A stretch of 44,780 bases of DNA from Candidatus Eiseniibacteriota bacterium. GTDB lineage: Bacteria > Eisenbacteria > RBG-16-71-46 > JACRLI01. Each line of letters opens with the position of its first letter. Position 1 is the stretch's first letter. The position numbers and the translations under genes are program-made. Below, piece by piece: positions 1 to 44,780 of this stretch. Where the stretch lies: positions 1 through 44,780 of the forward strand of contig JANXVU010000075.1 in NCBI GenBank assembly GCA_025351485.1, written 5' to 3'. The notes beneath the pieces were generated by a model. That model saw only the letters and a list, made by a program, of their open reading frames with translations. It was not told where the DNA came from and made no database searches.

Positions 1-193
1 CCGCCCACGCGAGGAACATGCCGCCCTGGCCATCCGCGATGCACTTGGGGGTCCTGGAACCGAAAGTCGTGCGGGTGGTATCCACGGATGTGCCGAGAAC
101 TGTCCAGCTCGCCCACGCCGGGGAGGCGGCCAACAGGCACAGAATCGCAAGCATGTACGTGAAAGCAGGCATGGCAAGGCGCTTCGAGGGCAT
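1..193 (-). CDS. Secreted protein, N-terminal fragment cut by the window edge
   Basis: An open frame on the minus strand runs off the left edge, leaving the first 64 residues. It begins with ATG at 193, with a GGAGG ribosome site 6 bases upstream. The N-terminus is a clear Sec signal peptide: basic start (MPSKRL), hydrophobic core (YMLAILCLLAA), and a probable signal peptidase I site after SPAWA. The mature part begins SWTVLG and contains IADGQGGMFLAWA, which resembles the repeated DGxGG(x)xxAW motif of large secreted beta-propeller-like proteins in FCB bacteria. That resemblance is an inference from a short stretch. The full function cannot be told from the fragment. Confidence 0.72.
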   Translation of the reverse strand, partial: MPSKRLAMPAFTYMLAILCLLAASPAWASWTVLGTSVDTTRTTFGSRTPKCIADGQGGMFLAWA

Positions 194-240
194 GGGAGTC
201 CTCCGATGAGGCCGCTGTCGTGCACGGATCGTCGGGGAGG

Positions 241-249
241 ATTATAGCA
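241..249 (-). promoter_or_regulatory. Extended -10 promoter for the left-edge secreted gene
   Basis: Read on the minus strand the bases are TGCTATAAT, a perfect extended -10 element (TGnTATAAT). It lies about 48 bases upstream of the ATG at 193. No good -35 hexamer stands 17 bases further upstream, as is common for extended -10 promoters. The predicted transcript would have a leader of about 40 bases containing the GGAGG site. Confidence 0.5.
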
Positions 250-316
250 AGATTCCGGGAATGGGGCCGTTCTTTTCGCCCTCGGGCGACTTCACCGAAG
301 TGGCCACGGCCTCCCG

Positions 317-856
317 CTACAGCCCCTCCCCGGGCTGGGTGGGCTCCATCCGCAGTGCATTGTTGAACCGGTTGAAGTAGTTGAACACCCCGACGACCAT
401 GGTGATCTCGACGATCTGGCCCTCGTCCCAGGAGGAGCGCATTCGCGCCACCAGCGCGTCGTCCACGTTGTTGGAATCGGAGTTCACCCGGTCGGCCCAG
501 GCCAGGGCGGCCCGCTCAGGCTCGCTGAAGGGGCCGGATTCGTACTCGAGGATGTTCTCCAATTGCTCCACGGTCGCTCCGTACCGTCCTGCCAGGACGG
601 TGTGCGAGCGCAGTCAATAGACGCAGTTGTTCCGGCGGCTCACCAGGACCGTGACCAGTTCCTTCAACAGCGGCGGCACCGTGCCTTCGCTCATGACCAT
701 GCTGTAGTGGGAGATCATGGTCTTGAGGTGCGAGGGGCGCTGCGCGACCACCCGGAACATGTTTGGAACATTTCCCCGCTCCCGGCCAAACTTCTCGTAG
801 ATCTCCTTCACCGCGGGCGGGACTTCTTCCTTGGTCAAACGCTTCAGAATGGACAT
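317..856 (-). CDS. AhpD-like alkylhydroperoxidase, probable selenoprotein (Sec81 encoded by UGA)
   Basis: Carboxymuconolactone decarboxylase/AhpD-family protein, a thiol peroxidase fold using a CxxC pair. The frame from ATG 856 (GGAGG 5 bases upstream) is interrupted only by TGA at 614-616 and resumes in the same frame to TAG at 317, giving 179 residues when UGA is read as an amino acid. The UGA falls exactly on the second cysteine of the motif: E68, then C78 twelve residues on, then V-Y-U81, then H85 four residues after U. These spacings match E118/C130/C133/H137 of Mycobacterium AhpD. The sequence on both sides is ordinary family sequence, including FNYFNRFNNALR near the end. A bSECIS-like hairpin follows the UGA. 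CxxU forms of AhpD-like proteins are known in other bacteria. The alternative is a pseudogene made by one TGC-to-TGA change. The gene is divergent from actA. Confidence 0.82.
575..616 (-). promoter_or_regulatory. Candidate bacterial SECIS element with its UGA codon
   Basis: On the minus strand, UGA at 616-614 is followed by a perfect 8-bp hairpin, ACCGUCCU pairing with AGGACGGU (601-594 with 590-583), closed by the three-base loop GGC (593-591). Twenty bases separate UGA from the first loop G, within the 16-37 range used for bacterial SECIS elements, and the first two loop bases are both G, as SelB recognition needs. A second helix, CGCUC with GAGCG (610-606 with 579-575), extends the stem across a small internal loop. 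The hairpin lies inside the coding region, as expected in bacteria. Confidence 0.75.
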
Positions 857-1066
857 GGCGCCTCCGCTATGGGGTCCGGGCGGAGTCTCGCGGGGCGGGG
901 GGAAAGCGTCAAGGGAAGAGACCTTCCAGCGCCCCCGGAATCCTGTTGCGGGCCGGATTCCTCTTGGGCTAGTCTCCGGCTCGATACCCCGCCAGGCCCG
1001 GCCGCAACTTGGTCCAATCGTTGGCAATCCGTTAGGCAGCTTCGAACGAGGGTGGAGCACAGGTCT

Positions 1067-1086
1067 TTTGTGAATCATTTCACAAA
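1067..1086. promoter_or_regulatory. CRP/FNR-family operator palindrome upstream of actA
   Basis: The bases TTTGTGAA-TCAT-TTCACAAA form a perfect inverted repeat with 8-base arms and a 4-base spacer. It contains TGTGA-N6-TCACA, the core consensus of E. coli CRP sites. Its centre (1076.5) is about 85 bases upstream of the start point predicted from the promoter at 1127-1155, a spacing compatible with class I activation. It lies between the divergent selenoprotein gene and actA and could serve either. The regulator is not in this window. Confidence 0.6.
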
Positions 1087-1126
1087 TCGTCGAGGGACGC
1101 CGCCCATCGCCGGTGGAGGTTTTCGT

Positions 1127-1155
1127 TTGACTTCGATCCGATCCTTCACTAGGTT
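1127..1155 (+). promoter_or_regulatory. Sigma70-like promoter of the act operon
   Basis: TTGACT (1127-1132), a 17-base spacer, and TAGGTT (1150-1155). The -35 matches consensus in 5 of 6 positions; the -10 is weak, which suits an activator-dependent promoter next to the palindrome at 1067-1086. Predicted transcription would start near 1162, only about 9 bases before the actA ATG, and no clear Shine-Dalgarno site is visible there. Confidence 0.4.
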
Positions 1156-1170
1156 AGCCGCTCGGAACCT

Positions 1171-1761
1171 ATGAAGACATATTTCCTTCCCTTGACCGCG
1201 CTTGCCGCGGTGACCATTCTTGCCGCCGCGTTGAGCGGTTGCAGCCCCGCTCGGGGGTCCGAGACCAAGGACGGCCTCATTACCGTGCCCGCCAGCGAGC
1301 ACGGGAACCCGTCTTCGGCCCCGGTCCAGCCCGTCGATTACCGTCATAGCATCCATGCGGGCCAGTACAAGATCCCCTGCCTCTACTGTCACAGTTACGC
1401 GGACAAGTCGCCCGTCGCGAACGTTCCGGCGGTGTCCACGTGCATGAACTGCCACCGCATCATCGCGGGCTCGACGCCTTATAATCAGCAGGAAATCGCG
1501 AAGGTCGTGGATTACTGGACCAAGGGGCAGCCGATTCCCTGGGTGAGCATCCACCGCCTGCCCGACCACGCGTACTTCAGCCACAAGCGGCACGTGAAGG
1601 CCGGGATGCAATGCCAGACCTGCCACGGCCCGATCCAGAACATGGACCACGTGTATCAGTATTCGTCCCTGAAGATGGGCTGGTGCGTGACGTGCCACAA
1701 AGCCAACCTGCACAACGCCCAGTTCGCCACCAGCATTGACTGTTACACATGCCACAAGTAG
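1171..1761 (+). CDS. actA: Alternative Complex III subunit ActA, pentaheme cytochrome c
   Basis: Periplasmic electron-transfer subunit of the quinol:cytochrome c/HiPIP oxidoreductase that replaces the bc1 complex. The 196-residue protein has exactly five CxxCH heme c sites (C70-H74, C91-H95, C148-H152, C172-H176, C191-H195), as in characterised ActA proteins. The N-terminus is a lipoprotein signal: hydrophobic stretch, then lipobox LSGC with the lipidated cysteine at C24, so it is probably tethered to the membrane. It is the first gene of actABCDEF; the next gene starts 7 bases after its stop. No strong ribosome site precedes the ATG. The identification rests on heme count, size and gene order. 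Confidence 0.93.
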   Translation: MKTYFLPLTALAAVTILAAALSGCSPARGSETKDGLITVPASEHGNPSSAPVQPVDYRHSIHAGQYKIPCLYCHSYADKSPVANVPAVSTCMNCHRIIAGSTPYNQQEIAKVVDYWTKGQPIPWVSIHRLPDHAYFSHKRHVKAGMQCQTCHGPIQNMDHVYQYSSLKMGWCVTCHKANLHNAQFATSIDCYTCHK

Positions 1762-1768
1762 AGGGACT

Positions 1769-4705
1769 ATGTCGGGCGGCTTGAAGCGTCGTGACTTTCT
1801 AAAGCTGGTGGGGGTCGGCGGCGCCGGCCTGGCTCTCAGCTCCTGTAAAAAGGAGACTGAGAAGCTGATCCCGTTTGTCCAGCAGCCCGAAGACATCATT
1901 CCGGGGATCCCGACCTACTACGCCAGTTCCTGCCGCGACTGCGCCGCCGGATGCGGCCTGGTGGTCAAGACCCGGGAAGGCCGCGTCATCAAGCTGGACG
2001 GCAACGCCGACCACCCGGTCAACCGCGGCGGCCTGTGCGCCCGCGGGCACGGCGCGCTCCAGGACCTCTACAACCCCGACCGCCTGCGCACCCCGGTGAA
2101 AAAGAACGGCTCCGCCTGGGACAAGATCTCCTGGGACGACGCCATCGCGCTGCTGGCCCAGAAGGCCAAGGCCGCCGGCGCCAGGACCGCCGTGCTGACC
2201 GGCCACGAGACGGGCTCGGTGGACGCGCTGATCGGGGAGTGGATGAAGGCCCTGGCGTCCCCACACCATCTGCGCTACGAGGCTTTCGGCTTCGAGCCGC
2301 TCCGCGAGGCCACCCGGATCGCTTTCGGCAAGGCCGTCGTGCCCAGCTACCACTTTGACAAGGCCAAGCTGGTGTTCAGCTTCGGCGCTGACTTCCTGCA
2401 GGACTGGACCAGCCCGGTGAAGGCCGCCAGGGGCATGGCCGACGCCCGCGGCGGAAAGTCCGACGGACAGCGCTACGTCGCATTCGATGCGCGCCCGAAC
2501 CTGGCCGCCTCCAACGCCGACGAGCACGTTTCCATCAAGCCCGGCTCCGATATGGCCGTAGCCTTGGGGCTGCTGCACGTGATCGCCTCGGAAAACCTGG
2601 GCTCGGTCCCGGGCGGGGCGCCCGCGGGCTTTGACCCGGCGTCCGTGGAAGCCCTTTCGGGAGTCAAGCAGGACTCCCTCAAGCGGCTGGCGCGCGAGTT
2701 CGCGAAGACCCGGCCGGGTCTCGCGGTGGCCGGCGGAGTGGCGACGCAGGGCGACAACGCCACGGCGCTGTGCCTTGCGGTGCACTTGCTGAACGCCGCG
2801 GTCGGCGCGGTGGGGACCACCGTGGACCTGGACGGCGCCATGCGCATGGAAAACTTGGCCTCGGCCCGCGATCTGGTGGAACTTGGCAAGAAGATGGCGG
2901 CCAAGGAAATCGAATTGCTGGTGGTGTACGGGCCGAATCCGCTTTACACCTTGCCCAGGTCACTCGCTTTCCAGGCCGCCATGCAGGCCGTGCCGTTCAA
3001 GGTGAGCTTTGCCCGGCAATTGGACGAGACTTCCGAGCTGTGCGACCTGATCCTGCCGGTCAGCCACCCGCTCGAATCGTGGGACGACGCCGAGCCGGTG
3101 GCCGGCGTGCGCAACCTGATGCAGCCCGCCATGCGCCCGGTGTTCGGCTCGCGCTCGGCCGGTGAAGTGGTGTTCGCGGCGGCCAAGCAGAACGGCGCCA
3201 CCCCGCGCGGAGCGGACTTCCTGGGCTACATGCAGGAGCAGTGGAAGGGCGCCCAGTCGGGCGGCGACTTCGACGCATTCTGGGAAAAGGCGGTCCAGTC
3301 GGGCGGCGTGTGGAATCCGCCGGCCGCGCAGCCGCACGGTTTTGCCGGCACTGTAAACGTGAAGTGGGCGGCCCCGAAACTGCAGGGCTCCGATTCCGAC
3401 CCGGTGCTGATGCTGGTCCCGACCGCCCACATGTACGACGGCCGCGGCGCCAACAAGCCGTGGATGCAGGAAGTGCCCGATCCGGTCACCAAGACCATGT
3501 GGCACACCTGGGCCGAGATCTCGCCCACCATGGCCAAGAAGCTCGGGGTCACCGAGGACGGCGACCTGCTGGACATCGAAGGACTGGAAGAAAAGCTGAA
3601 CGTGCGCGCCTACATCCACGACGGGCTGCGCGACGACGTGGTGGCGATCAGCCTGGGCCAGGGCCACACCAGCTACGGCCGGTACGCCAAGGACCGCGGC
3701 GTGAACGCCATGACCGCGATGCGCCCGGTGATGGACGAAGCCTCCGGCGCCCTGGCCTTCATGCAGGCCCGCGCCAAGGTCACCCGCGCCGGAGGGCACA
3801 AGAAGCTTTCGCTGGCCCAGGGCGGCAGCGACCAGCTTGGCCGCGGCATCGCCCAGACGGTGACGATCGATGAACTGCTGCACCCCAAGCCGGCTCCGAA
3901 GTACCCGGGCAACGACGACTTCGAGGTCGAGGGGACGTACGTTCCGAACTACAAGAAGGAATACGAGAAGCACCCGCTGAGCGGCAATCCGATGATGACC
4001 AAGCACCGCTGGGGCATGGCCATCGACCTGGACCGCTGCACCGGCTGCAGCGCCTGCGTCACGGCGTGCTACACCGAGAACAACATCCAGATCGTGGGAG
4101 AAAACGAGACCTGGAAGCGCCGCGACATGGGCTGGATCCGGATTGAAAAGTACCTCGAGCACGGAGCCGACGGCTCGGTCGAGGTGCGCATGGTGCCCAT
4201 GGCCTGCCAGCAGTGCGATAACGCCCCGTGCGAGTACGTGTGCCCGGTATACGCCACGTACCACAATCCGGAAGGCATCAGCGCCCAGATCTACAACCGG
4301 TGCATCGGCACCCGTTACTGCGCCAACAACTGCCCGTACCGCGCGCGCAAGTTCAACTACCAGGAGCCGGTAATTCCGGAGCCGCTGAACTGGCAGTTGA
4401 ACCCGGATGTGACGGTGCGCAGCAAGGGCGTCATGGAAAAGTGCAGCTTCTGCATCCAGCGCATCCGCGTGGGCCGCGACGCCGCCAAGGACGAGGGCCG
4501 CGACATCAAGGACGGCGAGGTGGTCACCGCGTGCGCCCAGAGCTGCCCCACGCAGGCGATCGTCTTCGGTGACCAGAACGACCCGGGCAGCCGGGTGAGC
4601 CAGATCGCGAAGGACCCGCGCGGCTACAAGGTGCTGGAGATCCTCAACACGCAGCCGAACATTCACTACCTCAAGCGCGTGCGGCGCGAGGCGGCGAAGG
4701 TCTAA
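1769..4705 (+). CDS. actB: Alternative Complex III subunit ActB, molybdopterin-like plus iron-sulfur domains
   Basis: A 978-residue fusion of a molybdopterin-oxidoreductase-like domain (about 50-720) and a ferredoxin-like domain (about 745-970). It starts with a twin-arginine signal (RRDFLK, residues 7-12) followed by a lipobox-like LSSC at C26, so it is probably Tat-exported and lipidated. An N-terminal Cys set C55, C58, C62, C90 is kept. The C-terminal domain has the four-cluster pattern: CTGCSACVTAC, CQQCDNAPCEYVC, CIGTRYCANNC, and CSFC...CAQSC. In solved ACIII structures the first domain holds no molybdenum and the second carries three 4Fe-4S and one 3Fe-4S clusters that pass electrons towards ActA; the same role is inferred here. 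An upstream in-frame start at 1736 would overlap actA and spoil the Tat signal, so ATG 1769 is chosen. Confidence 0.94.
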   Translation: MSGGLKRRDFLKLVGVGGAGLALSSCKKETEKLIPFVQQPEDIIPGIPTYYASSCRDCAAGCGLVVKTREGRVIKLDGNADHPVNRGGLCARGHGALQDLYNPDRLRTPVKKNGSAWDKISWDDAIALLAQKAKAAGARTAVLTGHETGSVDALIGEWMKALASPHHLRYEAFGFEPLREATRIAFGKAVVPSYHFDKAKLVFSFGADFLQDWTSPVKAARGMADARGGKSDGQRYVAFDARPNLAASNADEHVSIKPGSDMAVALGLLHVIASENLGSVPGGAPAGFDPASVEALSGVKQDSLKRLAREFAKTRPGLAVAGGVATQGDNATALCLAVHLLNAAVGAVGTTVDLDGAMRMENLASARDLVELGKKMAAKEIELLVVYGPNPLYTLPRSLAFQAAMQAVPFKVSFARQLDETSELCDLILPVSHPLESWDDAEPVAGVRNLMQPAMRPVFGSRSAGEVVFAAAKQNGATPRGADFLGYMQEQWKGAQSGGDFDAFWEKAVQSGGVWNPPAAQPHGFAGTVNVKWAAPKLQGSDSDPVLMLVPTAHMYDGRGANKPWMQEVPDPVTKTMWHTWAEISPTMAKKLGVTEDGDLLDIEGLEEKLNVRAYIHDGLRDDVVAISLGQGHTSYGRYAKDRGVNAMTAMRPVMDEASGALAFMQARAKVTRAGGHKKLSLAQGGSDQLGRGIAQTVTIDELLHPKPAPKYPGNDDFEVEGTYVPNYKKEYEKHPLSGNPMMTKHRWGMAIDLDRCTGCSACVTACYTENNIQIVGENETWKRRDMGWIRIEKYLEHGADGSVEVRMVPMACQQCDNAPCEYVCPVYATYHNPEGISAQIYNRCIGTRYCANNCPYRARKFNYQEPVIPEPLNWQLNPDVTVRSKGVMEKCSFCIQRIRVGRDAAKDEGRDIKDGEVVTACAQSCPTQAIVFGDQNDPGSRVSQIAKDPRGYKVLEILNTQPNIHYLKRVRREAAKV

Positions 4706-4714
4706 GGGACGGAT

Positions 4715-6058
4715 ATGGAAACCGCGGTAGCGACGAAGGAACCGAAATACCAGGACGTCAATCCCGACATTCTGGCCACGCTCGGCGGCATGGGCAAGCT
4801 CTACTGGGCTTCCCTGGCGCTGTGCGTGCTGCTGGTGATCTGGGGCGGGGCCTGCTGGACCTACCAGATCTACAACGGCATGTGGGTGTATGGCGCGACC
4901 TACCCCGCCGTGTGGGGTACCTACATCGTCAACTTCGTGTTCTGGGTGGGTATCGCCCACTCCGGCACGCTGATCTCGGCCATCCTATTCCTGCTGCGGG
5001 CCAAGTTCCGAAGGGCCATCTATCGATGCGCCGAGGCCATGACCGTGTTCGCGGTCATGACCGCCGGGCTCTTCCCGGTGTTGCACGTCGGCCGCCCGTG
5101 GTTCATCTACTTCGCGCTTCCGTACCCAAACCAGCGCCAGCTGTGGGTGAACTTCCGCTCCCCGCTGGTGTGGGACGTGTTCGCGGTCAGCACCTACTTC
5201 ACGGTGAGCTCCCTGTTCCTGTACACCGGCTTGATCCCGGACATCGCCGCCGCGCGCGACGCCGTCAAGCCGGGCATCCGCAAGTTCGTCTACACGTTGC
5301 TCTCGCTGGGCTGGCGCGGCACCGACCGCGAGTGGAAGCACTTCAACGGCGCCTACATCTACCTGGCCGCCTTCGCGACCCCGCTGGTGCTCTCGGTGCA
5401 CAGCGTGGTTTCCTGGGACTTCGCCATGTCCATCAACCCGGGCTGGCACAGCACCATCTTCGCGCCGTACTTCGTGGCCGGCGCCATCTTCTCGGGCGTC
5501 GGGATGGTGATCACCATCATGGTGCCGCTGCGCAAGATGCTCAAGCTGGAGCGCTGGGTCACCATCGACCATTTCGACAAGATGGCCAAGCTGTGCCTGT
5601 TCACCTCGATGATCGTGGGCTACGCGTACTTCACCGAGTTCTTCCTGGTGTGGTACCACGGCAACGAGTTCGAGGTGGAGGTGTTCCGGAACCGCTTCTT
5701 CGGCCCGATGTGGGCGGCCGGCTGGATGATGCTGGCGTGCAACGTGTTCTTCCCAATCTTGTTATTCTGGAAGAAGGTTCGCACCAACCTGACCATGCTG
5801 TGGATCCTGTCGCTGTTCGTGAACGTGGGCATGTGGCTGGAGCGTTTTGTGATCGTGGTCCAGTCGCTGACCCGCCCGTTCCTGCCGTACGTGAACACCC
5901 AGATCTACCGCATCGGATTCGTGGAGACCGGGATCTTCTTTGGGAGTTTCGGTTGGTTCTTCATGTGGTTCCTGCTGTTCACGCGCTTCCTGCCGATCGT
6001 GGCCATCGCCGAAGTGAAGGAAATCCTGCCCTTCACCAAGAAAGCGAAGGTGGCCTAG
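4715..6058 (+). CDS. actC: Alternative Complex III subunit ActC, NrfD-like quinol-binding membrane protein
   Basis: A 447-residue polytopic membrane protein of the NrfD/PsrC family with about ten hydrophobic segments and a soluble N-terminal tail of about 25 residues. In ACIII, ActC holds the periplasm-side quinol site that feeds electrons to the 3Fe-4S cluster of ActB. The sequence keeps the family patterns HSGTLISAILFLLRA in the second helix region and the HSVVSWDFAMS segment, with several charged residues inside helices (for example HVGRPWF). It lies 9 bases after actB, and its stop codon is followed directly by the actD ATG, so translation is coupled. Confidence 0.94.
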   Translation: METAVATKEPKYQDVNPDILATLGGMGKLYWASLALCVLLVIWGGACWTYQIYNGMWVYGATYPAVWGTYIVNFVFWVGIAHSGTLISAILFLLRAKFRRAIYRCAEAMTVFAVMTAGLFPVLHVGRPWFIYFALPYPNQRQLWVNFRSPLVWDVFAVSTYFTVSSLFLYTGLIPDIAAARDAVKPGIRKFVYTLLSLGWRGTDREWKHFNGAYIYLAAFATPLVLSVHSVVSWDFAMSINPGWHSTIFAPYFVAGAIFSGVGMVITIMVPLRKMLKLERWVTIDHFDKMAKLCLFTSMIVGYAYFTEFFLVWYHGNEFEVEVFRNRFFGPMWAAGWMMLACNVFFPILLFWKKVRTNLTMLWILSLFVNVGMWLERFVIVVQSLTRPFLPYVNTQIYRIGFVETGIFFGSFGWFFMWFLLFTRFLPIVAIAEVKEILPFTKKAKVA

Positions 6059-6568
6059 ATGAAGCCGCAGGGAGTCCTGGGGATCTTCGGAGACATGGAC
6101 ACCGCGTGCGAGGCGATTCGCGAGCTCAAGTCCTCGGGCTACGGCCGCCTGGAAGTGCTCTCTCCGGCGCCGCACCACGAGCTGGAGCACGCCCTGGACG
6201 ACGGCCCGAGCGGGGTGAAGTGGTTCACCCTGACCGGCGCGCTCACCGGGCTGGCCTCGGCCATCGCCCTCACCACCTGGACCTCCAACGACTGGCCGCT
6301 GGTGACGGGGGGCAAGCCCATCGTCATCTCGCCCGGGTACTTCGTGATCATGTTCGAGCTGACCGTTCTGTTCTCGGCCATCTTCAGCCTGACCGGATTC
6401 ATCGTGCTGTCCAGGCTGCCGCACACGCGCCTGCGGGTGGGCTACGACGAGCGCTTCTCGGACGCCTCGATCGGGATCTGGCTGCCGGTGGCCCGCGAAA
6501 AATTCGACGCCGCGACCGCCGCCCTGAAAAAGCACGGCGCGGAGGAGGTCAAGCTTGAGACGCGTTAG
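6059..6568 (+). CDS. actD: Alternative Complex III subunit ActD (DUF3341)
   Basis: A 169-residue DUF3341 protein. It begins with a soluble ferredoxin-like segment (GVLGIFGDMDTACEAIREL) and then has a helical hairpin: one membrane segment near residues 58-77 and a second near 96-120, followed by a cytoplasmic tail. In ACIII this subunit packs against the membrane part and has no redox cofactor. It begins on the base after the actC stop and overlaps actE by 14 bases. Confidence 0.92.
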   Translation: MKPQGVLGIFGDMDTACEAIRELKSSGYGRLEVLSPAPHHELEHALDDGPSGVKWFTLTGALTGLASAIALTTWTSNDWPLVTGGKPIVISPGYFVIMFELTVLFSAIFSLTGFIVLSRLPHTRLRVGYDERFSDASIGIWLPVAREKFDAATAALKKHGAEEVKLETR

Positions 6569-7049
6569 CCTGGCCCTTTCCGCCATCCTGGTCCTGGCCG
6601 CCAGCGGAGCGCACGCGTTCCCGTGGAGCAAGGACATGCGCCGCACCCCGGCGATCTGGCCGCAGTCTCCTCCGGGAGGCGCTGCCCGCATCCCGATGGA
6701 TTCGGTGGTCTCCACGCAGGGCAAGCACGACCAGAAGCTCAACCTGGAACTGGCCACCAAGATGCCGAACCTGATGCCGCGCAGCACGGAGTCCGAGGCC
6801 CGCGGGCAGGCGACCTTCGAGCGCTACTGTTACCCCTGCCACGGCATGAAGGGGCAGGGCGACGGGCTGGTGGGCCGGCTGGTGGGGGCCCCGAACCTGA
6901 CCCTGGAGCTCACGCAGGGCCGCTCCGACGGCTACATCTACTTCTACATCCGGCACGGCGGAATCCTGATGCCGAGCTACGGCTACGGCGTGCAGCCCAA
7001 GGATGCCTGGGACGTGGTCAACTACGTTAGAAAGCTGCAGGGCAAATGA
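6555..7049 (+). CDS. actE: Alternative Complex III subunit ActE, monoheme cytochrome c
   Basis: A 164-residue exported cytochrome with one class I heme c site, CYPCH at 92-96, and a probable axial methionine at M139 (GGILMPSYG). The N-terminus is a standard Sec signal (MRRVSLALSAILVLAASGAHA) with a signal peptidase I site before F22. No lipobox is present, so lipid anchoring of this subunit is not evident here. The start is TTG at 6555, inside the end of actD, preceded by GGAGGAGG about 7 bases upstream. Its stop overlaps the actF ATG in an ATGA junction. Confidence 0.92.
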   Translation: MRRVSLALSAILVLAASGAHAFPWSKDMRRTPAIWPQSPPGGAARIPMDSVVSTQGKHDQKLNLELATKMPNLMPRSTESEARGQATFERYCYPCHGMKGQGDGLVGRLVGAPNLTLELTQGRSDGYIYFYIRHGGILMPSYGYGVQPKDAWDVVNYVRKLQGK

Positions 7050-8296
7050 GCGACTCCAAGCAGGCCGCATTTCCGGTGACGCTGCCCCGGCAGGCCCCCC
7101 GGGGCCTGAGCATGCTGATGCTGCTGTTCGCGCTGGTGGGGGCGATCGCCTTTTACATGGGTCTGCAGGCCGACCCGGCCCGCGCGTGGCGCGCCTACCT
7201 GGTGAGCGTGATGTTCTTCACCGGGCTCTCGCTGGCCGGCGTGGTCTGGGGCGCGGCATCGCGCCTTGCCAACGGCCGCTTCGCCCGCCCGCTCCTCCGG
7301 ATCATGGAAGGGCTGGGAACCTTCCAGTTCGTTTCGTTCTTCCTGATCGTGATCTTCCTGATGTTCGGCGCCCGGCACGTGTACCCGTGGATCCACGAGG
7401 TGTACAAGCCGGTGCCCTGGTGGCTCACGCTCCAGAACGTGACCGTGCGCGACATCGGCGCCCTGGTGGTGCTCATGGGCGTGAACCTGTACTTCATGCG
7501 CAACTCCCTCAAGCCCGACGTGGCCGCCCTGCAGAACAAGGTGCCCGCGAATCTCCAGGGCATGTACAAGGGCTGGGCCCGGGGGTTCGGCAGCTCCGAC
7601 GTCGAGCTGGAGCGCCACCGCAAGCTGATGATGCGCACCGCCCCGGCCGTGATCATGCTTTACGGCGTGGTGTGGACCCTGATCGCCTTCGACCTGATCA
7701 TGTCCCTGGACATGGAGTTCTCCAGCAGCATGTTCGGCGGGATCGTATTCATGGGCTCGTTCCTGGGCGCCATCGCGTGCACCGCGATCATCTCGACCTT
7801 CGTCCGGAGCCACTGGAAGCTGGAAGAGGTGATCACGCCGGTCACCCTGCACGACCTGGGCAAGCTCACGTTCGCCCTCTCGGTGTTCTGGGCCTACGTC
7901 AACTGGTCGCAGTTCCTGCCCATCTGGTACGCCAAGTACAGCGACGAGCAGCACTGGATGCACATCCGCATGAACGACACCTGGAGGCCGTGGACCTTTG
8001 CCGCGATCATCCTGACCTGGGCCATCCCGTTCTTCCTGATGATGACGCTGGCCGCCAAGCGCAATCCGGCAACGCTGCGGATGTTCGCGATCGTGGTGCT
8101 GGTGGGGCTGTGGGTGGAGCGGTTCGTGACCATCGTTCCCTCGGTTTCGCCTAACGCGGTGCCGTTCGGCATCACGGAAGTGGCCACCGCCCTGGGGTTC
8201 TTCGGGCTCTTCTCGATGTGCTACCTGTGGTACCTGAACACCTTCCCGGTGCTGCCGGTGGCGGACCCGTACCAGGCGCCGGGCACCACCCACTAG
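7046..8296 (+). CDS. actF: Alternative Complex III subunit ActF, integral membrane protein
   Basis: A 416-residue membrane protein with about ten hydrophobic segments, the last gene of the act operon. ActF is a diverged relative of ActC; in characterised ACIII it sits beside ActC and is proposed to contribute to a proton path. Features seen include a short soluble N-terminus, a conserved WSQFLPIWYAK segment and WVERFVTIVPSVS near the C-terminus, both typical of the family. The start overlaps the actE stop (ATGA). A strong terminator follows 38 bases after the stop, so cytochrome oxidase genes, which often follow act operons, are not co-transcribed here. Confidence 0.92.
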   Translation: MSDSKQAAFPVTLPRQAPRGLSMLMLLFALVGAIAFYMGLQADPARAWRAYLVSVMFFTGLSLAGVVWGAASRLANGRFARPLLRIMEGLGTFQFVSFFLIVIFLMFGARHVYPWIHEVYKPVPWWLTLQNVTVRDIGALVVLMGVNLYFMRNSLKPDVAALQNKVPANLQGMYKGWARGFGSSDVELERHRKLMMRTAPAVIMLYGVVWTLIAFDLIMSLDMEFSSSMFGGIVFMGSFLGAIACTAIISTFVRSHWKLEEVITPVTLHDLGKLTFALSVFWAYVNWSQFLPIWYAKYSDEQHWMHIRMNDTWRPWTFAAIILTWAIPFFLMMTLAAKRNPATLRMFAIVVLVGLWVERFVTIVPSVSPNAVPFGITEVATALGFFGLFSMCYLWYLNTFPVLPVADPYQAPGTTH

Positions 8297-8304
8297 GATT
8301 TCAG

Positions 8305-8319
8305 CCCCGCGAGGCGGGG
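8305..8319 (+). terminator. Small GC hairpin after actF
   Basis: CCCCGC and GCGGGG pair around the loop GAG, 8 bases after the actF stop. It has no T-tract and probably only protects the 3' end or assists the stronger terminator that follows. Confidence 0.35.
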
Positions 8320-8334
8320 GTTCACGCACACAGC

Positions 8335-8376
8335 AGAAGGCCCGCCTTCCATCGGAAAGCGGGCCTTCTGGTTTTT
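8335..8376 (+). terminator. Rho-independent terminator of the act operon
   Basis: AGAAGGCCCGC (8335-8345) pairs perfectly with GCGGGCCTTCT (8359-8369) around a 13-base loop, followed by GG and TTTTT (8372-8376). The 11-bp stem and T-tract make a classic intrinsic terminator. It also lies 21 bases beyond the stop of the small minus-strand gene at 8398-8547, but lacks a good T-tract in that direction. Confidence 0.88.
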
Positions 8377-8397
8377 GCGCTCCGGACGGCTCCGGTC

Positions 8398-8547
8398 TCA
8401 GGAATTCCGGTGCGTCAGGAGCGGCCAGTACTGCGCGGCAAAACTCGGGAGCGCCCAGGCCAGGTAGGCCAGCCACAGGAGCCCGACCCACCAGTGCGCG
8501 CGAGTGACCTTGGCCGCCTCGGCGGCCTCCGGCTTGATTCCTTCCAT
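8398..8547 (-). CDS. Possible small single-pass membrane protein, 49 residues
   Basis: An open frame from ATG 8547 to TGA 8398 on the minus strand, preceded by AAGGA five bases upstream. The product has a charged N-terminus (MEGIKPEAAEAAKVTR) and one hydrophobic, tryptophan-rich segment (WVGLLWLAYLAWALPSF), then a short tail ending HRNS, so it would be a bitopic membrane protein. I recognise no family. Its size and place next to the respiratory operon recall small accessory subunits of respiratory complexes, but this is a guess. Support is only the ribosome site, composition and the otherwise empty stretch; it could be spurious. Confidence 0.45.
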   Translation of the reverse strand: MEGIKPEAAEAAKVTRAHWWVGLLWLAYLAWALPSFAAQYWPLLTHRNS

Positions 8548-8817
8548 GGATTCCTTCCCGGCCCGATCCTGGGCCCGCCATCCTGGCGTGTGCGACCTGC
8601 GGGGGCGATTCCTGCGGTGCCAAAGCACCGTATTCGCGCAATGTAACTCCGTCCCGGCAGGCGATACAAGAAAAATGCACGGATTTCCCCTGCCGGGACC
8701 GGATTTCTGTGCCAGGGCGACCCGCCCACCCGGGCTTGCCCCGGGCGCGGACCCGTGCAAAGATCGCCCCGCAACGCTCGGAACATCGACCGACCCTGTT
8801 TCCGCAGAGGAGGATTC

Positions 8818-11670
8818 ATGCGGAGTACCTTTGCATTGGCCTGCGCGCTCCAGTTCCTGGCCGGGGCCGCCGTGGCCGCCCCTGCCGCCATCCCCGCCAA
8901 CCTCGAAAAGGTCACCCAGAAGGGCGAGGTGACCGAGTACCGGCTCAAGACCAACGGCATGCCGGTGCTGCTCGTGGAGCGGCACGCCGCCCCGGTGGTG
9001 ACCTTCATGGTGGTCTACCACGTGGGCTCCCGGAACGAGGCGCCCGGCAACACCGGCAGCGCCCATCTGCTGGAGCACATGCTGTTCAACAAGAGCACCG
9101 CGCATTTCGGCAAGGCCACCGGCAACAAGACCATCCAGGTGGCGCTGCACGAGGTGGGGGTGGACTTTGGCTCGACCAACATGACCACCTGGAACGACCG
9201 CATGAATGGCTATTCCACGGTGCCCTCGGACAAGCTGGACCTGGCCATGCGCATCGAGGCCGATCGCATGCAGACCGCCAAGATCCTGGATTCCGAGCGC
9301 CAGCCGGAGATGTCGGTGGTGCGCAACGAATACGAGATCGGGGAAAACAATGCCGAGCAGGCGCTTTCCAAAGCCGTGACCGCGGCGGCCATCGTGGCCC
9401 ACCCGTACCACTGGGACACCATCGGCTACCGCTCCGACATCGAGGGCGTGACCACCGAGAAGCTCCAAGAGCACTACAAGAACTACTTCTGGCCCGACAA
9501 CTCGGCCGCCATCATCGTGGGCGACTTCGAGACCGGAGCGGCGCTCACCATGTTCAACAAGTACTTCGGCTCCATGCCCAAGGCGCCCCACCCGATCCCC
9601 AAGGTGATCACGGAGGAGCCCACGCAGGAAGGAGAGCGCCGGGTAACCGTTTCGCGTCCCGGCAGCGTGAGCTGGCTGATGATGGCCTACCTGCGGCCGG
9701 GCGTCCTGGACCGTGACTGGCACGCGCTGGACGTCCTTTCCAACATCCTTGGGAGCGGCCGCACCGCGCGGCTGTACAAGGCCATGGTGGAGACGGGGCT
9801 CGCCGCCGACGTGACCGTGGCCAACTACCCGCTGCGCGACCCCTACCTGTTCTCCCCGACCGCCCAGTTGGCCCCCGGCGCATCGCCGGCAAAGGCCGAG
9901 TCCACCATGCGCGCCGTGCTGGCCGGGGTGGCCGACAAGGGTGCGACCCAGTCCGAGGTGGACCGCGCGGTGAAAGGCATCGAAGTCGGTTACTTCTCCA
10001 ACCTGGACGGCGTCTACAGCACTGCCGATGCGCTGGGCGAGGCGGTGGCCTCCGCCAACTGGCAGTGGTACGTGGACTACCTGGACAACGTCCACAAGGT
10101 GACTCCCGCGGACGTGCAGCGGGTGGCAAGGAAGTACCTCGTGCCGGACCACGCCACGGTGGGCCTGTTCATCCCGAAGAAGGATGACGGCAAGACCGGC
10201 GTGCTCGAGGGCGGTGGGGGCTCGCCCAGCCTGATGGGCGTGGCCGCTCCGGCCCGCCGGGCCCCGCAGGCCGCCAGTCGCGCGGGCGGCACGTCCGGGC
10301 CGCTGGGAGGGCTGCTCTTCACGGGGATCGAGGCCTCCAGCGTCCAGGGAGGGGCTTCCGGCGCCGCCGCGTCCTCCGGCGCAGGGGCGCCCACCGGCTT
10401 CGCCTCGCGCACCGTACACAAGGAGTGGCCGCGCCGGCTGGTGCTGGACATCTACACCAACCCGTCCGCGCCCACGGTGGCGATCTCCGGCCTGATCCGC
10501 GCCGGGACCATCACCGCCCCGGCCGGCAAGCCCGAGGTGGCGGCCGTCACGGCCGAGATGCTCACCCGGGGCACCATCCGCCGGAACAAGGAAGTCATCT
10601 CCGCCACGCTGGAAGACCTGGGCGCATCGCTTACCATCGGGGCCGACGTCTACGACGTGAACATCAACGCCTACTGCATGTCGCGCGACCTGCCCACCCT
10701 GCTGGACCTGATCTCGGACCAGCTGCTGCACCCGGCCTTCCCGGCGGATGAGCTGGAAAAGGCCAAACTGCAGCGCAAGTCGGCCATGCTGGGGCAGTCC
10801 GAGAACACCGGGATCCGGGCGCGCGAGGCGCTGTACCAGATGGCCTACCCGGAAGGCAACCCGGTGCGCCCCGTGCCGGTGCTGGAGCGGGCCGCGGCCG
10901 CGGCCGCGGTCACCATGGACGACGTGAAGAACTTCTACCGCCAGCGCTACACCGGCGGTTCCCTGGTGCTGGCGGTTTCGGGGAACGTGAACGCCGACAG
11001 CGTGGTGGCCATGGTACAGAAGTACTTCGCGGACCTGCCGGAGGGGGACGCCCCGAGGTTCGAGCACCCGCGCGTGGAGCCGGTCGCGCCGCAGCAGCGC
11101 GTGGTCACCATGAAGGGCAAGGCCAACATGGACCTGGTGTACGGCATGGGTAGCGCCCTGCGCCGGACCGATCCCGACTACTACCCGGCGGTGCTGGCCA
11201 ACGCTGCCTTCGGCCAGGACGCGCTCACTTCCCGGGCCGGCAAGCGGGTGCGGGACACCGAGGGGCTCACCTACAACCTGTTCTCGCGCTACCTGGGCTC
11301 GGACCTGCTGGAAGGGATCTGGGTGGTGGACGTGGCGGTGGCTCCGCAGAACTTGAAGAAGGCCATGTTCTCGACGCTGGATGAGTACAAGAAGTTCGCG
11401 GCGGGCGGCATGACCCAGGAGGAGCTGGACGCGCAGAAGGGCTTCTTCGCGGGAAATTTCAAGGTGCGCCTGGCCACCAACACCGGGATCGCACAGCAAC
11501 TGGTGGCCGCCGAAAAGTTCGGCTTCGGCCCGGGCTTCCTGGACAGTTACCCCTCGCAGATCCAGGCAGTCACGCTGGCGCAGGCCAACGACGTGATCAA
11601 GCGGCGGTTTGATCCCTCGAAGATCTGCACGGTGGTGGCAGGAGACCTCGAAGCGCTGCCGACGCCGTAG
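8818..11670 (+). CDS. Secreted M16-family zinc peptidase, two-repeat form
   Basis: A 950-residue insulinase/pitrilysin-type metallopeptidase, exported by a Sec signal (MRSTFALACALQFLAGAAVA). The N-terminal half carries the inverted zinc motif HLLEH at H83-E86-H87, with the distal glutamate probably in the VVRNEYE segment near residue 165. The second half (from about 540) is a second M16 repeat lacking HxxEH, as usual. Between them is a long low-complexity linker rich in Gly, Ala and Ser (roughly residues 470-535). ATG 8818 is chosen over an earlier in-frame start at 8755 because AGGAGGA stands directly upstream and the signal peptide begins there. It probably degrades peptides in the periplasm. 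It seems to be a single-gene unit. Confidence 0.9.
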   Translation: MRSTFALACALQFLAGAAVAAPAAIPANLEKVTQKGEVTEYRLKTNGMPVLLVERHAAPVVTFMVVYHVGSRNEAPGNTGSAHLLEHMLFNKSTAHFGKATGNKTIQVALHEVGVDFGSTNMTTWNDRMNGYSTVPSDKLDLAMRIEADRMQTAKILDSERQPEMSVVRNEYEIGENNAEQALSKAVTAAAIVAHPYHWDTIGYRSDIEGVTTEKLQEHYKNYFWPDNSAAIIVGDFETGAALTMFNKYFGSMPKAPHPIPKVITEEPTQEGERRVTVSRPGSVSWLMMAYLRPGVLDRDWHALDVLSNILGSGRTARLYKAMVETGLAADVTVANYPLRDPYLFSPTAQLAPGASPAKAESTMRAVLAGVADKGATQSEVDRAVKGIEVGYFSNLDGVYSTADALGEAVASANWQWYVDYLDNVHKVTPADVQRVARKYLVPDHATVGLFIPKKDDGKTGVLEGGGGSPSLMGVAAPARRAPQAASRAGGTSGPLGGLLFTGIEASSVQGGASGAAASSGAGAPTGFASRTVHKEWPRRLVLDIYTNPSAPTVAISGLIRAGTITAPAGKPEVAAVTAEMLTRGTIRRNKEVISATLEDLGASLTIGADVYDVNINAYCMSRDLPTLLDLISDQLLHPAFPADELEKAKLQRKSAMLGQSENTGIRAREALYQMAYPEGNPVRPVPVLERAAAAAAVTMDDVKNFYRQRYTGGSLVLAVSGNVNADSVVAMVQKYFADLPEGDAPRFEHPRVEPVAPQQRVVTMKGKANMDLVYGMGSALRRTDPDYYPAVLANAAFGQDALTSRAGKRVRDTEGLTYNLFSRYLGSDLLEGIWVVDVAVAPQNLKKAMFSTLDEYKKFAAGGMTQEELDAQKGFFAGNFKVRLATNTGIAQQLVAAEKFGFGPGFLDSYPSQIQAVTLAQANDVIKRRFDPSKICTVVAGDLEALPTP

Positions 11671-11688
11671 GAGACCTCGATCGGCAGG

Positions 11689-11727
11689 CTCCCTCCGCCC
11701 CGGGTTGACTCGGGTGGGCGGGGGGAG
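11689..11727. terminator. Hairpin between convergent genes
   Basis: CTCCCTCCGCCC (11689-11700) pairs with GGGCGGGGGGAG (11716-11727), a 12-bp stem with one G-U wobble, in the 71-base gap between the converging M16 peptidase and osmC genes. There is no T-tract on either side, so intrinsic termination is uncertain. Confidence 0.4.
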
Positions 11728-11741
11728 CGGGGCCGCCTCCG

Positions 11742-12197
11742 CTAGACCTTCTCCGTGCGCGGTTCCATGCTGGTCTTGACAATCTGCCCGTTCACCGAGA
11801 TGGCCCAGGTGATGACGTGATTGGGGATCAGGGTCATGCTGACGGAGCAGTACTTTTCCTGGGACAGCACCACGGCGCGCTCCAGCGATGGGAGCGGCAG
11901 GCCTTCGCCCTCGAAGCGGTACTCCAGGTGAAACGTGGTGAAGGCGCGCGGCGCCTCCGGCTGCACTTCCCCGGTCACCACCACTTCGACGCTGTGCGGC
12001 TCGATCCTCATCTTGCGCAGGATGCTGACGACGTCCATCCCGGTGCAGCCGCCCAGGGCGAACAGCAGCATTTCCTTGGGGGTCGGGGCGGAATCGTTTC
12101 CCCCGGAAGCCTCCGTGGTGTCCATCACTGCCACGTGACCGCTTTCCCCGGTCCCGATGAATGTCATATCGTGTGCAAATCGTATCCTGGCCTGCAT
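11742..12197 (-). CDS. OsmC/Ohr-family peroxiredoxin-like protein
   Basis: A 151-residue OsmC-like protein. The two redox cysteines of the family are present: C51 in ALGGCTGMDV and C117 in EKYCSVSMTL. Proteins of this type reduce organic hydroperoxides using lipoyl or low-molecular-weight thiols; the YhfA-like branch (with TPKEMLLFALGGCTGMD) is less well characterised. ATG 12197 is preceded by GGGGAGG at a good distance. The gene is divergent from the DUF1028 gene and converges on the M16 peptidase gene. It is a second peroxide-defence candidate in the window after the AhpD-like gene. Confidence 0.88.
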   Translation of the reverse strand: MQARIRFAHDMTFIGTGESGHVAVMDTTEASGGNDSAPTPKEMLLFALGGCTGMDVVSILRKMRIEPHSVEVVVTGEVQPEAPRAFTTFHLEYRFEGEGLPLPSLERAVVLSQEKYCSVSMTLIPNHVITWAISVNGQIVKTSMEPRTEKV

Positions 12198-12286
12198 GCA
12201 GCCTCCCCGGGGTTGGTGCGTGGCCCCCGTATTTTGTCACGGGCCTGACAGGCGCGCAACCCGGCCCCGCATCGGAAGGCGGCCCC

Positions 12287-13192
12287 ATGATCCGTCCAGT
12301 CAGCACCTACTCCATCGTTGCGCGCGACCCCGGGACCGGGGAACTCGGCGCGGCAGTCCAGTCCCATTACTTCTCCGTGGGCCCGATCGTGCCGTGGGTG
12401 GAACCGGGGGTGGGTGCGGTGTGCACCCAGTCCATGGTCGAGATCTCCTACGGCCCCGAGGGCCTGGAAGGAATGCGGGAAGGCCAGGGCGCGCCCGAGA
12501 CGCTGGCGAGGCTCCTGGCCGCCGACAGCGCTTCGGCCGTGCGCCAGGTGGCCATGGTGGACTCCCAGGGGCGGGTGGCGGTCCACACCGGCGCGCGGTG
12601 CATCGCCGCGGCCGGGCATGTCGCCGGGGAACAGTTTTCCGTTCAGGCCAACATGATGGACGGCCCCGAAGTCTGGCCCGCCATGGCCCGGGCGTTCCGG
12701 GAAGCCCCGGGAGACCTCGCGGAGCGCATGCTGGTGGCCCTGGAAGCCGCCGAGGGGGCCGGGGGAGACGTCCGGGGGCGCCAGAGCGCGGCGCTGGTGC
12801 TGGCGCGTCCCGAGCGTGCCACGCGCCCCTGGGAGGGCCGGACCATGGATCTGCGCGTGGAGGACCATCCCGAGCCGCTCCAGGAGCTCCGGCGCTTGGT
12901 GAGGCTTCGCCGGGCATACAACTTCGAGGACGAAGGGGACGGGCACGTGGCCGCGGGCCGCATGAACGAGGCCAAGGTGGCCTATGCCCGGGCCGCCGAG
13001 CTGGCCTCCGACGTGGACGAGCTGGTGTTCTGGAACGGCGTGGCGCTCCTTGGCGCGGGCGAGCGGGATGAAGCCCGCGGGATCCTGAGACCGCTATTCC
13101 GGCGTGACGCCCGCTGGTCCCGGCTCCTGCCCCGGCTGGTCCCGGCGGGTATCCTGCCGGCCGACCCGGAGGACTTCAAGGACCTCATGTAG
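12287..13192 (+). CDS. DUF1028 Ntn-hydrolase-like protein with TPR-like C-terminus
   Basis: A 301-residue cytoplasmic protein. Residues 1 to about 200 match DUF1028, with TYSIVARD at the start, the AVQSHYFSVG and GAVCTQSMVE segments, and NMMDGPEVW; structures of this family show an N-terminal-nucleophile hydrolase-like fold, but the substrate is unknown. Residues from about 205 to 290 form a helical, TPR-like region (NFEDEGDGHVAAGRMNEA) seen in some family members. ATG 12287 is preferred to an in-frame start 126 bases upstream because GGAAGG stands 8 bases before it and conserved sequence begins there. Confidence 0.82.
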   Translation: MIRPVSTYSIVARDPGTGELGAAVQSHYFSVGPIVPWVEPGVGAVCTQSMVEISYGPEGLEGMREGQGAPETLARLLAADSASAVRQVAMVDSQGRVAVHTGARCIAAAGHVAGEQFSVQANMMDGPEVWPAMARAFREAPGDLAERMLVALEAAEGAGGDVRGRQSAALVLARPERATRPWEGRTMDLRVEDHPEPLQELRRLVRLRRAYNFEDEGDGHVAAGRMNEAKVAYARAAELASDVDELVFWNGVALLGAGERDEARGILRPLFRRDARWSRLLPRLVPAGILPADPEDFKDLM

Positions 13193-13285
13193 CGCCGCCT
13201 CCGCGCTTGCGCGGTTGCCCCAAGCGGTTTAACTTGGAGTCTCTTTTCGAATTCAGTCGCGGACCGCCACCACAGGGAGGATCCC

Positions 13286-14617
13286 ATTTCCTCGGACGTC
13301 CCCAACCACTCCGGCCAATTCCGCATCCGGCGGGTGATGAACTGGTTTCCCCTGGGCCTCACCTACGCCACGTTCTACATGGGCCGCTACAACTTCAACG
13401 TGATCAAGGGCGACATGGGCAAGATGTACCATCTGGACAAGGCCCAGATGGGGCTCATCGCCACCGCCGGCTTCTGGACCTACGCGCTCGCCGTCATCTT
13501 CAACGGACCCCTGGCCGACCGCATCGGCGGCAAGAAGGCCATCCTGGTCGGCGCCGCGGGGGCGGCGCTGCTCAACCTGACCATGGGGCTGCTGTTCCTG
13601 AACGGCTGGAGCACCGGGATCCTGGTGGGCATGTCGCTGCTCTATTCAGCGAACATGTACTTCCAGAGCTTCGGGGCGCTCTCGGTGGTCAAGGTGAACG
13701 CGGCCTGGTTCCACGTGCGGGAGCGCGGGGTGTTTGGCGGGATCTTCGGGATCATGATCTCGACCGGATACGCGCTGGCCCTGGCGATCGGAGGCATGAT
13801 CGTCAAAGTCATGCCGTGGTTCTACATTTTCATCATTCCGGCCCTGTGCATCGCGGGCATGGCCGTGGTGGACATCTTCATCGTGAAGGACCGGCCGTCC
13901 CATGCGGGCCACGACGACTTTCACACCGGCGACGCCTCCTCCGGCGATGAGACCCCGGTGGACATGGCCTACATCGCGAAGATGGTGTTCACCAACCCGG
14001 TCCTGGTCACCATTGCCATGGCCGAGTTCTGCACCGGGTTCGTGCGCCAGGGGCTGCTGCTGTACTTCATCGAGTTCCTGACCGAGGTGCACCACGTGGG
14101 CAAGGGCACCGGAGTCTTCCAGGCGGCCGGCTGGGGCCCGACGGCGGGCGGCATCTGCGGCGGACTGCTGTGCGGATGGATGTCCGACAAGCTGTTCCAA
14201 TCGCGCCGGCCCCCGGTGGCGTTCTTCTTTTACCTGGCCCAGGCAGCTTGCCTGCTGTGGCTGGGCTATGCCTCCAGCCCGATGCTGGCGGCCTTCCTGG
14301 TCGGGTTTTGCTGCATGTGGATCTTCGGCGTGCACGGGATGCTCTCGGGCACGGCCTCCATGGACTTCGGCGGCCGCAAGGCGGCCGCGACCGCGGCGGG
14401 CATGCTGGACGGGATCCAGTATGTGGCGGCGGGATTCACCGGCTACGGGCTGGGCTGGATCCTGAAGACCTACGGGTGGGACGGAAACCCGGCCAAGGAC
14501 CACGTTCCCACCGATGCGCACATCTGGGTGTTCTCGCTCATTCCGTTCGCGCTCATGGGAGCGCTCATCATGACCCGGGTGTGGAACGCCCGGCCCGGCC
14601 AGTCGGCGGCGCATTAG
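13286..14617 (+). CDS. MFS transporter, organophosphate:phosphate antiporter type (GlpT/UhpT-like)
   Basis: A membrane transporter with about 12 helices and the OPA-family opening (GLTYATFYMGRYNFNV), motif A-like LADRIGGKKAIL, and a GVHGMLSGTASMDFGG loop. The substrate is probably a phosphorylated small molecule, by family. The start is unusual. ATT at 13286 has GGGAGG five bases upstream and adds FRIRRVMNWF, which aligns with the basic N-terminal tail of GlpT; GTG 13334 and ATG 13337 lack any ribosome site and would delete that tail. From ATT the protein has 443 residues, from GTG 427. The gene leads a probable operon with ogt and a cupin gene. Confidence 0.85.
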   Translation: MSSDVPNHSGQFRIRRVMNWFPLGLTYATFYMGRYNFNVIKGDMGKMYHLDKAQMGLIATAGFWTYALAVIFNGPLADRIGGKKAILVGAAGAALLNLTMGLLFLNGWSTGILVGMSLLYSANMYFQSFGALSVVKVNAAWFHVRERGVFGGIFGIMISTGYALALAIGGMIVKVMPWFYIFIIPALCIAGMAVVDIFIVKDRPSHAGHDDFHTGDASSGDETPVDMAYIAKMVFTNPVLVTIAMAEFCTGFVRQGLLLYFIEFLTEVHHVGKGTGVFQAAGWGPTAGGICGGLLCGWMSDKLFQSRRPPVAFFFYLAQAACLLWLGYASSPMLAAFLVGFCCMWIFGVHGMLSGTASMDFGGRKAAATAAGMLDGIQYVAAGFTGYGLGWILKTYGWDGNPAKDHVPTDAHIWVFSLIPFALMGALIMTRVWNARPGQSAAH

Positions 14618-14648
14618 TCGCCGCGGCCGGGGACAAGGCGGGACCGCG

Positions 14649-15170
14649 ATGGAGCCTGACGCAATCCTCACCTGCCACATGGCCAGGACCCCGCTGGGGC
14701 TGCTGCGTCTGTCCGCGTCCGAAGATGGACTGACGGAAGTCATCTTCCCCTCGCGCGCGCCCTCGGAGCCGAAGCCCGTGCCCCGCACCCGAGGCGAGGC
14801 GCAGGATCACCTGCGCGCGGCCGTCTCCCAGCTCACCGAGTACTTCAACGGCAAGCGGACCCGCTTTCAGCTGCAGCTCGACCTGCGCGGCACCGACTTC
14901 GACTGCGAAGTGTGGCAGATGCTGCTCAAGATCCCGTGTGGAAAGACCCGCACCTACGGACAACTGGCGAAGGAGCTAGGCGCGATCACGCTGGCCCGCG
15001 CGGTGGGGGGCGCCTGCGGGCGAAATCCCATCTCCATCGTCGTGCCCTGCCACCGGGTGATCGGGGCCGATTCCAGCCTGACGGGCTACGGCGGCGGGGT
15101 ATCGCGCAAGGAAAAACTGTTGAGGCTCGAAGGCGCGAGCTTCGCGGCGCCGCAACTGGATCTGTTCTAG
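14649..15170 (+). CDS. ogt: Methylated-DNA--protein-cysteine methyltransferase
   Basis: A 173-residue DNA repair protein that removes methyl groups from O6-methylguanine onto its own cysteine. The C-terminal domain has the full active-site motif IVVPCHRVIG with the acceptor C134, the helix-turn-helix arginine region (CGKTRTYGQLAKELG) and the closing YGGGVSRKEKLLRLEG. The N-terminal ribonuclease-like domain is short. It starts 31 bases after the transporter gene and is followed 18 bases later by the cupin gene. Confidence 0.93.
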   Translation: MEPDAILTCHMARTPLGLLRLSASEDGLTEVIFPSRAPSEPKPVPRTRGEAQDHLRAAVSQLTEYFNGKRTRFQLQLDLRGTDFDCEVWQMLLKIPCGKTRTYGQLAKELGAITLARAVGGACGRNPISIVVPCHRVIGADSSLTGYGGGVSRKEKLLRLEGASFAAPQLDLF

Positions 15171-15188
15171 GTCCCGGGGGACGTTCGC

Positions 15189-15587
15189 ATGACCGCACCA
15201 AACTGTAAATTGATTCCCTCCGGAGAAGCGTACACCGGCAAACAGGGCTTCACCTACCTCGCGGGCCTTACCGGCGCCAGCGCCGGATCGCGCGGGATCT
15301 GCATGACCGTGCTGGTGCTGCCGGACGGAGCGCGGGCGAAGGCGCACCTGCACCGGGGGATCGAGACCGCGGTGTACGTGATCGAGGGCGAGGCGGAGAT
15401 GTACTTCGGGGAAAGACTCGAAGAATTGCTCCGCGCGAAGGCCGGCGAGTACGTCTACATCCCCGCGGGCATGCCCCACCTGGTGCTCAATCGCTCCGGG
15501 GCGCCATGCCGGGCGCTCGTCGCGCACACCGGCGCCGACGACCAGGCGGGCATCGTACTGCTGCCGGACTTGGACGCGCTGGTCTAG
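15189..15587 (+). CDS. Small cupin-domain protein
   Basis: A 132-residue single-domain cupin. Motif 1 is seen as AHLHRGIETAVYVIEGEAEMYFG (split as G-x5-H-x-H-like, with H53/H55 region and E59), and motif 2 as GEYVYIPAGMPHLVLNRS. The histidines and glutamate could bind a metal ion. The substrate cannot be told; related proteins are sugar isomerases, dioxygenases or sensors. It is the third gene of the transporter-ogt-cupin group and converges on the large secreted protein gene with a gap of 33 bases. Confidence 0.8.
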   Translation: MTAPNCKLIPSGEAYTGKQGFTYLAGLTGASAGSRGICMTVLVLPDGARAKAHLHRGIETAVYVIEGEAEMYFGERLEELLRAKAGEYVYIPAGMPHLVLNRSGAPCRALVAHTGADDQAGIVLLPDLDALV

Positions 15588-15620
15588 GCTGCCAGCGCAA
15601 ACACCAACTCGGGCCAGCCA

Positions 15621-17597
15621 TCACTGCCGATCCGCCTTGACCACCGCAAACTTGCCCACCTGGCGCTTGCCGTTGGACAGATCTTCCACCGAAAACAAGT
15701 AGATCCCCGTGCCCACCGCCTGGTCGTGGTCGCTGAGCAGGTTCCATGCGGCCATGGAGCCGGAGAGTTGCGGCGGGCTGAAGACGCCGGCCAGGCTGGG
15801 GTCGTTGACGCCGTTGGCGCCCTCGCCGTGGTAGGTGGCCGCATCGAATCTGATATCCTTCACCAGGTCCCCGCCCAGCGTAAAGATCCGCAGCCGCGCC
15901 CGGGCCGGCAGCCCCACGAACCACAGGTAGTGCGAGCGGGCGGACGTGCCGGCATCCCAGCGCGCCTCCACCCGGTAGGGGTTGGGGAACACACTGACCC
16001 CGCCGCCATTTCCGGATGGCGGGCCGGGGATGGTCGGGGCAAGATTCTGCACCACTCCGCTTTCCAGGCTCGGCACGCGGAGGTCGCCCTTGTCGAAGCT
16101 GGTCACCGCGGCGTAGTACTTGAACCCGTCCCGAAGCCCGTCGATGCGGTAGTGGTACTTGTACGAAATCGGATCATCCGGGAAGCGCGCCGGTTCGGGC
16201 AGGGTCCAGCGCTCCAGCCCGGTGTTGGGCGGGACGCTGTCGCGAAGATCGGCCTCCGCCACCAGTTGCACGTCCTCGAAGCCGTGACCCAGGTACACGC
16301 GGTATCCCTCGAAGTCGTGCTTGTCGGGATGCAGGCTGGTGGGATCGTAGGTGGTGTCCGGCGAGTCGTCCCAGTACAGGTCCAGCCCGTTGCCCGCCGA
16401 TACGATCCTCATGCGCGGCGAAGGCGGCGGCTGCGGCAGGATGTAGTTCAGGTCGAATGCCAGCTGCGCAAAGTCGGCGTGGGTGGCCAGGTCTGCGGGT
16501 CCGATCCCACCCACGAACGCGAAGTCCGCGCTCACCGTGGAGTCGGTCGGCAGCGAAAGAAACGGACCCACCGTGAGGATCTCGATCGGGGAGTCCGTCC
16601 CGAGCTTGATGTTGGAGGTCGGCGCTGCCGGCGTCGTGTCGGTCAGGATGCCATACCGCAGCAGGTCGGTGTTGCGCGCCTCGGAGGCCGGGGACCACGC
16701 CCACCACTTGAAGCGCGGCCGGGCGGTGGCGCTTTCGGTCCGGCTGCCCAGGTACTTGATACCGGCCCATGCGGGGATCACATCTTCGGTGCGGCAAGCC
16801 GCCTGACCCAGGCAGAAGTGCTCCTCGATCATCTTCAGGCTGTCCACCCAATCCAGCTGGGTGGCGTAGAACCAGCTCCGCGGGCCGTTGCCCGCGCCGG
16901 ATGAGGGTGGCCAGCCGGCGTAGAGCCGCTTGTTGTTGGAAACGAGCTGCGAGTACATGCCCAGGTACACGTCGCGCAGGAGCGGCCCGGTATTCCTGAC
17001 GGTGACGTGCAGCACCACGAACGAGGAGGCCAGGTTGAAGCTCCAGCTGTAGGCCTCGGTCCGCACCTGAAGATGCAGCGGCACGTGCGGCTCGATCCCG
17101 GTGATGTTCTGGATCCCCTCGTCGTTGCAGTCGGCCACCAGGTCACCCTCGGAGATCGCGCGGGGATCGTAGTCGGGGCTGTTCTTGAGCTGGCTCCGGC
17201 GCGCCACTTTGCGCCCGACGGGTGTAAACTCCGATCCGGTGGAACTGCCCGGGTTGACGTTGTAGTAGCCATCGAGGCATCCGGTGGTGACGTGGGTGGT
17301 GGCGTACACCGTGGTGTCCGCGCCGTTGGGCAGGGTGCGCGCCCCCACCCAAATGCCCGCGCGCACCAGGTGCTCCAGCCCGCTTCCCAGGGGATACTCC
17401 ATGGAGGGCGTGCGATCGGTGAGATTGGTTCCGAAGAAACCGTAGTTGGTGATGCTCAGGCCGACCCGGTTGCTCTTGGTGAAGGCCCGCGCGTACAGCG
17501 GCGTGGTGGGCGTGGAAAGCTCCGACTCCGCGGCCAGCGCCGGAGCCGCAAATAGTCCCAGGATTGTCACCAGCCACAGGATCGAGCGCGAGTTCAA
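15621..17597 (-). CDS. Large secreted protein with C-terminal sorting domain
   Basis: A 658-residue exported protein of unknown role. TTG at 17597, with GGAGA seven bases upstream, begins a Sec signal (NSRSILWLVTILGLFAAPALA). No ATG or GTG fits in this frame near the signal peptide. The body has fibronectin/Ig-like beta regions (YRVYLGHGFEDVQLVA, YYAAVTSFD) of the kind found in FCB surface proteins. The end (VSVFPNPYRVEARW ... GIYLFSVEDLSNGKRQVGKFAVVK) has the pattern of a type IX-like/FlgD-Ig C-terminal sorting domain. It is probably displayed on or released from the cell surface. It is divergent from the glycosylase gene. Confidence 0.8.
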   Translation of the reverse strand: MNSRSILWLVTILGLFAAPALAAESELSTPTTPLYARAFTKSNRVGLSITNYGFFGTNLTDRTPSMEYPLGSGLEHLVRAGIWVGARTLPNGADTTVYATTHVTTGCLDGYYNVNPGSSTGSEFTPVGRKVARRSQLKNSPDYDPRAISEGDLVADCNDEGIQNITGIEPHVPLHLQVRTEAYSWSFNLASSFVVLHVTVRNTGPLLRDVYLGMYSQLVSNNKRLYAGWPPSSGAGNGPRSWFYATQLDWVDSLKMIEEHFCLGQAACRTEDVIPAWAGIKYLGSRTESATARPRFKWWAWSPASEARNTDLLRYGILTDTTPAAPTSNIKLGTDSPIEILTVGPFLSLPTDSTVSADFAFVGGIGPADLATHADFAQLAFDLNYILPQPPPSPRMRIVSAGNGLDLYWDDSPDTTYDPTSLHPDKHDFEGYRVYLGHGFEDVQLVAEADLRDSVPPNTGLERWTLPEPARFPDDPISYKYHYRIDGLRDGFKYYAAVTSFDKGDLRVPSLESGVVQNLAPTIPGPPSGNGGGVSVFPNPYRVEARWDAGTSARSHYLWFVGLPARARLRIFTLGGDLVKDIRFDAATYHGEGANGVNDPSLAGVFSPPQLSGSMAAWNLLSDHDQAVGTGIYLFSVEDLSNGKRQVGKFAVVKADRQ

Positions 17598-17639
17598 CCA
17601 GATCTCCGATATTCGGGAATGGGTAAGGAAAGGGCGAGT

Positions 17640-18638
17640 ATGGTCGGGGTTTCGAGGCCGGTCAAGCGCTCGGGCGAGACACGCCGCAGGCCGCAGGAGC
17701 TGGGCGAGCTGGCCCCGCGGGGGAGCTTTCGGTTCGAACAGGTGCTGCGCTACCAGGTGCGCCAGGCCAGCGAGCCGGTGGAGAGAGACTATGGGGGCCG
17801 CTACCGGCGGGTGCTGGCCCTTCCGGGTGGGCCCGCCCTGGTGGAGGCCGGCGCCGACGATCCGGTGCGTACCCGGCTGCTCCGCGTAAGGTCGCTCTCG
17901 CGGCGCCTGGACGCCTCCGAATCGGAGCTGGCGCTGGGCCAGATTCGCGCCATCTACTCGCTCGATTTCCCGGTTCCCGCCTTCGAGCGGCACGTCCGGC
18001 GCGACCCGGTGCTGGCCTCGGTGGTTCGCCGCCTGCGGGGCCTCCGGGTGGCCTGCATCCCCGATCCTTTCGAATCGCTCGTGTGGTCCATCCTGGGCCA
18101 GCAGATTTCCCTGATCGTGGCCATGCGGCTCAAGCAGCGGCTGGTGGCGGCGGCGGGGGAGACGGTGAGCCATGCGGGGGCGGAATACCACGCGTTTCCG
18201 AAGCCGCAAGCCCTGGCCCGGTGGACCGAGCCGCGGTTGCTGTCGTTGGGGCTGTCCCGGCCCAAGGCCCGCTACGTGCGAAACGTCTCGGGCCTTGCAG
18301 CCGCCGGCGAACTCGACCTGGAGGGCCTGCGCACGCTGACGCCCGAGGCCCGGCGGGAGCGCCTGCTCGAAGTCACCGGGATCGGTCCCTGGACCGCGAG
18401 CTACGTGGCGCTGCGGAGCTACGGCGAGGCGGATGCCTTTCCGCTGGCCGACGTGGGCCTCGAAGTGGCCGCTTCGGCGGAATACGGAACTCCCGAGCGC
18501 CTCCGCGGCCCGGCGCTGGCGGCATTGGCCGAGGGCTGGCGTCCCTACCGGGGCTGGGTTACTTTCTATCTCTGGTGCACCAGGCTCCTGGCCCAGGATG
18601 GGACGGGACGAGGCTCCAAACCCGGGAGAGATGAATGA
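17640..18638 (+). CDS. DNA-3-methyladenine glycosylase II (AlkA-like, HhH-GPD)
   Basis: A base-excision repair glycosylase of the HhH-GPD superfamily, 332 residues. The C-terminal half has the helix-hairpin-helix VTGIGPWTASYVAL and, after the GEADAFPLAD stretch, the catalytic aspartate of the FPxxD motif; FESLVWSILGQQIS is the typical start of the domain. The first about 110 residues form the AlkA N-terminal beta domain. It removes alkylated bases, which fits with ogt three genes away. ATG 17640 has AAGGG six bases upstream; an in-frame ATG at 17619 is possible but has no spaced ribosome site. Its stop overlaps the next ATG. Confidence 0.87.
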   Translation: MVGVSRPVKRSGETRRRPQELGELAPRGSFRFEQVLRYQVRQASEPVERDYGGRYRRVLALPGGPALVEAGADDPVRTRLLRVRSLSRRLDASESELALGQIRAIYSLDFPVPAFERHVRRDPVLASVVRRLRGLRVACIPDPFESLVWSILGQQISLIVAMRLKQRLVAAAGETVSHAGAEYHAFPKPQALARWTEPRLLSLGLSRPKARYVRNVSGLAAAGELDLEGLRTLTPEARRERLLEVTGIGPWTASYVALRSYGEADAFPLADVGLEVAASAEYGTPERLRGPALAALAEGWRPYRGWVTFYLWCTRLLAQDGTGRGSKPGRDE

Positions 18639-19564
18639 AACCTTCGAACGCGCTGGTCCTAGGTCTGCTCGTTTTCGCGGCCCCGTCCGCATGCGCGGCG
18701 GGTGCCCCCGGCCTGCCGGCCCTGCTCGGGCCGCACGAGGCCGACTCCATGCGCCAGGCCATCGAAACCGACCGCAAGGACACCGAGGACTGGCTCAAGG
18801 GCAAGCCCACTTCCTACCTGGCCACCATCCAGCGCAAGGACTTCGCCGACAAGGTCTCGCTCACCGTGGGCCGAGGCCCCAAGTGCGACGTGCGTCTGGA
18901 CGACCCGCTCGTGGAAGAGAACCATCTGCGGGTGACGGTCCTGGGCGACTCGTTCCACGTGACCGGCCTGGACCACGGAGCCGCCTTCAAGGTGAAGGAC
19001 CAGGAGATGCGCTCCGCCACCGTGGGCCCCAGCGCCATCTCGATCGGCCGCTACGCCCTGCGCCTCTCGCACCAGCGCTACCCGGCGATCATCGTGTTCG
19101 ATCCGCTCAGCCCCAACTTCAAGAAGTACCACGGCCTCAAGTACTACCCGGTGGATTTCAAGTATCGGTACGTGGTGGCCTTCCAGCCCAACCCCAGGCC
19201 CGACACCACCATCATTCTATCCACTCGCGGCAACCGCCGCCGCGCCATTCGGGCCGGTTGGTTCGAGTTCCTGGTGGACGGCACGCCGTGCCGGCTGGAA
19301 GCCAGCCGGCTGCTCGAGCCCGGGGTGGGGGAGACCGACATGAGCCTGTTCTTCCGGGATGCCACGACGGGCAAGGAGACCTACGCGGTCGGCCGCTACG
19401 TCGAGCCGGTGAAGCTGGCGGACGGACGCTACGTGCTGGACTTCAACAGCTGCTACAACCCGGCGTGCGCGTTTTCGGACCACTACAACTGCCCGATTCC
19501 GCCCAAGGCGAACATGCTGAAGGTGGCGATCAAGGCGGGGGAGATGGACTCGCACTATCACTAG
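18635..19564 (+). CDS. DUF1684 secreted protein
   Basis: A 309-residue protein of family DUF1684, function unknown. It has a Sec signal (MKPSNALVLGLLVFAAPSACA). The conserved C-terminal block is clear: YVLDFNSCYNPACAFSDHYNC followed by PIPPKANMLKVAIKAGE. The region near 80-140 (LTVGRGPKCDVRLDD, ATVGPSAISIGRYALRL) resembles an FHA-like beta sandwich, an observation and not a firm domain call. It overlaps the glycosylase stop by an ATGA-type junction with GGGAGAG upstream, so the two genes are co-transcribed. It converges on the DUF84 gene. Confidence 0.83.
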   Translation: MKPSNALVLGLLVFAAPSACAAGAPGLPALLGPHEADSMRQAIETDRKDTEDWLKGKPTSYLATIQRKDFADKVSLTVGRGPKCDVRLDDPLVEENHLRVTVLGDSFHVTGLDHGAAFKVKDQEMRSATVGPSAISIGRYALRLSHQRYPAIIVFDPLSPNFKKYHGLKYYPVDFKYRYVVAFQPNPRPDTTIILSTRGNRRRAIRAGWFEFLVDGTPCRLEASRLLEPGVGETDMSLFFRDATTGKETYAVGRYVEPVKLADGRYVLDFNSCYNPACAFSDHYNCPIPPKANMLKVAIKAGEMDSHYH

Positions 19565-19575
19565 GGGCGGGGTAC

Positions 19576-20223
19576 TCAGGCTTCCGGATAGAACTCCGGG
19601 CAATCGAACGGGGCGAACGCACACAGCAGCGCGGTCTCGAAGATGGATGCCCGGTGCAGGCGATTGCGGGTGAGGATCCCGAAGGTGCCCTCGCGGCTGC
19701 GGATGTCATCCCTGCCCACGGTGTCGTCGATCACGGCGGCCAGGCTCTCGCCGAGGAGCAGCCGGGCGGCGATGGCTTCCGGCAGGGGCAGCGCCGGGCC
19801 CGCGCCCAGCGATTCGCGGCGGCCGTCGGTCACACACGCCCACGATTGAAGAAAGAGCCCGCCGGCGGCTCCGCGGAATGCTCCGCCCTCCAGCCCCAGC
19901 CCGAAGTGCGGCTCAAAACCAGATTCGGCGGCGCCCCGCAGCGCGGTGCGCGCCCGGCGCTCGGCGCCCTCCACCAGCGCCCCCAGGTCCAGCGGCGTCT
20001 CCGCCACGCCCGAGAGCACGTCCGCCTGCCACAGCACGAAACTGTCGAATCCCTGGCCTTCAAACTTCAGTGTGGGGAAGAGCTGCCGCACGGCGGCCCG
20101 CACGCCTTCCAGCTTGGGCGCACGGCGGCTGCCCACCGCCAGGCGGAGCGGGCAAAGGCCCGGGCCGCCCTCGACGGGGGAGGCCTCGGCGTTCGAGATG
20201 TCGGGCAGAGTGGCGCGTGGCAA
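19576..20223 (-). CDS. DUF84 inosine/xanthosine triphosphatase (YjjX-like)
   Basis: House-cleaning nucleotide phosphatase that hydrolyses ITP/XTP-type non-canonical nucleotides, by family. Conserved stretches are LRLAVGSRRAPKLEGVRAA near the start, SGVAETPLD, GLGLEGG, and the C-terminal DDTVGRDDIRSREGTFGILT. The start is not certain: TTG 20223 (215 residues) follows the permease stop on the same strand by 5 bases but has only a distant GGGAAG; no ATG is available nearby. It is the last gene of the ABC exporter operon or independent of it. Confidence 0.78.
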   Translation of the reverse strand: MPRATLPDISNAEASPVEGGPGLCPLRLAVGSRRAPKLEGVRAAVRQLFPTLKFEGQGFDSFVLWQADVLSGVAETPLDLGALVEGAERRARTALRGAAESGFEPHFGLGLEGGAFRGAAGGLFLQSWACVTDGRRESLGAGPALPLPEAIAARLLLGESLAAVIDDTVGRDDIRSREGTFGILTRNRLHRASIFETALLCAFAPFDCPEFYPEA

Positions 20224-20228
20224 GGAAA

Positions 20229-21407
20229 CTAGACTTCCCGCAGCGCGGACGTGATGCCCATCCTGGCGGCGCGCATGCTCGGGAGCAACCCTCCGATGAG
20301 GCTGATCAGGCAGCACAGCGCCAGGGAGAGCCCGATCAGTTCAGGGGTGACCTTGAAGTTGAACGTCAGGTCGCTGAATCCGCCGTTGGTGAAACTGGTG
20401 GTGCCGGTGGAAAGGCGCGGAATCAGGAGCGCGGCCGGGATCGTCCCCAGAAGTCCTCCGAAGAGCCCCAGCACGATGGCCTCGAACACGAACACCATCA
20501 GCACGTTTCCGCCCGAAAAACCGATGGCCCGCAGCGTGCCGATCTCCCGGGTGCGCGCCTGGACCGCCGCGAAGATCGCGTTGGCCGAAGCGAAAAACAT
20601 GCTGAACGAAAACACGAAGGTCAGGAAGTAGAAGATGTACTTCATCCAGTCCGAGCCCTGCTGCTGGGCATCGTAGTAGGCCCGCTCGGTGGTGGCTTGC
20701 AGCTGCAGGCGCTGGTCGGCGGCGATCTTCTTGATGAGCGGCGCGGACCCGGCGGGATTGGCCATTTTGAACGTGACCGAGGAATACACCTCGCGCTTGA
20801 ACAGCGCCATCACGTCGTCGCGGTCGCCCCACATCTCGGAGTCAAAGGCCGTGCCGCCCCCATCGAACACGCCCACCACTTTCCAGTCGTGCCCCTGGAA
20901 GTGCAGCGTGGAGCCCACCGTGGCGTTCTGGTAGCGCTTGGAAATGTTCCGGCTCACCACTAGTTCGCTGGATGCCGGGTTGAACTTGCGGCCCTCGACG
21001 ATCCGGACGGAGCGGCCCAGGGACGGATCGAAGGACTTTTCGGAAGCTCCCCGGATGGTGACGTTAGCGCCCTTGTCCGATCCAACCCGGGGCAGGTTCA
21101 CCACCACGTTGCATTCGCCCACCAGCAACGGGGAGCCGTCCTGCGCGCGGGCCACTTCGGGCAGCGCAGCCAGGATGGAGGCCTGTTCCCGGGTGACGGA
21201 ACTGTTGATTTCCGAAGTGGAGTTGGCCCGCAGCACGAACATGTTGGCCGGGCTGCCGCTGTTGACGAACGCGCCGTTGAGCCCGGCGATGAACCCGTTG
21301 AAGAACAGGAACAGGAAGGCCCACAGGGCGATCGCCAGCGCGGTGAGCACGGTGTTCTGGGGCCGCGCCAGCACGTTTTTCCAGCTGTAGCTGAAGGGGA
21401 GCGCCAC
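20229..21407 (-). CDS. ABC transporter permease, MacB/FtsX type (second copy)
   Basis: A 392-residue permease with one N-terminal helix (NTVLTALAIALWAFLFLFF), a large periplasmic MacB-type domain (about 50-265), and three C-terminal helices. The FtsX-domain pattern before the second helix pair is visible as RTREIGTLRAIGFSGGNVLMVFVFEA. It lies one base after the stop of the neighbouring permease gene and is homologous to it in layout, so the transporter is probably a heterodimer. With the ATPase and adaptor it would export a lipid, peptide or drug, or move lipoproteins. Confidence 0.87.
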   Translation of the reverse strand: MALPFSYSWKNVLARPQNTVLTALAIALWAFLFLFFNGFIAGLNGAFVNSGSPANMFVLRANSTSEINSSVTREQASILAALPEVARAQDGSPLLVGECNVVVNLPRVGSDKGANVTIRGASEKSFDPSLGRSVRIVEGRKFNPASSELVVSRNISKRYQNATVGSTLHFQGHDWKVVGVFDGGGTAFDSEMWGDRDDVMALFKREVYSSVTFKMANPAGSAPLIKKIAADQRLQLQATTERAYYDAQQQGSDWMKYIFYFLTFVFSFSMFFASANAIFAAVQARTREIGTLRAIGFSGGNVLMVFVFEAIVLGLFGGLLGTIPAALLIPRLSTGTTSFTNGGFSDLTFNFKVTPELIGLSLALCCLISLIGGLLPSMRAARMGITSALREV

Positions 21408-21408
21408 G

Positions 21409-22562
21409 CTACACCACCTTCCTGAGGCCCGCGACCACGTTGAGCCGGGACGAGTTGAAGGCTGGGATCATCCCCGAGGCAAAGCCCACGAAAAGCACGA
21501 TCCCCGCGATGATGGCCGTCACGCTGCCCGCGAGGCGGTAGCCTTCCAGGAACGCCAGCCCGGCGGAGGCGGCGAACGCCTTGATCGGCGCCGTCAGCGC
21601 CAGCGCCGGCAGGAACCCGAGGGCGCCGCCGATCACGCTCAGAAGCACGGATTCGGTCAGGACGATGGTCAGGATCTTGCCCGGCTCGAAGCCCAGCGTC
21701 TTCAAGACCGCGATCTCGCCGGTGCGCTCGCGTACCGACATGGCCATGGTGTTACCCACGATGAGCAAAATCGAGATCGTGGCCAGGATGCCCACGAAGA
21801 TGGCCATCGCCCGGATGTTCCCGAGCATGGACACGAACTGCAGCTGGAAGGCGCGTTCGGTCTCGGTCTTGGTCTCGTGGTCGGAGTTGTAGAAGCCGGC
21901 ATCGATGGCCCGGGAGACCGGGGTCACGTCCTGGTCGCTCTTGAGCTTCACCCAGAAGCTCCCGGCCGTATTGGGCCGCCCCATGAGCTCCTCCAGGTAG
22001 TCGCGGTTGAACAGCAGCACCGAGGTGTTGTCCGTGCGATTCCTCGATCTCATGATCGCGCGCACCGTCAGGTCCAGCTGCACCGGGTAGATGTCTCCCT
22101 GGATCACCATTTTGTCCCCGAGCTTCAGGTTGAACTTGCTGGCCAGCTGGTCGCCGATCATGCAGCCGGTGCGGTCGGCGACCCACGACTTCATCTGGTC
22201 GTCGGGCACGGCGTATTCGGGGTACATGTCGAGCACTTCCGCGGGATTGGTGCCGAACCGTGCGAAGAAGTTCTTCTTGTCCTTGTAGACGCCTCCGAAC
22301 CAGGACCACGGCAGCACCGCCTCCACCCCGGGAACCTGGGCAATCTTCTCCCTGGAGGAATAGGGCAGGTTCACCGCCAGCGACGTGGCGCTGTGCACGA
22401 TCACCCGCGGCACGATGGCCTTGCGGAAACCGCTCTCGATGGAATTCACCACCGCGAGCAGCATGGTGAGCCCGAACATGCTGGCCGCGATGCTGGCGAT
22501 GGTAAACGTGGTGCGGATGCGCTTGCGCCGGACCAGGTTGCTGAAGATCAGGCCGTTCAGGT

Positions 22563-22566
<4 letters not shown>
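21409..22566 (-). CDS. ABC transporter permease, MacB/FtsX type (first copy)
   Basis: A 385-residue permease: N-terminal helix (TFTIASIAASMFGLTMLLAVV), periplasmic domain (about 45-250), and three C-terminal helices with RERTGEIAVLKTLGFEPGKILTIVLTES as the FtsX signature. Its ATG at 22566 overlaps the ATPase stop in an ATGA junction, so the start is firm. Longer frames reading upstream lie within the ATPase gene and are not real. Confidence 0.88.
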
Positions 22567-23258
<692 letters not shown>

Positions 23259-23268
23259 GCGATCTCCC

Positions 23269-24447
23269 TTAGCTCCCCGCGGATTCCGCGGCGGGCATGA
23301 TTTTCGAGCCCTCTTTCAAATTCGGCGCCGGCTTGAGCACCAGCGATTCGTTTCCGGCGAGGCCGCGCTTGATTTCCAGCTGGCCGGGGGATCCGGGGGC
23401 CGTCTCCACCGGGAGCCATCTCAGCATCCCGCCGGTCTCGACCGACCATACCCCGGTGTCGTTGCCACGCTTGACCACCGTGCTTTCCGGCACGTAGATG
23501 CGCGGCGGGGCCTTGGGCATCGCGGTCTTTTCGCCGGTCTTCAAGAACGTGACCTTGGCGGTCATATCGGGCCGCACCTGCGGGAGAGGCCGAAGGATCG
23601 AGACCTTGGCCTGCACCGTGGCCTTCTGGCGGTTCGCGGTCGGTTGGATCATGCGGATGCGCGCCCCCATGCTCTGGCCGGGCAGCGCGTCCACTTCCAC
23701 GCGGCACGGCTGGCCGGGGCGAAGTTGCGCGATGTTGGATTCGTTGACGTCGGCTTCCACTTCCAGGTCGGACAGATCGGCGATCACGAAACCCCGGTCC
23801 TGGCTGTTGGAGGCGCTGATGTAGCCGTTGGGGGCCACCGTTTCGCCCAGCTGCAGATTGCGAAGGATGATGGTGCCCGCGAACGGCGCCCGGATCGCCA
23901 GCTGCTCCTGCTGCGACTGCACCACCTTGACCTGGGCTTCCAGCGTGCGCACCCGGGTGTCGGCCGCATCGAACGCGGCGGGGGTGGTGAGGTTGCGGGC
24001 CATCAGGGCCTTCTGCCGGGTGAGCTCGTTGCGCGCCTGGGGCAGGCTGGCCTCCACCTGCGCAAGCTGCGCCGGGAGGTCCCCCTGGTCCATGGTGGCC
24101 AGGAGCTGGCCCACAGAGACCCGGCTGCCCTCGTCCACGTACATCCTGTCCACGCGGCCCACCACCTTGCTGCCCACCCGGGCCTGGCGGCGGGAAACCA
24201 CGTACCCGCTGGCGGAGAGCATCTCGTTGCCCAGGTCGCTTCGGCTCACCATCGGGGTGGTGACGGCCACCCTGGCCGGGCGGTTCAGGAAGGCGCGGGC
24301 GCCCAAAGCGGCGGCGGCCACCACGGCCAGCAGCACGATCAGGCCAACCCAGCGGCCGGCACTGCCGCCCCCGGAAGTCGGACGGTCGGGCTCGCCCCGG
24401 TGGATCTTCAACCCGGAAAGATCGGGTCCAGCGTTCGTTTGGCTCAT
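23269..24447 (-). CDS. Periplasmic adaptor (membrane fusion) protein, HlyD/MacA type
   Basis: A 392-residue adaptor: cytoplasmic tail, one inner-membrane helix ([22 protein letters not shown], near 35-56), lipoyl half-motif [22 protein letters not shown], a coiled-coil hairpin (about 120-190, [16 protein letters not shown]), second lipoyl half [19 protein letters not shown], and beta-barrel/proximal domains. It would link the MacB-like transporter to an outer-membrane channel encoded elsewhere. ATG 24447 is used; a strong promoter places the start of transcription only a few bases upstream, so the transcript may be nearly leaderless. An upstream in-frame ATG at 24486 would lie before this promoter. 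Confidence 0.88.
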
Positions 24448-24456
24448 GGATTCCGA

Positions 24457-24486
24457 AGGATAAGAGTGGAGGTCACCGGGTGTCAA
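24457..24486 (-). promoter_or_regulatory. Promoter of the ABC exporter operon
   Basis: On the minus strand TTGACA (24486-24481), an 18-base spacer, and TATCCT (24462-24457). The -35 is perfect. Transcription would begin near 24450, about 3 bases from the adaptor ATG at 24447, implying a leaderless or almost leaderless message. Confidence 0.55.
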
Positions 24487-24573
24487 CGCGGCCGTAAGTT
24501 TGGATGCTTCATCGGGTTTGGGGTTGCGCGCCGACGGTCAATTTTTCACCCGGGCCGGGGCCGGGGAGGAGGT

Positions 24574-24602
24574 TTGACGGGATCGCCGGGGGACCCTATC
24601 CT
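24574..24602 (+). promoter_or_regulatory. Promoter of ispG
   Basis: TTGACG (24574-24579), a 17-base spacer, and TATCCT (24597-24602). The -10 is identical to that of the divergent exporter promoter. The predicted leader is about 50 bases. The 210-base gap between the two genes holds both promoters and nothing else I can recognise. Confidence 0.5.
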
Positions 24603-24657
24603 ACGTCCATCAACCCGGTTCTCCGCCTTCCATGGCGGAGCCGGTCTCTCTTTGCCC

Positions 24658-25947
24658 ATGGCGCCCGTGGCGGGTCCAGCCCGCCCCATTCTGCGAGGTC
24701 GACCTATTTCCAGTCCTGGCATCCGGCGCAAGTCCGCCGCCGTCCGCGTTCGCGGGGTGACCCTGGGGGGCGCGAGCCCCATCGTCGTCCAGTCCATGAC
24801 CAACACCGAGACCGCCGATGCGGAATCGACGGCCCGCCAGGGCGCGCTGCTCTTCCAGGCGGGCTCGGAGTTGGTGCGCATCACGGTGAACACCCGGGAA
24901 GCCGCCGCGGCCGTGCCCGAGATCCGCCGCCGCCTGGAAGGCATGGGCCTTGATGTTCCGCTGGTGGGAGACTTTCACTACAACGGCCACCAGCTGCTCC
25001 GCGAGTACCCGGGCTGCGCCGAGGCGCTGGACAAGTACCGCATCAACCCCGGCAACGTCGGTGTGGGACGGGCGCACGACGACAACTTCCGCCAGATGAT
25101 CGAAGTGGCGGTGGCCCACCAGAAGCCGGTGCGTATCGGCGTCAACTGGGGCTCCCTGGACCGCGCGCTGCTCACCGAACTGATGAACCTGAACGCCAAG
25201 CTGTCCGAGCCGCTCGAGCCGCGCCTGGTGGTGCTGCAGGCCATGCGCGAGAGCGCGCTGCGGTCCGCCGCGCTGGCCGAAGAGTTCGGGCTGGCGCACG
25301 ATCGGATCGTGCTCTCGGCCAAGGTCTCGGGTGTACGCGACCTGGTGGACGTGTACCGCAACCTGGCCGGCCGCTGCGACTACGCGCTGCACCTGGGGCT
25401 GACCGAGGCCGGCATGGGCTCCAAGGGCATGATCGCCACGGCCTGCGCGCTGGCGCCGCTGCTGCTGGAAGGGATCGGCGACACGATCCGCACCAGCCTG
25501 ACTCCCGCCCCGGGAGGCGACCGCAGCGAAGAGGTGCGCGTGTGCCGGCAGATTCTACAGACGCTGGACCTGCGCCACTTCGAGCCGCAGGTGACCAGTT
25601 GCCCCGGCTGCGGGCGCACCAACTCCACGTTCTTCCAGGAACTGGCCGAGCAGATCCAGGGCCACATCCGAGCCCGCATGCCCGAATGGCGTTCCCGCCA
25701 TTCGGGCGTGGAAATGATGAAGATCGCCGTGATGGGATGCGTGGTGAACGGCCCGGGCGAGTCGCGCCACGCCGACATCGGCATCTCGCTGCCCGGCACG
25801 GGGGAGGACCCCAAGGCCCCGGTGTTCGTGGACGGCAAGCTGGTCACCACGCTCAAGGGGGGCGGGATCGCCCGGGAATTCATCGCCATGCTCGAGGAGT
25901 ACATCGAGCGCCGCTATGGATCCGCCACCAGCTCCACCACGGCCTGA
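24658..25947 (+). CDS. ispG: 4-hydroxy-3-methylbut-2-enyl diphosphate synthase
   Basis: IspG (GcpE) makes HMBPP in the MEP pathway of isoprenoid synthesis, using a 4Fe-4S cluster. The 429-residue protein has the family opening [18 protein letters not shown], the central TIM-barrel blocks ([31 protein letters not shown]) and the cluster ligands C315 and C318 in SCPGCGRTN and C361 in [10 protein letters not shown], with the conserved glutamate following. ATG 24658 is the best start; a frame open far upstream is antisense to the adaptor gene. It is probably co-transcribed with the transporter gene that follows after 4 bases. Confidence 0.95.
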
Positions 25948-25951
25948 CCTG

Positions 25952-27331
25952 ATGGCCACGAGGGACGTTCGCAAGTCCGCCGGATCCGGCCAACTGTTCC
26001 TGCTCTTCTTCCTCTACTGCCTGCGCCTGCTGTCCCTATCGCTGGTGCTGCCCGTCCTGGCTCCCTTCGCGCGAGACCTCAAGCACAGCACCGCCGCCTG
26101 GACCGGGCTGACCGTGGGCGTCTACGGGCTGGCCACCGGGATCTTCCAGATCCCGTTCGGCGCGGCCAGCGACCGCTTCGGCCGGAAAGCGATCCTGGCC
26201 CTGGGCCTGGTGATCTTCGCCCTGGGCTCGTTCGTGTGCGCGTTCGGGGACACCATCTACTGGCTGCTGCTGGGGCGGGGCCTGCAGGGAGCCGGCGCGG
26301 TGGCTTCCACGCTGCTGGCCTACGTGGCCGACCTGACCAACGAGGAGTCGCGTCCGCAGGCCATGGCCTGGCTGGGCACCATCGTCGGGGTGTCGTTCGG
26401 CGTGGGCCTGGTGGCCGGGCCCATCCTGGTGCACAACTTCTCGCTCTCGGCGGTGTTCTGGGGCAGCGGCGTGCTGTGCCTGCTGGGAGCCCTGGCCGCG
26501 GTGCTGTTCCTGCCCAGCCCGCCGGTCGCACGCCGGGCGGCCTCGGCGGTGCACAAGAGCGAAGAGAGTTTTTCCGCCTACAAGGACGTGTTTCATGACC
26601 GCACCCTGGTGCGGCTCACCGCCCAGGTGTTCTTCCTGCACTTCACCATGAACGCGCTCTTCGTGGTGGTGCCGCTGCGGCTGGTGCACGCGGTGCCTTC
26701 GCGCGACCTGTGGTTCGCCTACGTTCCGGTGATCGTGGCCGGGCTCATCGCCATGTTCGCGGCCACCGCGCTCCAGAAGCGTTTCCCCCGCCCGGACCTG
26801 TTCGTGCTGTTCGCGTGGCTTTCGGTGGGAGCCGGGACCTACCTCGCCATGGGCGCTCCCGCCCACCGGGCGCCGGTGGTGACCGCCCTGATCCTGTTCG
26901 TGGCCGGCTTCGCGGTGCTGGAGCCGCTGCTGCCCTCGATCTTCACCCGGCTGGCCCGCACCTCGGTACGGGGCGCGGCGCTGGGGCTGTTCAACGGCGG
27001 ACAGTTCATGGGGGCGTTCCTGGGGAGCCTGCTGGCGGGCGTGCTGGTGGAAAAAATGCCGCAACAGTATCTGGCGGTCTTCTTCGGCGTGATGGCCGGG
27101 ATCTCGGTCTTCCTTGTTGGAGGCCTCCGGGACGCCGCGTTCCTCAAGGTGGTGCAACTCTCGATGAGCCGTCTTTCGCACCAGGATGAAGTGGCGATCG
27201 CCAACCGCATCCGCGGCCTCCCTGGGGTGCGCGACGTGAGCGTGGACGGCGAGGACTACATCCATGTCCAGTGCGACGTGAGGCGTTGCGACGAGGCAAT
27301 GCTGCGGAAGGAACTGGCGGCGGGGGCGTAG
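25952..27331 (+). CDS. MFS transporter with C-terminal ferredoxin-like domain (YajR-like)
   Basis: A 459-residue major facilitator with 12 helices; motif A is ASDRFGRKAIL after helix 2, and motif C-like glycines are in helix 5. After helix 12 comes a soluble tail of about 70 residues (HQDEVAIANRIRGLPGVRDVSV, then DYIHVQCDVRRCDEAML) that looks like a beta-alpha-beta domain, comparable to the YAM domain of E. coli YajR. Substrate unknown. ATG 25952 follows the ispG stop by 4 bases; an in-frame ATG at 25916 inside ispG is equally possible because neither has a strong ribosome site. Confidence 0.85.
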   Translation: MATRDVRKSAGSGQLFLLFFLYCLRLLSLSLVLPVLAPFARDLKHSTAAWTGLTVGVYGLATGIFQIPFGAASDRFGRKAILALGLVIFALGSFVCAFGDTIYWLLLGRGLQGAGAVASTLLAYVADLTNEESRPQAMAWLGTIVGVSFGVGLVAGPILVHNFSLSAVFWGSGVLCLLGALAAVLFLPSPPVARRAASAVHKSEESFSAYKDVFHDRTLVRLTAQVFFLHFTMNALFVVVPLRLVHAVPSRDLWFAYVPVIVAGLIAMFAATALQKRFPRPDLFVLFAWLSVGAGTYLAMGAPAHRAPVVTALILFVAGFAVLEPLLPSIFTRLARTSVRGAALGLFNGGQFMGAFLGSLLAGVLVEKMPQQYLAVFFGVMAGISVFLVGGLRDAAFLKVVQLSMSRLSHQDEVAIANRIRGLPGVRDVSVDGEDYIHVQCDVRRCDEAMLRKELAAGA

Positions 27332-27420
27332 CGGAGCCCATTCCCGTCTCTGCCTTTGTTGATGCCGGTCCTGCCGGGATGTCCGGGCGGGAATTTGGGC
27401 GCAAGCCGAAGGTGGCCAGG

Positions 27421-29807
27421 ATGATCGGTCGGACCATTTCCCACTACCGCATACTGGAGAAGCTCGGCCAGGGCGGGATGGGCGAGGTATACAAGGCCGA
27501 AGACACCGTCCTGGGGCGGCTGGTGGCGATCAAAGTTCTCCGGCTGGATTCTCCCGCGGATGCGGAAGGCCAGGACCGACTGGTCCGGGAAGCCCAGGCC
27601 GCCGGACGTCTTGCCCATCCCAACATCGCTACGATCCATGACTTTCTGGATGAGGGCGGCCAGCGTTTCATCGTCATGGAGTACCTGCCGGGTAGGACCC
27701 TCGCCTCCCGAATCCTGGAACGGCCCCTGCCTATCGCGGAATCCCTGGATATCGCGTCGGGGATTGGCGCGGGACTCGACCAGGCCCACCGACGCGGCGT
27801 GCTGCACCGCGACCTGAAGCCCGAGAATGTGATCCTGTCGGAAGACGGAACTCCAAAGATCCTGGACTTCGGGCTTGCCCTTCTCGCGGATCGGTCCCGC
27901 ATCACCCGGGAGGGCATGTCCCTGGGGACCGCCGCCTATGTCTCGTCCGAGCAGGCCCGGGGCGATCCGCAGGATGAGCGCACCGACATCTGGTCCCTGG
28001 GCGCGGTGCTCTACGAGATGGTGGCCGGACGGCGCCCGTTCAAAGGCGAGAATCCCCTGTCCGTGTTGTACCAGGTGCAGAACGATGAGCCGGATCCACT
28101 CACCGCGGTTCGCTCCGATGTCCCGATGGAGCTCGAGCGCATCGTGAACAAGGCGCTGCGCAAGGATCGCTCGGAGCGGTATCTCCACGTCGCGGATATG
28201 CTGGTGGACCTGAAGACTTTGCGTGCCCACCTGGCCGTCGCGCCCTCCAGCGGAGCGCGGACCCTCCCAGACCCGGCCAGGCGGCCGCTTGGTCACAGAG
28301 TCCTCCGATCGTCGATCGGCGCCGGGGCGCTGGTCGTGGCGGCCGTCCTGCTCGCGCTGCAAATCTCCAACCGCGCCGCCGGGGCCATCGACTCCCTGGC
28401 GATCTTGCCGTTGGCCAATGCGGCCCCCGACACCGCTTCCGAATACCTGGGCGAAGGCATCTCGGAGAATCTCATCAACAGCCTCTCACTGCTTTCGCGG
28501 CTAAAGGTCATCGCCCGCAGCTCCGCGTTCGAGTTCCGCGGTTTGCACCGCGACGCCCGCTCCGTTGGACGCAAGCTGGGAGTGCGGGCGGTTCTGCTGG
28601 GCGACGTGCTGGAGCACGGTGGGCGGATCCGGATATCCGCCGAGCTGGTGGACGTGCGCGACGACCGTCATCTGTGGGGTGCCGAGTACGACCGGCCGGC
28701 CGGTGACCTGTTGGCCGTGCAGGAAAAAATCTCGCAGCATCTCCGAGAGCCTGAGGCTCAAGCTGAGCGGCGAAAACCGCGAGCAACTCGCGCGGCACGA
28801 TACTGAGAACCCGCAGGCCTACCAGTTCTACCTCAAGGGGAAGTACTACTGGGAAAGGCAAACCAACGACGCCCTTTTCGTCGCGGCTGACTACTACCGT
28901 CATGCCATCGTCAGGGATCCGGCCTATGCGCGCGCCTACTGCGGGTTGGCAAACGTGTACGCGAATTTGTCCGTCGCCGGCTTCGAGCCTGAGAAGGCCA
29001 TGGGATTGGCGCGGAGCTACTCCCGGAAGGCGCTCGATCTGGACGGGAAGATCGCAGAAGCGCACGTGTCCCTGGGAATCATCCTGGCCTGGCATGACTG
29101 GAATTGGGCAGAGGCGGAGCATGAATTCCGGCGGGCCATCGAACTCAACCCGGGCCTCGCGGACGGGCGCAGCGAATATGCCTATTTCCTGCTGGGGCAG
29201 AAGCGTGTGGACGAAGCCGAGGAGCAGCTCAAGATCGCGCAGTCTTCCGACCCGCTCAACCTGGCCGCCAACACCTACCTGGGCGCGCCGCCATTCTACA
29301 GGCGGAATTTTTCAGTGGCCATCACCCGAATTCAGAAGGTGGTGGATATGGATCCGACATTCGCGTGGGCGCACTTCTGGATAGGATTTGCAGAAGAGCA
29401 GCAGCGGCGGTTGCCGGAAGCCCAGCGCCGTTTCCAGGAAGCCTATCGCTTGGGAGGGGACCCTCTGGCGCTGGCGATGCTGGGCCGCGTCTATGGCCTG
29501 GAGGGCAAGGCGGACAGCGCGCAGCTGGCCCTGGATCTGTTGAGGTCGCGCTTCGGGAAAACGTACTTGCCCCAGTTTGCGGTCGCGAAGCTCTATACCG
29601 GCCCGGGGCAACAAGGCCAAGGTGATCGAATCCCTGTCCCTTGCCGCGGACCGTCACGACATGAGTGTTCCCTGGATCAACGCCGACCCGGACTTCGATG
29701 ACCTGCGGGGAGACCCTCGCTTCCAGGCGCTCATTCGCAGGATGGGCCTCGCGCCCGAGGAAACTCCGCCCCCGCCGGCGAGGGCGTCACCCAAGGACCC
29801 GGCGTAG
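27421..29807 (+). pseudogene. Ser/Thr protein kinase with TPR sensor region, broken by two frameshifts
   Basis: A PknB-type kinase gene. Kinase domain (1 to about 270): GQGGMGEV loop, K38, HRDLKPEN with D131, DFG at D149. A membrane helix (GALVVAAVLLALQ, near 305) follows, then a TolB-N/FlgO-like domain (SLAILPLANAAPD, YLGEGISENLINSLS), then TPR repeats (NPQAYQFYLKGKYYW onward). The first frame ends at 28806 and homology continues in another frame. Near 28735, a lost GC from a CGCGC run breaks EKIS[R]SISESLRLKL. Near 29605-29608, an extra G in GGGG breaks YTGPGNKAKVIESL. Restoring both (+2, -1) gives exactly 796 codons. Kinase catalytic residues are intact, so a truncated kinase ending at 28806 (461 residues) could still be made. 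Sequencing or assembly error cannot be excluded. Confidence 0.8.
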
Positions 29808-29844
29808 GGCCACTGAGCCCGAGGATCCGGTCGGGGGCTTGGGG

Positions 29845-31221
29845 CTAGGCGAACACCGCCTCGTCCACCTCCTGGAACATCTCCCGGTGCAGGCTCCGCA
29901 CCACCTCGTGCGCCGCGCCTTCCTGCACCACGAAGGTCAGGTTGATCTCGGACGCCCCCTGGCTGACCATGTGCACCGCGGTCCCGCCCAGGGCCCCGAA
30001 TATCCGGGCCACCGCGCCGGGCGCGCCCCTGAGCCCATCTCCCACCACGCACACGATGGCCATGCCGCTTTCCACCGAAACCTTGCCGATCGCTTCCAGT
30101 TCGCGCCGGATCGCTTCCAGGCTCCGGGTGTCGTCGATGGTCATGGAGACCGAGACTTCCGAGGTGGTGACCACGTCCACCGCGGTGGCGTGACGCTCGA
30201 ACACGTCGAACAGGGTGCGCAGGAAGCCGTGCGCCTGGAGCATGCGGGTGGATGACACGTTGAGCACGGTGATCCCGCGCTTCATGGCGATGGACTTGAT
30301 CAGGTTGGAGCAGCGGGTGGGCTGGGCGGTGATGCGGGTGCCTTCGCCTTCGGGGTTCCAGGTGTTGAAGATCTGCACCGGGATGCCACGCTCCACGGCC
30401 GGCAACACCGTGCTGGGGTGCAGCACCTTGGCCCCGAAGTAGGACAGCTCGGCCGCCTCGTCGAAGGACACTTCGCGGATCCGCCGCGCGTCCGGCACCA
30501 CTCGCGGGTCGGCGGTCATCATGCCGTCCACGTCGGTCCAGATCTCGATGGTCTCGGCGCCCATGACCGACCCGAAGGTCGCCGCCGAGTAGTCCGAGCC
30601 GCCGCGTCCCAAGGTGGTGGTGATCCCTTCCAGCGTCGCGCCCACGAATCCCTGGGTCACCAGCACCTGCCCGCGGTCCAGCGCCGGCAGGGCGGTCTCG
30701 CGGCAGCGGCGCTCGGTGGCCAGGAAGTTGGGGGAGGCCGCGCCAAAGGATGGGTCGGTCACCAGCAGCCCGCGCGAGTCCTCGAAGCGCGCCGGCAGGC
30801 CTTCCTTTCGCAGCGCGGCCGCCAGCAGGCGGCAGCTGAGGGCTTCGCCAAAGGCCGCCAGGGCATCCCGGCTGCGGGGCGTGAGTTCTCCCAGGGTGGC
30901 CACTCCGCGGGCCAGGGTTTCAAGATCGGAACACAGCGTTCGCACTTCGCCGGCGGCGGCTTCCCGCTCCGGGGTCACCAGCTCCAGCGCATCGAGCGTT
31001 TCGACGTGCCGGTCCCGGATGGCCTGGATTCCGCCCAGGGCTTCCAGCAGCCGCCGCTCCTCGCACGCCCGGGAGACCTGCAGCAGTGCGTCGGTGATCC
31101 CCGACATGGCCGAGGCCACCACCAGGGGGCGCTTTCGGATGCGGCCGGCCACGATGCGCGCCACGCGCTGCATCGCCTCGGCGCTGCCCACCGAGCTCCC
31201 GCCGAACTTCATGACGATCAT
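29845..31221 (-). CDS. lysC: Aspartate kinase
   Basis: Phosphorylates aspartate in the first step of lysine, threonine, methionine and diaminopimelate synthesis. The 458-residue protein opens with MKFGGSSVG (ATP site), has TTLGRGGSDYSA and WTDVDGMMTADPR (aspartate and nucleotide sites) and ends with two ACT domains (from about 310: ITVLNVSSTRMLQAHG, and MAIVCVVGDGLRGAPG), the site of feedback inhibition. It is monofunctional, with no homoserine dehydrogenase part. It lies 4 bases after the PAP2 gene and so appears to be the last gene of the sphingolipid operon. Confidence 0.93.
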   Translation of the reverse strand: MIVMKFGGSSVGSAEAMQRVARIVAGRIRKRPLVVASAMSGITDALLQVSRACEERRLLEALGGIQAIRDRHVETLDALELVTPEREAAAGEVRTLCSDLETLARGVATLGELTPRSRDALAAFGEALSCRLLAAALRKEGLPARFEDSRGLLVTDPSFGAASPNFLATERRCRETALPALDRGQVLVTQGFVGATLEGITTTLGRGGSDYSAATFGSVMGAETIEIWTDVDGMMTADPRVVPDARRIREVSFDEAAELSYFGAKVLHPSTVLPAVERGIPVQIFNTWNPEGEGTRITAQPTRCSNLIKSIAMKRGITVLNVSSTRMLQAHGFLRTLFDVFERHATAVDVVTTSEVSVSMTIDDTRSLEAIRRELEAIGKVSVESGMAIVCVVGDGLRGAPGAVARIFGALGGTAVHMVSQGASEINLTFVVQEGAAHEVVRSLHREMFQEVDEAVFA

Positions 31222-31225
31222 GGGA

Positions 31226-32185
31226 TCAGGCTTCCGGCAGGGACGAGGAGATCCATCCGGGAACGAAGCGCCACACGACCAGGCCCAGCGCCGCGCCGGC
31301 CAGCGTGTCGATGGCGTAGTGGAATCCGCCGTACACCGCGCCCACCGCCAGGGCGGGGACGAACGCGAGCAGCACCCAGAACGCCTTGCGGCTGTAGGTC
31401 CAGGCCATCATGAGCACCGTCACCGCCACCGCCACGTGGGAACTGGGGAAGGCGGTGCCCACGGACGAGCCGTGCCGCAGCACCCAGTGGACGAGCGGCG
31501 GCATGAACTGGCCCATGGCGCGCGGGTCGGGCGGAGTGAAGCTGTAGAAGGGGCCCGCCACCGGGAAGAACAGATAGATGGTCAGGCAGGCGAAGAACGC
31601 CGCGGACACCGTGCCCAGGTACACGTGGAATTCCCGGTGCCGCTTGCTCAAATAGAGCACCAGCCCCAGGGATGGCACCAGGAAGTAGTAGCTGAAGTAG
31701 GCCAGGTGCAGGTACTCGGACAGGAGCGCCTGGGGCGCCCAGTCGCGCAGGTCCACGCTGGGCTGGCCGCCGAAGATCCAGTTCTCCCAGCCGGTCACCG
31801 GCACGTCGAAGTAACCGCTGGTGAACGCGCGGTTGAGCAACCCCGCCTCGGAATAGAAGAGCGGGGAGATCATGATCGGGTACCAGTCCCGGATCCACTT
31901 GAGCGCAGAGGGAAATCGGCCGGTGGCCGAGAGCGCCAACAGCAGCCCCAGGGCCAGCCGCGTTGCCAGGAGCAGCCCCGGCTTGTGGACGTGGCCGCCC
32001 TTGAGGACCAGTACCACCGTGGTGATCACGAGATAGGCGGCCAGCATGACTTCCACCGGGCGGAGCCCCGGCCGGTCCAGCGCGCGCGTCTCCGCCCGGG
32101 CGCCGGGCAGGGTCCGAGTCGCGCCGTCCCCCAGGGACGGGATCACCTTTGCTTCGACTTCGTGCAGGTCCTTCAATGGATCCAT
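31226..32185 (-). CDS. PAP2-family membrane protein, Aur1/inositolphosphotransferase-like
   Basis: A 319-residue membrane protein with about six or seven helices. It keeps the phosphatidic acid phosphatase 2 catalytic motifs GTAFPSSHVAVAVT (C2-like, His) and GGFHYAIDTLAG (C3-like, H-x3-D), but the C1 KxxxxxxRP motif is not visible, which is the pattern of the PAP2_3 branch that includes fungal inositol phosphorylceramide synthase Aur1. Its ATG overlaps the reductase gene by 13 bases within the sphingolipid operon. By context it may move a phospho-headgroup onto ceramide or remove one; this is inference. A plain lipid phosphatase is the main alternative. Confidence 0.78.
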   Translation of the reverse strand: MDPLKDLHEVEAKVIPSLGDGATRTLPGARAETRALDRPGLRPVEVMLAAYLVITTVVLVLKGGHVHKPGLLLATRLALGLLLALSATGRFPSALKWIRDWYPIMISPLFYSEAGLLNRAFTSGYFDVPVTGWENWIFGGQPSVDLRDWAPQALLSEYLHLAYFSYYFLVPSLGLVLYLSKRHREFHVYLGTVSAAFFACLTIYLFFPVAGPFYSFTPPDPRAMGQFMPPLVHWVLRHGSSVGTAFPSSHVAVAVTVLMMAWTYSRKAFWVLLAFVPALAVGAVYGGFHYAIDTLAGAALGLVVWRFVPGWISSSLPEA

Positions 32186-33153
32186 CCCGCGGAGCGATAC
32201 CAGTCCGCCGTGTGCTTCATTCCGGACTCCAGGTCGAACCGGGACCGGTAGCCCAGCTCGCGGCGCGCCCGGTCATCGGAACACACCCAGAATCGCTGCG
32301 ACAGGTCGCGCACCTTTTCTTCGTTCAACACCGGCGTCATGCCCCTCGGCGTCACCGCCTGGTTGATCTTCGCCAGGATCCTGGCAAGAGCGATCGGCGC
32401 CGGCAGCGTCAGTGTCCGCCGCCCCAGCACCCGGGCGATGGTCCTCGAAATTTCCAGCGTGCCGTGCACTGTGCCGTCGGTGGCGAAGTAGGTGGACCCG
32501 GCCTTTCCATGCTCCCCGGCCAGACGCAGGGCCAGGGCCAGGTCGTCCACGTGGATCATGCAACTCTTCTCGGTCCCGCCGATGAGATGCGGGCAAATGC
32601 CCATCATCACGGTCTTGAACATCACCAGCACGGCCTTGTCCCTCGGACCGTACACCACCGGCGGGCGGACTGCCACCACCGGGACCCGCCCGCGAAATTC
32701 CACCGCCAGGGCCTCCTGGGCCAGCTTGCTGCGCCCGTAAGGCGTGACCGGATAAGGCGGCTCGCTCTCGTCCAGCAAGTGTCCGTCGGGAGAGGGGCCG
32801 GCCGCAGCGAGGCTGCTCACCAGGACCACCGGAGGCGAACCGCCGGGACGCCCGGCGCATGCTTCCAGCAACGCGCGGGTGCCCTGAACGTTGCTCCGGG
32901 TGAACTCCTCCGGGTCGGCGGTTCGCACCACGGCCGCCACGTGGTGCACCACGTCGGCGTTTCGCACGAACTCCGCCAGGGCGTCCGCGTCGGCGAGGGA
33001 TCCCATCACCAGGCGGGCCCCCAGGGCTTCCAGGTGCGCCCGCTCGCTGGAAGGGCGGACCAGCGCGGTGATCTCGTAGTCTTCGCGCCGGAGTTCCCCG
33101 GCCAGGGCCCCTCCGACGAATCCCGAGGCGCCCGTGATCGCCGCGCGCTTCAC
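32173..33153 (-). CDS. NAD-dependent epimerase/SDR reductase, candidate ceramide reductase (CerR-like)
   Basis: A 326-residue extended short-chain dehydrogenase with the nucleotide motif TGASGFVGG (residues 7-15), the VSSLAAAG strand, and the catalytic pair Y139 and K143 (YGRSK). Bacterial sphingolipid loci encode an NAD-epimerase-type enzyme that reduces the 3-keto group of the sphingoid or ceramide intermediate (CerR in Caulobacter); position between the acyltransferase and PAP2 genes fits this. GTG at 33153 overlaps the acyltransferase stop (GTGA). Other extended SDRs acting on nucleotide sugars or sterols look similar, so the role rests on context. Confidence 0.8.
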   Translation of the reverse strand: MKRAAITGASGFVGGALAGELRREDYEITALVRPSSERAHLEALGARLVMGSLADADALAEFVRNADVVHHVAAVVRTADPEEFTRSNVQGTRALLEACAGRPGGSPPVVLVSSLAAAGPSPDGHLLDESEPPYPVTPYGRSKLAQEALAVEFRGRVPVVAVRPPVVYGPRDKAVLVMFKTVMMGICPHLIGGTEKSCMIHVDDLALALRLAGEHGKAGSTYFATDGTVHGTLEISRTIARVLGRRTLTLPAPIALARILAKINQAVTPRGMTPVLNEEKVRDLSQRFWVCSDDRARRELGYRSRFDLESGMKHTADWYRSAGWIH

Positions 33154-34277
33154 GTAAGCAGGCGCTCCACCGGCGCCTCGTAGACGCGATAGGTCTTGTA
33201 CACCCGGGCGCCGATGTTCTCGATCGGCCGCCGCATGGCGATGTTGTCCTCCAGCACCCAGGACATTTCGCCCGAGCTGATGCCGCGGGCCATGCCGCGC
33301 CGGAAGAGCTCGTAGACCAGCCCGGCGTCGACGCCCATGTTGCGATAGCCCTCGATCACGCCCAGCATCAGCACCCGGCACATGCGGATCTTCCGCTTAT
33401 GCCACAGGAACTGGAACAGCCCGAAGGGAAACAGGCGCCCGTTGCAGTGCTTGAGCGCCTCGTACAGGTCCGGGAGCGCCACCGAAAGGCCCACCGGCTT
33501 GCCTTCCACCTCGGCGAACAGGATCAGGTTGGGGTCCACCGCCGGTCTGAGCGAGTGCGCCATGTGGGCGATCTCGTGGTCGGTGAGCGGGACGAACCCC
33601 CAGTTCTTTTCCCACGCGCCCTTATAAATCTCGCTGATCAGCCGCACGTCGCGCTCGAAGTTCTTCATGTCCATCGGGCGGATCTTGATCTTCTTTCGCT
33701 CCAGGATCTTCGGCACCGACTGCTTGAGGCGTTCCGGGAAGCTGGCTTCCTCGATGAAGTAGGCCACCAGGTCCTTGACCTTCTCCAGGCCCGCCCCGGT
33801 GAGGAGTTCCGGATACCACGTCGGGTTGTACGGCATCATCAGCACCGGCGGGCGTTCGAAGCCGTCCACCAGCAGGCCGCAGTCGTCGTTGGTGGAAAAG
33901 TTCATGGGCCCGCGGGCCACGGTGAGCCCCTTGCCCGTGAGCCAGCGGGCGGCCTCCCGGAGCAGCGCACGGGCGACCTCGGGGCGGCGCTCCGACTCGA
34001 ACATGCCAAAGAAGCCCACGGAGTCGTTCCAGTAGCGATTGTGCTCGGTGTTCCGGATGGCGGTGATGCGGCCCACGATGCGGCCGGAATCCCAGGCCAG
34101 GAAGTTCTGGATCTGGGAATGTTCGAAGAACGGATTTCGGGCGGGGTCGTGAAGCAGCCGCTGGTCGGTGAGAAGCGGCGGCACCCAGTTGGGGTCCCCC
34201 TTGTAGATCTGCCAGGGGAGCCGGATGAAGCTTTCTAGACCCTGCTTGTCCTGGACCGGCCGGACTTCGACCGTCAC
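33150..34277 (-). CDS. GNAT-fold acyltransferase, candidate bacterial ceramide synthase
   Basis: A 375-residue protein annotated in relatives as a GNAT-type N-acyltransferase. Recognisable stretches are LPWQIYKGDPNWVPPL at the start, FFEHSQIQNFLAWDSGRIVGRI, GPMNFSTNDDCGLLVDGF, and the C-terminal GVIEGYRNMGVDAGLVYEL, a GNAT-like acyl-CoA loop. In bacterial ceramide synthesis a GNAT-related enzyme joins a fatty acyl chain to the amino group of the sphingoid base; the gene directly after serine palmitoyltransferase is the natural candidate here. GTG 34277 overlaps the spt stop (GTGA), giving strict coupling. The function is inferred from context and fold only. Confidence 0.75.
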   Translation of the reverse strand: MTVEVRPVQDKQGLESFIRLPWQIYKGDPNWVPPLLTDQRLLHDPARNPFFEHSQIQNFLAWDSGRIVGRITAIRNTEHNRYWNDSVGFFGMFESERRPEVARALLREAARWLTGKGLTVARGPMNFSTNDDCGLLVDGFERPPVLMMPYNPTWYPELLTGAGLEKVKDLVAYFIEEASFPERLKQSVPKILERKKIKIRPMDMKNFERDVRLISEIYKGAWEKNWGFVPLTDHEIAHMAHSLRPAVDPNLILFAEVEGKPVGLSVALPDLYEALKHCNGRLFPFGLFQFLWHKRKIRMCRVLMLGVIEGYRNMGVDAGLVYELFRRGMARGISSGEMSWVLEDNIAMRRPIENIGARVYKTYRVYEAPVERLLT

Positions 34278-35503
34278 GGAATAAGCCCCATCGCCCGGCC
34301 CACCTTTTCGAACTTCTCGAGCACGAAGTCGAGCTGCTCGCGCGTATGCGTGGCGATGTAGCTGGTCCGGATGCGGCACGAGTTCTCGGGGACCGCCGGG
34401 CTGACCACGGGGTTGGTAAAGACGCCCTCGTCGAACAGGGTCTTCCAGAACATGAACGTCTGGCTGGACTCGCCGATGATGACCGGCACGATGGGCGTCT
34501 CGGCCACGCCGATGTCAAAGCCCAGGCGGCGGAAGTTGTCCATCATGTAGCGCGCGTTCTTCCACAGATTCTCGCGACGCTCCGGCTCGTCGCGGATGAT
34601 CCTGAGAGCGGCGAGCACGGTGGCCACGGCGTAGGGCGGCATGGAGGCGCTGAAGATCAGCGGCCGCGCGTGGTGCTTGAGATAGTCGATCACCTTGGCG
34701 TCGGCGGCCACGTAGCCGCCGATGGAGGCCAGGGACTTGGAGAAGGTGCCGGTGATGAGGTCGACTTCGGCCGAGACGCCGAAGTGCTCGCAGGTGCCGG
34801 CGCCGGTCTTGCCGATGACGCCGGTCGAATGGGCTTCGTCCACCAGCAGCCGCGCGCCGTACTGGCGTGCCAGCTCGAGCAGCTGCGGCAGGGGGGCAAG
34901 GTCGCCCTCCATGCTGAAGATTCCGTCCACGGCGATCAGCCGTCCGCGGCGGGGCTCCACCCCCTGGAGGATACGCTCCAGGTCCTGCAGGTCGTTGTGC
35001 TTGAACCGAATGGTGTCGCCGAGCGACTGGAAGCAGCCGTCCACGATGCTGGCGTGGTCGAGCTTGTCGATCAAGACCACGTCGTTGCGGCCGACCATGG
35101 TGGCGATCGTGCCCAGGTTGGTCTGGTATCCGGTGGAGAACACCAGAGCCGCTTCCTTGCCGCAGAAGTCGGCCAGCTCGCGCTCCAGCTCCTCGTGGAT
35201 GTCCAGCGTGCCGTTCAGGAAGCGGCTGCCGGTGCAGCCGGTGCCGTAGCGCCGCCCGGCGTCCTCGGCGGCCTTGAGCACCCGGGGGTCGTGAGTGAGC
35301 CCCATGTAATTGTTGGAACCGACCATGATGATCCGCTTGCCATCGATGACCACTTCGGTGTCGTGGGATTCCTGGATGGCGCGGAAGTACGGATACAGGC
35401 CGGCATGGCGCGCTTCGTCCGCCTTGGTGAAGGCGAAGGCTTTGCGGAACAGATCCGTGATCTGCGCGGAAGCGGCCTGGTTTCCGGGGATTGCCTGCGA
35501 CAT
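34274..35503 (-). CDS. spt: Serine palmitoyltransferase-type PLP enzyme (alpha-oxoamine synthase)
   Basis: A 409-residue PLP enzyme of the alpha-oxoamine synthase family, which condenses an amino acid with an acyl thioester. Residues seen: H150 (DKLDHAS, stacks on PLP), D222 and H225 (VDEAHSTGVIG), and the Schiff-base lysine K256 in GTFSKSLASIGGY. The TFSKS form of the lysine motif is typical of serine palmitoyltransferase; glycine C-acetyltransferase and ALA synthase usually have TLGKA. The product would be 3-ketosphinganine. ATG 35503 has GGGAG six bases upstream and is preferred to an in-frame ATG at 35581. It is the first gene of a five-gene operon. Confidence 0.88.
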   Translation of the reverse strand: MSQAIPGNQAASAQITDLFRKAFAFTKADEARHAGLYPYFRAIQESHDTEVVIDGKRIIMVGSNNYMGLTHDPRVLKAAEDAGRRYGTGCTGSRFLNGTLDIHEELERELADFCGKEAALVFSTGYQTNLGTIATMVGRNDVVLIDKLDHASIVDGCFQSLGDTIRFKHNDLQDLERILQGVEPRRGRLIAVDGIFSMEGDLAPLPQLLELARQYGARLLVDEAHSTGVIGKTGAGTCEHFGVSAEVDLITGTFSKSLASIGGYVAADAKVIDYLKHHARPLIFSASMPPYAVATVLAALRIIRDEPERRENLWKNARYMMDNFRRLGFDIGVAETPIVPVIIGESSQTFMFWKTLFDEGVFTNPVVSPAVPENSCRIRTSYIATHTREQLDFVLEKFEKVGRAMGLIP

Positions 35504-35564
35504 GAAAGCTCCCTTGCCGAAAGGGGCGGTCCAGCCGCCCGTCGCCCCGGGCTGGAACGCGTGG

Positions 35565-35592
35565 TTATTAATTGATTTCAACGGAGTTACAA
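35565..35592 (-). promoter_or_regulatory. Proximal AT-rich promoter candidate for the sphingolipid operon
   Basis: On the minus strand TTGTAA (35592-35587), a 16-base spacer and TAATAA (35570-35565) in an unusually AT-rich patch for this genome. It lies about 60 bases before the spt ATG. Confidence 0.35.
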
Positions 35593-35615
35593 CTGCATTT
35601 CGGGGCTAAGAAAGC

Positions 35616-35645
35616 ACTTTAACCTCCCGCGCGAGCCCGTGTCAA
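35616..35645 (-). promoter_or_regulatory. Distal promoter candidate for the sphingolipid operon
   Basis: On the minus strand TTGACA (35645-35640), an 18-base spacer and TAAAGT (35621-35616). The -35 is perfect. Together with the proximal candidate, the 202-base gap between the M14 peptidase gene and spt may hold two promoters. Confidence 0.4.
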
Positions 35646-35705
35646 TCCGGGGACCCCGGGGAGCAGCGCGGGGATGCCGGCCTTGGCCGGGGGTTGGAAG
35701 CGGTA

Positions 35706-38204
35706 CTACCTGGGGAGCAGCACCATCCGGCGGGTCACGGTGGCGCCGCCGGATTCGAATCGAAGGAAGTAGAGGCCCGCGCTGGCCCGGGATCCCGAAG
35801 CGGCCCTGCCATCCCACTCCAGCCGGCCCTCGCCGGCCGGGAGCAGCCCATCCAGAAGGGTACGCACCTTCCGGCCGTCGGCGGCATAGACCGAAGCGGT
35901 GGCCCTGGACAGCGAGGCCAGGGAGTAGCGAAGGCCCACCCGTCCCCGGGAAGGGTTCGGAACCGGCATCGAGAGCAGGAGCTTGGCCGCGGCCCCGCCC
36001 GGTCCCACGGCCAGGGGCGGCGTAAGGTCGGTGTAGCTCGCCAGGCGAATCGTGTCCACGAACCAGCCTTCCCGCTGGGTGCCGCCGTCCGAGCGCAGGC
36101 GGAACCGTATCTTCACCGGGGGTTTGCCGGTACCACACCAGGCGGAAAGATTGATCCGCTCCTCCACGAACTTGTACTTGAGCGCATCGTAGACCGGCGC
36201 TCCCAGCGGTTGCGCGCCTCCGGCGAAGGCCCCGCTCGTGCCCGCGCCGGCGCCGGTGTATCTCCCCGGCAGCGCCGTCCATGTGGCCCCGGAATCGGCG
36301 GACACTTCCACCGTGCCCGCGTCGTAGTCCTGCTCGATGTCCCAGCGGGTCCAGAAGAAGAGATAGGCGTTCGAGAGTCCGGACAGGTCGAAGTTTGAAG
36401 TGCCGGCCATTCGATTGTCGGCGTTGAACGCGTAGTAACCCGAGGGGCTGTCCGTGAAACTGTGAGTGGGCGAGGAAGCCAGCGTCGCGGTCGTGCCCCA
36501 GGTGCCGCCGGTCCAGTTGCCCATCCCGGATTCGGCGCTGTCGGCAAAAATCGTGGTGGGCATTCCGGTGAGCACCTGGAAGGAATCCGTGCCCGAGTAG
36601 CCCCCGTCGTCCGTGAAGCGCACGCGAAAACGAAGCACCGTGCCCGCGGCCGTGGAAGGCGGCAGGTAGATCGTGAAGCCGGAGTCCAGCGGCGCGGCCG
36701 TGGCGCCCGGCGCGATCGCTCCGAAGGTGGAGAGGCTGTCGAGCACCGCGCTCTGGTTGTCGGAGCTCGAAAGGGTGGCGGTCAGCGTGCCCAGGCTGCT
36801 CTCCCCCAGGCCGCGGTTCTTGACCGCGAACGATAGGTAACCGCGCTGGCCGGCGTGCAGGAAGCCGTCCCCGCCCACCAGGGCCTCGCCCTGCACTCGA
36901 AGGTAGCGCCCCGCGATGTAGCACTCGACCATGTTGGACTTCACCTGTTCCATGGCCAGGGGCAGGATGCGGGAAGGCGCGGGCCAGAAGTAGTCGTCCT
37001 GGTTTCCGGCTTCGATGGTGACCGAGTACATGCGCGGCTTCTCGGCGGTCTCGCCGTACATCCAGTCGTCCGCCACCCCGTTGGCGTTGTAGAGCAGCCT
37101 CGGCGCATTGCCGTACGCGTAGTGGGTGTCGGCGCCCATGTCGTCCACCCACTCGAAGTAGGCGAGCGAATCGGGCGACATGATGTTGGTGTAGCCGTAC
37201 GGCACCAGCAGCAGGTCGCTGAACGTGTGGTAGTTGATCCCGGTGGCGAAGTGGAGCGAGTCGCACAAGTTGCGGATCGCCCGGGTTTCCGGTTCGGAGA
37301 AAGCGGCCGTGCCCCGGTAAGCGTCGTTGCCGCGGGTGGGGCTGCTCCCTATGTTGTCGACTCCCCATTTCAGTCCGAAGTTCCGGTTCAGGTCCACGCC
37401 GTCCTGTGAGTTCAGGATGCCGTTCTTGTCGTTGTCCTGGGTGTTCTTGCGCCACAGGCCAAAATTGTGGGTGCTCACGTAGATGCTCTCGTTGACCGCA
37501 TAGCCGTCCGGGTTCAAGAGCGGCGCGAAGTAGATCTCGCGCTGGTCCAGCAGGTAGGTGAGATCGGGATCGGTCCCGTAGCTCCCGGCCAGTCGGCCCA
37601 TGAAGTAGAGCAGGTTCTGCATGCCTTCGGGCTCGCGGGAGTGAATGAGCGAATTCAGGAACACCCGCGGCTTGGGCCCCGGGGAGGGGCCGGTCATCTT
37701 CACGCACCAGACCGGCCGGTGGCGGTAGCTCCATCCCATGGTGTCCACCCGGGAGAAGAGGCCGTGGGTGTCGGCGGCGAGGAGAGAGTCCAGGTAGGCC
37801 CTGATCTCGAGCGTGGTGTAGAAGCCGCCCATGGAACCGGCGCCGAAGGCCGGCACGGAAGATGGGCGTGCGCTAAAGCGGGAGGGGCCTCGCCGGCGGC
37901 CCAGCTCGCGGTCCGCGCGCAGGGAAAGCGTGCGGCCCGGTGAGGGATCCAGGAGGACCACCGGCAGGCCCATCGCCCGCAGCCGGGCGGCGTCCGATTC
38001 GTCCCCGAGGATTTGCGCGAACCGGCCTGGGCGGGCCTGGGCAATGTCGAAACCGCCCACCATGAGTCTTTCGTAGGTTGCCGGAGAGGACAGGGGCACT
38101 TCCCAAAGGCTGGTCTCGGCCCGGGCGGGCGGGCCGGCGGCAGCGCCGAGGAGCAGGGCACCGAGAAGAGCAAGGGCTCCCCTCGGAGCCGGGCGCGTGG
38201 CCAG
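35706..38204 (-). CDS. Secreted zinc carboxypeptidase (M14) with C-terminal FlgD-Ig sorting domain
   Basis: An 832-residue exported peptidase. The M14 catalytic domain (about 115-430) shows the zinc ligands in LIHSREPEGMQN, the third ligand histidine in INYHTFSD, and the catalytic glutamate in IEAGNQDD, as in carboxypeptidase T. Beta-sandwich and MAM/jelly-roll-like regions follow, and the C-terminus (PVPNPSRGRVGLRYSL ... GLYFLRFESGG) is a FlgD-Ig/type IX-like sorting domain. The start is chosen as CTG 38204: GAGGTGA stands six bases upstream and the frame then encodes a full signal peptide (GALALLGALLLGAAAG). GTG 38099 would lack any signal, and no other start lies between this CTG and an in-frame stop. 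Confidence 0.83.
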   Translation of the reverse strand: MATRPAPRGALALLGALLLGAAAGPPARAETSLWEVPLSSPATYERLMVGGFDIAQARPGRFAQILGDESDAARLRAMGLPVVLLDPSPGRTLSLRADRELGRRRGPSRFSARPSSVPAFGAGSMGGFYTTLEIRAYLDSLLAADTHGLFSRVDTMGWSYRHRPVWCVKMTGPSPGPKPRVFLNSLIHSREPEGMQNLLYFMGRLAGSYGTDPDLTYLLDQREIYFAPLLNPDGYAVNESIYVSTHNFGLWRKNTQDNDKNGILNSQDGVDLNRNFGLKWGVDNIGSSPTRGNDAYRGTAAFSEPETRAIRNLCDSLHFATGINYHTFSDLLLVPYGYTNIMSPDSLAYFEWVDDMGADTHYAYGNAPRLLYNANGVADDWMYGETAEKPRMYSVTIEAGNQDDYFWPAPSRILPLAMEQVKSNMVECYIAGRYLRVQGEALVGGDGFLHAGQRGYLSFAVKNRGLGESSLGTLTATLSSSDNQSAVLDSLSTFGAIAPGATAAPLDSGFTIYLPPSTAAGTVLRFRVRFTDDGGYSGTDSFQVLTGMPTTIFADSAESGMGNWTGGTWGTTATLASSPTHSFTDSPSGYYAFNADNRMAGTSNFDLSGLSNAYLFFWTRWDIEQDYDAGTVEVSADSGATWTALPGRYTGAGAGTSGAFAGGAQPLGAPVYDALKYKFVEERINLSAWCGTGKPPVKIRFRLRSDGGTQREGWFVDTIRLASYTDLTPPLAVGPGGAAAKLLLSMPVPNPSRGRVGLRYSLASLSRATASVYAADGRKVRTLLDGLLPAGEGRLEWDGRAASGSRASAGLYFLRFESGGATVTRRMVLLPR

Positions 38205-38330
38205 ATGTCACCTCATTCGAAAGGGGCAGCAAAGGACGAACGGGAGCGCTCGAATGGGCTATATTCTACCAGATTCCGCCGTCGGCCGCGCGCCGTGCGC
38301 GCCCTGAGCACCGTTGGATGGGAGCCCCGC

Positions 38331-39365
38331 TTGATACGTCGCTTCTCTGCCATGCTGTTTCTGCTCTGTCTTCCCGCGGGCGCGCCGCTCGCCTCCGGCT
38401 CTCCGGTGATGGAGCCGCGGTTCCGGGGCGTGTGCTGGGAAGCCGGGGGTGAAGTGAAGCCGGCCGATCTCGCGCGCGTTCGTGACCTCGGCGCCGGCTG
38501 GATTTCCCAGACTCCCTTCGGGTGGCAGGCGGCCGCCGACCGGCCGAAGTTCCACATGGCCACCAAGAACCTCATGGGTTTCGGGCCGATGTGGGGCGAG
38601 ACCGACGAGGGCATCGCCGTCACCAGCCGCGAGGCCCGGTCCATGGGGATGCGGGTGATGCTCAAGCCGCACCTGTGGGTGCGCGGGGGCGAGTGGTGCG
38701 GGACGATCCGCATGCGCACCGCGGAAGACTGGCGGGAGTGGTTCCGCTCCTACACCGAATTCGCCGTGCACTACGCCGCCCTCGCCGAGCGCGAGCACAT
38801 CGAGACTTTCGTGGTGGGGACCGAGCTCAAGGGAACCAGCAGCCGCGAGTCCGACTGGCGCCGGGTGATCACCGCGGTCCGAAAGGTCTACCACGGCCAA
38901 TTGACCTACTCGGCCAACTGGGACGGTGAAGTGGACAGCGTGCGTTTCTGGGACGCGCTGGATTTCATCGGGGTGCAGGCCTACTATCCGCTCTCGGACA
39001 AGCCCAGCCCGACGCTCGAGGAGCTCAAGGCAGGTTGGACGCCCGTGGTGCAGGAACTCGCGGAGACATCCCGGCGCTGGGGCCGGCCCATTGTCTTCAC
39101 CGAAGTGGGCTACAAGAGCAGCGAACTGGCGGCGGCGCGCCCGTGGGAGTGGGAGCCGCAGGGCCCCCTGGACCTTGAATTGCAATCGCGCTGCTACGAA
39201 GCGCTGTTTCAATCCACCTGGGGCGAGCCCTGGTTCCGGGGACTGTTCTTATGGAAGTGGCATCGAGACGACCGCCGCGAGGGAGGGCCCGAGGGCCGGG
39301 GATTCACCCCGCAGCGCAAACCCGCAGAAGCTGTCGCGCGCCGGTGGTTTCGGGCCGCTGGCTAG
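38331..39365 (+). CDS. GH113-like secreted glycoside hydrolase
   Basis: A 344-residue TIM-barrel protein resembling family GH113 (endo-beta-mannanase clan GH-A). The acid/base glutamate is probably in VVGTELKG and the nucleophile in IVFTEVGYKS; KPHLWVRGGEW, YSANWDGEVD and FIGVQAYYPLS are other conserved blocks, and FLWKWHRDD closes the barrel. TTG at 38331 with GGGAG seven bases upstream starts a Sec signal (MIRRFSAMLFLLCLPAG). Mannan or a related polysaccharide is the likely substrate by family. It is divergent from the M14 gene and followed after 19 bases by the DUF1015 gene. Confidence 0.84.
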   Translation: MIRRFSAMLFLLCLPAGAPLASGSPVMEPRFRGVCWEAGGEVKPADLARVRDLGAGWISQTPFGWQAAADRPKFHMATKNLMGFGPMWGETDEGIAVTSREARSMGMRVMLKPHLWVRGGEWCGTIRMRTAEDWREWFRSYTEFAVHYAALAEREHIETFVVGTELKGTSSRESDWRRVITAVRKVYHGQLTYSANWDGEVDSVRFWDALDFIGVQAYYPLSDKPSPTLEELKAGWTPVVQELAETSRRWGRPIVFTEVGYKSSELAAARPWEWEPQGPLDLELQSRCYEALFQSTWGEPWFRGLFLWKWHRDDRREGGPEGRGFTPQRKPAEAVARRWFRAAG

Positions 39366-39384
39366 CAGACCAAGGAGAATCACC

Positions 39385-40680
39385 ATGCCCGAGATCCGGC
39401 CATTTCGCGCCTGGCGCTACGCCCAGGAGCGCCACGACCTGACGCCGCTCATCGCTCCTCCGTACGACGTAATCGGCCCCGAGCTGGAGACCGGCCTCCG
39501 GGATCGCGATCCCCACAACGTGGTACGGCTGATCCTGCCCAAGGACAAGGCCGGCGCGCCCGGCAGCCGCTACGATGTGGCCCGCGCCGAACTGGAATCA
39601 TGGGCTTCCGCGGGCGTGCTGGCCCAGGACGCCGGTCCCGCCTTCTACCCCTATCGGCAGACCTACCGCGTGGCCGGGCGCGAAGAGGCCAGCCGCGTGG
39701 GGTTCATGGGGCTCCTCAAGCTGGAGCCCTTCGGCGCCTCGGTGATGGCCCATGAGCACACGCTGGAAGGCCCCAAGGAAGACCGCTTCCGGCTGCTGCA
39801 GGCCACCCGGGCCAACCTGAGTCCGGTGTTCGTGCTGTTCCAGGACCCGGGCGGCGAGGTGCAAAAGGTACTGGCGCAGGCCATGGCCGGCCCGGACGCC
39901 TCGCGCGCCGCGCGGCCGCAGGGAGAACGGGACGAGATGTGGGCGCTGTCCGATCCGGCCGCCTGTGAACGGCTCCGCCAGGCCATCCTGACCCAGCCTC
40001 TGGTGTTCGCCGACGGCCATCACCGCTACGAATCCGCTCTGCGATACCTGGAATCGCTCCGTGCCTCGGGCAAGGCTCCCGGCAGCGCCGAATCCATGCT
40101 GGCGTTCTTCGCTCCGGCGCCCCAGCCGGGCCTTTCCATTCTTCCCACCCACCGGGTGGTGCACTCGCTCACCGAGGACCGGCTCGCCGGGCTCGAGGCG
40201 CGCCTGGGCCAGTTTTTCCAGGTGCGGGACGCCGGAAATTCCAAGAACGCTGGCGAAGTGCACCGCTGGGAGCAGGAGGCGCCCGGCAAGCCCGGCCGGG
40301 TGCTGGGAATGGCCCTGCGCGGAAAGCACCGGCTGCTGGAGCTGACACTCAAGCCGGACGCCGCCGAGCAGGCGTTCGCGCATGTGCCGCGACCGCTCCA
40401 GGAGCTGGACGTGACCGTGCTGCACGAGGCCATCCTCAAGCCCTATCTCGGAATTGGGGAGGCGGAACTGAGCGCCCAGACGTGCGTCCGCTACCTGCAC
40501 GAGTCCATGGAGGCGCTGTTCGAACTGGAGGGGGACGCCCAGGCGGCCTTCCTGTTGCGTCCGACGCCGATCGAGTCGGTGTTCAAGATTGCCGGGGCGG
40601 GCCTGCGGATGCCTCAGAAATCGACGTTCTTCTATCCCAAGCTGGCGACCGGGTTCGTGCTGCACCGTCACGAAGCGTGA
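39385..40680 (+). CDS. DUF1015 family protein
   Basis: A 431-residue cytoplasmic protein of DUF1015, function not established. The family blocks are plain: IRPFRAWRY at the start, IAPPYDVIGPE, PYRQTYRV, EHTLEGPKEDRF, FADGHHRYESAL, and the C-terminal RMPQKSTFFYPKLATGFVLH. The HHRYE motif suggests a metal or phosphate site. AAGGAGA precedes ATG 39385. Its last 13 bases overlap the end of mutY on the other strand. Confidence 0.87.
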   Translation: MPEIRPFRAWRYAQERHDLTPLIAPPYDVIGPELETGLRDRDPHNVVRLILPKDKAGAPGSRYDVARAELESWASAGVLAQDAGPAFYPYRQTYRVAGREEASRVGFMGLLKLEPFGASVMAHEHTLEGPKEDRFRLLQATRANLSPVFVLFQDPGGEVQKVLAQAMAGPDASRAARPQGERDEMWALSDPAACERLRQAILTQPLVFADGHHRYESALRYLESLRASGKAPGSAESMLAFFAPAPQPGLSILPTHRVVHSLTEDRLAGLEARLGQFFQVRDAGNSKNAGEVHRWEQEAPGKPGRVLGMALRGKHRLLELTLKPDAAEQAFAHVPRPLQELDVTVLHEAILKPYLGIGEAELSAQTCVRYLHESMEALFELEGDAQAAFLLRPTPIESVFKIAGAGLRMPQKSTFFYPKLATGFVLHRHEA

Positions 40681-41726
40681 CGCTTGAGCAGCTTTCGGCT
40701 GGTCCCGTCCAGGGGCTGTCCGAAAACTTCCTTCCGGGCCACCACGAACAGTTCACCGCGCAGCCGGCTGCGGGATGCGATCGTCCCCCGCCACACTTCC
40801 GTGGCGATCCGCCGGTTCATGATGAAGTGGGTGAGGCCCGGCAGTTGCTCCACCAGGCGCGCAGCCGTCCCCAGGGAGGACTGCAACTCCTCGCGGGAAG
40901 CGGCTCGGGGAAGTCCGACCATCCCGTGCAGCGCGCCCGGCCCGGCGCGCCGCTCCAGCACCAGGCCGTCCCGGACCGAGATGATTCCCACGCATTCCTC
41001 CTCGCGAACCTGGCGGGGACGTTTCCTTGGAGCGGGTACATCGGCCGTAAGGTGGAAAGCGTGGGCGCCGCACAGCTTCTTCACCGGGCAGCGGGGGCAG
41101 GCGGGGGAGTCGGGCAGGCACGTCGTGGCTCCCAGCTCCATCATCGCCTGGGTGTGCAGCGCGGCGCCGGACCGGGGGGGCATCAGCCGCGTGGCGAGTT
41201 CCCAGAGCTGCGCGGGCGCCATGTCCGGCACGCCGGGCCGGGCCGCCAGGCGTTGCAGCACCCTGGCCACGTTCCCATCCAGCACCGGGTGGGCGAGGCC
41301 ATAGGCGATCGAAAGGATCGCTCCGGCCGTGCTCCGGCCTATGCCCGGCAGTGCCATGGCCTGTTCCAGTTCCCTGGGGAAGCGCCCCCGGTGCTCGCGC
41401 ACCACGACCCGGGCGGCGCTCCGAAGGAAGCGGGCCCGGCGGTAGTAGCCCAGCCCCGACCAGGCGGCGAGGACCGCGGGTTCATCGGCCGCGGCCAGGG
41501 CGCCTGCGTCCGGAAAGCGCTCCAGGAACTCGGAGTAGTAGCCCATCACCGATTCCACCCGGGTCTGCTGGAGCATCACTTCCGAAACCCAGATGGCGTA
41601 GGGATCCCGGGTTTCGCGCCACGGCAGCAGGCGGTGGGACTTGCGGTACCAGGCGTGCAAGGCGCGCCGGAAGGTGGCCGGATCCAGGGCGGGAGGGTGG
41701 ACAGGCCGCCCGTGGCGCGGAACCAT
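40668..41726 (-). CDS. mutY: A/G-specific adenine glycosylase
   Basis: MutY removes adenine mispaired with 8-oxoguanine. The 352-residue protein has the catalytic glutamate in SEVMLQQTRV, the helix-hairpin-helix LPGIGRSTAGAIL, the catalytic aspartate in VLDGNVARV, and the 4Fe-4S loop C-x6-C-x2-C-x5-C (CLPDSPACPRCPVKKLC). The C-terminal NUDIX-like 8-oxoG recognition domain begins near 235 (EECVGIISVRDG). It is the third DNA base-repair gene of the window, but not grouped with the others. It overlaps DUF1015 tail to tail. Confidence 0.94.
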   Translation of the reverse strand: MVPRHGRPVHPPALDPATFRRALHAWYRKSHRLLPWRETRDPYAIWVSEVMLQQTRVESVMGYYSEFLERFPDAGALAAADEPAVLAAWSGLGYYRRARFLRSAARVVVREHRGRFPRELEQAMALPGIGRSTAGAILSIAYGLAHPVLDGNVARVLQRLAARPGVPDMAPAQLWELATRLMPPRSGAALHTQAMMELGATTCLPDSPACPRCPVKKLCGAHAFHLTADVPAPRKRPRQVREEECVGIISVRDGLVLERRAGPGALHGMVGLPRAASREELQSSLGTAARLVEQLPGLTHFIMNRRIATEVWRGTIASRSRLRGELFVVARKEVFGQPLDGTSRKLLKRHAS

Positions 41727-41774
41727 CAGCAGGACCCCCGCATCGGAAGGGGGACCGGCTTTTCAGTTTCGGCG

Positions 41775-41808
41775 AAACCTGACTTGGTGGAAAACATACA
41801 ACAGGTTT
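41775..41808. repeat. Inverted repeat upstream of the receiver-like gene
   Basis: AAACCTG (41775-41781) and CAGGTTT (41802-41808) face each other across 20 bases in the gap between divergent mutY and the receiver-like gene. It could be an operator or a weak hairpin; nothing else supports either. Confidence 0.3.
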
Positions 41809-41858
41809 TCTCCTTTCCAGGGGCATCGAGTCAACCCTCATCGCACGGAGGCACGGAG

Positions 41859-42254
41859 TTGGAGCCATCACAGCGCCCGCGCGCGGTTTTCGCGGTCACG
41901 GACATGTTCTTCATGAGCAAGATCGAAGCGGCCCTCCCGGCAGCCCCGGAGCTCGAAGTGGTCTGGGTGAGCCAGGGCGAATCCATCGCCGAGGTCTGCT
42001 TGCGGGTGCGCCCGGCGATGGTGCTGGCGGATTTGCAGGATCAGGCGCTGAATCCTTTGCCGGAGCTCGCTCGCCTCAAGTCCGAACTGGGATCGGGCAT
42101 CCGGATCGTTGGTTTTTTACCGCACGTGCGCATGGACCTGCGGGAAGGGGCGGTTCAGGCGGGGGTGGACAAGATCCTCACCCGCTCTGCCATCACCAAG
42201 CTTCTGCCGGATATCCTGATGGAGGCTGCCGGGATCACGCGAGCAAATCGATAA
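41859..42254 (+). CDS. Stand-alone receiver-like domain protein
   Basis: A 131-residue protein with a response-regulator-like alternation of strands and helices: RAVFAVTD at strand 1, AMVLADLQD with a central aspartate at strand 3, IRIVGFLPHV at strand 4, and GVDKILTRS with a lysine near strand 5. The strand 1 acidic pair and strand 4 Thr/Ser are not obvious, so it may be a degenerate receiver that is not phosphorylated. There is no output domain. TTG 41859 is preceded by GGAGG at seven bases; the frame is open further upstream (GTG in LVENIQQ near 41786) but without a ribosome site. The upstream gap holds an inverted repeat. Confidence 0.68.
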   Translation: MEPSQRPRAVFAVTDMFFMSKIEAALPAAPELEVVWVSQGESIAEVCLRVRPAMVLADLQDQALNPLPELARLKSELGSGIRIVGFLPHVRMDLREGAVQAGVDKILTRSAITKLLPDILMEAAGITRANR

Positions 42255-42738
42255 GCCAGTTATTTGCCACAAATACGCATTATTAGCTTCATGCAGATCC
42301 ATATTCACGCTAAAACAGATGAATTGGGTTCCCAATGGGTTTTTTTCGGGACAACCCCTTGACAGAGGGTGGCCTGCTGTCCCAACTTTCCCGCTTGTGA
42401 AATATGGGGGCTCGACTCTGGCTACCCCGTACGGAGAGTTCGCGTCTTGAGGCTGTATTTGGCGCGGACACGAGCCTGCATGATCGACCCCGCATCCTGT
42501 GCTCAAGCCGATTTGGGTCGTCAACCCAGGAACTGCGAAAGGAGGGATGCCCAAGGTCACCACGGGGATGTTTGAACGAACGTTTCCGTTATGGCCAAGG
42601 GATGCGAGGCCCGGCACGACCCCGGTTCGGAAGGTCCGGCCCGGAATCGCCGAGCAGCGCGGCCATCCCGGTTTTCCAGAGGTCCACGATGGGCCTGCTT
42701 CAACCCCTAAAACCTCACCATGAAGGAGGAGGAATTCA
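42255..42738 (+). other. Long non-coding gap before the outer-membrane protein gene
   Basis: About 480 bases with no convincing gene. It holds the terminator candidate at 42323-42346, a perfect TTGACA at 42359-42364 without a clear -10, and a short hairpin (TGGGT-CGTCA-ACCCA) near 42516-42530. Frames in this stretch lack ribosome sites and typical composition. The likely content is a long 5' leader of the downstream gene; I could not match it to a known riboswitch. Confidence 0.4.
42323..42346 (+). terminator. Terminator candidate after the receiver-like gene
   Basis: ATTGGG and CCCAAT (42323-42328, 42331-42336) form a short hairpin followed by GGG and TTTTTTT (42340-42346). The stem is short and AT-containing, but the T-tract is strong. 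Confidence 0.5.
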
Positions 42739-43293
42739 ATGAAGAAGATTCTTGTCGCGGTTGCGTTGGTCAGTGCCCTTGCGGCCACGGCTGCTTCCGC
42801 TGCTAGCTACGAAGGCAAGTGGGGCGTTTCGCTCGCCAACTCGTCATTCCCGGTCGGCGTGACCTTCGGCCTGGGCAAGACTGCCGCGGTTGACCTAGGC
42901 GTGGGCTTTTCGAGCTCCAAGTCCGGTGTGGAGGGCGCCTCCAGCCTTTCCAACTTCGGCGTCGAAGCCGGCGTCCGCGGCGCGCTCATGCAGACCGAGA
43001 ATGCGAACCTGTTCGTCCGCGGCTTCGGCAGCTACTACAGCGCGGCCAACTACGGCAGCTCGTTCGTCCGCAACGCCACCGGTGACACGCCCAAGCTGAA
43101 CACCATGAAGTTCGGCGCCCAGTTGGGCTTCGAGTGGTGGCCGGCCTCGATCGTGTCGGTGTACGCCCGTCACGGCATCGCCTACACGTCCCAGAAGTCG
43201 AACGCCGATGGCGCGGTCGCCGCCACCAGCTTCGGCCTCGAGGGCGAGACGCTGGGCCAGGCCGGCTTCTGCCTGTGGTTCGGCGGCAAGTAG
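42739..43293 (+). CDS. Small outer-membrane beta-barrel protein
   Basis: A 184-residue protein with a Sec signal (MKKILVAVALVSALAATAASA) and a mature part of alternating polar and hydrophobic strands rich in Gly, Ser and aromatic residues (VGVTFGLGKTAAVDLGVGFS, NLFVRGFGSYYSA, MKFGAQLGFEWWP), as in 8-stranded OmpA/OmpX-like barrels. The C-terminus ends CLWFGGK rather than in a terminal aromatic residue, so assembly by BamA would use a non-standard signal. GGAGGAGG lies seven bases upstream. It stands alone between a long leader and a terminator, which suggests high or regulated expression. Confidence 0.8.
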   Translation: MKKILVAVALVSALAATAASAASYEGKWGVSLANSSFPVGVTFGLGKTAAVDLGVGFSSSKSGVEGASSLSNFGVEAGVRGALMQTENANLFVRGFGSYYSAANYGSSFVRNATGDTPKLNTMKFGAQLGFEWWPASIVSVYARHGIAYTSQKSNADGAVAATSFGLEGETLGQAGFCLWFGGK

Positions 43294-43324
43294 TCGAATC
43301 CAGTACCGAAAGTAGTTAAGATCG

Positions 43325-43357
43325 GAAAGCCCGGGGGCCCCCGCCTTCGGGCTTTCT
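43325..43357 (+). terminator. Terminator hairpin of the outer-membrane protein gene
   Basis: GAAAGCCCG (43325-43333) pairs perfectly with CGGGCTTTC (43348-43356), 31 bases after the stop codon. The T-tract is part of the stem and only weakly continued. Confidence 0.65.
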
Positions 43358-43395
43358 CTATGGGTCCCCGGCGCATTGAGGCTAGAATCAGGGAC

Positions 43396-44202
43396 ATGGA
43401 ACGCGAATTCACCGATCCGCTTGGCCGCACCATCCACTTCCCCTGGCCACCGCGGCGCGTAGTGAGCCTGGTGGCCAGCCAGACCGAGACCCTGGCCCTG
43501 CTGGGGCTGGGGGAGCGCCTGGTGGGGCGCACCCGATACTGCGTGGAGCCCCGGGGGAGAATCGAGTCGGTTCCGGTGGTGGGCGGCGAGAAGAGCCCCG
43601 ATGTTCAATCCATTCTGGCCCTCTCGCCCGACCTGGTGGTGGCCAACAAGGAAGAGAACAAGAAGTCCGACGTGGAGCGGCTGGAACAGGCCGGAGTGGC
43701 CGTGTACGTGGCCTACCCCAGGACGCTTCCCGAAGGGGCCGCCATGATCCGCGAGCTCGGGGCGCTTACCGGGACTATGGATTTCGCCGGGCGCCTCGCC
43801 GCCCCCATCGAGGAGTTGCTGACCCCCGGTCCGCCCCCGGAACGGCTGGGTGGACTGTGCTTCGTCTGGAAGGAACCCTGGATGGCCGCCGGAGGGGACA
43901 ACTTCGTACACGACATGATGCGCTGGGCCGGCATCCGGAACCTGGGAGAGCGGTTCGAGGGACGCTACCCCAGGGTGATGCTGGAGGAGGCCATGGCGCT
44001 GGAGCCGGAGGTGATCCTGCTCCCGGACGAGCCCTACGCGTTTTCGGACAAGGACCGCGGCGATTTCGCCGGCTGGCCGAACGTCCCGGCCGTGGCCCGC
44101 GGCCGGATCCTGAACTTTGACGGAAAGATCATGAGCTGGTATGGCCCGCGCATCGCTGAAAGCCTGAAGAGCCTGCGCAGCCTGGTGGGAGGAATCTCGT
44201 GA
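43396..44202 (+). CDS. BtuF-like helical-backbone metal/cobalamin-binding protein without signal peptide
   Basis: A 268-residue protein of the periplasmic-binding type III fold. The family opening PRRVVSLVASQTETLALLGLG, the SPDVQSILALSPDLVVANKEEN block, the long connecting helix, and EALALEPEVILLPDEP-like end (EAMALEPEVILLPDEP) match the BtuF/FhuD group. No signal peptide is seen from ATG 43396 or from the in-frame ATG at 43360, so the protein appears cytoplasmic, and no ABC permease or ATPase is beside it. Other cytosolic relatives exist and their ligand is unknown. It overlaps the Rieske gene by GTGA. Confidence 0.82.
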   Translation: MEREFTDPLGRTIHFPWPPRRVVSLVASQTETLALLGLGERLVGRTRYCVEPRGRIESVPVVGGEKSPDVQSILALSPDLVVANKEENKKSDVERLEQAGVAVYVAYPRTLPEGAAMIRELGALTGTMDFAGRLAAPIEELLTPGPPPERLGGLCFVWKEPWMAAGGDNFVHDMMRWAGIRNLGERFEGRYPRVMLEEAMALEPEVILLPDEPYAFSDKDRGDFAGWPNVPAVARGRILNFDGKIMSWYGPRIAESLKSLRSLVGGIS

Positions 44203-44516
44203 GCGCCTGGATCAAGGTGGATGCCCCCGCCGACCTGGCCCCCGGCGAAGTCGTGATCGCGCGAGCCGGCTACCAGGAGTTCGCCGTCTGCAACGTGGAC
44301 GGCCGCCTCCACGCCGTCTCCAACCGCTGCCCCCACCAGGGCGGCGACCTCGGCGACGGTTTCCTGGAAGGCCCCTGCCTGCACTGCCCCCTCCACGGCT
44401 GGGCCTTCGACGTAAGAACCGGTGAGCCGGCCTACGCAGCCCAACCCGGCAAGATCAAGGTCTACAAGGTCAAAGTGGAAGATGGGCTCGTGTGGGTGGA
44501 AGCGGAGGAAGGGTAA
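44199..44516 (+). CDS. Rieske-type [2Fe-2S] ferredoxin
   Basis: A 105-residue single-domain Rieske protein. Cluster motifs are CPHQGG and CPLHGW (C-x-H ... C-x2-H), with the fold ending in KVYKVKVEDGLVWVE, as in ferredoxins of aromatic dioxygenases and NirD-like subunits. There is no signal or membrane anchor, so it is soluble and cytoplasmic. GTG 44199 overlaps the stop of the BtuF-like gene, implying coupled expression. The redox partner is not in the window. Confidence 0.9.
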   Translation: MSAWIKVDAPADLAPGEVVIARAGYQEFAVCNVDGRLHAVSNRCPHQGGDLGDGFLEGPCLHCPLHGWAFDVRTGEPAYAAQPGKIKVYKVKVEDGLVWVEAEEG

Positions 44517-44662
44517 GCGGCGGCGGGGCCGGCGGATGGGACGGGGGGCAGGAAGCGAGCGAAGCGAAGCGGACAGGGCCGGGGCGGAAGGACGGAGGCG
44601 CGGCGGGGCGTTACTTCCCCCTCGCCTCAGGGCTCGCTGCGCTCGCATTCGGCGCTGGGAAG

Positions 44663-44687
44663 GGGTCTGTCCACAACTTTGTGTAAA
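44663..44687. repeat. Candidate terminal inverted repeat of an IS256-type element
   Basis: GGGTCTGTCCACAACTTTG and the following bases lie 18-42 bases beyond the stop of the transposase fragment. The GGGTCTGT start followed by an AC-rich stretch resembles IS256-family ends. The matching end lies outside the window, so this cannot be verified here. Confidence 0.4.
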
Positions 44688-44704
44688 CGGCCGCTCACCG
44701 CAGT

Positions 44705-44780
44705 TTAGATTCTTCCAGCAAACACGATCGTGAAGTGGTTCAGCGCCTTGGCCCAGTCCCGGATCGGCATGGTCCAGCGC
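44705..44780 (-). CDS. Transposase C-terminus, IS256/mutator type, cut by the window edge
   Basis: The last 24 residues of a minus-strand frame that enters from the right edge and stops with TAA at 44707-44705. They read RWTMPIRDWAKALNHF and end FAGRI. The pattern W-x-MPIR-x-W-x-x-ALN-x-F-x-I-x-F matches the C-terminal end of IS256-family (mutator) transposases. The rest of the element is outside the window. A terminal-repeat-like sequence follows at 44663-44687. Confidence 0.68.
   Translation of the reverse strand, partial: RWTMPIRDWAKALNHFTIVFAGRI

Follow-up and report, generated by a model that had tools for sequence, protein, structure and literature searches.

A single UGA within an AhpD-like gene

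We analysed a window of 44,780 nucleotides from a Candidatus Eiseniibacteriota bacterium (contig JANXVU010000075.1, assembly GCA_025351485.1). Close to its beginning lies a gene for an AhpD-like protein, whose features are collected in Table 1. The frame contains a single in-frame TGA (616-614), corresponding to residue 81, and is terminated by TAG. When the UGA is read as selenocysteine (Sec), the translation becomes MSILKRL...KELVTVLVSRRNNCVYULRSH...EPTQPGEGL*. The Pfam CMD domain PF02627 (residues 43-122) runs across the UGA with a score of 46.5 bits against a cut-off of 23. GTG 571-569 on the minus strand is a likely restart codon for an automatic gene caller, and the gene would otherwise be read as truncated or broken, split at the UGA; its annotation is corrected here. 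A first-pass annotation made from the sequence alone had placed the gene at 317-856 and proposed that two frames form one protein through UGA read-through. The coordinates were correct and the strand, which had not been named, is minus. The sole in-frame TGA and the domain spanning it agree with the joining of the two frames. The motif it had given, E-x11-C-x2-U-x3-H, was exact (E66-x11-C78-x2-U81-x3-H85), and we likewise counted 98 residues in an intact frame behind the UGA.

Table 1. Features of the predicted selenoprotein gene. Residue counts at sites 66, 78, 80 and 85 were taken over the best 80 loci plus the phylum search.
Feature	Position	Strand	Details	Basis
Predicted AhpD-like selenoprotein CDS, 179 residues, complete	856..317	minus	ATG 856-854, Sec-UGA 616-614, stop 319-317	translation
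Shine-Dalgarno-like GGAGG	861..865	minus	4 nt 5' of ATG	sequence
UGA, predicted selenocysteine codon, residue 81	614..616	minus	second position of CxxU	homologous-codon counts
Predicted bSECIS hairpin	583..601	minus	8-bp stem (601-594 with 590-583), apical loop GGC 593-591	folding and conservation
Cys78 codon, first Cys of CxxU, probable resolving residue	623..625	minus		C in 28/28 Sec forms, T in 39/55 Cys forms
Glu66 codon, putative proton-relay residue	659..661	minus	PA0269 Glu36 (PMC3141380)	E in 82/83
Tyr80 codon, putative proton-relay residue	617..619	minus	PA0269 Tyr50	Y in 82/83
His85 codon, putative proton-relay residue	602..604	minus	PA0269 His55	H in 83/83

Concerning the surroundings, the plus strand carries genes for a multihaem cytochrome c, a molybdopterin/4Fe-4S protein, NrfD and ActD at 1171-6565. 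Judging from this gene content, the operon looks like one for alternative complex III, as the first-pass annotation had proposed for the DNA adjoining the gene. These genes are divergent from the AhpD-like gene, and the two are not evidently linked. Downstream on the minus strand (1-194), the start of another gene, encoding a signal-peptide-like N-terminus, is cut by the contig end. When the homologue loci were compared, the neighbours of the window gene did not recur, and the sole frame in the window with a counterpart at another locus was a shadow frame antisense to the AhpD-like gene itself. No shared function emerges from the gene neighbourhoods.

The UGA codon and its hairpin among homologues

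Homologues were collected in one scan of 84,980 genomes with a Cys-bearing query, of which the best 80 loci were kept, together with a search of the window's phylum. The resulting set comprised 82 homologues besides the window gene, 83 genes in all. At the homologous codon, 28 genes including the window gene carried TGA and 55 carried a Cys codon (50 TGC and 5 TGT), with TAA and TAG in none. The ratio of 28:55 is no estimate for the population, because the query carried Cys and only the best 80 loci were kept. Second stops in a few homologues were ordinary C-terminal terminators. The Sec forms came from Acidobacteriota, from Bacillota (Geosporobacter, Thermotalea and Anaerosolibacter) and, within the phylum of the window, from three genomes. 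The highest identity of the window protein to a homologue was 54% (26 aligned sequences). Aligning Cys homologues across the UGA had been proposed in the first-pass annotation, which had also named random stops in relatives as an argument against Sec. In the alignment, every stop at this codon was TGA, and TGA or Cys codons were the only ones seen among the 83 genes.

The nucleotides behind the UGA can fold into a hairpin. Published rules for bacterial SECIS elements (bSECIS) call for a loop of 3-9 nt, a stem of 4-16 bp, a G in the first two loop positions, a spacing of 16-37 nt and an energy of -7.5 kcal/mol or below (PMC13188914). The window hairpin begins 13 nt past the UGA and agrees with every one of these rules, having a 3-nt GGC loop, an 8-bp stem, a UGA-to-loop spacing of 20 nt and a predicted energy of -21.2 kcal/mol for the 45 nt that include it. 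In the set of the best 80 loci and the phylum search, all 28 TGA genes formed 7 or 8 of the 8 pairs at a fixed position with the loop GGC, whereas 54 of the 55 Cys genes lacked the hairpin (5 of 8 pairs at most). Among the Sec genes, changes on both sides were found in 5 of the 8 pairs, and none of 500 shuffles reached the covariation score, a figure which is not a probability, as the sequences are related. The hairpin is no by-product of the protein sequence, since 7 of 8 Cys genes encoding the same HTVLA, HTALA or HAALA peptide formed just 1-2 pairs. With random synonymous codons, 7 or more pairs arose in 1.3% of trials on average and in 10.7% for the window gene alone (position fixed), and synonymous resampling of the window gene gave an 8-bp stem in 6.5%. 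The case rests on the comparison across genes, because the hairpin of the window gene by itself is not rare (10.7%). The energy of the folded 120-nt context was not significant (z -0.38). An Rfam search of the whole window returned no match, and that of the gene returned a single hit, which was to an unrelated family and no better than chance (E 0.29). As for the bSECIS that the first-pass annotation had suggested looking for, the TGA genes share a conserved and covarying hairpin that the other genes lack, with the exception of one probable fossil described below.

Decoding machinery and exchange between Sec and Cys

The host genome (3.44 Mb, 186 contigs, 98.6% complete) encodes a tRNA-Sec of 70.2 bits with the anticodon tca (UCA), the next matches in the genome being near 46. 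A full-length selA (545 bits), a selB match above the cut-off and selD (371 bits) were also found, so that all four genes named for checking in the first-pass annotation occur in the same genome. The tRNA-Sec gene is situated directly behind selD. The host selD (L009 421-1495, G000:C116) itself carries an in-frame TGA in a CxxU motif (CAGUAAK). The hairpin behind it repeats the layout seen in the window gene: the stem has 8 bp, and the 3-nt loop (GGA) begins 20 nt past the UGA.

The Sec trait is widespread in this phylum: of 39 genomes sampled, 34 had a tRNA-Sec match scoring at least 63 bits. On the other hand, the AhpD-like gene itself is rare there, being present in 3 of 47 genomes, each time with TGA. 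The first-pass annotation had considered a selenoprotein noteworthy in this kind of genome; this was overstated in view of the 34 of 39 genomes with tRNA-Sec and of the CxxU form of TIGR01926 already present in a 2026 review (PMC13188914).

We considered whether the gene might be a decaying pseudogene, or the TGA an error of sequencing or assembly, because one in-frame stop in a fragmented draft assembly (186 contigs) gives such an impression at first sight. However, 27 other homologues share the TGA codon while none in the set has TAA or TAG, the frame stays intact for the 98 residues past the UGA, the SECIS is conserved and covarying, and the genome harbours the complete Sec machinery. We rejected this explanation on these four grounds and regard its chance as vanishingly small.

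UGA is reassigned in some bacteria, and the codon could stand for Trp or a different amino acid, by reassignment or by simple read-through. Against this, every one of the 55 non-TGA homologues in the set has Cys at this site, the genome encodes a tRNA-Sec with the anticodon UCA, and a hairpin specific to the TGA genes would be left unexplained. Reassignment was therefore rejected as well, and we see next to no likelihood in it. No evidence counts against Sec decoding. Judging from the sequence comparisons, the window gene is almost certainly a selenoprotein gene whose UGA is decoded as Sec81. The reading frame, the decoding machinery, the SECIS, the exchange of Sec and Cys, and the fold described below are well supported, and we infer that selenium is incorporated at residue 81.

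Among the genomes with a Sec form, 26 of 28 (the window's included) had selA over the cut-off, versus 8 of the 20 tested genomes with a Cys form (Fisher p = 0.0002). The two without a full selA match are fragmented assemblies, G063 and G036, the latter with a fragment only, at a contig edge. Another genome (G034, locus L020), rated 100% complete in a fragmented assembly, carries the Sec gene and selA without a tRNA-Sec over the threshold; this is possibly due to a contig gap.

In the protein tree, the Sec forms were spread across deep branches and the Cys forms fell into three groups. The tree needs three changes of the Sec/Cys label, two of them forced by supported branches, and on this tree without a fixed root any direction of change is presumptive. 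The branch leading to the window protein is long (1.46). One acidobacterial Cys homologue, L076 (3275-3796), has a TGT codon and has kept the full 8-bp hairpin, and its assembly gave no selA match over the cut-off. This gene is probably a recent conversion from Sec to Cys with a fossil SECIS. The Sec genes, the Cys genes and this probable fossil form a natural series in which gain and loss of Sec can be studied in a peroxidase-like enzyme.

Family placement and putative catalytic residues

With Cys put for Sec, the window protein scored 81.8 bits in TIGR01926, exactly at the cut-off of 81.8, and six sampled homologues scored 89.7 to 103.8 bits. The AhpD core of this family, E-x11-CxxC-x3-H, is present as E66, C78, U81 and H85. 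The protein also matched TIGR00778 (ahpD_dom; 42.5 bits, cut-off 27.8), and the canonical AhpD model TIGR00777 gave no match at E 0.001. The first-pass annotation had stated that CxxU AhpD-like proteins had been described in other bacteria, and such forms are indeed catalogued: the TIGR01926 CxxU family is listed in the 2026 review (PMC13188914), and 'AhpD-like 2' (pfam02627, CxxU) appears in the GOS survey (PMC2398784). The window protein shares with the listed TIGR01926 selenoprotein the Pfam family, the motif with Sec second and, with a score just at the cut-off, probably the NCBIfam family, but represents a separate deep-branching lineage with at most 54% identity to any aligned homologue. 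The window gene is thus a well-supported addition to an already known selenoprotein family, and it opens no new class, both the TIGR01926 family and its CxxU members having been catalogued before.

Three further families are related to the protein. NF053654 ('YciW-related (seleno)protein'), whose name implies Sec members, aligns over nearly the full length, but the window protein, at 75.9 bits where 310 are required, is not a member. The AhpD core is shared with NF041238 (AhpD-related (seleno)protein CFYUT), to which the protein does not belong either (29.4 bits versus 175), and with the GSU3128 family NF041047, which gave no match. The latter two are both listed with CxxU (PMC13188914).

The AlphaFold model of the window protein, with Sec modelled as Cys, had a mean pLDDT of 95.7. 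The closest solved structures were AhpD-like peroxidase-related proteins (TM 0.85-0.90), and the debrominase Bmp8 was also among the fold matches (TM 0.84). PA0269 from P. aeruginosa (2O4D/2IJC; PMC3141380; TM (query) 0.70) and an AhpD-like protein from D. radiodurans (6K40; TM (query) 0.89) have the same fold and the same E/C/Y/C/H relay, but carry Cys at the Sec position. AhpD from M. tuberculosis (1GU9) shares the CxxC catalytic helix hairpin, while its overall topology differs and the match is weak (TM about 0.55). Residues E66, C78, Y80, U81 and H85 correspond to Glu36, Cys48, Tyr50, Cys51 and His55 of PA0269 with a constant offset of 30. This set has been described as a proton relay in PA0269, a weak peroxidase (PMC3141380). 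In 39 of the 55 Cys forms (L047, L044, L060 and 36 others), the first Cys of CxxC has been lost and replaced by Thr, mostly as TPYC. As Cys78 is kept in all 28 Sec forms and is Thr in these 39 Cys forms, sequence conservation points to position 81 as the probable nucleophile and to position 78 as the resolving residue.

The peroxidase chemistry, the roles of residues 78 and 81, the substrate and the reductant are what we infer for the Sec form in the following scheme. SelB with Sec-tRNA(Sec) would recognise the hairpin and insert Sec at residue 81, giving an all-helical protein of 179 residues. The Sec81 selenolate, activated by the Glu66/Tyr80/His85 relay, would most likely reduce a hydroperoxide or a related oxidised substrate and become a selenenic acid. 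Cys78 would resolve this, and the resulting selenenylsulfide would be reduced in turn by a thiol or dithiol system of the cell. Taken alone, the peroxidase step appears reasonably probable to us.

A true selenoprotein may also act otherwise: it could serve some other protein as thiol/selenol oxidoreductase partner, or it could attack a different electrophile, for instance a halogenated compound, in the manner of Bmp8. AhpD-fold proteins can have activities other than that of a peroxidase, that of the debrominase Bmp8 being an example, and Bmp8 is among the fold matches. The members of TIGR01926 are merely called 'peroxidase-related', the match to canonical AhpD is missing, the peroxidase activity of PA0269 is only weak (PMC3141380), and a gene for 3-hydroxyacyl-CoA dehydrogenase is found close to six of the Sec genes from Acidobacteriota, which is no oxidative-stress context. 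Nevertheless, no member of the AhpD proton-relay set E/C/Y/C(U)/H is missing, and we hold a non-peroxidase function to be the less likely one, with a chance that is still appreciable. We tentatively raise a broader view, which we think rather doubtful as a whole: the Sec-containing TIGR01926 subfamily may be a distinct selenoenzyme with Sec81 as nucleophile and Cys78 as resolver, which already used Sec in the stock from which the homologues found descend, with at least two changes to Cys in Acidobacteriota, one of them recent (L076), and with a substrate that may not be a simple peroxide.

Two kinds of genes were seen near AhpD-like genes at several loci. The gene mentioned above, for 3-hydroxyacyl-CoA dehydrogenase/enoyl-CoA hydratase, was found at six acidobacterial loci, all with the Sec form (L031 4206-6626, L033 4329-6782, L048 5453-7867 and three others). 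A gene for a SurA-like peptidyl-prolyl isomerase was located nearby in seven loci, six of which have the Sec form.

Follow-up and report, generated by a model that had tools for sequence, protein, structure and literature searches.

A SECIS-type hairpin after the in-frame UGA of a divergent AhpD-like selenoprotein gene from Candidatus Eiseniibacteriota

AhpD-like proteins with a CxxU motif were first found as a selenoprotein family in the Sargasso Sea selenoproteome (PMC1088965), and a 2026 review lists the family (AhpD-like protein, TIGR01926, CxxU) among the known prokaryotic selenoproteins (PMC13188914). Sec forms are also already annotated in two related AhpD-domain families, the YciW-related (seleno)proteins (NF053654) and the AhpD-related (seleno)proteins (NF041238). 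In PA0269 of P. aeruginosa, the proton-relay residues are Glu36, Cys48, Tyr50, Cys51, and His55 (PMC3141380). The published constraints on the bacterial SECIS (bSECIS) are a loop of 3-9 nt with G in the first two positions, an upper stem of 4-16 bp, a spacing of 16-37 nt from the UGA, and a folding energy of -7.5 kcal/mol or lower (PMC13188914). The locus described here lies in a 44,780-nt stretch of DNA from a Candidatus Eiseniibacteriota bacterium (contig JANXVU010000075.1), hereafter the window. In contrast to the family as described, this member comes from a small phylum represented by 47 genomes, all of one class; a phylum search and a class search gave the same 47 genomes. The gene and its in-frame TGA are as follows.

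317..856, minus strand: AhpD-like selenoprotein CDS of 179 aa with one in-frame TGA read through (PF02627, TIGR01926; homology even across the TGA)
614..616, minus strand: UGA read as selenocysteine 81, the second residue of the C-x-x-U motif (TGA in 27 other homologues, TGC or TGT in 56)

The 179-aa product matches PF02627 (E 3.7e-12; 46.5 bits against a cut-off of 23) and scores 81.8 bits with TIGR01926, "peroxidase-related enzyme", which is exactly the curated cut-off. Relatives with solved structures, such as 2oyo, 6k40, and 2o4d, are either peroxidase-related or AhpD-like. Membership in NF053654 and in NF041238 was rejected, as the product scores 75.9 bits against a cut-off of 310 for the former and 29.4 bits against 175 for the latter. 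The UGA occupies the second Cys position of C-x-x-C (R-N-N-C78-V-Y-U81-L-R-S-H85), and E66, C78, Y80, U81, and H85 are spaced like the proton-relay residues of PA0269. The E-x11-C-x-Y/H-C-x3-H spacing is common to the window protein, M. tuberculosis AhpD, and PA0269, whereas the second catalytic Cys of the latter two is Sec in the window protein. With the described AhpD-like selenoprotein family the gene shares TIGR01926, the CxxU motif, and a bSECIS directly downstream, but it has only about 50% identity to the nearest relatives found. Plasmid records contain only distant relatives (<60% identity), and PADLOC found nothing. The window gene is a divergent new member of an already described selenoprotein family.

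Translation with the standard code splits the AhpD-like gene into two frames at the UGA. The codon is a stop in that code, and one wrong base could be an artefact of assembly, as would suit a true stop or a nonsense mutation that leaves a pseudogene or an 80-aa truncated protein. This reading is highly improbable, however, because mean identity to the homologues is as high after the TGA (49.5%) as before it (47.5%), the same TGA is present in 27 other homologues from several phyla, and the genome contains a complete Sec machinery. In this genome (3.44 Mb, 98.6% complete), tRNA-Sec (70.2 bits), SelA (545.2 bits), SelD (371.3 bits), and SelB with its C-terminal part (348.6 bits) all score over their cut-offs. 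The selD gene (L110:1462-2538) lies directly upstream of the tRNA-Sec gene and itself encodes a selenoprotein, with the motif ECAG-U-AAK. Its SECIS, with an 8-bp stem, a GGA loop, and a 21-nt spacing, has nearly the same geometry as the AhpD-like element. A whole-genome search with a model built from 28 AhpD-like elements returned the AhpD-like element (1.8e-11) and otherwise chance-level matches only; the selD SECIS, whose sequence differs, was not picked up. Among the other genomes with a TGA form, G053 (L048) has no selA match, and G005 (L020) and G056 (L087) have no tRNA-Sec over the cut-off, probably because these assemblies are incomplete.

Read from the UGA, the minus-strand RNA is UGA CUGCGCUCGCAC ACCGUCCU GGC AGGACGGU ACG GAGCG. 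The elements of its fold are listed in transcript order, except that the two arms of the lower helix are placed last.

594..601, minus strand: 5' arm of the SECIS upper stem (ACCGUCCU), from the fold; inner 7 pairs in all 28 Sec forms
591..593, minus strand: apical loop GGC, 20 nt after the UGA; the same in all 28 Sec forms
583..590, minus strand: 3' arm of the SECIS upper stem (AGGACGGU), from the fold and from pair conservation in homologues
606..610, minus strand: 5' arm of the lower 5-bp helix (CGCUC), from the fold; present here, not conserved as drawn
575..579, minus strand: 3' arm of the lower 5-bp helix (GAGCG), from the fold and from pairing in homologues

The sequence-only reading had described a perfect 8-bp upper stem whose GGC loop starts 20 bases after the UGA, with a second 5-bp helix below it. 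RNAfold gives exactly this two-part fold as its minimum, with an energy of -21.2 kcal/mol and a z-score of -2.5 against dinucleotide shuffles. The 5' arm starts 12 nt downstream of the UGA, which gives a UGA-to-loop spacing of exactly 20 nt. The proposed fit to the bacterial SECIS rules, including G at both first loop bases, also holds, as the GGC loop, the 8-bp stem, the 20-nt spacing, and the folding energy all lie within the four published constraints. Compared with the bSECISearch consensus, the element shares the 8-bp upper stem, the 3-nt loop starting with GG, the 20-nt spacing, and an energy of -21 kcal/mol; it differs in that its loop is at the 3-nt lower limit, its stem is fully paired without a bulge, and its lower helix is not conserved. 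The window had no Rfam match at gathering scores. The same reading had called such a palindrome unlikely by chance, a fair judgement where a single UGA is specified in advance. Among the 933 TGA trinucleotides on the two strands of the window, however, 3 (0.3%) have a perfect stem of at least 8 bp with bSECIS geometry after them, the hairpin at 583-601 being the only one of these three with a 3-nt loop. As a Sec signal the hairpin alone is therefore suggestive, not decisive, and would not have settled the matter.

Comparison of Sec and Cys homologues is what decides the matter. In a set of 84 homologues, with the window gene included among the TGA forms, position 81 aligns with TGA in 28, TGC in 51, and TGT in 5. 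The TGA homologues belong to Acidobacteriota, to Bacillota (Thermotaleaceae), and to two further genomes of the same class as the window. The stem was scored in the same register throughout, as 7 pairs enclosing the triplet that lies 20 nt downstream, with G-U allowed. The inner 7 pairs and the GGC loop are intact in every one of the 28 TGA forms, compared with one of the 56 Cys forms (Fisher 2e-21, a value that overstates independence, since Sec and Cys fall into clusters on the tree with about 3 changes of label and the 28 and 56 sequences are not independent). Loss of the hairpin in Cys homologues had been proposed as a check on the Sec reading, and TGC homologues that keep it had been named as the observation that would speak against it; the single Cys form with an intact hairpin is L076, whose codon is TGT. 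The Sec reading passed this test: the hairpin tracks TGA among the homologues, which, with the complete Sec-decoding machinery in the genome, supports the proposed Sec insertion.

The L-A-R peptide is common to many Sec and Cys forms, and the hairpin might merely mirror the conserved peptide H-T-V/A-L-A-R-R and carry no RNA signal. The codons argue strongly against this. In Cys forms whose peptide is nearly identical, other codons are used and the stem is missing: SHTVLARR with TGA is encoded by ACC-GTC-TTG-GCA-AGA-CGG, whereas SHTVLARN with TGC is encoded by ACG-GTG-CTG-GCG-CGC-AAC. The Ala at U+8 is encoded by GCA in 28 of 28 Sec forms, compared with 5 of 56 Cys forms, and the Arg that follows it, where present, is always AGA or AGG in Sec forms and mostly CGC in Cys forms. 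Because nearly the same peptide is written with different codons in the two groups, the constraint acts on the RNA and not only on the protein. When codons were redrawn according to the genes' own usage with the amino acids fixed, the 7-pair stem appeared in a mean of 0.2% of draws over the 28 Sec genes, and the inner 7 pairs of the window gene appeared in 1.1% of draws. Covariation of the stem positions, the other check that had been proposed, gives the same answer: double changes keep the pairing at 4 of the 7 inner pairs (alignment pairs 18-32, 20-30, 21-29, and 22-28). The paired variants include CCGUCCU/AGGACGG in the window, CCGCCUU/AAGGCGG in Acidobacteriota, and CUGUUUU/AAAACAG in Thermotaleaceae. 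The covariation score of 0.235 exceeds those of all 500 shuffles and of all slid registers (maximum 0.179). Neither the codon redraw nor the covariation depends on row independence in the way that the Fisher p does, and we give the peptide-only explanation hardly any weight.

Conservation does not extend to the whole structure. The outermost of the eight pairs (A-U) is a standard pair in 11 of 28 Sec sequences. The proposed second helix is present in the window fold, but only 52% of its cells are paired in the homologues; some double changes occur at three of its pairs, the lower helices of other Sec forms fold differently, and the helix as drawn was rejected as a conserved element. What is conserved is the 7-bp stem together with its GGC loop.

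A transcription terminator, or some element with no part in decoding, would account for a perfect and GC-rich palindrome, but it is scarcely credible here, because no U run follows the hairpin, which lies within conserved coding sequence and whose presence follows TGA versus TGC/TGT in the homologues. The hairpin is almost certainly a bacterial SECIS within the CDS of a predicted AhpD-like thiol peroxidase of the CMD superfamily, where it would serve SelB-directed Sec insertion at residue 81. The analysis shows the fold directly, along with how it is conserved and covaries, that Cys forms have lost it, and that the genome encodes the Sec machinery. By analogy with established bacterial selenoprotein biology, SelB carrying Sec-tRNA-Sec would bind the upper stem with its GGC loop a short distance past the UGA, and at residue 81 the ribosome would then insert selenocysteine rather than stop. 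With its C78-V-Y-U81 redox pair, the product probably reduces peroxides or relays reducing equivalents.

The Cys form with an intact hairpin, L076 (Terriglobia JOPF158), combines a TGT codon with a complete GGC-loop stem (2241-2288), which scores 49.5 bits with the element model. L076 groups with the Sec form L096 (support 95/85) inside a Sec clade. The L096 genome has a tRNA-Sec at 73.8 bits, and in the L076 genome neither SelA nor tRNA-Sec was found over the cut-offs. The simplest reading is that L076 is an apparent recent Sec-to-Cys replacement with a leftover (fossil) SECIS. Loss of the machinery from its genome is not proved, as the assembly may be incomplete. We also put forward, as a conjecture more likely wrong than right, that the highly uniform SECIS of this family (fully paired, with a GGC triloop and no bulge) is read by the SelB of these lineages in a manner unlike the E. 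coli formate dehydrogenase elements, and that L076 has been caught just after its Sec-to-Cys change with the SECIS intact.

These results confirm that a little-studied phylum has a Sec-decoded enzyme of the AhpD-like type, and they leave existing knowledge of selenocysteine unchanged. The 28 Sec and 56 Cys homologues, with one apparent fossil SECIS, form a clean small data set on the gain and loss of Sec and its signal.

Two further observations concern other regions of the window. Divergent from the selenoprotein gene, positions 1171-6568 encode in a row a multihaem cytochrome, a molybdopterin/iron-sulphur protein, and an NrfD-like membrane protein, an arrangement that, judged from the sequence, resembles an alternative complex III operon. 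A 908-aa frame at 23221-25947 has an IspG/GcpE domain only in residues 507-892, and no Pfam family turns up at 1e-6 in its first 500 residues; the frame is either a fusion or has a start that was called too early.
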